Virus record (IMG/VR): IMGVR_UViG_3300024520_000299
Span: 1-33,244 of that record
Length of the DNA: 33,244 bases
DNA from: a virus
Reading direction: 5' to 3' (one strand)
The first letter of the stretch is position 1, and each line of letters begins with the position of its first letter. The translations under genes were made by a program, and so were the position numbers. Below are positions 1 through 33,244 of the stretch, in pieces. The notes below the pieces were generated by a model. The model worked only from the letters and a program-made list of their open reading frames with translations. It did no database searches and was not told the origin of the DNA.

Positions 1-1
1 A

Positions 2-91
2 AAACATCCGTTTGAGGACAAGCTCTCGTCGGACGATCCTGATAAATACAGCGAGCCTGTAACATGGTTTAAGATAACAAAGAAGTGGTAG
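2..91 (+). CDS. C-terminal end of an upstream gene (partial)
   Basis: An open frame enters from the left edge and gives 29 residues before a TAG at 89-91. The peptide is polar and ends in TWFKITKKW. It is too short to assign to a family. It lies on the same strand as everything downstream and stops just before the first recognisable promoter, so it probably closes the preceding operon. The frame is supported only by being open and by its position. Confidence 0.5.
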   Translation, partial: KHPFEDKLSSDDPDKYSEPVTWFKITKKW

Positions 92-102
92 AAAGATTTT
101 AC

Positions 103-131
103 TTGCATTATTTAAGGGGGTATATTATAAT
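103..131 (+). promoter_or_regulatory. Sigma70-type promoter with overlapping palindrome
   Basis: A TTGCAT -35 element (103-108), a 17-bp spacer and a perfect TATAAT -10 element (126-131) lie in a non-coding gap. The perfect palindrome ATGGTACCAT (130-139) overlaps the end of the -10 and the expected start site, where a repressor operator could sit; that role is inference. Transcription would enter the structured leader at 230-305 and the recombination operon. The -35 matches the consensus only in its TTG. Confidence 0.65.
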
Positions 132-229
132 GGTACCATAACGAAAGAGGCATCATTAAAATAGAAGTTGGAGAAAAAATGGAAAATAACTTGGCTAGTT
201 ATGAAACGGATTTTTTTATGTCTACAATA

Positions 230-305
230 ACCCATATGGAGAGGCCGTCATCTGTTCGGCTACTAGCCACTTGTTTTGCGACAAGTCTCCGTATGGGTTT
301 TTTTT
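230..305 (+). terminator. Branched terminator/attenuator leader 1
   Basis: A 13-bp stem pairs 230-242 with 286-298, perfect apart from one G-U, and a run of eight T (298-305) follows. The enclosed 43 nt hold two smaller hairpins, GCCG/CGGC (244-247 with 257-260) and CTTGT/ACAAG (270-274 with 281-285), giving a three-way junction instead of a simple terminator hairpin. The T-run abuts ATGGGAGG, the ribosome binding site of the winged-helix gene. It could be an attenuator, or the end of a small RNA of about 165 nt starting at the upstream promoter. Confidence 0.7.
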
Positions 306-319
306 ATGGGAGGTGTAGT

Positions 320-616
320 ATGGGAGTTAGGGAAACATCGTTAATAGCGTTCCAGGAGGAACGGAAGAACATCAATACCAGTGAGGCTAGGGTACTAGAT
401 GTCATTGAGAATGCTAATCATCCTATGAATATCTCATTAGTAGCTGATGCACTAGGTATGGAGAAATCATCAATATCAGGTAGGATAAATGCTTTAGTCA
501 AGAAGGGCTTGATATTTTCTGTAGGGAAGTACAAGTGTCCTATGACAGGTAAATCTACTCTCTTCTATATATCAGGTCGGGGAATAGATGAACAGATGGA
601 ATTAATGTTTAACTAG
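320..616 (+). CDS. Winged-helix DNA-binding protein (98 aa)
   Basis: Residues 20-85 look like a small winged helix-turn-helix domain: a first helix (ARVLDVIE), an HTH with recognition helix KSSISGRINALVKKG, and a short beta wing ending in the STLFYI strand. Small MarR-like or replication-associated wHTH proteins of this size are common early phage genes. The start at 320 is chosen because GGGAGG (308-313) precedes it by 6 nt. The same frame is open back to an ATG at 179, but that extension would run through the terminator stem. It is the first gene of the recombination operon and may be its regulator. Target DNA is unknown. Confidence 0.75.
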   Translation: MGVRETSLIAFQEERKNINTSEARVLDVIENANHPMNISLVADALGMEKSSISGRINALVKKGLIFSVGKYKCPMTGKSTLFYISGRGIDEQMELMFN

Positions 617-625
617 GGGGATAAA

Positions 626-967
626 ATGAAATTGGCTAGTAATTATTTTATTGATACAAGAGGCGTGTCATTGGACATGTTAGAAATACTGACTAACTAT
701 GTAGACAATCTAGAGGAGAAAGAAGGACTGACGTTTCACTTACTGGAAATCAAGGGCGAGTCAGACAAGTTTGAAACATATGTTGAAATGGTTACAAAAA
801 CATCTATACCACTAATGACCTATAAAGTACGATTTATCCTATGTGCTAATATGGACTTATTCATCCACGTATATGATTATGAAGAAGAGATGGTATATAC
901 CACTGTTGCTAGGGGAAATGAAGCTCCTGCTAGTTTTGCAAGAGAAGTTATTTTAGCGGAGGTGTGA
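626..967 (+). CDS. Hypothetical phage protein (113 aa)
   Basis: No family recognised. The protein is acidic and of mixed alpha/beta character, with an N-terminal helical stretch (LDMLEILTNYVDNLEEKEG) and later beta-like segments rich in aromatics. It has no membrane segment or metal-binding motif. AGGGGG sits 5 nt before the ATG. It lies 9 nt after the winged-helix gene and 1 nt before the next gene, so it is co-transcribed in the early block. Function unknown. Confidence 0.7.
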   Translation: MKLASNYFIDTRGVSLDMLEILTNYVDNLEEKEGLTFHLLEIKGESDKFETYVEMVTKTSIPLMTYKVRFILCANMDLFIHVYDYEEEMVYTTVARGNEAPASFAREVILAEV

Positions 968-968
968 T

Positions 969-1190
969 ATGGAACCAATGCCAGGATCAGGAAACTACAT
1001 GGTGGACATGGAAGATAGAGAAGTTGATATAGACATGGAAGAAGAACGCAGAAAAGATGCAGAAAGAGATGCTTGGTTAGATGGTGAAAATGATTGCTTT
1101 TGTGAGAATAAGGAAGAAGCGAATTGGGATATTACTGGGATGGGGAATGTCAGATGTTTGACTTGTGGATATTTGGAAATAATAGAATAG
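969..1190 (+). CDS. Small acidic protein with CxC and CxxC knuckles (73 aa)
   Basis: The N-terminal half is a highly charged Asp/Glu/Arg-rich segment (about residues 13-40). The C-terminal half carries a CFC motif (about 43-45) and a CLTC motif near residue 65, which together could form one four-Cys zinc site. GGAGG (959-963) precedes the ATG. No catalytic motif is seen. It is one of about ten small CxxC proteins in this window. Function unknown; a nucleic-acid or protein-binding zinc ribbon is the simplest guess. Confidence 0.7.
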   Translation: MEPMPGSGNYMVDMEDREVDIDMEEERRKDAERDAWLDGENDCFCENKEEANWDITGMGNVRCLTCGYLEIIE

Positions 1191-1199
1191 GGGGTTGAA

Positions 1200-1517
1200 A
1201 TGAGTAAAACATATGATGAAGCAATGAGAGAAGCTCTTGCGATTAAAACACAAGAGGAAGCTGACATCTGGTTTAAAGAAGAAGTTAAGTTTATGAAAGA
1301 ACACAACCCTCATTGGGATTTAGGGGAATGTGCGAATGTGGTCAGGCAAAATTTAGGCTACATGGCTGGGTATTATGACAAATCTGCTTCTGAGCATGTG
1401 CAGAAATTCTTTGGTGCGGATCATCCCCTTTTCGGGAAACCTGATTATTGGGATAATGTGAGTCCTGAGCAAGCATTTGGGATGGGACTCAAAACTGGAC
1501 AGGAGGCTTTAGAATGA
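1200..1517 (+). CDS. Hypothetical phage protein (105 aa)
   Basis: Soluble helical protein. The central NLGYMAGYYD stretch, a following HPLFGKPDYW segment and a C-terminal SPEQAFGMG motif resemble a small hypothetical family often found near phage recombination genes; this is recalled by eye, not searched. AGGGGG precedes the ATG by 5 nt. Its stop overlaps the ATG of the following small membrane protein (ATGA), implying translational coupling. Function unknown. Confidence 0.7.
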   Translation: MSKTYDEAMREALAIKTQEEADIWFKEEVKFMKEHNPHWDLGECANVVRQNLGYMAGYYDKSASEHVQKFFGADHPLFGKPDYWDNVSPEQAFGMGLKTGQEALE

Positions 1518-1678
1518 TTTTACTGACAGGGTGGTTAGCAAGTGTTGTATTAGGAGTATGTATAGGGCTGAAAATTAGCAATCGAAAGATCAGGAAATGC
1601 AAGAAGTTAAGGGCGACTTCTGTTTCTCAGATGATGGTTGCTGGTACAATAGATGAGGGGTGCTGTTATGGAAGATGA
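1514..1678 (+). CDS. Small single-TM protein (54 aa)
   Basis: The ATG overlaps the preceding stop as ATGA, with AGGAGG at 1501-1506. Residues 1-19 are a hydrophobic segment (WLASVVLGVCIGL), followed by a strongly basic stretch (RKIRKCKKLR), so a single N-terminal membrane anchor with a cytoplasmic basic tail is likely. The end overlaps the start of the annealing-protein gene by 11 nt. The tail after about residue 35 looks low-information, as expected where the reading frame overlaps another gene. Function unknown. Confidence 0.55.
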   Translation: MILLTGWLASVVLGVCIGLKISNRKIRKCKKLRATSVSQMMVAGTIDEGCCYGR

Positions 1679-2369
1679 AAAGAAGATGGAATTATGGAAT
1701 GAAGTTAAACAACCACCAGAAGCGGCACTAAAAGCAATAACTGGAGGGCGACTAAAGGGAATGACAGATGTAAATCCACAATGGAGATACCAAGCATTGA
1801 CGGAACAGTTTGGCCCGTGTGGGTATGGATGGAAGTATGAGATAGTTAAGCTATGGACTGAACCAGCACCAGAGGGCCAGATCTTTGCATTCGCACAAGT
1901 TAATCTATATATAGCTAAAAACCCTGCGGGCAATCCTTGGGGCGATCCTATTCCTGGGATAGGTGGCAGTATGCTTGTAACTAAAGAGAAGCTAGGGCTA
2001 CATGCCAGCGATGAGGGGTACAAGATGGCTGTTACAGATGCACTGTCTGTTGCGTGTAAGATGCTGGGAGTTGCTGCTGACATCTATCTAGGACTAGGCT
2101 CTGATTCAAAGTATGATAAACCAGCTAACAGACCAGCAAGTGATAAGCCACCAGAGACAGATCCACTAGCCAAGCGGAAAAGGTTTATTTGGGTATTAGT
2201 AAACAAAGCATTCCCAGGCAAGAGCAAAGAGGAAATCAAACTCAAGCTAGAAGATCTCTGTGTAGCATATGTGGGGAAGACCTTGAAAGAACTAGATGGA
2301 CAAGATCTGAGTAATATCATCACTAGGCTACAAGGGGAAATCGAGCTAATGGGTGAGGTGAAATTGTGA
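1668..2369 (+). CDS. Rad52-superfamily-like single-strand annealing protein (233 aa)
   Basis: Probably binds ssDNA and anneals complementary strands in phage recombination, working with the adjacent nuclease. A conserved-looking N-terminal block (about 20-60) with GGRLKGMTDVNPQWRY and a FGPCGYGWKYEI strand is followed by a DPIPGIGG turn (93-100) and a helix DEGYKMAVTDALSVACKMLG (115-134). This pattern resembles the annealing-protein families grouped with Rad52, ERF and DUF1071. The C-terminal third is a charged helical region. The start at 1668 is preferred over the in-frame ATG at 1653 because GAGGGG (1655-1660) lies 7 nt upstream. A profile search would be needed to choose between subfamilies. 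Confidence 0.7.
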   Translation: MEDEKKMELWNEVKQPPEAALKAITGGRLKGMTDVNPQWRYQALTEQFGPCGYGWKYEIVKLWTEPAPEGQIFAFAQVNLYIAKNPAGNPWGDPIPGIGGSMLVTKEKLGLHASDEGYKMAVTDALSVACKMLGVAADIYLGLGSDSKYDKPANRPASDKPPETDPLAKRKRFIWVLVNKAFPGKSKEEIKLKLEDLCVAYVGKTLKELDGQDLSNIITRLQGEIELMGEVKL

Positions 2370-3019
2370 AGATGAAGATGAGAAAAAGTCTCGCTAAGAA
2401 GGGATATAAGAATGACTATGGAGTGAGAATCCCAGGGGTTACGACCATCACGGGTATGCTAGCAAAACCTGCCCTGATTCCTTGGGCTAATAAGATGGGA
2501 CTGAAAGGCATAGATATAAGCAAATATGTCGATGATCTTGCACAGGTGGGTAAACTAGCTCATAGTATGGTAGAACATTATCTCCTTGGAACAAAAGCGG
2601 ACACAAGCGATTACAGCAAGAATCAGATAAGCCTTGCGGAAAATGCTATGTTGAAGTTCCTAGCATGGGAAAAGGAGAACGATCTCAAGGTTATACGAGT
2701 AGAATTGAGACTAATATCAGAGCAGCATCAATTCGGAGGAACTTGTGATATATACTGTAAGCTAAATGGAAGATACACGCTTATAGACCTCAAGACATCT
2801 AAGGGAATCTGGCCTGATATGTTTACGCAAGTGGCGGCATACTGTATGTTGTTACGAGAAAATGGTTATCAAGTAGATGATGTCAGGATCTTGCGTATAG
2901 GAAGAGATGAGTCAGAGGGGTTTGAGGACGTCAAAGTACCATTGCTAGATTTGCACTGGGAAAAGTTCTTAGCGTGTCTTGACATTTATAATCTCAACAA
3001 GCAATTGACGAAGCACTAG
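2366..3019 (+). CDS. PD-(D/E)XK nuclease, RecB/Cas4-like exonuclease (217 aa)
   Basis: Metal-dependent DNA nuclease, probably resecting DNA ends for the annealing protein just upstream. The RecB-family motif series is visible: H66 in GKLAHSM, acidic E113, GTCD ending in D128, the core IDLKTSK with D141 and K143, and QVAAY (Q155 to Y159). No four-cysteine iron-sulfur cluster of the Cas4 type is seen. The start is taken as GTG 2366, which overlaps the preceding TGA and has GAGGTG 5 nt upstream; ATG 2372 is an alternative. The coupled annealing protein and nuclease form a Red-like two-component module. Confidence 0.82.
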   Translation: MKMKMRKSLAKKGYKNDYGVRIPGVTTITGMLAKPALIPWANKMGLKGIDISKYVDDLAQVGKLAHSMVEHYLLGTKADTSDYSKNQISLAENAMLKFLAWEKENDLKVIRVELRLISEQHQFGGTCDIYCKLNGRYTLIDLKTSKGIWPDMFTQVAAYCMLLRENGYQVDDVRILRIGRDESEGFEDVKVPLLDLHWEKFLACLDIYNLNKQLTKH

Positions 3020-3032
3020 GAGGAGTGACGCT

Positions 3033-3272
3033 ATGGGAATGTTTGATTGGGTAAACTATGGATGTAAGTGTCCCAAATGTGGAGAGCTGGTGGATGGGTT
3101 TCAGTCAAAAGACCGAGATTTTCCTATGTGTGAGAATGTTGACCCAAGTGAGGTTCGAGAGCTATACTCGAATTGTAAAAAATGTAAGAAATTCTTACAT
3201 TTCAATGTCGTGGTTAAGGAGTATGAGATTGTCCCATGTCATAAAAATGATTGCTGGCATTGTAATCCATAA
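3033..3272 (+). CDS. Small zinc-ribbon-like protein (79 aa)
   Basis: Contains CKCPKCGELV near residue 11 and NCKKCKKFL near residue 48, two CxxC knuckles spaced as in a zinc ribbon. A His/Cys-rich tail (CHKNDCWHC) could hold a second metal. The start has GGAGGAG upstream. The N-terminus MGMFDWVNYGCKCPKCG looks like the small MFDxVxxxxxCPxCG phage proteins. An alternative frame overlaps it (3058-3288) but has no good ribosome binding site. Function unknown. Confidence 0.75.
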   Translation: MGMFDWVNYGCKCPKCGELVDGFQSKDRDFPMCENVDPSEVRELYSNCKKCKKFLHFNVVVKEYEIVPCHKNDCWHCNP

Positions 3273-3284
3273 GAGGAGGAAGTT

Positions 3285-3503
3285 ATGAAAATCAATCAGG
3301 TGAAAATAATAGTAGCTTCTATAAATAAAATAGAAGCAGAGATTAATGCTTTCATTAAGGATGTAGAATTAACACAAGCGAATATGCGGGTTACCTCTGT
3401 GGATATAAAACCGATAGCATCTTTACTGGTGGATGGAGATGTTATCGCAACAATTTTCTACCCAGTGTTTACGGATGATAGACCTGTTTATAGCGACGAG
3501 TAA
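3285..3503 (+). CDS. Hypothetical protein (72 aa)
   Basis: No family recognised. Residues 1-33 look helical (SINKIEAEINAFIKDVELTQ), followed by beta-like strands (SLLVDGDVIATIFY). AGGAGGAAGTT precedes the ATG. It is the last gene of the first operon; the second promoter begins 8 nt after its stop. Confidence 0.65.
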   Translation: MKINQVKIIVASINKIEAEINAFIKDVELTQANMRVTSVDIKPIASLLVDGDVIATIFYPVFTDDRPVYSDE

Positions 3504-3511
3504 AAAAACAT

Positions 3512-3540
3512 TTGACAAAAACGAAGAACTGATGTAACAT
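3512..3540 (+). promoter_or_regulatory. Sigma70-type promoter before the replication block
   Basis: A perfect TTGACA (3512-3517), a 17-bp spacer and TAACAT (3535-3540) lie in the non-coding gap after the recombination operon. A transcript starting near 3547 would run about 115 nt to the U8 end of the structured element at 3591-3661, or read through into the replication gene. The non-coding stretch 3504-3673 holds nothing else recognisable. Confidence 0.72.
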
Positions 3541-3590
3541 GTTTTCATGACCTGTAAAGTTAAAACATATTCAACGAAAAAACTAATAGC

Positions 3591-3661
3591 GGCGGACTCT
3601 GCCTTCTTCTATCTACCTAACGGTTTTTAGCTTTCGGGTCATCAGAGTTCGCCTTTTTTTT
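3591..3661 (+). terminator. Long-loop terminator/attenuator leader 2
   Basis: An 11-bp stem pairs 3591-3601 with 3643-3653 (one G-U wobble) and is followed by eight T (3654-3661). The 41-nt interior is pyrimidine-rich and includes a small CTAA/TTAG hairpin (3617-3620 with 3627-3630). As in leader 1, the T-run is directly followed by ATGGGAG, which supplies the downstream ribosome binding site. The shared TTTTTTTTATGGGAG junction suggests a common origin or function. It is either an attenuator or the 3' end of a small RNA. Confidence 0.7.
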
Positions 3662-3673
3662 ATGGGAGATAAT

Positions 3674-4396
3674 ATGGCGAAAGATCCTGCAGTTTTGTTT
3701 TATACTTCCGATTTTTTAACAGGCACGTTGTTTATGACCGATTCCCAAGTAGGACAATATATAAGACTCTTATGTCTGCAACATCAACACGGACATCTCA
3801 CCAAAGATCAAATCATCCATGTATGCCATGGCAATGCCGACGCATTAATCTTTGAGAAGTTTGAACCAACAGCGGATGGCAAATACCACAACAAAAGACT
3901 GCATGAAGAAGCACTAAAGCGCAAGAAATTCTGTGAACATCAGAGAGAAAATGCTCTAAAGCGTTGGAATCCAACTAAGAACAAGAGTATGCCACGGCAT
4001 AAGCTTGGCAATGCCACGGCAATGCCTTTAGAAGATGAAAATGAAAATGATAATAGAGATGAAAATAAAGATAGTAATAAGGTACGAAAACCAAAAAACC
4101 CAGCAAAGCAAATCCCACCAACCCTAGATATGGTCAAGTCCTATGCGGAGGAACAATACCGGCTCAACAAGGACTTTGCGGAGAAGTTCTGGAATTACTA
4201 TGAGAGCAATGGCTGGAAGGTTGGCAAGAACCCTATGAAGAATTGGCATAGCTCAATGGCCACATGGACAAAGAGCGACACACACGTTTACAGAATAAAG
4301 ACCACGAAAAAGATTCCAACCACACAGACACAGCAGGAAAAGGACTGGGATAAACTCTATGCACAACGCTTGAAAGAGAAGAGGGGGGAGAGATGA
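3674..4396 (+). CDS. DUF1376/YdaU-type phage replication protein (240 aa)
   Basis: Probable replication initiator or helicase-loader-like protein. Residues 1-85 match the DUF1376-type pattern: DPAVLFYTSDFLTGTLFMTD, then QVGQYIRLLCLQHQ and a YHNKRLHEEA helix. A charged, low-complexity Asn/Asp/Lys linker (about 100-150) leads to a C-terminal domain with FAEKFWNYYESNGWKVGK followed by MKNWHSSMATW, typical of DnaD/replisome-organiser tails. The start at 3674 is chosen because GGGAG (3664-3668) lies 5 nt upstream; the ATG at 3662 is part of that site. It opens the second operon, behind its own promoter and terminator-like leader. Confidence 0.8.
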   Translation: MAKDPAVLFYTSDFLTGTLFMTDSQVGQYIRLLCLQHQHGHLTKDQIIHVCHGNADALIFEKFEPTADGKYHNKRLHEEALKRKKFCEHQRENALKRWNPTKNKSMPRHKLGNATAMPLEDENENDNRDENKDSNKVRKPKNPAKQIPPTLDMVKSYAEEQYRLNKDFAEKFWNYYESNGWKVGKNPMKNWHSSMATWTKSDTHVYRIKTTKKIPTTQTQQEKDWDKLYAQRLKEKRGER

Positions 4397-4599
4397 ATGA
4401 AAACGAAGCGCTACACGAGCAAGTAACTCAATACGCAAAGACACTAGACCGCAATCTAAGTAAACATGAAATGAGCAGGCTCATATTTGAATTTGCGATG
4501 AACCTAAAGAAGAAGAGCTTAAAGAAGAAAGATAAGGACTGTGGTCTTGGTGATGTCCTAGATGTAATTATGGAAAATGTTGAGGAAACCAAAGAATGA
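4393..4599 (+). CDS. Small helical charged protein (68 aa)
   Basis: Predominantly alpha-helical, with a lysine cluster (NLKKKSLKKKDKD) and an acidic C-terminus. It starts within an ATGA overlap with the replication gene and has a GGGGGGAG site upstream, so translation is coupled. No family recognised; position suggests a replication accessory protein, but nothing in the sequence proves it. Confidence 0.65.
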   Translation: MNENEALHEQVTQYAKTLDRNLSKHEMSRLIFEFAMNLKKKSLKKKDKDCGLGDVLDVIMENVEETKE

Positions 4600-4982
4600 A
4601 AATAATCGTAATCCTACTATTCCTATGCGCTCTTATTACTTACGGTATGTGGAGCATCTCAGATACGCAAGAGGTTATCAGGCCTAGTTGGGAAGACCAT
4701 GAGCCAACACAGCCACAGCTTGCAGAGGTAGACAAATCACCAGTTATGAATTATGAGACTGAATGGGAGACGGTGGGAGAGAAGTTCTTTCCTGTAAAAG
4801 AGAAAGCACCACCACGGGGAATCAGGATGTTGACTAATATTGTAAACGGAGAACCGGCAGCAAGTGGGAACATACTCCGAATTACTCAAGATAGCATAGG
4901 ATCAGCACTTATGATTGACAATGAGTATAATGACCGGGGATTTGGTTCTTATTGGGATGATGTGTATGCGGAGGACGAATGA
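4596..4982 (+). CDS. Membrane-anchored or exported hypothetical protein (128 aa)
   Basis: Residues 3-21 are a strongly hydrophobic segment (IIVILLFLCALITYGMWSI) right after the start, acting as signal anchor or signal peptide without an obvious cleavage site. The remaining ~105 residues are polar, proline-rich at first (about 30-75) and acidic at the end. GAGGAAA lies about 9 nt upstream, and the start overlaps the previous stop as ATGA. No family recognised. Confidence 0.65.
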   Translation: MKIIVILLFLCALITYGMWSISDTQEVIRPSWEDHEPTQPQLAEVDKSPVMNYETEWETVGEKFFPVKEKAPPRGIRMLTNIVNGEPAASGNILRITQDSIGSALMIDNEYNDRGFGSYWDDVYAEDE

Positions 4983-5344
4983 GAAGAAAGATAAGCAAGA
5001 AACAGAGGCTCAAGAAAAAGCTAGATAGGCTGGTGCAGATCAAGTATCAAGAGAAATACCCAGAGTGTCTTGTATGTGGAAAGCCAACAGACGCTATGCA
5101 CCATTTCATTCAGAAAAGCCAAAGCCTATTCCTACGTTGGAAGCTGATTAATTTGATCCCTCTGTGTAATATTTGCCATTTCAAGCACCATTCTATCGGA
5201 AGCCGTCCTGGTGATCCTGCTATCCATGCAGAGATTCTCAGGGTTAAGGGTTTTGAGTGGTATGACGAAATAACAAGACTCAGGAGAACATTCTGGAAAG
5301 ATACGATAGGTAACTTGGAAGAGATGGAGGCTAGTTTGTTATGA
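4979..5344 (+). CDS. HNH-type protein, NinG/Rap-like (121 aa)
   Basis: A basic N-terminus (residues 1-18) precedes an HNH/zinc-finger core: CLVC (C30, C33), HH at 41-42, an NLIPLCNICHFKHH block (C63, C66, H67, H70, H71), then GDPAIHAEILRVKGFEWYDE. Two CxxC pairs bind zinc, and the histidines resemble the beta-beta-alpha-metal active site. Similar small proteins are annotated as NinG/Rap recombination nucleases in phages; this fits the neighbouring recombination and replication genes but was not searched. It could act as a structure-specific or nicking nuclease. GGAGG lies 5 nt before the ATG. Confidence 0.75.
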   Translation: MRRKISKKQRLKKKLDRLVQIKYQEKYPECLVCGKPTDAMHHFIQKSQSLFLRWKLINLIPLCNICHFKHHSIGSRPGDPAIHAEILRVKGFEWYDEITRLRRTFWKDTIGNLEEMEASLL

Positions 5345-5664
5345 GATTTACAACATTTGATGATTTGGGGATAAGCGAGCAATTTAAAACAAATGAAATC
5401 AAGAATCATCCATATCACATAACAGTATGGAGGAAGATTAATGATTGTTATAAATATTTAGAACATGAAGCAAATTATGAGAACAATGCTAGATCACTAT
5501 ATTGTTTTACTGCATTCAAGAAACATGATCTTGTCTGGGCGTTGAATGAAGAAGAAGCACACGAACAACAAGAAATATATAAACAATGGTGTTCTAGATA
5601 TGTTTCTATGAAAGATGCTGAACAAAACGTATTGATATTAAAGCAAGAGGAGAGAGCTATATGA
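5341..5664 (+). CDS. Hypothetical protein (107 aa)
   Basis: Soluble, rich in aromatic, Glu and Asn residues, with helical segments in the C-terminal half (EEEAHEQQEIYKQW). No motif recognised. The start overlaps the HNH gene stop (TTATGA), and GGAGG lies about 10 nt upstream. It begins the run of small accessory genes, with AT-richer composition than the genes before it. Confidence 0.65.
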   Translation: MRFTTFDDLGISEQFKTNEIKNHPYHITVWRKINDCYKYLEHEANYENNARSLYCFTAFKKHDLVWALNEEEAHEQQEIYKQWCSRYVSMKDAEQNVLILKQEERAI

Positions 5665-5894
5665 AAAAAGTTAGGATAGTAGAAAGAATATATCCAGATA
5701 AATATAGGGAATATGTTATACAACAAAAACATTGGCTATTTCGGTGGTGGACAGACGCATGGATAAATAGCATGGATGGAGCAAGCTGTAGAGATAATTT
5801 TCCAACATATGAGGAAGCAAAGAAAAACCTTTGTTACTTTGATGGGACTAAAACAATAGATTGTGTATATGAAACATTTGGGAGTGATAGATGA
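5661..5894 (+). CDS. Small aromatic-rich protein (77 aa)
   Basis: Short protein with a basic N-terminus, a tryptophan-rich core (HWLFRWWTDAW) and a FPTYEEAKKNL helix. Proteins with this layout are common small phage accessory genes of unknown function. It has no membrane segment by hydrophobicity and no paired cysteines. GAGGAGAG precedes the ATG, and ATGA overlaps link it to both neighbours. Confidence 0.65.
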   Translation: MKKVRIVERIYPDKYREYVIQQKHWLFRWWTDAWINSMDGASCRDNFPTYEEAKKNLCYFDGTKTIDCVYETFGSDR

Positions 5895-6127
5895 AAAACC
5901 TAAAGAAGAAGTTTTGTAAAAACTGTAAACATTTTTATGCACCTGAGTTCACAAGAAGGGCAGGATGGTGCGGAAAAGAAATATTAGTTTACAAAAACAA
6001 AGAATTTATGCAAAGCACAGGATTGAAGAATGTTGGTACATGGAAAGAGCTTGATTGCAAAGAAGCGAACAAAAACAATGACTGCACCCATTACAAACGA
6101 AAATGGGGGATGATATGGATAAGTTAA
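5891..6127 (+). CDS. Small Cys-rich putative zinc-binding protein (78 aa)
   Basis: CKNCKHFYAP near residue 9, WCG near residue 27, a cysteine near residue 56 and NDCTHYK near residue 65 together make the four-to-five-Cys pattern seen in many short phage CxNCxxF proteins. The protein is strongly basic at the N-terminus. Its start overlaps the previous stop as ATGA; its end overlaps the next gene by 13 nt. Function unknown. Confidence 0.7.
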   Translation: MKNLKKKFCKNCKHFYAPEFTRRAGWCGKEILVYKNKEFMQSTGLKNVGTWKELDCKEANKNNDCTHYKRKWGMIWIS

Positions 6128-6318
6128 AGAAGAAGTTTGATAGATACCCACACAAGGACTATGAGAAGGAGTGGGGGATTGTTCTAGATGCATACCTACG
6201 GGGATATTGCACTAGGTCAAGAGAGGATATGGATATGAGGTTTAAACAAATAGATAAACCAGTGCGTGTAGATGGTGTATTTAAACATGTTATAAATCCC
6301 AACACAGAGGAGGAATAA
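6115..6318 (+). CDS. Small hypothetical protein (67 aa)
   Basis: Charged soluble protein with no recognised family. Start 6115 is chosen over ATG 6103 because GGGGGA (6105-6110) then lies 4-5 nt upstream and does not itself contain the start. The final base of its stop is the first base of the next ATG (TAATG). Coding support is compact packing and a sensible ribosome binding site only. Confidence 0.6.
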   Translation: MDKLKKKFDRYPHKDYEKEWGIVLDAYLRGYCTRSREDMDMRFKQIDKPVRVDGVFKHVINPNTEEE

Positions 6319-6680
6319 TGGGCTGGGAATATATGTTGGCTACAGGAGAACAAATAGGAATATCGAATGCTGTGGGTTGGATGTGTCTCAGGTGTAAGGT
6401 TTCATGTAGGAGGGATAATTTAATATATAAATACTATTGTCCTAGTTGTGGTGATGAGTGGAGCAAAAAGACAGCACATGAAATCGAAGGAAAAACGTAT
6501 GCAAAAATAAGACCAATGAACATGCATTATGTTCGGGCTAAAGATTATGATGATCTTAAACTTATATTGAAGAATAGGCGAGTCATTTATAAAGATTACA
6601 AGAAAATGAAAGTTAAAAAATATTTAGAGTTTGTGAAAAAACACAAGCTCATTGAATATATACCCAACACAGAGAACTAA
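6318..6680 (+). CDS. Zinc-ribbon protein (120 aa)
   Basis: CLRC near residue 23 and CPSC near residue 41, about 15 residues apart, form a classical four-Cys zinc ribbon. A basic helical C-terminal half (about 65-115, KNRRVIYKDYKKMKVKKY) follows and suggests nucleic-acid binding. GGAGGAATAATG sets the start. No named family recognised. One of several zinc-knuckle proteins in this accessory block. Confidence 0.7.
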   Translation: MGWEYMLATGEQIGISNAVGWMCLRCKVSCRRDNLIYKYYCPSCGDEWSKKTAHEIEGKTYAKIRPMNMHYVRAKDYDDLKLILKNRRVIYKDYKKMKVKKYLEFVKKHKLIEYIPNTEN

Positions 6681-6811
6681 TGACCTGTAAAAAATGTATA
6701 GAGAAAATACTGGAGTGGGATTGGGAGACTATCACTAAGTCTAGGACTCTGAATGAGTTTATAAAACGTAAGTTAAAGGAACTCAAGGAGGATAGGGATG
6801 GAGAAGCCTAG
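6680..6811 (+). CDS. Very small CxxC protein (43 aa)
   Basis: An ATG overlapping the previous TAA as TAATG opens 43 codons. The N-terminus MTCKKCIEKIL has one CxxC, then a Trp-rich stretch (EWDWE) and a basic helix ending KELKEDRDGEA. The reading frame overlaps the next gene by 14 nt. A lone CxxC could bind zinc as a dimer or pair with a partner protein. The upstream ribosome binding site is weak, so coupling to the previous gene is likely. Confidence 0.5.
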   Translation: MTCKKCIEKILEWDWETITKSRTLNEFIKRKLKELKEDRDGEA

Positions 6812-7052
6812 AAAGAAAGAAACAAGACTGGGAGATGGAAGGATGCCCGGAAAAGTATCAGTTGCTGGCTACAATGAAGCTCTCAATGATATAAACAAAT
6901 GGCTACCAACAGAAGATGAGATAGTAGATATATTGATAGGCGAGTACCCTGTACCATTAAATTCTGAACAAAAGAATATACGAGAAGTATGGTGCAAGAC
7001 ATTAGCCAAAGCAATAATGAAACGACTAGGGGGTGGGGATGGAGAAGCCTAG
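6798..7052 (+). CDS. Tandem paralogue A, WLPTE/LAKAIMKRLGG protein (84 aa)
   Basis: Soluble protein whose second half carries KWLPTEDEIVDIL and the C-terminal block TLAKAIMKRLGGGDG. The next gene repeats both blocks with a divergent middle, so these are tandem paralogues. The first half is basic and Gly-rich with no recognised motif. AAGGAGGATAGGG precedes the ATG. Its 3' end overlaps the paralogue start by 14 nt inside the repeated junction. Function unknown. Confidence 0.7.
   Translation: MEKPRKKETRLGDGRMPGKVSVAGYNEALNDINKWLPTEDEIVDILIGEYPVPLNSEQKNIREVWCKTLAKAIMKRLGGGDGEA
7003..7043 (+). repeat. 41-bp direct repeat, copy 1
   Basis: The 41 bases at 7003-7043 recur at 7235-7275 with a single mismatch (C against T). 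Each copy codes for the C-terminal end of one paralogue and contains the ribosome binding site and start of the following gene. It marks the duplication boundary of the tandem gene pair. Confidence 0.85.
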
Positions 7053-7278
7053 TATTACAGTTGTCGGGGATGACTTCGGTGAAGGGTATGATAGGGCTTG
7101 TGATCATTGGGAAGAATGGCTACCAACAGAAGAGGAGATAGAAGAAATATTACATGTATCAGGATTAGATGCTTTCCATGATTATGATGAGATGGGTAAG
7201 TCTGGAGATCACTGGAATAAATTTAGAAGAAAACTAGCCAAAGCAATAATGAAACGATTAGGGGGTGGGGATGGATAG
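7039..7278 (+). CDS. Tandem paralogue B, WLPTE/LAKAIMKRLGG protein (79 aa)
   Basis: Duplicate of the preceding gene: it shares the MEKP start, the WLPTEEEIEEIL block and the LAKAIMKRLGGGDG end. Its N-terminus is acidic where paralogue A is basic, so the copies have diverged outside the conserved ends. Start 7039 is used, with GGGGGTGGGG upstream; the GTG at 7033 lies within that site. It overlaps the next gene by 8 nt. Function unknown. Confidence 0.7.
   Translation: MEKPSITVVGDDFGEGYDRACDHWEEWLPTEEEIEEILHVSGLDAFHDYDEMGKSGDHWNKFRRKLAKAIMKRLGGGDG
7235..7275 (+). repeat. 41-bp direct repeat, copy 2
   Basis: Second copy of the repeat at 7003-7043, 232 bp downstream, with one mismatch. It covers the end of paralogue B and the ribosome binding site and start of the following small membrane-protein gene. 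Confidence 0.85.
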
Positions 7279-7477
7279 AACAATTCTTTTATTGGGTCTG
7301 ATATTTATCATATATGGCACACAGTCGGTTCGCAACAAAGAAAAGCATCGAATACGAGATAACAACAAGGCATTCAATGATCGCATCTTGGAACTTCGTC
7401 AGATAATAACAGACAAGGATATTACGTATAAAGCAAGAATTGAAGAGCTTATTTATATGAAGAATAAATATTTCTAA
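7271..7477 (+). CDS. Small single-TM protein (68 aa)
   Basis: Residues 4-16 form a short hydrophobic segment (TILLLGLIFIIYG) followed by a charged helical tail with coiled-coil-like spacing (RILELRQIITDKDITYKARIEELIYMK). Single membrane anchor with the tail probably in the cytoplasm. Its start and ribosome binding site come from the second copy of the 41-bp repeat. It ends the accessory sub-operon; a structured RNA candidate follows within 5 nt. Function unknown; nothing shows a holin or spanin pairing. Confidence 0.6.
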   Translation: MDRTILLLGLIFIIYGTQSVRNKEKHRIRDNNKAFNDRILELRQIITDKDITYKARIEELIYMKNKYF

Positions 7478-7481
7478 CACA

Positions 7482-7539
7482 GTCAGCAGGGGTTGGTTAC
7501 TCGACCACGCCTTTCCACATAGGGGCTGCCCTTGCTGGC
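7482..7539 (+). ncRNA. Three-way-junction RNA element without U-tract
   Basis: In a 153-nt gene-free gap, an 11-bp stem pairs 7482-7492 with 7529-7539 (two G-U). It encloses a GGUU/GACC hairpin (7495-7498 with 7503-7506, loop ACUC) and a CCUU/AGGG hairpin (7510-7513 with 7521-7524). The layout recalls leader 1 but no T-run follows, so it is not a standard terminator. It may be a processed RNA, a stabilising 3' end for the upstream operon, or a regulatory leader for the gene at 7631. No promoter was recognised. Confidence 0.5.
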
Positions 7540-7559
7540 AAAACAAAGGACAAACAAAA

Positions 7560-7579
7560 TGGCAATGTCGGCGTTGTCA
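7560..7579 (+). other. Hairpin with UCGG loop in the same gap
   Basis: An 8-bp stem (7560-7567 with 7572-7579, two wobbles) closes a TCGG loop, 20 nt after the three-way element. The rest of the gap carries two similar purine-rich stretches, AAAACAAAGGACAA and AAAACAAGGGACAA. The second leads into the GGGAGGG ribosome binding site of the next gene. Confidence 0.4.
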
Positions 7580-7630
7580 GTTGATTATAAATGAGTTAAG
7601 AGGGTCAAAACAAGGGACAAGGGAGGGCAA

Positions 7631-7834
7631 ATGAAATGGTACTTGATAATAGTGATTCTTGCATTAGCATGTCTAGTGTTCATGCTTGTACCAGATCCAC
7701 TAGAGTCGTATGAGAATCAAACAGATATTTACTGTACAAACTGTTATGGCTCAATAACAGTTTATAGCAATGTATACTGTGAACACTGCTTCAACAGTAA
7801 TGGGTATCAAAACTGTACAATGACACACACATAG
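7631..7834 (+). CDS. Membrane-anchored zinc-ribbon protein (67 aa)
   Basis: Residues 3-20 are a hydrophobic segment (WYLIIVILALACLVFMLV). A short soluble domain with CTNC and CEHC knuckles follows, plus one more cysteine near the end. The likely structure is a single-pass anchor bearing a four-Cys zinc ribbon. GGGAGGG lies 4-5 nt before the ATG. It is the first gene after the structured gap. If the Cys domain were exported, the cysteines could instead form disulfides; topology is undecided. Confidence 0.65.
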   Translation: MKWYLIIVILALACLVFMLVPDPLESYENQTDIYCTNCYGSITVYSNVYCEHCFNSNGYQNCTMTHT

Positions 7835-7847
7835 GAGATCTAAACAA

Positions 7848-8081
7848 ATGATTGAGGATATGGTTAAGAATAACGGACAAGGTGCATGTTGTTTATATTG
7901 GATGGAGCTAGATGTTAAGAACCGCTACATATACAAAGTTAAAGCATGTCCATTCTGTTTTAAGAAATTCGTACATGAGGACGGTAGTGAATTTGTGAGA
8001 GGGGAACTTTCTGGGAGAGAAAAAGCCATTGCAGAATTAGAAATAACTATAGACAGAATGAAATACACCAAGGGGGAGTGA
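7848..8081 (+). CDS. Small protein with CC and CxxC motifs (77 aa)
   Basis: ACCLYWMELDV near residue 13 and CPFCFKKFV near residue 34 give four cysteines that could bind one zinc. The C-terminal third is a charged helix (GREKAIAELEITIDRMK). AGGAGATC lies upstream of the ATG. The stop overlaps the next start (GTGATG). A common type of small phage protein without known function. Confidence 0.65.
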   Translation: MIEDMVKNNGQGACCLYWMELDVKNRYIYKVKACPFCFKKFVHEDGSEFVRGELSGREKAIAELEITIDRMKYTKGE

Positions 8082-8275
8082 TGTACTTTGAAGCATATAC
8101 CACAGGGGGTTGTTGGGTTAAGAAGATAGACTACGTTAAGGGTGGCTATATTAATTTATTCCTACCTGTAGCAAGATCACTACAAGCTGCAAACAAAATG
8201 AAAGCAAAAGATCACGAAAGAATAATGAAAGTTAAGATCAACATTGAGGCTAATGTGGTCAAGGAGGAGGAATGA
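8081..8275 (+). CDS. Small hypothetical protein (64 aa)
   Basis: Beta-like N-terminus (MYFEAYTTGGCWVKK) followed by a helical basic segment with an acidic end. No family recognised. The ATG at 8081 is preferred to the GTG at 8078, because GGGGGAG ends at 8077 and would leave no spacing for the GTG. It overlaps the following gene by 4 nt. Confidence 0.6.
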   Translation: MYFEAYTTGGCWVKKIDYVKGGYINLFLPVARSLQAANKMKAKDHERIMKVKINIEANVVKEEE

Positions 8276-8685
8276 GGATAGAAGATCAAGTAGTTAGCTT
8301 AGAACTAGCCAAAAAGATGAAAGAGCTTGGGTTTGAGCAGGAGAGTTTATGTTGGTGGAGCAAGCCTTGGGATATTAACTGTGCTTACACTGGGGATGAA
8401 TTAGAGATTATTGATAGTGATTGGCTTGAATATCACGACATGGAAAAAGCAGCTGTATATTCAGCCTACACAGTGGCAGAGCTGGGGGAGATGTTGCCAA
8501 AGGAAATCTTCATCGGGAAAAAATGCAATGCACTCTGTATAACCAAATACAAACCAAATAGTAGCATGTGGAATGTAAGTTATGTTTATGGAGGTTTTGG
8601 TGAATCCTTTAAAGATAAGAGCGAGGCCAATGCCAGGGCCAAGATGCTTATACACCTAAAGAAAAACAAGTTGGGGGTAGTATGA
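8272..8685 (+). CDS. Conserved-type phage hypothetical protein (137 aa)
   Basis: The pattern VVSLELAKKMKELGFEQESL at the start, YSAYTVAELGEMLP in the middle and a closing EANARAKMLIHLKKNKL helix match a widespread small phage protein of unknown function; the recognition is by eye. Soluble, no catalytic motif. GGAGGA precedes the ATG within the previous gene. It is the clearest family-like protein in this accessory stretch. Confidence 0.75.
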   Translation: MRIEDQVVSLELAKKMKELGFEQESLCWWSKPWDINCAYTGDELEIIDSDWLEYHDMEKAAVYSAYTVAELGEMLPKEIFIGKKCNALCITKYKPNSSMWNVSYVYGGFGESFKDKSEANARAKMLIHLKKNKLGVV

Positions 8686-8726
8686 CAACGGAAGATGCAT
8701 TAACGTGGTTCGATCGTAGAATATGA
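8682..8726 (+). CDS. 14-codon mini-ORF, probable remnant or coupler
   Basis: An ATGA overlap and a GGGGGTAG site open MTTEDALTWFDRRI, which stops at 8724-8726, again overlapping the next ATG as ATGA. The sequence resembles the beginning of small phage proteins that start MTxEEAxxWFxxRI, so it may be the stump of a truncated gene. The next gene lacks a clear ribosome binding site of its own, so translating this mini-ORF could deliver ribosomes to it. No independent function is claimed. Confidence 0.45.
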   Translation: MTTEDALTWFDRRI

Positions 8727-8956
8727 GAGATAGATCTTTACTAATACACATGGCTACTCAGTGCGGATGGTCAACAAGAAGGATAGCGGCAGCTCTTAAA
8801 ACAAACCCATCAAAGATTTGGAGAGTACAGCAAGCACTAGAGAAAAAAGATCCCAGCGAGATAGTTGGACAGATATTCTATGGAAGAAAGACTGGTGATG
8901 CCTATGACTGCCAGTGTGTTTTGTATGATGATGATGTTTGTTATAAGGGGGTGTGA
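8723..8956 (+). CDS. Small helix-turn-helix protein (77 aa)
   Basis: Residues 5-40 look like a resolvase/sigma-like HTH: MATQCGWSTRRIAAAL followed by the recognition helix TNPSKIWRVQQALEKK. The C-terminal half has a CQC pair and an acidic DDD run. It is probably a DNA-binding accessory protein or local regulator. No Shine-Dalgarno is evident, so expression likely depends on coupling to the mini-ORF upstream. An overlapping longer frame from 8865 was rejected. Confidence 0.6.
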   Translation: MRDRSLLIHMATQCGWSTRRIAAALKTNPSKIWRVQQALEKKDPSEIVGQIFYGRKTGDAYDCQCVLYDDDVCYKGV

Positions 8957-8957
8957 T

Positions 8958-9257
8958 GTGAGTGAGGAAAAGACATTGAAAGAGCAGTTGAAGGATTTGG
9001 GATATACAAGAGAGATTGATAAAAATGGATCATATGATGTTTGGAATTTAATAGGTTACATGAAAGTTGACTACAACTTACACAGGATCAGTGGTCAATT
9101 AATTGCTGCTACAAAACACTCTCCACAATTGGAAGAGAATATGTTGGGGTGGAGCAAGCTTCTACTCAGCATCTGGGAAAGCATTTCATGTGAGGTCTAC
9201 AGGTATGCGTCTGAAAGATTTGAAGAAAAACTAGCAGAGTTTACTCATAGGAGATGA
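8958..9257 (+). CDS. Hypothetical protein with GTG start (99 aa)
   Basis: The frame is open from 8865, but AAGGGGG (8945-8951) lies 6 nt before a GTG at 8958, so that GTG is taken as the start; the upstream part would overlap the HTH gene by 92 nt. The product is soluble and helical, starting SEEKTLKEQLKDLGY, with no known motif. One base separates its stop from the next gene. Confidence 0.65.
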   Translation: MSEEKTLKEQLKDLGYTREIDKNGSYDVWNLIGYMKVDYNLHRISGQLIAATKHSPQLEENMLGWSKLLLSIWESISCEVYRYASERFEEKLAEFTHRR

Positions 9258-9258
9258 T

Positions 9259-9636
9259 ATGGACAAAAGCAAAGAATACATAGCCATGTGTGAGAAAGCT
9301 ACTGAGATACAGGAACAGCGACCTCATTTGATTGGGGATTTCCGCTTTGATACAGTTTTAGAGAAAATACAAGTCCTTCAAGAGAATTCAGACATGGACG
9401 ATCAAGAAACTTTCATCTGGCTACCCAGACAAGATCAGTTATATGCGCTGGTGAAAAATGTGGAATGGTTTGAGGTAATGTTTCGTTTTTATGATTGGCT
9501 CTCAGATAGGCTTGATTCCGTTAAGTGGTTCTCTCGTGGCTGTGCGGGAGTTGATTCAAAGGAACAACTATTATTGACCTTTGTGATGGATGAGGAATAC
9601 AACAAAACATGGAACGGGAAGGACTGGGAGGAATAA
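9259..9636 (+). CDS. Conserved-type phage hypothetical protein (125 aa)
   Basis: EYIAMCEKATEIQEQ at the start, FIWLPRQDQLYALV in the middle and EQLLLTFVMDEEYNKTWNGKDW at the end fit a common small phage family recognised by its WLPRQDQL and FVMxExYxKxWxGxxW signatures. The function of that family is not known. Soluble. GGAGATGAT precedes the ATG. It overlaps the next start by one base. Confidence 0.75.
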   Translation: MDKSKEYIAMCEKATEIQEQRPHLIGDFRFDTVLEKIQVLQENSDMDDQETFIWLPRQDQLYALVKNVEWFEVMFRFYDWLSDRLDSVKWFSRGCAGVDSKEQLLLTFVMDEEYNKTWNGKDWEE

Positions 9637-9815
9637 TGGAAAATAGAATAGAAAAGTATTTCTTTAATGAAGAAGATAAAAAGAAATTAATGGCAGTAGC
9701 TGATGCACTAGTAGTCACTATGAATGCTATCAGTAAAGTGTTAGATAACCAGATGGACATCTATAAACGATTTATCAAGCTGGAGGAGGATAAGATAAGT
9801 GAAAAAAATAGTTAG
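9636..9815 (+). CDS. Small helical protein (59 aa)
   Basis: Start 9636 overlaps the previous TAA as TAATG with GGGAGGA upstream; the longer frame from 9609 would lie inside the previous gene. The product is almost entirely helical and may form a coiled coil (FNEEDKKKLMAVADALVVTM and onward). No motif recognised. It overlaps the next gene by 17 nt. Confidence 0.6.
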   Translation: MENRIEKYFFNEEDKKKLMAVADALVVTMNAISKVLDNQMDIYKRFIKLEEDKISEKNS

Positions 9816-10110
9816 CATATTGCTGTTCTTAGTGTGTGTGAATGGGTATGGAGATGAAGATAGATTGCCTCATGGACATGGAGAGGGGAGTTTAATTACG
9901 ATCAAAACGCTATATGGGGTTGAGGTTGTAGATCAAAGTGGTGAATGGATAGACCCCTATTGGTGTGGATGTGAGGACTTACCTGAAAAAGAATGGCAAG
10001 ACTACGACCATCATGAGGTTACAGTAAATAGATATATTCGGACGGAGGGCTTAGAATACTGTCACAAGAACAAGAAATACAGGAAGGTGAACTATGAGCA
10101 GGTTGATTAA
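9799..10110 (+). CDS. Exported small protein with signal peptide (103 aa)
   Basis: A GTG start with GGAGGA 8 nt upstream gives a classical signal peptide: basic KK, hydrophobic core IVSILLFLVCVNGYG, then a polar acidic mature part DEDRLPHGHG. The mature protein is beta-like, with three cysteines (CGC and a later C) that could form a disulfide after export. No family recognised. Early-region phage proteins sent across the membrane sometimes alter the cell envelope or block superinfection, but no evidence for that is visible here. Confidence 0.65.
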   Translation: MKKIVSILLFLVCVNGYGDEDRLPHGHGEGSLITIKTLYGVEVVDQSGEWIDPYWCGCEDLPEKEWQDYDHHEVTVNRYIRTEGLEYCHKNKKYRKVNYEQVD

Positions 10111-10567
10111 GTTTAGAGCTTGGGATAAAGTAAACAATAAGTTTTTTGAGAACATTTACGAAGCGTATAATGGGAACTTACAGGAGCTGGTGATTAATCT
10201 AGATGGAGCTATAGGTATTCGAGATACTAAAGGCTTAGACTGCTTGAGAGCGGATGACTTTATTCTCGAACAGTGGACAGGCCTACACGATAAGCATGGT
10301 AAGGAGATCTATGAAGGGGATATTTTAGAACTAGTGACAAGTGACTATAAGGGCGGGCTATTCAAAATTATATATTCCGCTGATGGGTATAATAGTGGTT
10401 TTGCCTTGTTGTGCATTAAGCCAAGTAAGTACGAAGAAAAGGATAAAGCACTTTGCGAACATATGAAAGCATATCCTAATCATATGATATGCTCATCTTG
10501 TTATAAAATCATAGGAAACATACACCAACATAGTCATCTACTTGATAAGGAGGATACATGTACTTAA
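10094..10567 (+). CDS. YopX-domain phage protein (157 aa)
   Basis: IKFRAWD at residues 5-11 and WTGLHDKHGKEIYEGDI at 61-77 are the hallmark blocks of the YopX family, a beta-rich domain found in many phages and prophages; its biochemical role is not established. The usual C-terminal segment is extended here with a Cys/His region (CEHMKAYPNHMICSSC) that could hold a metal. GAAGGTGAACT precedes the ATG, and it overlaps the exported-protein gene by 17 nt. Confidence 0.85.
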   Translation: MSRLIKFRAWDKVNNKFFENIYEAYNGNLQELVINLDGAIGIRDTKGLDCLRADDFILEQWTGLHDKHGKEIYEGDILELVTSDYKGGLFKIIYSADGYNSGFALLCIKPSKYEEKDKALCEHMKAYPNHMICSSCYKIIGNIHQHSHLLDKEDTCT

Positions 10568-10725
10568 TCGGCTGCATATTCTCTTATGGACTTTTTATAT
10601 CTCATAGTGATGAATTTAAAAACATGCCCTGGTGGAAGCAGGCATACACTCTTATAGCTTGGCCTCTATGGTTGGGAATTGTTATAGGCCTTACCATTAA
10701 GACACTACTTGATAAGGAGGAATGA
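10558..10725 (+). CDS. Small membrane protein (55 aa)
   Basis: An ATG with AAGGAGG 5 nt upstream opens 55 codons inside the end of the YopX gene. There are two hydrophobic stretches: residues 2-14 (YLIGCIFSYGLFI) and about 31-48 (TLIAWPLWLGIVIGLTI), separated by a polar, Trp-containing loop. A two-helix membrane protein is likely. Such small two-TM proteins can be holins, but location in an accessory block away from any endolysin gives no support for that here. Confidence 0.6.
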   Translation: MYLIGCIFSYGLFISHSDEFKNMPWWKQAYTLIAWPLWLGIVIGLTIKTLLDKEE

Positions 10726-11054
10726 TGAGTTTAGGATCACAGATAGGAAGCAGTAGAACCAGGCAAATGTATAGATATTGGGATCCAGATGAACCTGTGG
10801 AGCTTGACCGTAAAAGCATGTGTACCTTTATTCTAACTAGGAAGTATTCTGCTGGTTTTGCACTTGTTCGATATAAAGCTAAGTATTTTGATGATGTAGG
10901 AACTGTCTTTCGATTAGACGCAAGGTCAATTAAACATTGGGGGATACGAATTGAGATCATTGAAAACCAGTACAATAAGGCATCTAAAACTGCTTATCAA
11001 CAAAGCGTTCTATGTCCAACTTGTGGGCATTCATACTACCCGAAGGAGGAATAA
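10725..11054 (+). CDS. Hypothetical protein with C-terminal CPxC (109 aa)
   Basis: Soluble, basic protein ending in VLCPTCGHSYYPKEE, a half zinc knuckle. ATG 10725 is used over the tandem ATG at 10722 because it leaves 4 nt after AAGGAGG. No known family. The single CxxC and terminal His could bind metal as a dimer. It overlaps both neighbours by one base. Confidence 0.65.
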   Translation: MSLGSQIGSSRTRQMYRYWDPDEPVELDRKSMCTFILTRKYSAGFALVRYKAKYFDDVGTVFRLDARSIKHWGIRIEIIENQYNKASKTAYQQSVLCPTCGHSYYPKEE

Positions 11055-11245
11055 TGCCAATTAAAGACAAGACTTTACTAAGATATGAAATAGGCAAGAC
11101 AATTTTAGAGAGTAAACTATTTAAACGTACACTCCCAGTGGATCGCAGCTTGCATGATGTAGACATGGATTTCCCAGGTAAAGAATTCGACAAGCTAGTA
11201 GATGCTCTACACAAGTTGATGAAGAAGGAGGAGGAATGTTCGTAA
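11054..11245 (+). CDS. Small hypothetical protein (63 aa)
   Basis: Start set by GGAGGAATAATG at the end of the previous gene; the frame is also open from 11012 but that part overlaps the previous coding sequence. Helical, with an acidic C-terminus. No recognised motif. Confidence 0.6.
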   Translation: MPIKDKTLLRYEIGKTILESKLFKRTLPVDRSLHDVDMDFPGKEFDKLVDALHKLMKKEEECS

Positions 11246-11361
11246 ATAAAGAATGGAAAAAAAATGTAGAGAATCTTCTCTTTGAAATGGCACAAAAGAT
11301 TATGCAGTTAGAAGAAATACTGGATGGTCATACTAGTGCAAAAGAACCAGAGGATAAATAA
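11236..11361 (+). CDS. Very small helical protein (41 aa)
   Basis: GGAGGAGGA directly precedes an ATG that opens 41 codons and overlaps the previous gene by 10 nt. The product is one amphipathic helix with heptad-like hydrophobics (NVENLLFEMAQKIMQLEEIL) and a polar tail. A small coiled-coil protein is plausible. It is the last gene before the large structured RNA candidate. Confidence 0.55.
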   Translation: MFVNKEWKKNVENLLFEMAQKIMQLEEILDGHTSAKEPEDK

Positions 11362-11365
11362 AACA

Positions 11366-11486
11366 AGGGGCAGAGGCGTGGTAGCCTGACAGCTAAACCT
11401 GAGTAGGTGATAACTTGGGGTGAAAGCCAAGGGGTGCAAGTCCTTAATTATCTTAATATGCTGTTGCAGACCAACTGCCTGCCCCT
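11366..11486 (+). ncRNA. Large multibranched RNA candidate (121 nt)
   Basis: In the gene-free gap 11362-11501 an 8-bp closing stem pairs 11366-11373 (AGGGGCAG) with 11479-11486 (CTGCCCCT). Inside are hairpin AGGC/GCCT (11374-11377 with 11384-11387) and a longer arm, GATAA/TTATC (11409-11413 with 11448-11452), topped by CTTGG/CCAAG (11414-11418 with 11427-11431). Two similar segments, GGGGTGAAAGCC (11417) and GGGGTGCAAGTCC (11431), occur within that arm. There is no terminal T-run, promoter or open frame of note. It may be a riboswitch-like leader for the gene at 11502 or a free-standing phage RNA; no known class was matched. Confidence 0.55.
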
Positions 11487-11501
11487 ACAATAGGAGGATG
11501 T

Positions 11502-11678
11502 ATGAAGAAGATAATAACTCAATCAGAAATATTACACATGAGCAACAACGCAAGAAGAATGCTAGCTCTAGAAATAGCCACACAGACGCACAGAACAGCC
11601 CTGTGCTGGACGCAAATGGATAAACAAGATAAAAGTATGTTAATGGACTTTATGTCCGTAGCTTTGGAGGTGAAATAA
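11502..11678 (+). CDS. Small helical protein (58 aa)
   Basis: GGAGG (11493-11497) lies 4 nt before ATG 11502, and the stop shares a base with the next start (TAATG), which supports this frame over the overlapping one through 11420-11623. The product is helical (ILHMSNNARRMLALEIATQT) and methionine-rich. No family recognised. It directly follows the large RNA candidate and may be controlled by it. Confidence 0.6.
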   Translation: MKKIITQSEILHMSNNARRMLALEIATQTHRTALCWTQMDKQDKSMLMDFMSVALEVK

Positions 11679-11902
11679 TGAAAAGGAATTTTAAAGATAA
11701 AAGACTTCCGCAAGGCATCACTATATACCTTAATAATTTTGAAGAATACGTTGCCATAGAATTTGATAGAGTGGCACAGATTTGTAATACGAATGTTCGT
11801 ATGGGTAGAACTATTAATGAAGCTGTTGAGAATTATGTAGATGCTTTAACAAACAAACGAGGTGAAGTGTGTGAATACTCAACGAAGGGGACGGGATTAT
11901 GA
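11678..11902 (+). CDS. Small hypothetical protein (74 aa)
   Basis: Mixed alpha/beta protein with a basic N-terminus and a central helix (AVENYVDALTNKRGE). GGAGGTGAAATAATG gives the start. No recognised motif. The end overlaps the next gene by 4 nt. Confidence 0.6.
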   Translation: MKRNFKDKRLPQGITIYLNNFEEYVAIEFDRVAQICNTNVRMGRTINEAVENYVDALTNKRGEVCEYSTKGTGL

Positions 11903-12111
11903 ACGGTGCAGAATTTGGAAAATGTGATATTTGTGGAAAAGATAAAAACATAAGAAGAACATATTATGCATATTGTGGTGGGTGTATCAATCATGCTGTA
12001 TCACCAAACCTAGGACTTGCAACAACTAGACAATTACTATTGGAGATTACAGCAAGAATTGAAGTTGACGGAAACTTAGACTATAGGACAGTAGCCCAAG
12101 GAAACAATTAA
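11899..12111 (+). CDS. Zinc-knuckle protein (70 aa)
   Basis: CDICGKDKNI near residue 9 and CGGCINH near residue 26 make a four-Cys zinc ribbon in the first half; the second half is helical (TRQLLLEITARIE). Start after AAGGGGACGGG. This is the last of the small accessory genes before the methyltransferase. Confidence 0.65.
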   Translation: MNGAEFGKCDICGKDKNIRRTYYAYCGGCINHAVSPNLGLATTRQLLLEITARIEVDGNLDYRTVAQGNN

Positions 12112-12159
12112 TTGCATTACTAATAGAAGTATTCTAAGAATCAGACGCAAGTGCAACAG

Positions 12160-12225
12160 CCTCTCTACTGCAAACCAACCACTTAACTACACTTTGTGCA
12201 ACACTATCCCTTATAGGTAGAGGGG
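12160..12225 (+). promoter_or_regulatory. Hairpin sequestering the methyltransferase ribosome binding site
   Basis: CCTCTCTAC (12160-12168) can pair over 9 bp with GTAGAGGGG (12217-12225), which contains the GAGGGG Shine-Dalgarno located 6 nt before the methyltransferase ATG. The 48-nt loop has a further TGCA/TGCA pairing (12169-12172 with 12197-12200). When formed, the hairpin would hide the ribosome binding site. The gene-free stretch 12112-12231 holds a TTGCATTA (12112-12119) like the -35 region at 103, but no convincing -10. Confidence 0.55.
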
Positions 12226-12231
12226 TATTGT

Positions 12232-13410
12232 ATGTTATGGATTAATAAAAAGAGAAAACTATCTGAATTAAACCCTGCTGAATATAACCCACGCATGGTT
12301 ACTGCAAAACAGAAAGAGGATTTATCTACTAGCTTAGATAAGTTCGATGTTGCCGCACCAATCATAATAAACCTAGACAACACCATCATCGGTGGTCATC
12401 AAAGATACCACATACTAAAAGAAAAGGGATGGCATGATGTCGATGTCCGCATACCAGAAAGACAACTTACTAAAGATGAAGAGGTAGAGCTTAACATTAG
12501 ACTTAATAAGAACTTAGGTCAATGGGACTATGCTGCCTTAGCAAATATAGATGATGAGATACTAAAGACTGTCGGATTCACAGAAGAAGAGATGGCAGAT
12601 ATGTTTGGGTTAGACACAGAAGAAGGACTAACTGATCCCGATGACATACCAGAAGTTAAGGAAGAAACATATGTCAAGCTAGGAGATATATACCAACTTG
12701 GAGAACATAGGCTAGTTTGTGGAGATGCTACAAGCACAGATGCTGTGGATAGGCTTATGAACGGACAGAAAGCTGATATGGTGTTTACCGATCCTCCTTA
12801 CTTGATGGGCTTTAATGGAAGTGTGCACTCGGATGGAAGTAAAAGTTATAATTCGAGATATGGTGCTATAAAAAATGATAAAATGTCAGAAGTAGAAGGG
12901 GAAGAGTTTGTGACAAAGTTTGTTTCTATTATAGAGCGATATACCTTAGGAGCATTTTACATTTGCTTCTATCGGCTGGGTTTAGATAAACTATTTTATT
13001 CATTAGGGATGACGAACCTCCTGTATAGAGCTTTAATAATATGGAATAAGGGTAATCACACACTTTCAAATAGTGACTACATGTCAAAATATGAGCCAAT
13101 AGTGTATGGGTGGGTTGATGTCCACGAGTTTAATGGACGCCCTGATTATGACATATGGGAGATAAAAAGAACCAAAAAAAATGATTTGCACCCCACCATG
13201 AAACCAATTGAATTGTGTAGTAAGGCAATAACGAATAGTTCAAAAACTAATGACAAAATACTCGATCTCTTCGGTGGAAGCGGCTCAACCCTAATAGCCT
13301 GTGAAAGACTCAAGCGTAAATGCTATATGATGGAGCTAGATCCACATTATTGTCAGGTAATTATAGAGAGATGGGAGCAATTCTCTGGAAACAAAGCAGT
13401 TAAGCTGTGA
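12232..13410 (+). CDS. ParB-like/beta-class DNA methyltransferase (392 aa)
   Basis: Transfers a methyl group from SAM to DNA (N6-adenine or N4-cytosine type). The N-terminal domain (about 1-130) is ParB/sulfiredoxin-like, with NPR at 19-21 and IIGGHQRY at 52-59. The catalytic domain has the permuted beta-class order: FTDPPY (catalytic motif, 185-190) comes before HPTMKP (320-325) and the SAM-binding DLFGGSGST (345-353). No restriction endonuclease is adjacent, so it is probably an orphan enzyme protecting phage DNA or marking it for packaging. The start has GAGGGG 6 nt upstream, inside a hairpin. It sits immediately before the packaging genes. Confidence 0.9.
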   Translation: MLWINKKRKLSELNPAEYNPRMVTAKQKEDLSTSLDKFDVAAPIIINLDNTIIGGHQRYHILKEKGWHDVDVRIPERQLTKDEEVELNIRLNKNLGQWDYAALANIDDEILKTVGFTEEEMADMFGLDTEEGLTDPDDIPEVKEETYVKLGDIYQLGEHRLVCGDATSTDAVDRLMNGQKADMVFTDPPYLMGFNGSVHSDGSKSYNSRYGAIKNDKMSEVEGEEFVTKFVSIIERYTLGAFYICFYRLGLDKLFYSLGMTNLLYRALIIWNKGNHTLSNSDYMSKYEPIVYGWVDVHEFNGRPDYDIWEIKRTKKNDLHPTMKPIELCSKAITNSSKTNDKILDLFGGSGSTLIACERLKRKCYMMELDPHYCQVIIERWEQFSGNKAVKL

Positions 13411-13451
13411 ATAACCTGTTGATGGATTGTTAACAAAGTAGAGAAATAGAT

Positions 13452-13838
13452 ATGTATAAAAAGAGTGTGATATTAAAGAAGATTAGAGAGAACTTATCAA
13501 AAGGATCAGGTGTGTTTAATGCCTGTAATGCTGCTGGTGTTCCTTATGGTACAGTATGGACATGGCGTAATCGTAGACCAATGATTGAGAGATACTTTCA
13601 GAAGATGTTAACTCAAAGAGTTCAGTTGGTAGAAGATGCGTTATATAAAGGAGCGATCTCCGGAAACACTACTGCACAAATATTCTACCTTAAAAATAGA
13701 GGGAAAGGTTGGGCTGATGGGCCGATAGTAGATCAGTCAAACAAAGTAACATTCAACGTCAACTGGGTGATTGATGGAAAAAGATCTTACATTGCACCAC
13801 AATCAAGGTTTAGTCTGGAAGAGCCAGAGTCGTTATAG
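13452..13838 (+). CDS. terS: Putative small terminase subunit (128 aa)
   Basis: Probably recognises phage DNA to start packaging. An N-terminal HTH-like region (about 5-45, with GVFNACNAAGVPYGTVWTWRN) is followed by a helical oligomerisation region ending in AQIFYLKNRGKGWAD, which resembles the C-terminus of many TerS proteins. It overlaps the large terminase by 65 nt, so its last ~20 residues are constrained by both frames. Assignment rests on the HTH plus the position next to TerL; TerS sequences are poorly conserved. Confidence 0.75.
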   Translation: MYKKSVILKKIRENLSKGSGVFNACNAAGVPYGTVWTWRNRRPMIERYFQKMLTQRVQLVEDALYKGAISGNTTAQIFYLKNRGKGWADGPIVDQSNKVTFNVNWVIDGKRSYIAPQSRFSLEEPESL

Positions 13839-15105
13839 AGTCTTAGTTGCCGGTAGAAGGTTTGGCAAGACTGTATTGGCACTCAATGAGTTATTTCAGA
13901 ATGCGATTGTGAATGATGAGTCGCTCAACTGGTACATAGCACCAACATATAAGCAAGCGAAGATGATAGCCTGGCGTATGTTGATTAAGATGATACCACC
14001 AGAAATAATCACAAAGAAGAACGAATCAGAGTTATATATACGCTTCCCGAATGGTTCAACGATTGAGCTGAAAGGTGCGGACAATGAGGATAGCTTGAGA
14101 GGTGTTGGATTATCCTTTTCGGTTCTAGATGAATTTGCATCAATGAAAGCAAATGTTTGGAGTGAGATTGTAAGGCCTATGTTAACAGATATGAAAGGTC
14201 GAGCGTTGTTCATTGGTACACCCAAAGGTAAAAACTCTATGTTTGAGATGTATGTCAAAGGCCAAAAGGGCATTGATGGGTTTGAAAGCTGGAAGTTCGG
14301 AACAGTAGATAATCCATTTATAGACCCCGATGAAGTTGAACAAGCACGGAAAGAACTACCTGAAAGATATTTCAGGCAAGAGTATGAAGCAAGCTTTGAA
14401 GATTATACGGGTATTGTATGGCCAGAGTTTGATGAACGTACACATGTAATTGACCCGATCCCACTAGAAGATCATTGGGAGCGGCTGGGAGTGATAGATC
14501 CTGCGGTTACAGGCACTACAGGGGTGCTGTGGGGTGCGATCTCCGATGATGGAACGATCTACATCTATGATGAGTTCAGAGAGGCTAACAAGCGAGTTTC
14601 AGACGTTGTAGACAGTATGAAGGCAATAGATCAAGTAGAGCGCTGGTTGATAGATCCAGCAGCAAAGAACAGTATGGCGATGAAGTTTGGGGATCTGTAT
14701 AGCATATATGACGAATACCGAGACAGTGGCGTTTACGCTGGTTTTGCTGAAAAGGATATAGATGCAGGTATTAACAGAGTAGGAGAATACTTCAAGACAG
14801 GCAAGCTCAAGATCTTCTCTACCTGCAAATGGTTACTGTGGGAGTTAGAGCGATACCATTACGTTGAAGATAGAGATTCAGGGTTAGGGTTAGTAAAGCC
14901 AAAGCCATACAAGAAAGACGATCATTTGTGTGACTGTTTAAGATACTTGATTATGAGTAGATTCCCTAAACCAGCAAGGCCAAGAGGTAAAGTGGTATAC
15001 AAGACACAAGATCAAATAGCACATGAGAAAGCACAAGCAGCAGCCCGAAAGAAGGTTCGTGAAGCTAAAGAGATGACAAGTGAATTTATAGGGAGTGATT
15101 GGTGA
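13774..15105 (+). CDS. terL: Terminase large subunit (443 aa)
   Basis: ATP-driven packaging motor and headful or cos nuclease. ATPase domain: Walker A AGRRFGKT (26-33), Walker B FSVLDE (115-120) and coupling motif GTPKG (148-152). Nuclease domain of RNase H fold: D242 in GVIDPAVTG, D294 in LIDPAAK, and acidic residues in KKDDHLCDCLRY (about 381-391). Length is normal for the family. ATG 13774 is preferred over TTG 13771; only a weak GGTGA precedes it, so coupling to the small subunit is likely. Confidence 0.95.
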   Translation: MEKDLTLHHNQGLVWKSQSRYRVLVAGRRFGKTVLALNELFQNAIVNDESLNWYIAPTYKQAKMIAWRMLIKMIPPEIITKKNESELYIRFPNGSTIELKGADNEDSLRGVGLSFSVLDEFASMKANVWSEIVRPMLTDMKGRALFIGTPKGKNSMFEMYVKGQKGIDGFESWKFGTVDNPFIDPDEVEQARKELPERYFRQEYEASFEDYTGIVWPEFDERTHVIDPIPLEDHWERLGVIDPAVTGTTGVLWGAISDDGTIYIYDEFREANKRVSDVVDSMKAIDQVERWLIDPAAKNSMAMKFGDLYSIYDEYRDSGVYAGFAEKDIDAGINRVGEYFKTGKLKIFSTCKWLLWELERYHYVEDRDSGLGLVKPKPYKKDDHLCDCLRYLIMSRFPKPARPRGKVVYKTQDQIAHEKAQAAARKKVREAKEMTSEFIGSDW

Positions 15106-15314
15106 TGAAGAAGTTTTTTTTAAGAGTAAGGATGAAGTATATATTGTGGCGATACAAGTGGAGTCAGCGTTATATCAGCCGTATTGATAGGGTATATGTA
15201 GACGCTTGTGAAAGACTTGGAACCAGTAAGGGGTATAGGGAGACATTTTATCGACTTATTGATAATGGGTCGCTCGGAGCTGGTTTTCAGATTGAAAAGG
15301 GGTATAGAATATGA
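15105..15314 (+). CDS. Small basic protein (69 aa)
   Basis: Very basic and aromatic, with a helical first half (FFLRVRMKYILWRYKWSQRYI) that may associate with membrane or nucleic acid. The ATG overlaps the terminase stop, with GGGAG 9 nt upstream. No family recognised. It lies between terminase and portal together with two other small genes. Confidence 0.6.
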   Translation: MKKFFLRVRMKYILWRYKWSQRYISRIDRVYVDACERLGTSKGYRETFYRLIDNGSLGAGFQIEKGYRI

Positions 15315-15574
15315 ACACGGATTATATCTTACTGGTAATGATTATTTATGTATTGGTCAAAGAGTTTCTCTGGAATCGTAAGGAGCAGAAGTTATTGGAT
15401 CGTATTATGTCAAAGGATTATGGGGAGTACAGGGCAGGAAGCGTTAAGCACAAGAAACCTGAATATCCACCATCGTTGTTTGATGATGAAGCAGAAGCAG
15501 ATATGGAAGCACAGTTGAGAGGGTTGGAGAAGAAGTCTGATAGTCTTGTTGGTGACATGTATACCAAGGTGTGA
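15311..15574 (+). CDS. Small TM protein of the packaging region (87 aa)
   Basis: One N-terminal hydrophobic segment (about residues 5-17, YILLVMIIYVLVK), then a charged linker and a helical acidic C-terminus. Short single-TM proteins between terminase and portal are frequent in phages of this type, with unknown function. Start overlaps the previous stop as ATGA. Confidence 0.65.
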   Translation: MNTDYILLVMIIYVLVKEFLWNRKEQKLLDRIMSKDYGEYRAGSVKHKKPEYPPSLFDDEAEADMEAQLRGLEKKSDSLVGDMYTKV

Positions 15575-15575
15575 T

Positions 15576-15755
15576 ATGAAAATATGTGCCGTGTGTGAAA
15601 AGAGATTCATGGGGCTAGGCAATCATGCTGTTAGGCATTATCCAAATCCAAGAAACATACAAGATGTATGCTGTTGCAGTACAGCGTGTGCAGTCAAATG
15701 CATTGACAAGGCACTTTGGGATGAGGTTGCACAAATACAGGAGTCTAAGACATGA
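15576..15755 (+). CDS. Small Cys-rich zinc-finger-like protein (59 aa)
   Basis: CAVCEKRF (residues 4-11), two His in a NHAVRHY stretch and the cluster VCCCSTACAVKC (about 31-42) give at least eight potential ligands; the spacing recalls small treble-clef or TRASH-like domains. ATG 15576 follows AAGGTG. Overlaps the portal start by 4 nt. It might be a small DNA- or protein-binding factor; no named family recognised. Confidence 0.65.
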   Translation: MKICAVCEKRFMGLGNHAVRHYPNPRNIQDVCCCSTACAVKCIDKALWDEVAQIQESKT

Positions 15756-17845
15756 TATGGGATAAAGGTGGGAGCAATAAGCAAACCGATGGTGAGAACT
15801 TAATCGTATCAGAAGCAGAAGACAAGTTGAATGAAGCGTTACAGCATCGTAGATGGTATGAAAGACAGTGGTATATCAACATGAGTTTCTATCTTGGGTT
15901 TCAGTGGATTCGTTGGAATAGTGATTCATGGCGTATTGAGATCCCCCCTGCTCCATCATGGAGAATAAGACTTACTTGTAATCACCTGCAACCAATCATA
16001 GCGAAGTATGTAGGTAGAATCAAGAAGAACAGACCTGTCTTGAATGTTGTACCTGCTACAGAAGAGGAATCAGACAAGAATACAGCGGTATATTCACAGG
16101 AAGTATTAGAGCATATTGAACGTGTAGTGAAGCTTGCCAACAAGAACACAAGACTTGCGACGTTGGTATCTGTATATGGAACAGGGTTTAAAGATCATTA
16201 CTGGGATGGATCTGCTGGGGATCGGATAGAAGAGCCACGTGTTACAAAGAGCGAACAGACTATTACAGATGATGATGGTTATCCTATCGTAGATGAATAC
16301 GGACAGCCACAGACAGAGACAGTTGAAACACCTGAGTTGGACAAGAAAGGAGAGCCGATTGTAGATTCGTTTAACTTGGGAGAAGTAGCAGTTGAAGTGC
16401 TTGGGCCGTTTGAGGTAGTACCACAGCCAGGTGCTAGACACATAGACGATTGTGAGTGGGTATTTAAGTGCAAACTGCGTAGCTTAGAGTGGATAAGAAG
16501 TACATACAAGGAAGGATATAAAGTTAATCCTGAGACTAGCAAAGGTTCAACTCCTATGGAGAAACAGTTGTTGCAGTTGATAGGTGAATCAAAAGTATAT
16601 GGAGATGCGAAACCAAGGAAATCACATATAGTAAACAAAGATGATGAACTAAAAGAAGGATTTGCGACAGTTAAAGAATGGCGTGTAAAACCAAATAAAA
16701 CACATGCACGTGGTCGTTTAGTTGTCTTTGCTAATGGGATATTGCTGCATGATGGTGATTTACCTTATGAAGCGTGGATCAAGACCAAGTCGCTTGGGAT
16801 TAAGCAGTATGACTTCACAGAGGTACACGATAGGTTCTGGGGACGTACACCACTTGAAGATCTTATTCCTTTGCAGGTTGAGTACAACAAGACACGATCT
16901 CAGATCATAGAGATAAAGAATCGTATGAGTAAACCGCATTGGATTGTAGCAGAGGGGCAGAATGTTCCAAAGGAAGGAATACCAACAGAACCAGGTGCGA
17001 TTATCAGATATACACCAGTTGCAGGTGCGCAAGAACCGCATCAAACTAAGATGTCACCGCTTCCGGCATATGTTCATAAGGATTTAGAAAGTAATCTCAA
17101 TGACATGCAGAATATATCGAGTCAGCATGAAGTATCAAGAGGAACAGTCCCTCCTGGTGTTGGATCAGGTGTAGCTATCCAGTTGTTGCTTGAGCAAGAT
17201 GAAACACCTATTGGCCCGACCATTGAGAGATATGAGCAGGTTGAGGGTGAGAGTGGGATGTTGATCTTGAATCTGGTTAAAGAGAAGTATAAAGAACCAC
17301 GAAAGATCGTGTTGATAGGAAAAGATAATGAGTTGTTAGTAAAGGATTTCACAGCTAGTGAGAATATGCCAACTGACGTAATTGTACAGTCAGGGACAGC
17401 AATGCCACAGAGTAAAGCAGCCAGACAAGCGATGGTGATGGATCTATGGAGAGAAGGAATGTTAAAAGATGAGAGTAAAGCATTAAGACTATTAGAGCTA
17501 GGAAATGTAGAGGAGTTGTTTGAGGAAGTAAATGCAGATGAGAAGATGGCTGAGATAGAGAACAGGCGTGTAAAAGAAGGACAGCCAATACAAGTGTATG
17601 AGTTTGAGAACCATATTATACATGTTGATTTTCATGATAAATTGCGTAAGTCGCTGTGGTATGAGAATGCTGATGAGCAGTTACGAATGATGATAGATCA
17701 GCATCAGCAGGAGCATGAGTCGTATATGCAACCACCACCAGGACAGGAAGGGCCGCCACCAGGTGGACAACCTCCTATGGAAGGTGAGATGCCACCAGCG
17801 GAACTACCACAAGAAGGAATGATGCCACCAATGGGGGCAGGTTAA
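15752..17845 (+). CDS. Portal protein, P22-like (697 aa)
   Basis: Forms the dodecameric ring at the head vertex through which DNA passes. The size and the N-terminal pattern (WYERQWYINMSFYLGFQWIRW, then TCNHLQPIIAKYVGRIKKNRP) match the P22-type portal family. A central FWGRTPLEDLIPLQVEYNK block and a long C-terminal helical region follow. The last ~45 residues are rich in Pro, Gly, Met and Gln, a low-complexity tail. It lies in the expected order after TerL. Overlap with the previous gene is 4 nt. Confidence 0.88.
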   Translation: MIWDKGGSNKQTDGENLIVSEAEDKLNEALQHRRWYERQWYINMSFYLGFQWIRWNSDSWRIEIPPAPSWRIRLTCNHLQPIIAKYVGRIKKNRPVLNVVPATEEESDKNTAVYSQEVLEHIERVVKLANKNTRLATLVSVYGTGFKDHYWDGSAGDRIEEPRVTKSEQTITDDDGYPIVDEYGQPQTETVETPELDKKGEPIVDSFNLGEVAVEVLGPFEVVPQPGARHIDDCEWVFKCKLRSLEWIRSTYKEGYKVNPETSKGSTPMEKQLLQLIGESKVYGDAKPRKSHIVNKDDELKEGFATVKEWRVKPNKTHARGRLVVFANGILLHDGDLPYEAWIKTKSLGIKQYDFTEVHDRFWGRTPLEDLIPLQVEYNKTRSQIIEIKNRMSKPHWIVAEGQNVPKEGIPTEPGAIIRYTPVAGAQEPHQTKMSPLPAYVHKDLESNLNDMQNISSQHEVSRGTVPPGVGSGVAIQLLLEQDETPIGPTIERYEQVEGESGMLILNLVKEKYKEPRKIVLIGKDNELLVKDFTASENMPTDVIVQSGTAMPQSKAARQAMVMDLWREGMLKDESKALRLLELGNVEELFEEVNADEKMAEIENRRVKEGQPIQVYEFENHIIHVDFHDKLRKSLWYENADEQLRMMIDQHQQEHESYMQPPPGQEGPPPGGQPPMEGEMPPAELPQEGMMPPMGAG

Positions 17846-17962
17846 ATGGATACACTAGATTTTCACTCAAGACTAACAATTAAAATAGGCACTTTCTTCC
17901 CTAAAGAGTCTGTGTTTGTGGGTCTAGTTTCCATTGTACCTGCCTCGTTAAAAGGAGAATAA
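17846..17962 (+). CDS. Tiny ORF after portal (38 aa)
   Basis: The ATG directly follows the portal stop, and GGGGG lies 8 nt upstream. The 38-residue product has no motif; its middle is moderately hydrophobic (SVFVGLVSIVPASL). Its stop lies just after the GGAG site of the next small gene. It may be a real small protein or only a translated spacer, and the evidence is weak. Confidence 0.4.
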   Translation: MDTLDFHSRLTIKIGTFFPKESVFVGLVSIVPASLKGE

Positions 17963-17964
17963 AT

Positions 17965-18111
17965 ATGTCAAGAAACACAGAAGCATTAAATAGACAGAGA
18001 CAGATGGAAATGAGAAGCAAAGAATACGAGAAAGAAGAGAAGTCTAAAAAGCGCAGGGCAGTATTAAAAAAGATGATAGAGAAATACAAGGCAATGGGCG
18101 GAGGATCTTAG
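17965..18111 (+). CDS. Small lysine/arginine-rich helical protein, paralogue 1 (48 aa)
   Basis: A GGAG site precedes an ATG opening 48 codons. The product is one long, strongly basic, charged helix (KEYEKEEKSKKRRAVLKKM) ending MIEKYKAMGGGS. The next gene repeats the KxMIxKYKxM block, so the two are paralogues. Placed between portal and scaffold genes, it could be a minor virion or DNA-associated protein. No family recognised. Confidence 0.55.
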   Translation: MSRNTEALNRQRQMEMRSKEYEKEEKSKKRRAVLKKMIEKYKAMGGGS

Positions 18112-18114
18112 TAA

Positions 18115-18228
18115 ATGGCAAAACCAACGTATTTAAATCCGAATAAGAAAGAAGAAGACAAGAAGAAACGTCAGAAAGCGTTAGCGAAGATGATAGGGAA
18201 GTACAAGGTTATGAGTAAGAAGTATTAA
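18115..18228 (+). CDS. Small lysine-rich helical protein, paralogue 2 (37 aa)
   Basis: Shares KALAKMIGKYKVM with the KAVL-type block of the preceding gene at the same distance from the C-terminus; the nucleotide level has diverged. Start follows GGAGG at 10-nt spacing. Thirty-seven residues with about twelve lysines. Its retention as a second copy suggests both are expressed, but function is unknown. Confidence 0.5.
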   Translation: MAKPTYLNPNKKEEDKKKRQKALAKMIGKYKVMSKKY

Positions 18229-18300
18229 ACGACCGAGTCTGCACAGTGTAGACAGTCGTTGTAGTATAAATAGACCGAGCGGCATTAACAGTCGAAAGAC
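18228..18300 (+). ncRNA. Structured leader candidate before the scaffold gene
   Basis: In the gap 18229-18337 an interrupted stem pairs AACGAC with GTCGTT (18228-18233 with 18255-18260) and continues as GTCTGCA/TGTAGAC (18237-18243 with 18247-18253). A GTC-GAAA-GAC hairpin with a GNRA tetraloop sits at 18291-18300. CAGTCG occurs three times (18253, 18289, 18318) and GACCGAG twice (18231, 18273). A TATAAA at 18265-18270 lacks a matching -35. It could be an mRNA leader controlling the capsid operon or a processing site. Confidence 0.45.
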
Positions 18301-18337
18301 CAAGTTGATGTGACATGCAGTCGCAAGGAGGTAAGTG

Positions 18338-19225
18338 ATGTATTTATGGAATATGTTGTTTGTTTTGGGTTTTGGTTTGGAAGATGGAGAAAGCATGATA
18401 GTTGAGCCTGGAACTACCGAAGACCAAGGTGCTAGTGATGGAACTGTGGGAGTCAGTGAACCTGATGTAAGTGGGGAACCTGACCAACCTGCCAGTAGTC
18501 AACCGGCCCAGTCTGATTGGTATGACGGAGTGAAGAATACCATGCTAGAGCGTGTACCTGCTCGATTTAAAGAAAGATTCTCTGAGTTAAGTGGAGAGGA
18601 ACTCTTTGAAATGATTGAGAAGGGAGACGACTACACCAACAAAACAACAGAAGTAAAGAGGGAAAGAGAAGGATTAGATCCATATATTCGTATGGATAAT
18701 TGGATGAATCATCCAGATAATAGACAGAAAGCAGAGAAGATTTTAGCTTTAATAAGGGAAGATACGGCAGCAGTCGCACAGGACTCCGATGGAGTTGACG
18801 ATCCCTATATGAGCGAGATTAACTCATTGAAGAATACCATTCAGACAATGCAGAATTCAGCGAGAGATCGTGAGGCTGTAAACATTCAGAATGATATTCA
18901 GAAGGAGTACGATCAAGTTAAGGGGAAGTATGAGTTTCTTAGTGACTTTGATATGAAGAACATAATGGCTCTTTCGTACCAAAATGGTAAGAAATTACCT
19001 GCGATTGCGAAAGAATATGTTAAGAATATTGAAGGCGCAAGAGATACCGTCAAGAAAAACTACATCAAGGAAAAAGTCAGTGATACTGGCTCTGGAATGG
19101 GATCTCCTGGTGGTAATGCTCCGACTCCGACTGGAAGAAAGCTCTCTCTGAGTGATGGATCAGCTAAGAAATCTTTTGCTAATTCCTTGAAAGCTTACAT
19201 GAAGGATGCGGTAAGAGATACTTAA
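18338..19225 (+). CDS. Putative scaffolding protein (295 aa)
   Basis: Acidic, mostly helical protein directly before the major capsid gene, the usual place for an assembly scaffold. Residues ~20-60 are a disordered Gly/Ser/Asp/Pro region, residues ~60-250 are charged helices (RFKERFSELSGEELFEMIEKG and later segments), and the C-terminus is basic (about 260-295, GRKLSLSDGSAKKS), as expected for coat-binding tails. ATG 18338 has GGAGG 6 nt upstream but gives an oddly hydrophobic first 14 residues. ATG 18395 with GGAGA 4 nt upstream is a plausible alternative giving MIVEPGTTED. Confidence 0.75.
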   Translation: MYLWNMLFVLGFGLEDGESMIVEPGTTEDQGASDGTVGVSEPDVSGEPDQPASSQPAQSDWYDGVKNTMLERVPARFKERFSELSGEELFEMIEKGDDYTNKTTEVKREREGLDPYIRMDNWMNHPDNRQKAEKILALIREDTAAVAQDSDGVDDPYMSEINSLKNTIQTMQNSARDREAVNIQNDIQKEYDQVKGKYEFLSDFDMKNIMALSYQNGKKLPAIAKEYVKNIEGARDTVKKNYIKEKVSDTGSGMGSPGGNAPTPTGRKLSLSDGSAKKSFANSLKAYMKDAVRDT

Positions 19226-19240
19226 TAACAGGAGGAAATG

Positions 19241-20563
19241 ATGGGTCAAACATTAGCCAATTTTCAGGCTGCATTAAAGAGAGATTATCACGGGCCGATT
19301 ATCGATTCGTTGAGAAATCTATCACCAACATACAGACTTATTGAGAAGAATGAGGAAGATGTTAGTGGTGATACTTTAACAGCATATGTACCAATTAAAA
19401 CAAGAAGAAATCAGGGTATTGCATCCATTGCGGAGAATGCCGCTTTACCACCTGCACAGAACTCTGCGTTCTTGCAGCTCGCTATTCCATTAACGAACAC
19501 TTATGGAAGAATCGAGTTTACAGGGCAAACAATGGCAGCTTCCAGAAAGTCTTCTACAGCATTTGCGAAGGTCGTAGATGTTGAAGTTAATGGAATGGTA
19601 GAAGCAATGAAGATCAATGTTAATAGAATGCTTTGTAATGGTAATGGAACTGGTTATCTGGGCCAGACAAATGGAACAGGTGGCGGCGCCGATGCTACTG
19701 TGACTGTTAATAATCCTGGAACACAGTATCTTGAAGAGGGACAGAGCATTTATTCCTTAGATGCTGAAACTGCAGGTACAGCTACTGGTGATGTTGATAT
19801 TTCAGAAGGTTTAACAGCAGCAACAGCTTACAGAGTTGGACCTATCACAAGTGATACAACTTTTGAGCTATATGATTCAGCATTTGCATCAATAGCTACT
19901 GAGAAATGGAGTGATAACAGGTTCTTGTTTCGATATGGATCTCAAGACAATGAAATGATGGGTCTTAGAGGTGTCATTGATAACGAAGCCATTAAAGCTA
20001 CATCTTCTTGGTTTGGGTTTGGTAATGCTATTACAACCATTTATGGATCATCAAGGGTAACGAATCCAATACTTGATGCAAACATCGTTCATAACAATAA
20101 TGCAACTCAGGTTCTAACAGAAGCTAACATGGAGAATACTCTAGATACTATAGAGAAAGCTTCTGGACAGTTGGGTGCAATTGGAAAGAGATGTATCATC
20201 ACATCCTATGGAGTAAAGAGAGCATACGTTGATCTGTTGCAGGCTGACAGACGTTATGTCAAACCTCTTAATCTGGTTGGTGGATGGAAAGCTATTGCTT
20301 ATCAATATGGTAATGAAGAGATTCCTATCATCGTTGATAAACAAGCTGTACCTAACACCATGATGTTCGTGAACACGAAGTTTCTAGCTATCTATCGCGC
20401 AAGTGAATTTGATTGGTTAGATTATGACGGTTCCATGTTCCAGAGAAAGATCGATTCTAATGGTGAGTACGATGCTTACACAGCAACTATGTACTGCTAT
20501 ATGAATCTTGGTTGTTCTAACTTTAAGGCACAAGGTGCTTTGAGAGACATAACAGAAGCGTAA
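19241..20563 (+). CDS. Major capsid protein, HK97-fold type (440 aa)
   Basis: Main shell protein. The N-terminal part (ALKRDYHGPIIDSLRNLSP, then a TLTAYVPIKTRRNQG strand region about 45-60) and the C-terminal part (FVNTKFLAIYRASEFDWLDYDGSMF) fit phage capsid proteins made with a separate scaffold. Residues ~141-233 form a Gly/Thr-rich beta insertion that looks like a separate surface domain. ATG 19241 is chosen for 5-nt spacing from GGAGG; ATG 19238 is too close. The length is usual for the fold. Confidence 0.85.
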   Translation: MGQTLANFQAALKRDYHGPIIDSLRNLSPTYRLIEKNEEDVSGDTLTAYVPIKTRRNQGIASIAENAALPPAQNSAFLQLAIPLTNTYGRIEFTGQTMAASRKSSTAFAKVVDVEVNGMVEAMKINVNRMLCNGNGTGYLGQTNGTGGGADATVTVNNPGTQYLEEGQSIYSLDAETAGTATGDVDISEGLTAATAYRVGPITSDTTFELYDSAFASIATEKWSDNRFLFRYGSQDNEMMGLRGVIDNEAIKATSSWFGFGNAITTIYGSSRVTNPILDANIVHNNNATQVLTEANMENTLDTIEKASGQLGAIGKRCIITSYGVKRAYVDLLQADRRYVKPLNLVGGWKAIAYQYGNEEIPIIVDKQAVPNTMMFVNTKFLAIYRASEFDWLDYDGSMFQRKIDSNGEYDAYTATMYCYMNLGCSNFKAQGALRDITEA

Positions 20564-20577
20564 CTTTTGATTAGTAT

Positions 20578-20605
20578 CCTCTGGGGGTTTAAAAGCCCTC
20601 GGAGG
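20578..20605 (+). terminator. Strong hairpin after capsid gene, no U-tract
   Basis: A 10-bp stem (20578-20587 with 20596-20605, two wobbles) with an 8-nt loop TTTAAAAG lies 15 nt after the capsid stop. The following bases are GGTTAACT, so a U-tract is missing and efficient intrinsic termination is doubtful. It may stabilise the abundant capsid mRNA from 3' decay or separate expression levels of capsid and next gene. Confidence 0.5.
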
Positions 20606-20628
20606 GGTTAACTATCAATGGAGGAGTG

Positions 20629-21591
20629 ATGATAAAATTTAAGAATCTACATCCAGAGCTAAAAGATAGAATATCTGCTCTTGAAGCTGCGGTATTCTGT
20701 AAAGCAGATGCTGAAAAACCAAAGAAAAAGGCTGCAAAGAAAGCTGCAAGTATCCTCCTCGTTGGGTTGATTATTCTTGGATTCGGTGTTGCCGAAGCTA
20801 GGATTGTCAATCGTACAGTAGATCCTGATGCTGCAATTTCTATCAGGAAGATTGATGTAACTGTTGCTCCTGAGAACAGTAATTATAGCAATGGCAATGC
20901 GTACATACAGCTACCAACTACAGCAACTGGTAGTCTGCCTGCGGCTTCTTCTGGGAATGAGGGTGGATTTGCTTATGATGACACTACTAACACTGTAAAG
21001 TTTAGTAACGCCTTGTCATGGACAGAAATATCAGCGTCAACAAGTGGAGCAATAACTGCAACTGGTGCTGAGATAAGTGGAGCGACTGTTAACTTAAACG
21101 TAAACAGTAACTTTGCTGTGAACATTGGAACAGGGACTACTAATGCTCAAGTTTCAATTGGTGGAAACTCTAATGCAGTTGCCATTGATGCTAACTCTTG
21201 GGATATTAGCAGTGGTGGTCTTGCAGTATTTCCAAATGGTAGAATAACTGATTTTGCGTCGGTTTCTACTGGACAGACATTAACCAATGCACAATCAGGA
21301 AAGTTAATTGACAATCTTACGGCTGGAAATACTCATGATTTACCTGTAGGTGATACAGCAGGTGTATGGTTTACTTTCACGTCGGGAGATGCCAATACTT
21401 TCAACATTGATCCTAATGGGACTGATGTGATTGCATGGTTTGATGGAACAACTACGATGGCTGCTGGAGATAAACTTTTGTCTCCTGCTAGTGCGACTGG
21501 TTCAACTGTTACATTAAGATGTAATGGTGCGAATACGTGGATGGTTGTGAACCTTTACGCATCAGCTAATTCTTGGTCTGACAATAACTAA
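20629..21591 (+). CDS. Beta-rich protein with internal export/TM segment (320 aa)
   Basis: Residues 1-28 look like a short cytosolic helix (LHPELKDRISALEAAVF). A Lys/Ala-rich stretch (KPKKKAAKKAA) leads to a hydrophobic segment (about 41-56, SILLVGLIILGFGVAEA) with a good signal-peptidase-type end AEA before ARIVNR. The rest (57-320) is Gly/Ser/Thr/Asn-rich beta structure with a GGFAYDDTTNTVKFSNALSW motif typical of phage fibre or decoration proteins. Probably a head- or tail-fibre-like protein, anchored or exported. ATG 20629 has GGAGG 4 nt upstream. Confidence 0.6.
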   Translation: MIKFKNLHPELKDRISALEAAVFCKADAEKPKKKAAKKAASILLVGLIILGFGVAEARIVNRTVDPDAAISIRKIDVTVAPENSNYSNGNAYIQLPTTATGSLPAASSGNEGGFAYDDTTNTVKFSNALSWTEISASTSGAITATGAEISGATVNLNVNSNFAVNIGTGTTNAQVSIGGNSNAVAIDANSWDISSGGLAVFPNGRITDFASVSTGQTLTNAQSGKLIDNLTAGNTHDLPVGDTAGVWFTFTSGDANTFNIDPNGTDVIAWFDGTTTMAAGDKLLSPASATGSTVTLRCNGANTWMVVNLYASANSWSDNN

Positions 21592-21595
21592 ACAT

Positions 21596-21650
21596 ACTTA
21601 AAGCGGGACGCTTCTTTAAGTTTACCTAACAGGGCGGGGACGCCTGCCCT
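21596..21650 (+). other. Two tandem hairpins before the ligase-like gene
   Basis: Hairpin one pairs 21596-21603 with 21614-21621 and can extend inward as AAGCG/CGCTT around a GGA loop. Hairpin two pairs 21631-21638 with 21643-21650 around GACG. Both contain GGGACGC. No U-tract follows either; AAGGTG, the ribosome binding site for 21663, comes 3 nt after the second. They may act as a leader structure or an mRNA stabiliser for the upstream gene. Confidence 0.5.
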
Positions 21651-21662
21651 AGAAGGTGATTT

Positions 21663-22916
21663 ATGAAAAAAGTAACAACAATTGGTTCGATCTTTCTCAT
21701 ATTTGTTTTCGGGTATTTGTTTCACAGAACTTACATGGTGAACGCATCTAGAGAGTTACTATGGATCTTTGGTAGTTGTTTCTTGCTTGGGTTTGTAATA
21801 AAAGATTTCTGGATAAGGGCTTTCTTTTGGAGTTGCTTGGTGAGTGTTGCTTCGTTTAACAAGATGCCTATCTACATGCTAGAGGTATATCTATCGTTTG
21901 TGAAGGTTGCATTGGCATGTGGTGTGATCGTTGCTCTACAGCACTATATTAAGACAGAGCGTGATGTCAGGATAATCATGAACTTTATATGTGTAGCAGT
22001 TATGATTCAGGTGATATATGCGTATCTACAGCGTATGGGGTTTGATCCTGTGTATTCATCTAATGGCGCTCCTGAGGTAGTTAATGCTGCTAAGAAGCAA
22101 GTGATTGGGTTTTGTCATGCTGTTAACCATTTTGCAGCGTTTATTGGAATTGGGTTTTGTTGTTTCTTTAGAAATACATGGAAATTTAAAGGTGTTTTGA
22201 ATATTAATGGGAAGATGAGGAAGATAACAGTTCCTGTTGGCTGGTGGATGTGTATTCCAGTAATACTTCCAGTCTTGTTTCTCAATAACAATACGACAAA
22301 CAATACAAGAGGTGGGATATTGTTGATTGGTTTTACTTTCTTGTACTTTGCTACTCGTAAGCTTAAATCTATAGATAGATTGACTATATATGTATGGGGA
22401 GCGTTACTAGGAGCTGTATTATTGCTTAAAATGGGTGGTTCAAGTGGAAGGTTTGAGGTCTGGGTAGATACTTTAAAGAACATGGCTCCTGAACGGTACT
22501 TGTTGGGGTATGGATTAGGTAAGTATAGGGTTTGGTTGCCAGCGGGTTCTTTCTGGACAGCAGCACACAATGAATATATACAGACGTTCTTTGTTGTGGG
22601 TATATTTGGATTGTTGTCGATCTTGGGGTACATAAACAAGATTATAAGAGATTTCTTACTAAAAAAACGTGATTATTATCAAGACATACTCTTATGTGGT
22701 GTGTTTTGTGTTGGTATAAATTGTATGGTTAATTTTACATTCCACAGAATATGCTTGATGATCTTATGTCTTACTTTCATAGGCGTGTACGGTGGATATA
22801 AGGGGAAAGTGGTAAAAGATGAGCGAAAAAAAGTCAGGAAAACAAAAAAAGTGTCAACAATGCGGAAGGTGTTGTTGTTTGTACGTTCAAGTAAAGCAAT
22901 GTGGGCTAAAATTTAA
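21663..22916 (+). CDS. O-antigen ligase/polymerase (WaaL/Wzy)-like membrane protein (417 aa)
   Basis: Integral membrane glycan transferase-type protein with about 12 hydrophobic segments (5-22, 32-47, 52-65, 74-93, 103-122, 155-169, 193-208, 217-231, 239-256, 308-325, 342-357, 363-378). Family signatures are present: NHFAAF (155-160), NTRGG (214-218), then a large outer loop with RFEVW (263-267), LLGYGLG (280-286) and AHNEYIQ (301-307), whose histidine is the conserved one. WaaL, Wzy and PglL proteins share this layout and act on lipid-linked glycans on the outer face of the inner membrane. The last ~35 residues are basic and overlap the next gene. It sits among virion genes. Confidence 0.8.
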   Translation: MKKVTTIGSIFLIFVFGYLFHRTYMVNASRELLWIFGSCFLLGFVIKDFWIRAFFWSCLVSVASFNKMPIYMLEVYLSFVKVALACGVIVALQHYIKTERDVRIIMNFICVAVMIQVIYAYLQRMGFDPVYSSNGAPEVVNAAKKQVIGFCHAVNHFAAFIGIGFCCFFRNTWKFKGVLNINGKMRKITVPVGWWMCIPVILPVLFLNNNTTNNTRGGILLIGFTFLYFATRKLKSIDRLTIYVWGALLGAVLLLKMGGSSGRFEVWVDTLKNMAPERYLLGYGLGKYRVWLPAGSFWTAAHNEYIQTFFVVGIFGLLSILGYINKIIRDFLLKKRDYYQDILLCGVFCVGINCMVNFTFHRICLMILCLTFIGVYGGYKGKVVKDERKKVRKTKKVSTMRKVLLFVRSSKAMWAKI

Positions 22917-23142
22917 TACACCTGCTCCTGTCTTTATTTGTGAATACTTAAATGTAGAAACTAATCTTTGCAAAATACATAAAAGCGACAAAAGACCTAA
23001 GAAGTGTGCTGATTTCTTCTGTGGAGGAAATAGAAGGTTCATGTCGTTAAACGTAGAAGGAGTAGACGATAATGAAGGTATCAATTGGGAGAATGCGAAC
23101 CAGAAAGAACCCGTCCGCAAATCGATTATTACAGCGGTATGA
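22819..23142 (+). CDS. YkgJ-type CxxCxxCC cysteine-cluster protein (107 aa)
   Basis: Matches the PF03692-like pattern: CQQCGRCCCLYV (residues 12-23), FICEYLNVETNLCKIH (about 39-54) and DKRPKKCADFFC (about 57-68), with eight or more cysteines for an iron or zinc cluster. The family includes putative metal-chelating proteins and the flagellin lysine methylase FliB; a role in modifying another protein is possible but unproven. It overlaps the ligase-like gene by 98 nt and the next gene by 71 nt, unusually long overlaps here. Only a weak ribosome binding site is seen. Confidence 0.75.
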   Translation: MSEKKSGKQKKCQQCGRCCCLYVQVKQCGLKFNTPAPVFICEYLNVETNLCKIHKSDKRPKKCADFFCGGNRRFMSLNVEGVDDNEGINWENANQKEPVRKSIITAV

Positions 23143-23530
23143 TAAAGCTCTAGAAGTTAAGTGGATTCCTGAGCATTTAGATGAAAATGGGAAGGTCATA
23201 GAGGGAAGTGGTCGTTGGGGTGTTTATACGAAGGATAGTAAGGGAAATGCCTATAGAATCTATATAGCTAAGAGGGGCGAAGAAGATGATATTGGGTTAG
23301 CTGGGTATAGAGACATAGACAAGCGTGATTTAGATAATATTATAGAATCAGATCAACAACGTGCAGAAAATGCAGGACGATTGGCAACAAGACTAGAGAA
23401 TAACGATCAAGACTTAGAAGATAAGGGAATCGAACAATTTAGAAGTGATATGGATGCTATTTCAAGAGAGAGATGGCGATCTGTTGTGGGTAATCCGGTA
23501 GTACCGGCAAATGCGCCCTGGTTGCGTTAA
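23072..23530 (+). CDS. Putative minor virion protein (152 aa)
   Basis: Basic N-terminus (MRTRKNPSANRLLQRYD), a beta-like middle with SGRWGVYTKDSKGNAYRIYI, and a long charged helical end. No known family, but the size, position and composition fit a small head or connector component. AAGGAG (23057-23062) lies 9 nt before the ATG. An internal ATG at 23093 is possible. Confidence 0.6.
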   Translation: MKVSIGRMRTRKNPSANRLLQRYDKALEVKWIPEHLDENGKVIEGSGRWGVYTKDSKGNAYRIYIAKRGEEDDIGLAGYRDIDKRDLDNIIESDQQRAENAGRLATRLENNDQDLEDKGIEQFRSDMDAISRERWRSVVGNPVVPANAPWLR

Positions 23531-23546
23531 CTAATGGGAGGAAATG

Positions 23547-23945
23547 ATGTCATACGGGTATAGAACAAGTGAAGATCCACTCTGGACGGGGACAACTGGT
23601 GCTAGTTCAAATGAGAACACTGGAATAATGAGTTCAGATATTTTTATAGGCCCAGTGAGTCTGTTTTTACATGGTACAACATCAACGGATGTGACTGTAA
23701 CCTATCAGATTGGTGTTAGACGTGATAAAGGTATCCCTGAGTTTGCTTCTGGTGCAATTACATGGATGACACCTTCGGGTGGGGGAGCTATTACAGAATT
23801 TACTAATGTTAATTTGACTTCTGCGAATGATACACATGCAACACTGACGATCGCTTCTGGCAAGTATTTCAGATTTAATGTATCGAATAACGATGGTGCT
23901 AATGCTATTGCAGAAGGCGAACTACACATCCAAGCTTCATACTAG
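23547..23945 (+). CDS. Small beta-sandwich virion-like protein (132 aa)
   Basis: Gly/Thr/Ser-rich, nearly all beta strands (TVTYQIGVRRDKG, ATLTIASGKYFRFNV), closing ELHIQASY. The composition resembles jelly-roll decoration or fibre-base proteins of phages; its layout is similar to the protein at 32824. ATG 23547 is chosen for 5-nt spacing after GGGAGG. No signal peptide. Confidence 0.6.
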   Translation: MSYGYRTSEDPLWTGTTGASSNENTGIMSSDIFIGPVSLFLHGTTSTDVTVTYQIGVRRDKGIPEFASGAITWMTPSGGGAITEFTNVNLTSANDTHATLTIASGKYFRFNVSNNDGANAIAEGELHIQASY

Positions 23946-23953
23946 GGGGCATA

Positions 23954-25294
23954 ATGAGGAAAATACTTTTAATTGTCTCTTTGTTATTGATAACAACGCT
24001 ATCGTATGGGCGTGACACAGGAAGCAGAGATTCGTATCGTAATGCTTTAAGGAATTTGAAATTTGACATAATTCCTGCAATAAATGATGTCCGTGATCTG
24101 GGATCTTCTACTAAGCGATTTAATGAATTGTTTGTGACCAATGTCAATCTATCTGGAGCTGGGACATTTGAGCAGATCATTATTGACGCAGATAACAATG
24201 AAGCTCTATTGATTCGTAAAGATGGAGATTTAGGAGATGTTTTAACTGTAGATACCGGTGATCCGGCTGATAATGCTACCAAAGCACTAGAAGTAATCCC
24301 GAATGGTGGTGGATTTACTGGATCAGCTAATCCTGTTCGTGGTATTTCTGTTGAGACAACTGTAAATACAGGAACTCAGAGTGACTTAATAAGAGGTCTT
24401 AATGTTCGCACAATAACATCAGGTGATGCCGTAGCTAGTGGAGTTGGCGATAATGGGGTTCGTGCTGGACATTTTTTAAGTATTCATAATTCAACTGGAA
24501 CTACGGCTGAATTGAATGGTTTTAATGTCACATATGGTGCATTGACTGCTGGTTCTAGTGTGGATGCAGGGTTATTGACTGATAGTTATGGTATAAAACT
24601 CTCTGGTGGGTTTAATAGCTCGTCGGGATCAGGATCTATTACAAATTCATATGGTGTGCGAGTTGTTGTGCCTTCAAATACAGATGCTACCCATACAATC
24701 AATAATATTTATGGATTACGAGTAGATAATCAGGTGGCCACAGGCATAACTAATGCGTGGGCGTTGAAAACATTTGGTGGTCTAGTTGAGTTTGAATCAA
24801 CTGCAACAGATTCAACCGTATTGTTGCTAGGTGCTACAGCGGAACAGACTTCAAACATATTTGATATACCGAATGCAGATAGTTTGACTACTGGTAAAAT
24901 TATTAACATAAGATCTAATAGTTCTAATGGTTCTACTAGGGATTTGTTTAGAGCGAATAATGATAATCCTGGTTCTGCAAATACAACGGTTATGCGGTTA
25001 CAGCAGGATAGTAACGGAAAAGGCTTAATCGTGGATGATAATGGTAATAATGGTGCTGGTGTTCTATTTGATAGGGATTCAAATGCTGCTGTCCCAATTG
25101 CAGCTTTAGAGATTCAGTCAGATAATGCTGGTGCTGGAGATCCTTTGGGGATTGATATGGCAACATTTAGTGCAGGAGAGCCGTTGTTTAATGTTCCAGC
25201 AGATGCGGTTGATCCAACTGGTGGTGGTGTATATGGCCAGATAACAGTAAATATTCCAGGTGTTGGTGAGAAGAAATTGGTTCTATATAATTAA
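23954..25294 (+). CDS. Fibre-like protein with signal peptide, paralogue 1 (446 aa)
   Basis: Signal peptide: MRK, a hydrophobic core (ILLIVSLLLITTL), then SYG before RDTGSRDSYRNALRNLKFD. The mature part starts with a block nearly identical to that of the protein at 25516, followed by VRDLGSSTKRFNELF, a motif common at fibre N-termini, and a long Gly/Ser/Thr/Asn-rich beta region with recurring ...STGTTAELNGF... and ...SYGIKLSGGF... elements. Likely a fibre or surface protein, unusual in carrying a Sec-type signal. GGGGGC lies upstream of the ATG. Confidence 0.7.
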   Translation: MRKILLIVSLLLITTLSYGRDTGSRDSYRNALRNLKFDIIPAINDVRDLGSSTKRFNELFVTNVNLSGAGTFEQIIIDADNNEALLIRKDGDLGDVLTVDTGDPADNATKALEVIPNGGGFTGSANPVRGISVETTVNTGTQSDLIRGLNVRTITSGDAVASGVGDNGVRAGHFLSIHNSTGTTAELNGFNVTYGALTAGSSVDAGLLTDSYGIKLSGGFNSSSGSGSITNSYGVRVVVPSNTDATHTINNIYGLRVDNQVATGITNAWALKTFGGLVEFESTATDSTVLLLGATAEQTSNIFDIPNADSLTTGKIINIRSNSSNGSTRDLFRANNDNPGSANTTVMRLQQDSNGKGLIVDDNGNNGAGVLFDRDSNAAVPIAALEIQSDNAGAGDPLGIDMATFSAGEPLFNVPADAVDPTGGGVYGQITVNIPGVGEKKLVLYN

Positions 25295-25305
25295 AGGGGG
25301 ATAAC

Positions 25306-25506
25306 ATGGCAAAGAAAGAGAAGGATAAAAGTCACGAGAAAAATGCAGCCGTATCTGGTGAGGAACAGTCATATGATGTAACAACGACATATGAGGAAGA
25401 TGTTGTGACTACTTATACTGTAACGGAGATAGATGAGACGATTGCAACACTGGAAGCACAAATCGTTGATTGGCAGACACTCAAAGCTTCATTAGAAGCA
25501 TTATAG
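25306..25506 (+). CDS. Small coiled-coil protein between fibre genes (66 aa)
   Basis: Basic first 12 residues, a Thr/Glu/Val-rich middle (TTTYEEDVVTTYTVTEI), and a C-terminal coiled-coil-like helix (TIATLEAQIVDWQTLKASLEAL). Small helical proteins next to fibres can act as assembly factors or head/tail appendage parts; that is inference. GGGGG lies 7 nt upstream. No signal peptide, unlike both neighbours. Confidence 0.65.
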   Translation: MAKKEKDKSHEKNAAVSGEEQSYDVTTTYEEDVVTTYTVTEIDETIATLEAQIVDWQTLKASLEAL

Positions 25507-25515
25507 GGGTGAATC

Positions 25516-27672
25516 ATGGTGAAGAAGACATTATTGGTATTACTTGCACTGTTGTTATGTGTTCCTATTTATGCTAGGGATACTGGAAGCAGAGATTCCT
25601 ACCGCAATTCATTAAGGAATTTAAAGTTCGATATAATTCCTGCTACTGATGGCGTTCGGGATCTAGGATCTGCTGCCAAGAAGTTTGATAGCATCTTTGC
25701 TAACAGTATTACTCTTTCTAGTGCTGGGACATTTGATCAGGTGATAATTGATACTGATAATGGAGAAGCACTGTTGATTCGCAGAGATGGAGATGCTGGT
25801 GATGTCATAAAGGTAGACACAAGAGACAAATCTTCGTTTGTTGGGGATTATTTTACATTATATGTCGAACCTACAGGCGGACAGCATACAGGTAATGGCA
25901 ACGGGATTGTGGGCGTATATGCTATAAACAGGGTTAATACGGGGACACAATCAGTCTTTATGCGTGGATTTCAGTCACAAGTTGCTACAAAAGGTGATGC
26001 TATTCTAAGTGGGGCCGGTGGACAAGGTGCTGCTGGGCTATGGAGTGCCGCAATACATGATTCTACAGGTACAACTACAGAGTTGCGGGGTGTACATGCT
26101 GTTGCGACTATCTTGCCAGGTGGATCTACGACTACTGCTGGCTTGACTGATGTGGCAATAGGGTTAAACGCTGCTTATGGGTTTGGATCAAGTGGCGGTA
26201 CAGGAACAGCGACTCTAGGGGCTGGTATTAGGGTAGAAGCTCCCACAACTACGGCTGCTGGCAGTAGGGTAATTACAACTGGTCATGGTTTATTGATAGA
26301 AGATCAAACAGCGAGTGGTATAACAACTGCTTATTCTATAAAGACAGAAGGTGGAAAAGTTCAGTTTCAACAAACAGTAGCAGAAGATGCTGTTTTGATC
26401 GATCAAGATACAAACGATAATGGTCTTGATATAGATTCAGAAGCAACAAGTGCGGCATTGATTAATCTATCATCTCCACAGATACAGACTGGGAATGGTA
26501 TTAGGTTTGCTGATTTCAATTCTTTGACGACGGGAAGAGCGTTCTTTGTTCATTCAAATTCTTCTGATTCAAGTAATCGAGATCTTTCATTCTTTCATAA
26601 TGAGCATGCATCTGCGACAGATACAACAGTTGCTCTGTTTCAACAGGATGCTGTAGGAACGAACATACAGACAACTGGTGGGACAAATGTGTTTACAAGT
26701 GAACTAGAAATGAATGGTAATATACAATTGAAAAGCAATAATGAAGTTAGATTCTATGACAATGGTAATTACGTAGGGTTTGAAGCGGGGACACTGGCGG
26801 GCGATCAGATATGGGTATTACCGACAGCAGATGGTGGAACAGCAGGGGACATCATTAAAACAGATGCTTCTGGAAATCTAGCATTTGTGACTCCTACAGT
26901 TGATATTGATATTGCTTTAACATCATATGATGCAGAGCCAGCACGGGCAAGTGAAACAAACTTACATGGTGGATTATTAGCTACCAATACAGCGGCGGCA
27001 CTCGGGCCAGCAACACCAGCCAATGATATTGCTGTGAGTAAGGGAATTGGAAAGATAATGATTGTAGTTAATGCAGGCAGTGATTTGTCAGGAACGATCA
27101 CAATAACAGGTGAGAGCATAGATAGAGATACAGGAGCTTCAACTGGAGCAGACACAGATACGATTACCGTTGATGCTGTAAGCATAGATGGATCAGATAC
27201 GGATTCAAATGGAAACACAAGACATTCATTTACAGATGCATATATATCATCAAAATGGTTTACTGGTGCAGTAGTTCTTTCTACTTCAACCTTGAATTTA
27301 TCAGATGTTGATGTATATCACGTTTCCTTTGAACAAATGAATGACCAGACAGCTCTTACCTTAAAGACTTTTGATGTGAATCTATTTACAACGAATGTAG
27401 CTGCTGAGTTTGATGCGTACTTGTATTGTTTGGAAGTTACCGCTGGTAAATGTAGTATAACGAGATGTGCAAGCCTTAATGTTGGAGCTGATGGTGAAAC
27501 AGCTATAGCGAATAAGTATTGGAGATTACGAAGAGGCAATATCGCTCAAGCCCTAGATGGCTCGACTGATGGACTCTGGGCTGATTTACACTATACAAAT
27601 AGTCCTTCATACGTAGAGGATGTTACTACTAAAATATGGGTAACTAAATCTCAAACATTGACATTGTCGTAA
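25516..27672 (+). CDS. Fibre-like protein with signal peptide, paralogue 2 (718 aa)
   Basis: Signal peptide MVKK-TLLVLLALLLCVPIYA ends in a good A-x-A-like site before RDTGSRDSYRNSLRNLKFD. The first ~350 residues parallel the protein at 23954, including VRDLGSAAKKFDSIF and GDGEALLIRRDGDAGDV-like segments. A fibre-type block (ELEMNGNIQLKSNNEVRFYD, then GGTAGDIIKTDASGNLAFV) and an extra C-terminal beta domain (about 480-718) with a cysteine pair follow. Probably the larger of two exported or surface fibre-type proteins; the extra domain may carry binding specificity. GGGGTG precedes the ATG. Confidence 0.7.
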   Translation: MVKKTLLVLLALLLCVPIYARDTGSRDSYRNSLRNLKFDIIPATDGVRDLGSAAKKFDSIFANSITLSSAGTFDQVIIDTDNGEALLIRRDGDAGDVIKVDTRDKSSFVGDYFTLYVEPTGGQHTGNGNGIVGVYAINRVNTGTQSVFMRGFQSQVATKGDAILSGAGGQGAAGLWSAAIHDSTGTTTELRGVHAVATILPGGSTTTAGLTDVAIGLNAAYGFGSSGGTGTATLGAGIRVEAPTTTAAGSRVITTGHGLLIEDQTASGITTAYSIKTEGGKVQFQQTVAEDAVLIDQDTNDNGLDIDSEATSAALINLSSPQIQTGNGIRFADFNSLTTGRAFFVHSNSSDSSNRDLSFFHNEHASATDTTVALFQQDAVGTNIQTTGGTNVFTSELEMNGNIQLKSNNEVRFYDNGNYVGFEAGTLAGDQIWVLPTADGGTAGDIIKTDASGNLAFVTPTVDIDIALTSYDAEPARASETNLHGGLLATNTAAALGPATPANDIAVSKGIGKIMIVVNAGSDLSGTITITGESIDRDTGASTGADTDTITVDAVSIDGSDTDSNGNTRHSFTDAYISSKWFTGAVVLSTSTLNLSDVDVYHVSFEQMNDQTALTLKTFDVNLFTTNVAAEFDAYLYCLEVTAGKCSITRCASLNVGADGETAIANKYWRLRRGNIAQALDGSTDGLWADLHYTNSPSYVEDVTTKIWVTKSQTLTLS

Positions 27673-27691
27673 GGAAAGACCGGAGGAATAA

Positions 27692-28615
27692 ATGACACTA
27701 TTACAATTCGTACAGAGAGGGAAAACAATCGCTGATAGTCCACGCTTGGATGAAACAGCATTAGGAACAGAGACAGATAGGGCTATGACTACTGCGATGT
27801 GGGTTGATTGGATTAACGATGCTAAGAACTTTGCACAGAACAAGATTATTGAGTTGTTTGAGGATTTTCTCGTCGAGACTACGGATATTACAATAACCAG
27901 TGGAACAGAGACATACACGCTTCCTGCAAATACATTAAAAATCAGATTAATAGAAAGAGAGGGTGTTGCTAGTACAGAGACAGATAGAGAGTTGTTTCCT
28001 ATTTCAATGACTGACAAGTTTAGATACAGCAATGCAAACGGGTATTTTAGTTATTTGAATTCAAGTGAGTTTTATTACATATGGGGTAACACTATTGGGA
28101 TTAAACCAGAACCTAATACAGCGGGAACTCGGAAGATTTGGTATATAAAGAAACTACCTGATTTAAGTTATGGAACAGCTGCTGCTGCTGCAAGTACGAC
28201 TATTACATTAGCTGCTACGCCTTCATTGGGAACAACAAGTAATGTAGATGATTATTATAATGGATCGTCTGTTTACATAGTCTCAGCAAGTACAGGAGCA
28301 GGCCAGACAGTTAAGATAACAGATTATGTTGGATCAACTAGAGTTGCAACTGTTGAGACTTTTGGGACTACACCAACAGGGACGATAGTATATGACATTG
28401 TTTGTGAGATACCAGAATCACATCACAAGTTTCTAGTGTTAGATGCTGCGTTAAATGCGTGTTTGCGAGATGATGAAGCGGGGCGATATGAAAAAATAGA
28501 AAAGGAAAGAGAGAAGCATCTAGATAACATGACAAAGGCGTTAACACAACGACAAATACAAAAAGCTGAATACGTCGATGATGGAACAGACGGACTCACA
28601 CAGTGGTACATGTGA
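27692..28615 (+). CDS. Head-tail adaptor-like protein (307 aa)
   Basis: Helical start (LLQFVQRGKTIADSPRL, MWVDWINDAKNFAQNKIIELFEDFL), then TYTLPANTLKIRLIEREG and FYYIWGNTIGIKPEP before KIWYIKKLPDL. This order matches short-tailed-phage adaptor proteins that seal the portal. Residues ~163-236 are a beta insertion with SVYIVSASTGAGQTVKI. The C-terminal helix (HHKFLVLDAALNACLRDDEAG, then a charged run) is also typical. GGAGGA lies 6 nt before the ATG. The stop overlaps the next start. Confidence 0.75.
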   Translation: MTLLQFVQRGKTIADSPRLDETALGTETDRAMTTAMWVDWINDAKNFAQNKIIELFEDFLVETTDITITSGTETYTLPANTLKIRLIEREGVASTETDRELFPISMTDKFRYSNANGYFSYLNSSEFYYIWGNTIGIKPEPNTAGTRKIWYIKKLPDLSYGTAAAAASTTITLAATPSLGTTSNVDDYYNGSSVYIVSASTGAGQTVKITDYVGSTRVATVETFGTTPTGTIVYDIVCEIPESHHKFLVLDAALNACLRDDEAGRYEKIEKEREKHLDNMTKALTQRQIQKAEYVDDGTDGLTQWYM

Positions 28616-28881
28616 ACAAACTACAAGTAAAAGTTAAGTTATGGATTGGGCAGCATAACAAAGTGAGTGCTTTAGATCAAAAGAATGAGAACTCACCTAA
28701 TATGAGCAATTTCTATGCGGGTAAGGCAGGTAGATTGAAGTCAAGAGAAGGTTACTTGAAACATAATACGACAGGTCATGGAAGTGGGATCTTAGGTATA
28801 TTTGATTATTACATATCAAGTACAGCTTCAAGATCAATGATAGTTGGAACAGAAGCAACCTTGCGGGACGAGACTATATGA
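28612..28881 (+). CDS. Truncated N-terminal piece of a gp10-like protein (89 aa)
   Basis: The product has the block ALDQKNENSPNMSNFYAGKAG, then RLKSREGY and GILGIFDYYI, the same pattern as the start of the next gene (SPDLNDMIVEKVGRIRSRRGY, GIYDYF). Such blocks normally begin a large tail accessory protein, so this ORF looks like an N-terminal fragment that stops early at LRDETI. Start is GTG 28612 overlapping the previous TGA; GTG 28603 is also in frame. A stand-alone function is possible but the size suggests a split gene. Confidence 0.55.
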   Translation: MNKLQVKVKLWIGQHNKVSALDQKNENSPNMSNFYAGKAGRLKSREGYLKHNTTGHGSGILGIFDYYISSTASRSMIVGTEATLRDETI

Positions 28882-30155
28882 GCGAATTACAAAACAAATC
28901 TAAGATATATAAAGGGCTTAATTTGCTGGCAGAACCTAAGGATTTACAGCAAGGCGAGAGTCCTGATTTGAACGATATGATCGTTGAGAAGGTTGGAAGG
29001 ATAAGATCACGTCGAGGATATAGTAAAGTTATCAACTCTGCATTTGTAGGGCCAGTCTGGGGAATATATGATTACTTTAAATCAACAGGAGAAGAGTCAG
29101 CGATTGCAATGACAGATGATGATATAAACACATTTACGGATGATCCTGAATATTTAATAATAACAGAGACTGAGTATCTTGTGTCAAACATGTTTGAGTA
29201 TAATGACAAGCTATACATTGTATCGCTAAAAGATACTCAAGACATAAGTTTATATATTTATGATTTGAATGATGATACATCAGCAGAGACTATTCTCAAT
29301 ACTTCTGTTACGGGCAAGGGAGATTTGAATGCTTGTATATATGATGGTGTTCTCTATTTTGCATGGGAAGAAAGCGTTGGAAACGAGCTATATATGGGAT
29401 CATACAATATCACAAGTGAAACATTCTCATCTTCACTTGTTTTGACGGATAGTGCATTAGGCATAGCAAGTGGAAGTAGAGCAATCACAGCAGGTGGTGG
29501 AAATGTTTTTGTTTTATATACTTTGAATAGCAAAACAGATGTATATGTTGGAACTGTTCAAAATGATTTAACTGGATGGGGTACTGCCATTGTATATGCG
29601 GGACGGACAGCTGCATCAACTACTATTGCTAGTTGTTTGTTGGATGATAAGTTATATGTGGGTATCAGGCAAGGACACACTGGTGGGGGGGATTTTGCTT
29701 TTGCATATATTGAAACAGATTTGACGGGTGCTGCGGATTCTGGAATAATAAATGCAAATCCCGTAGCTGGCAGATTGCCTCAAATAGCTTTATATGGCGG
29801 GAAAATACATTGGATTTATCTTGGGTCGGCGGCCTATGACCATAGTAATTATCGAATAGATTATGATTTAACAGGAAACGTACATGAGGGAGGAACTGAT
29901 GAAGTTATAAATGCTTTCAGTTCTAGTGATAAGTCTTTCAATATAATTGTAGGGGATGATATTTATGTGGGTACTCATCCTGGCGTTGCTCCTGGATCAG
30001 AAACTCTGATTTATATCGCTGATAAAACATCTCATGCCGTAAAAAAGACATTTTTCTTGCCTTTTCCTTCGCCTACAGCAGGCATGGTTGTTCATAATTC
30101 TATATTTTATTGCGCCTTTAATGATAGCGATCAATTGTACTTAGTGAGGTTCTAA
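28878..30155 (+). CDS. gp10-like paralogue, beta-propeller type (425 aa)
   Basis: N-terminal residues ~14-75 repeat the module of the preceding ORF. The rest is a series of short beta repeats of the type YNDKLYIVSLKD, YDGVLYFAWEES, LDDKLYVGIRQG, YGGKIHWIYLGS and HNSIFYCAFNDSD, about one per 45-55 residues, which fits a beta-propeller. Likely a tail accessory protein. It sits between two ORFs that resemble the two halves of one related protein. The start overlaps the previous stop as ATGA. Confidence 0.65.
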   Translation: MSELQNKSKIYKGLNLLAEPKDLQQGESPDLNDMIVEKVGRIRSRRGYSKVINSAFVGPVWGIYDYFKSTGEESAIAMTDDDINTFTDDPEYLIITETEYLVSNMFEYNDKLYIVSLKDTQDISLYIYDLNDDTSAETILNTSVTGKGDLNACIYDGVLYFAWEESVGNELYMGSYNITSETFSSSLVLTDSALGIASGSRAITAGGGNVFVLYTLNSKTDVYVGTVQNDLTGWGTAIVYAGRTAASTTIASCLLDDKLYVGIRQGHTGGGDFAFAYIETDLTGAADSGIINANPVAGRLPQIALYGGKIHWIYLGSAAYDHSNYRIDYDLTGNVHEGGTDEVINAFSSSDKSFNIIVGDDIYVGTHPGVAPGSETLIYIADKTSHAVKKTFFLPFPSPTAGMVVHNSIFYCAFNDSDQLYLVRF

Positions 30156-32159
30156 ATGGCAGTTTTAGTTTCAGGATTATTAGATGTTGGGTTTTGGGAT
30201 GCAGCTATCCTAAATGACATGATATACATGGTTAATGGTGTTGATCGTAATAGAAGATATGATGGTACAAATACTCATAACATGGGTATCCGCATGGATG
30301 GTGGTGATCCTACTAACTTCGCAGAGACGACAGGTGGGGCTTTGACAGTGTTATCTACCTACAAGTACATATATACCTATTATAACAAGGATAACAGGGT
30401 AGAGAGCATAGCGAGTGGCATAGGAACACAGACGCTTACAGGGTCAAACAACTCTATCACATTTGATGTTCCTGCAAATGCTAGTTATGACGCACAGATT
30501 ACTACGATAAGGATATATCGTACAGGTGCAGATGCAGCTTTGTTTTTCTTAGAGCAAGAGCAGGATTATAGTGGATCTTTGGTAAGTATTACGAGTACAG
30601 CAGCTGATACATCGCTAACAACCGCATATGGTGCGCCTACACTCAATGGAACAGCACAAGAGGCGACATCACCAGTACCGCCCACACAGAGGTATATAGA
30701 GTCATTTAAGAGCAGATTATGGTTAGCTGGTAATAATCCTTATACAGTAGGAACAGCGGCGGTTACGCAGTCAAGTGCTACGGTAACGATCACTACAGGG
30801 GAAGTTACTGATGGTATGATTGGAATGAAGTTTGTGGTAAGTGGATCAGCTAGATATTACAGTGTATCTGATGCTGATACAGGAGCTAATACATTAACAC
30901 TATCTGAGGTCTTTGAGGAGGCTACTAATGCGACATCTAATTATACAGTATATAATGAGGGTAATTATCTTTGGTATTCTTTCATCGATTCTAATGGTGT
31001 TTCTTACCCAGACAGCGTTCAGACGACTGCATGGTTACCAGTAGGGAAAGATGATGGGGATAAAATAACAGGAATGGTGCAATGCCACGATAGATTGTTA
31101 ATCACAAAAGAGAATCACTTATACTTATTGTCAGGCAATAGTCCTAGTACATATGACATATTGGAAGTTGCATCACCTGTTGGATGTTCAGGAAATCAGA
31201 CACTAGCACGAAATGAAGGTGGAGATTGTATCTTCTATGGTGGTCGTGGAGTATATATCACAGATGGTGTTCGAGTATCGTGTGTTTCTAATGCTATAGA
31301 GCCACTGTTTACGAATGAGGGAAGCCCACCTTGGACAGTAGATCATACGAGAAACTATCTATCTCATGGGGTATACGACCATAAGCGTAAAAGGTACTAT
31401 TTATGGGTAACAAGTAGTGGAAGCACAGTTACAGATAAGTGTCTAGTCGCTGATTTTAATCTTATGGATGATAATGGTCAGCCTGCGTGGTTTCCTTGGG
31501 ATTTACCTGCGAATGTGAGTGGTACATTGAGATCAAATGATGAATTAGAGGTATATATAGGGGATGAGTCTGGATTTGTCTATAAGCTCAATACAGGCTT
31601 AAATGATGGAGCAGGAACTACAGGAACAAAGTCAGGAACAGCAACATCAACAGCATCCAATTCATTGACAGATAGTGCAGCTACTTTTTACACAACAGGA
31701 GATGGCTTAAAGGGTGCATATATTGAAATCATCTCAGGTACAGCAGCAGGAGAGAAAGAACTGATTGCAAGTAATACAACAACAAAGATCACGCTGAATG
31801 GAACATGGAGCGTAACGCCGGACACTACAAGCGTATACAAGGTGGGGAATATCAGTGCATATATATACTCTAAAGATTTAACTTTTGATTCCATGAACAG
31901 TAAGATTATGAAAGAAATGAGGATCTTGCATCCTATTGAAACATCTGCTGTAAACATGACATTTGATTATTATCTAGATGGAAGTACGACATCACAAGAG
32001 ACGATTACAATGGATTTCAGTCAGGCACAAGGGTATGAAAGAGAGTTTTTCACAGATAACAAGTTTCGTCACATGAACTATAAGTTTGCGTTTAATGATG
32101 TTGATTTGAAGGTTGAACTAGATGAAGTACAGATAGAAGCCGAGGAAAGGGGAACATGA
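30156..32159 (+). CDS. gp10-like tail accessory/stabilisation protein, main part (667 aa)
   Basis: The core resembles the podovirus tail-hub stabilisation proteins (P22 gp10 type): LLDVGFWDAAILNDMIYMVNG followed by RRYDGTNTHNMG near the N-terminus, FKSRLWLAGNNP (about 184-195), then RLLITKENHLYLLSG, GGRGVYITDGVRVSCVSN and RNYLSHGVYDHKRKRYYLWV. Two beta insertions are seen at about 197-267 and 488-565. The N-terminus begins where homologous proteins would be mid-sequence, with the missing part in the ORF at 28612. GAGG lies 6 nt upstream of the ATG. Confidence 0.7.
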   Translation: MAVLVSGLLDVGFWDAAILNDMIYMVNGVDRNRRYDGTNTHNMGIRMDGGDPTNFAETTGGALTVLSTYKYIYTYYNKDNRVESIASGIGTQTLTGSNNSITFDVPANASYDAQITTIRIYRTGADAALFFLEQEQDYSGSLVSITSTAADTSLTTAYGAPTLNGTAQEATSPVPPTQRYIESFKSRLWLAGNNPYTVGTAAVTQSSATVTITTGEVTDGMIGMKFVVSGSARYYSVSDADTGANTLTLSEVFEEATNATSNYTVYNEGNYLWYSFIDSNGVSYPDSVQTTAWLPVGKDDGDKITGMVQCHDRLLITKENHLYLLSGNSPSTYDILEVASPVGCSGNQTLARNEGGDCIFYGGRGVYITDGVRVSCVSNAIEPLFTNEGSPPWTVDHTRNYLSHGVYDHKRKRYYLWVTSSGSTVTDKCLVADFNLMDDNGQPAWFPWDLPANVSGTLRSNDELEVYIGDESGFVYKLNTGLNDGAGTTGTKSGTATSTASNSLTDSAATFYTTGDGLKGAYIEIISGTAAGEKELIASNTTTKITLNGTWSVTPDTTSVYKVGNISAYIYSKDLTFDSMNSKIMKEMRILHPIETSAVNMTFDYYLDGSTTSQETITMDFSQAQGYEREFFTDNKFRHMNYKFAFNDVDLKVELDEVQIEAEERGT

Positions 32160-32815
32160 AAGCGAACAAAAAATACAGATATACTACAGTCCCTGGTCTT
32201 GATGACGAGTTACACAATATTTATTTAATATTACAGAATATTGATGAATCTAATTTTGCATCAGAGGTAGAGCTTTCTAATACAACAATATATTCAGGTG
32301 AGATGGTTCCGACATTGGACAACATATATGATATAGGATCTACTAGCCTTCAATGGAAGGACTTTTATCTTACAGGAATAGCGTATATAGATGCCTTTGG
32401 TGAGAGTTTACTTCCTAGTAGTGATGGAACTCTTAATCTAGGGAGTGCTTCTTTAGAGTGGCAAGATATATACATAGATGGATTAGCATATATAGATGGA
32501 ATTGGACAAAACATGGATTTCGGGGATTTCAATATAACATCAATGGCTTTTATATATGGAATCGATAGTGCTGTGTTTATAGATATGAGTGTAGATGGTG
32601 TGTTGACGCTGGAGGCAGATACATCTTTAGAATTAACAGCAAATACTAATATTACAGGGAATCTAGTAACTACAGGAAATCTAACAGTAACAGGAACATC
32701 TACACAGACAGGGAAGATTTCTGCAAATGGTGGGATAGATATATCAGGTGACTTGAATGCGCTTTGTTATGTTGGTGATGTCTTAACTTATGATGATGAT
32801 ATATTATTTTATTGA
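32156..32815 (+). CDS. Fibre-like protein with LGS-W-Y repeats (219 aa)
   Basis: Two tandem repeats around residues 55-115: IYDIGSTSLQWKDFYLTG then LNLGSASLEWQDIYIDG, each followed by AYID. These LGS-x-W-D-Y units are usual in tail-fibre shafts. The rest is Thr/Asn/Gly-rich beta with NITGNLVTTGNLTVTG. No signal peptide. Probably a tail fibre or spike part. It overlaps the previous gene by 4 nt. Confidence 0.7.
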   Translation: MKANKKYRYTTVPGLDDELHNIYLILQNIDESNFASEVELSNTTIYSGEMVPTLDNIYDIGSTSLQWKDFYLTGIAYIDAFGESLLPSSDGTLNLGSASLEWQDIYIDGLAYIDGIGQNMDFGDFNITSMAFIYGIDSAVFIDMSVDGVLTLEADTSLELTANTNITGNLVTTGNLTVTGTSTQTGKISANGGIDISGDLNALCYVGDVLTYDDDILFY

Positions 32816-32823
32816 GGTGACAT

Positions 32824-33198
32824 ATGTCGAGAGCTAAAGAAAAAGTATTAAGTATATTGGCAACTGCAACAGTAGACCTACAGAATGGAGATAGTAAAAC
32901 AACTGTATACACTGTCCCAACAGGTAAGTCAGCAATCATTACTCACGTCGTGATACACAGTCCTGATGCTAGTTTAGCAGGTGGATCTGATTTTGATATT
33001 GGATCAGGAGGAAGTGCAACATCATGGTTACAGACAAATGATTTAAGTAGTATGACAGCAACTACAGATTATATTGTACTGACTTCAACTACAAAGTACA
33101 CAGTAGAAACAGCAGCAAATGCTTTCGGGATATTGCCTGTAACGGGTGCAACAGCAGATGCAACAGCTACAATGACAGTTATGGGGTATGAATTTTGA
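32824..33198 (+). CDS. Small beta-sandwich virion-like protein (124 aa)
   Basis: Gly/Ser/Thr/Ala-rich with alternating strands (TVYTVPTGKSAIITHVVIHS, TATMTVMGYEF), a pattern common in small phage fibre-tip or decoration proteins. GAGGTGACAT precedes the ATG. No close family recognised. Confidence 0.6.
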   Translation: MSRAKEKVLSILATATVDLQNGDSKTTVYTVPTGKSAIITHVVIHSPDASLAGGSDFDIGSGGSATSWLQTNDLSSMTATTDYIVLTSTTKYTVETAANAFGILPVTGATADATATMTVMGYEF

Positions 33199-33244
33199 AT
33201 GATATAGAGAAATTAAAAATACAGACTTTAGATTTAATTGTAGA
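33195..33244 (+). CDS. Start of a further gene (partial)
   Basis: A TTG overlapping the previous TGA opens a frame that continues to the right edge, reading NDIEKLKIQTLDLIV, with GGGG about 9 nt upstream. The nearby ATG at 33199 stops after two codons. Sixteen visible codons do not allow identification. Confidence 0.4.
   Translation, partial: MNDIEKLKIQTLDLIV

Follow-up and report, generated by a model that had tools for sequence, protein, structure and literature searches.

A WaaL-fold enzyme encoded beside export-signal virion-type proteins in dozens of unrelated uncultivated phages suggests that phages export and sugar-coat their own outer proteins

The window analysed here is the whole of IMG/VR record IMGVR_UViG_3300024520_000299, a linear and possibly incomplete viral contig of 33,244 nt. 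Its virion genes form a block in the order terminase large subunit (TerL), portal, probable scaffold, major capsid protein, the gene at 20626–21591, a Wzy-like membrane enzyme, small genes, fibre-like genes, and a match to an SU10-type adaptor (Table 1). The preliminary description had placed the enzyme gene between capsid and fibre genes in a late virion block and the positions agree, with the capsid gene (19238–20563) upstream and fibre-like genes starting from 23544 downstream. The small ORF at 22819–23142 presumably resembles metal-binding proteins of the YkgJ type. Upstream of TerL are a DNA methyltransferase with a ParB-like N-terminus (12232–13410) and a MarR-type regulator (179–616). 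No integrase was found among the Pfam matches of the 47 proteins scanned from this linear, possibly incomplete contig, and tRNA is also absent; a promoter and terminator scan found sites no more common than in shuffled sequences. A terminase search of genome contigs for the host gave one weak match to a Bacteroidia MAG, which is uninformative on the host.

Table 1. Features of the window and of three related phage loci carrying a lipobox-like protein.
Feature	Position	Strand	Remarks
Terminase large subunit (TerL)	13771..15105	+	phrog_2; 54% identity to L004, 52% to L037
Portal protein	15752..17845	+	phrog_156; P22_portal/SU10_portal match among window proteins
Probable scaffold	18335..19225	+	inferred from position between portal and major capsid protein; no family match
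Major capsid protein	19238..20563	+	phrog_14242; upstream of the partner/Wzy pair
Partner gene, fibre/decoration-like protein	20626..21591	+	directly upstream of Wzy; C-terminal half homologous to L184 counterpart
Integral membrane glycan transferase (417 aa) of the Wzy_C/WaaL-PglL superfamily	21663..22916	+	motifs, profile, model; conserved R263, G282xG284, H302, E304, Q307, G313
Small Cys-rich (CxxCxxCC) ORF	22819..23142	+	overlaps 3' end of Wzy gene by 98 nt
Fibre-like protein, canonical Sec signal peptide (MRKILLIVSLLLITTLSYG/RDTG)	23954..25294	+	predicted signal
Fibre-like protein, canonical Sec signal peptide (MVKKTLLVLLALLLCVPIYA/RDTG)	25516..27672	+	predicted signal; N-terminus similar to 23954–25294
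Lipobox-like small protein	L131:9366-9593		upstream of Wzy
Lipobox-like small protein	L136:3840-4076	-	upstream of Wzy
Lipobox-like small protein	L157:3152-3421	-	upstream of Wzy

The enzyme ORF is open and encodes eight predicted transmembrane segments, and the motifs NHFAAF (residues 155–160), TRGG (215–218), RFEVW (263–267), LLGYGLG (280–286) and AHNEYIQ (301–307) are recognizable in the protein. Pfam Wzy_C matches it with E = 8.9e-5 and 22.8 bits, under the curated cut-off of 31.7, and membership was therefore tested through homologues, a profile of 55 viral relatives, and a structural model. The cut-off is exceeded by the L004 homologue (45.3 bits) and by that of the L037 record (59.1 bits). 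Wzy_C matches 55/55 aligned viral relatives at E ≤ 0.01, and their profile finds among solved enzymes the oligosaccharyltransferase 9rmk (E 2.7e-17, the best match) and WaaL 7tpg (E 1.6e-10). The AlphaFold2 model of the window protein (pLDDT 84.6, pTM 0.83) has WaaL 7tpg as its sole PDB match with E ≤ 0.001 in a Foldseek search (E 1.3e-4, prob 1.00), such that the nearest fold by structure search is WaaL and not an oligosaccharyltransferase. We conclude that the ORF encodes a genuine member of the PF04932 (WaaL/PglL) superfamily. The window protein falls in no PHROGs family and NCBIfam gives nothing of note for it; among its relatives, NCBIfam TfpM matches two members and PEP_O_lig_1 matches one. 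None of the 55 members has PglL_A (PF15864) among its Pfam matches, and PilO likewise lacks it (PMC3643930).

Residues R263, G149, G282 and G284 are invariant in the 55 sequences and all lie outside the pattern used to collect relatives; H302, E304, Q307 and G313 are also invariant and lie within it. Invariance of H302 is thus partly by construction, because the residue is inside the pattern that collected most relatives, but the L004 homologue, found independently via its terminase, retains it. At another position within the pattern, the window protein has V311 where the family otherwise has a constant Glu. The catalytic residues of Escherichia coli WaaL are R215, R288 and H338 (PMC3643930), and we infer that R263, H302 and the R216 position of the window protein correspond to these catalytic Arg and His residues. 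The preliminary description had proposed a WaaL/Wzy/PglL-type enzyme with all signatures, and had named loss of the loop histidine and arginines in homologues as evidence against it. All five motifs are present and the enzyme is probably intact, and H302 and R263 are kept in 55/55 sequences, but the TRGG arginine fares differently: R216 is retained in the closest relative, L184, and is variable across the wider family, with many relatives having lost it.

Relatives were gathered by searching viral contigs with the degenerate motif AHNE[YF]xQ...ExG, which gave 103 matching stretches and, after removing duplicates and adding the window, L004 and L037, 73 distinct viral Wzy-like genes. The pattern matches in L153, L168 and L196 were set aside as chance occurrences in short ORFs with low profile scores. 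The tree of these genes is deep, with a median end branch of 0.68, and L184 is the nearest row to the window. No match was found by tblastn in 50,697 isolate phage records with four Wzy members (window, L004, L158 and L175) or with one neighboring protein (from L158). In BFVD, an uncharacterised 434-aa protein of Arthrobacter phage Faja (A0A3G2KG04) is a weak structural match to the window model (E 0.016, prob 1.00) and a possible cultured example. Phages of this kind are also contained in IMG records 2751185577, 2829404553 and 2829002044.

L004 and L037 are the nearest phages by terminase (52–54% identity), and their portal and capsid proteins have no blastp-detectable similarity to those of the window. 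In both, a Wzy_C gene is nevertheless retained, flanked by the head block on one side and by fibre genes on the other. The preliminary description had suggested a survey of this position, with absence of the gene from all relatives pointing to a local insertion, and that idea is ruled out by the homologues at the matching place in both phages. Wzy_C is missing from most of the more distant terminase relatives, and the gene is therefore neither a private insertion nor universal.

We then considered the genes beside the enzyme. Sec signal peptides were called with an in-house rule set rather than SignalP, and are predictions; the rule set calls just 7 of 824 shuffled N-termini. An adjacent gene on the same strand with a predicted signal peptide is present at 45 of the 59 viral Wzy loci having both neighbors visible, compared with 13/308 genes lying more than three genes away on the same contigs and 12/1,300 genes at Wzy-free viral loci related by terminase. 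With free choice of start codon the counts are 49/59 loci and 15/308 distant genes, so that 76–83% of Wzy loci have an adjacent signal gene against a background of about 4–5% elsewhere on those contigs. The pairing persists after clustering by identity (32/45 at 50%, 14/22 at 35%), and most partner genes are separated from Wzy by –34 to +25 nt. In 47/58 neighbors an AxA-type cleavage site comes after the N-terminal hydrophobic core, as against 16/70 first transmembrane segments of Wzy proteins used as controls. In L004 and L037 the predicted signals are on the genes directly downstream of Wzy and on a head-decoration-like gene two upstream. A small protein (75–89 aa) with a lipobox-like N-terminus (LSGC, LTGC or LCGC, then a YYP motif) is encoded directly upstream of Wzy in three related phages.

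Where the partners can be identified they are capsid cement or fibre-type proteins. The L158 partner (9013–9534, beside a Wzy gene at 9537–10649) belongs to Phage_cement_2 (PF09956), with 27.6 bits against a curated cut-off of 24; the L037 partner, of the L037/L004 type, scores 21.7 bits, under that cut-off; the L173 partner is weakly tail-protein-like; and the remaining partners have no family, with no Pfam family found for that of the window. The head genes upstream of the pair are of unrelated types (phrog_1005, phrog_3437, phrog_133/4523 of the protease-capsid kind, and phrog_9953). Partners contain 21% Ser+Thr versus 12%, and the shared cement domain contains 19.6% in Wzy-bearing phages versus 16.4%. 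Beta-rich fibres are commonly high in Ser/Thr too, and this composition lends weak support to O-glycosylation of the partners.

The window and L184 have just two proteins in common at E < 1e-3, the Wzy-like enzyme (36% identity over 397 residues) and the product of the gene directly upstream (32% over 205 residues, in its C-terminal half). No other single observation points as strongly to the enzyme and its partner working together as this co-movement of the pair. The L184 partner carries a regular signal peptide. That of the window starts shortly after a good ribosome site (GGAGG), and its N-terminus, in which a long Lys-rich region is followed by a hydrophobic stretch and the junction AEA/R, is atypical but signal-peptide-like and is not called by the rule set. 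An adjacent, co-directional gene with a predicted export signal, as in acceptor-paired oligosaccharyltransferases, is a feature of most of the viral loci, whereas the window's own neighbor is atypical at its N-terminus. We read the pair as a mobile two-gene cassette that probably comprises an exported virion decoration protein and a membrane glycan transferase.

Export could also be viewed from the partner's side, and we searched viral contigs with the cement family without conditioning on Wzy, grouping the matches at 90% identity; as the query family was taken from Wzy-bearing phages, the scan is biased toward them. There are 24 clusters with both signal and Wzy, 17 with a signal only, 10 with neither, and 0 with Wzy but no signal. 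All 24 Wzy-positive clusters with a complete start therefore have a signal peptide (24/24; Fisher p = 8e-4, a value that ignores relatedness). The 17 signal-only clusters have no Wzy_C match anywhere on their contigs, which rules out the idea that the signal peptide occurs solely where Wzy exists and indicates that export is independent of Wzy and of glycosylation. Cements beside Wzy stop at the cement domain (151–206 aa), whereas exported cements without Wzy usually extend for a further 84–459 residues of fibre-like sequence with long C-terminal fibre repeats, and the glycan enzyme and the fibre extension look like alternatives. Sec-signal cement-type proteins with long C-terminal fibre-like sequence are seen in L256, L259, L266, L269, L270, L284 and L287, on contigs without Wzy_C. 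It seems that virion-type proteins are exported more widely than the Wzy cassette occurs. The Ala at the junction of signal and mature protein is invariant in the cement family; the AlphaFold2 model of the family was poor (pLDDT 55.9) and was not used for structure search.

The arrangement resembles that of the pilin oligosaccharyltransferases TfpO/PilO–pilA, PglL/PglS–ComP and TfpM, in which a PF04932 membrane enzyme is likewise encoded directly beside a Sec-exported acceptor in the same orientation (PMC3643930, PMC12800693), and the best profile match and the two TfpM matches reinforce the likeness. It differs in that the enzyme is phage-encoded, the neighbor is of cement or fibre type rather than a pilin, and PglL_A is unmatched; an equivalent activity is proposed by analogy. 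O-oligosaccharyltransferase genes typically adjoin their exported acceptor, as 21 of 31 pglL genes adjoin their pilin target, and acceptors have been predicted from such adjacency, with confirmation for ComP (PMC3643930). By the same logic the exported virion-type protein would be the most likely acceptor here. WaaL-type enzymes use an undecaprenyl-pyrophosphate-linked glycan, which PglS attaches to a serine residue in an exported protein (PMC12800693). The Pfam scan of the 47 window proteins found no glycosyltransferase, and the glycan would therefore be the host's.

What we observe is the fold of the enzyme, its conserved catalytic residues, the gene pairing, the predicted export signals, the co-movement of the pair between unrelated heads, and the virion-type identity of several partners. 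We consider it slightly more likely than not that the Wzy-like protein is an inner-membrane WaaL/PglL-fold transferase that glycosylates its exported neighbor, which then coats released virions with host sugar. During late expression the partner, a capsid cement or fibre protein, would be exported with further fibres through Sec; in the periplasm the enzyme would take a host-made lipid-linked glycan of undecaprenyl type and join it to Ser/Thr of the partner, as TfpO/PilO or the ComP-specific PglL do on pilins; and at lysis the glycosylated partner would bind to the outside of released capsids, giving the virion a coat of host sugar that presumably benefits the phage. Cement proteins such as lambda gpD, T4 Soc and Hoc and phage L Dec are able to bind finished capsids from outside, and attachment at lysis would therefore be feasible. 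More tentatively, and at somewhat less than even likelihood, at least four head lineages may export decoration proteins through Sec, glycosylate them in the periplasm with a phage WaaL-fold oligosaccharyltransferase and host lipid-linked glycan, and dress their virions at lysis, with enzyme and acceptor spreading as a cassette and C-terminal fibre domains serving as an alternative where the enzyme is missing.

The preliminary description had favored a change of the host surface glycan against reinfection, with action on phage proteins as an option, and it is the option that appears to fit best, given the exported virion-type neighbors and the pair common to the window and L184. Late polymerization or ligation of a host surface glycan could prevent progeny from re-adsorbing to debris or infected cells, and the exported partner might act at the same surface as a receptor blocker or decoy. 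The fold and best structural match are those of an O-antigen ligase, an exported protein would be in the right place, and prophage Wzy enzymes that change capsule linkage are known (PMC13228068), yet such a role leaves unexplained why an exported virion-type protein adjoins 76–83% of the loci and why the window and L184 share just this pair, and we think it rather unlikely. The partners are cement or fibre-type proteins in the head-gene region, and expression confined to the late block, as the gene's position implies, would leave little time for surface remodeling. The Acinetobacter enzymes Wzy1Ph and Wzy2Ph are also phage-borne multi-pass glycan enzymes, but they adjoin a tailspike or depolymerase gene in integrase-bearing prophages and are not reported there to have a paired exported protein (PMC13228068), whereas the window gene lies next to an exported protein within the head block, and the Pfam matches of this perhaps incomplete contig include no integrase. 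Similarly, the enzyme shares with WaaL its fold and the conserved R and H, but lies outside an LPS locus, is paired with an exported virion-type protein, and gives no indication of a lipid A-core acceptor.

If the N-terminal segments were not cleaved, they could instead tether virion proteins to the inner membrane while particles are assembled or packaged, with the Wzy-like protein as a membrane scaffold or lipid modifier. The long N-regions of some partners, including that of the window, would suit such anchors, but the cleavage sites after the hydrophobic cores make this less likely, and with the invariant junction Ala and conserved catalytic residues also against it we regard it as improbable. 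The enzyme could also be a host-acquired gene unconnected to its neighbors, occupying a site behind the capsid gene that tolerates insertions, as PF04932 genes are widespread in bacteria (10–14 of 14 control genomes) and most terminase-related phages lack one. Neither the enrichment of signal-peptide neighbors, nor the deep divergence of the phage versions, nor the transfer of exactly this pair between the window and L184 would be expected of such a gene, and we consider this very improbable.

We return to glycosylation of the exported partner as the preferred reading. The heads of tailed phages are generally regarded as assembled entirely inside the cytoplasm, and the capsid protein that mycobacteriophage glycosyltransferases are proposed to modify is presumably cytoplasmic. 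If correct, our reading would mean that some of the virion is produced beyond the cytoplasm and completed with sugars of the host; it would explain export signals on phage virion genes, provide phages with a new way to disguise or adapt their particles, and suggest a new kind of locus in which to seek phage-encoded oligosaccharyltransferases, which are of use in protein glycoengineering. Phage-encoded sugar modification of virion proteins is shared with the capsid and tail glycosylation of mycobacteriophages such as Maravista, in which putative glycosyltransferases are proposed to act on the capsid protein (PMC11256854), whereas here a periplasmic-side membrane enzyme and an exported acceptor are proposed. 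We found no report of such a pairing in the open-access PMC literature, a scope that mostly leaves out subscription papers and preprints, and as far as we have found the setting appears new: a putative phage cassette in which an exported virion-type protein is coupled with a glycan transferase of WaaL fold, seen in uncultivated phages from several unrelated head lineages.

Two loci have neighboring multi-pass membrane genes, L176:2986-4104 with the following 378-aa gene and L227:3213-4463 with the preceding 365-aa gene. Each pair includes at least one Wzy-like gene, and the two are possibly tandem enzymes or an enzyme with a flippase.
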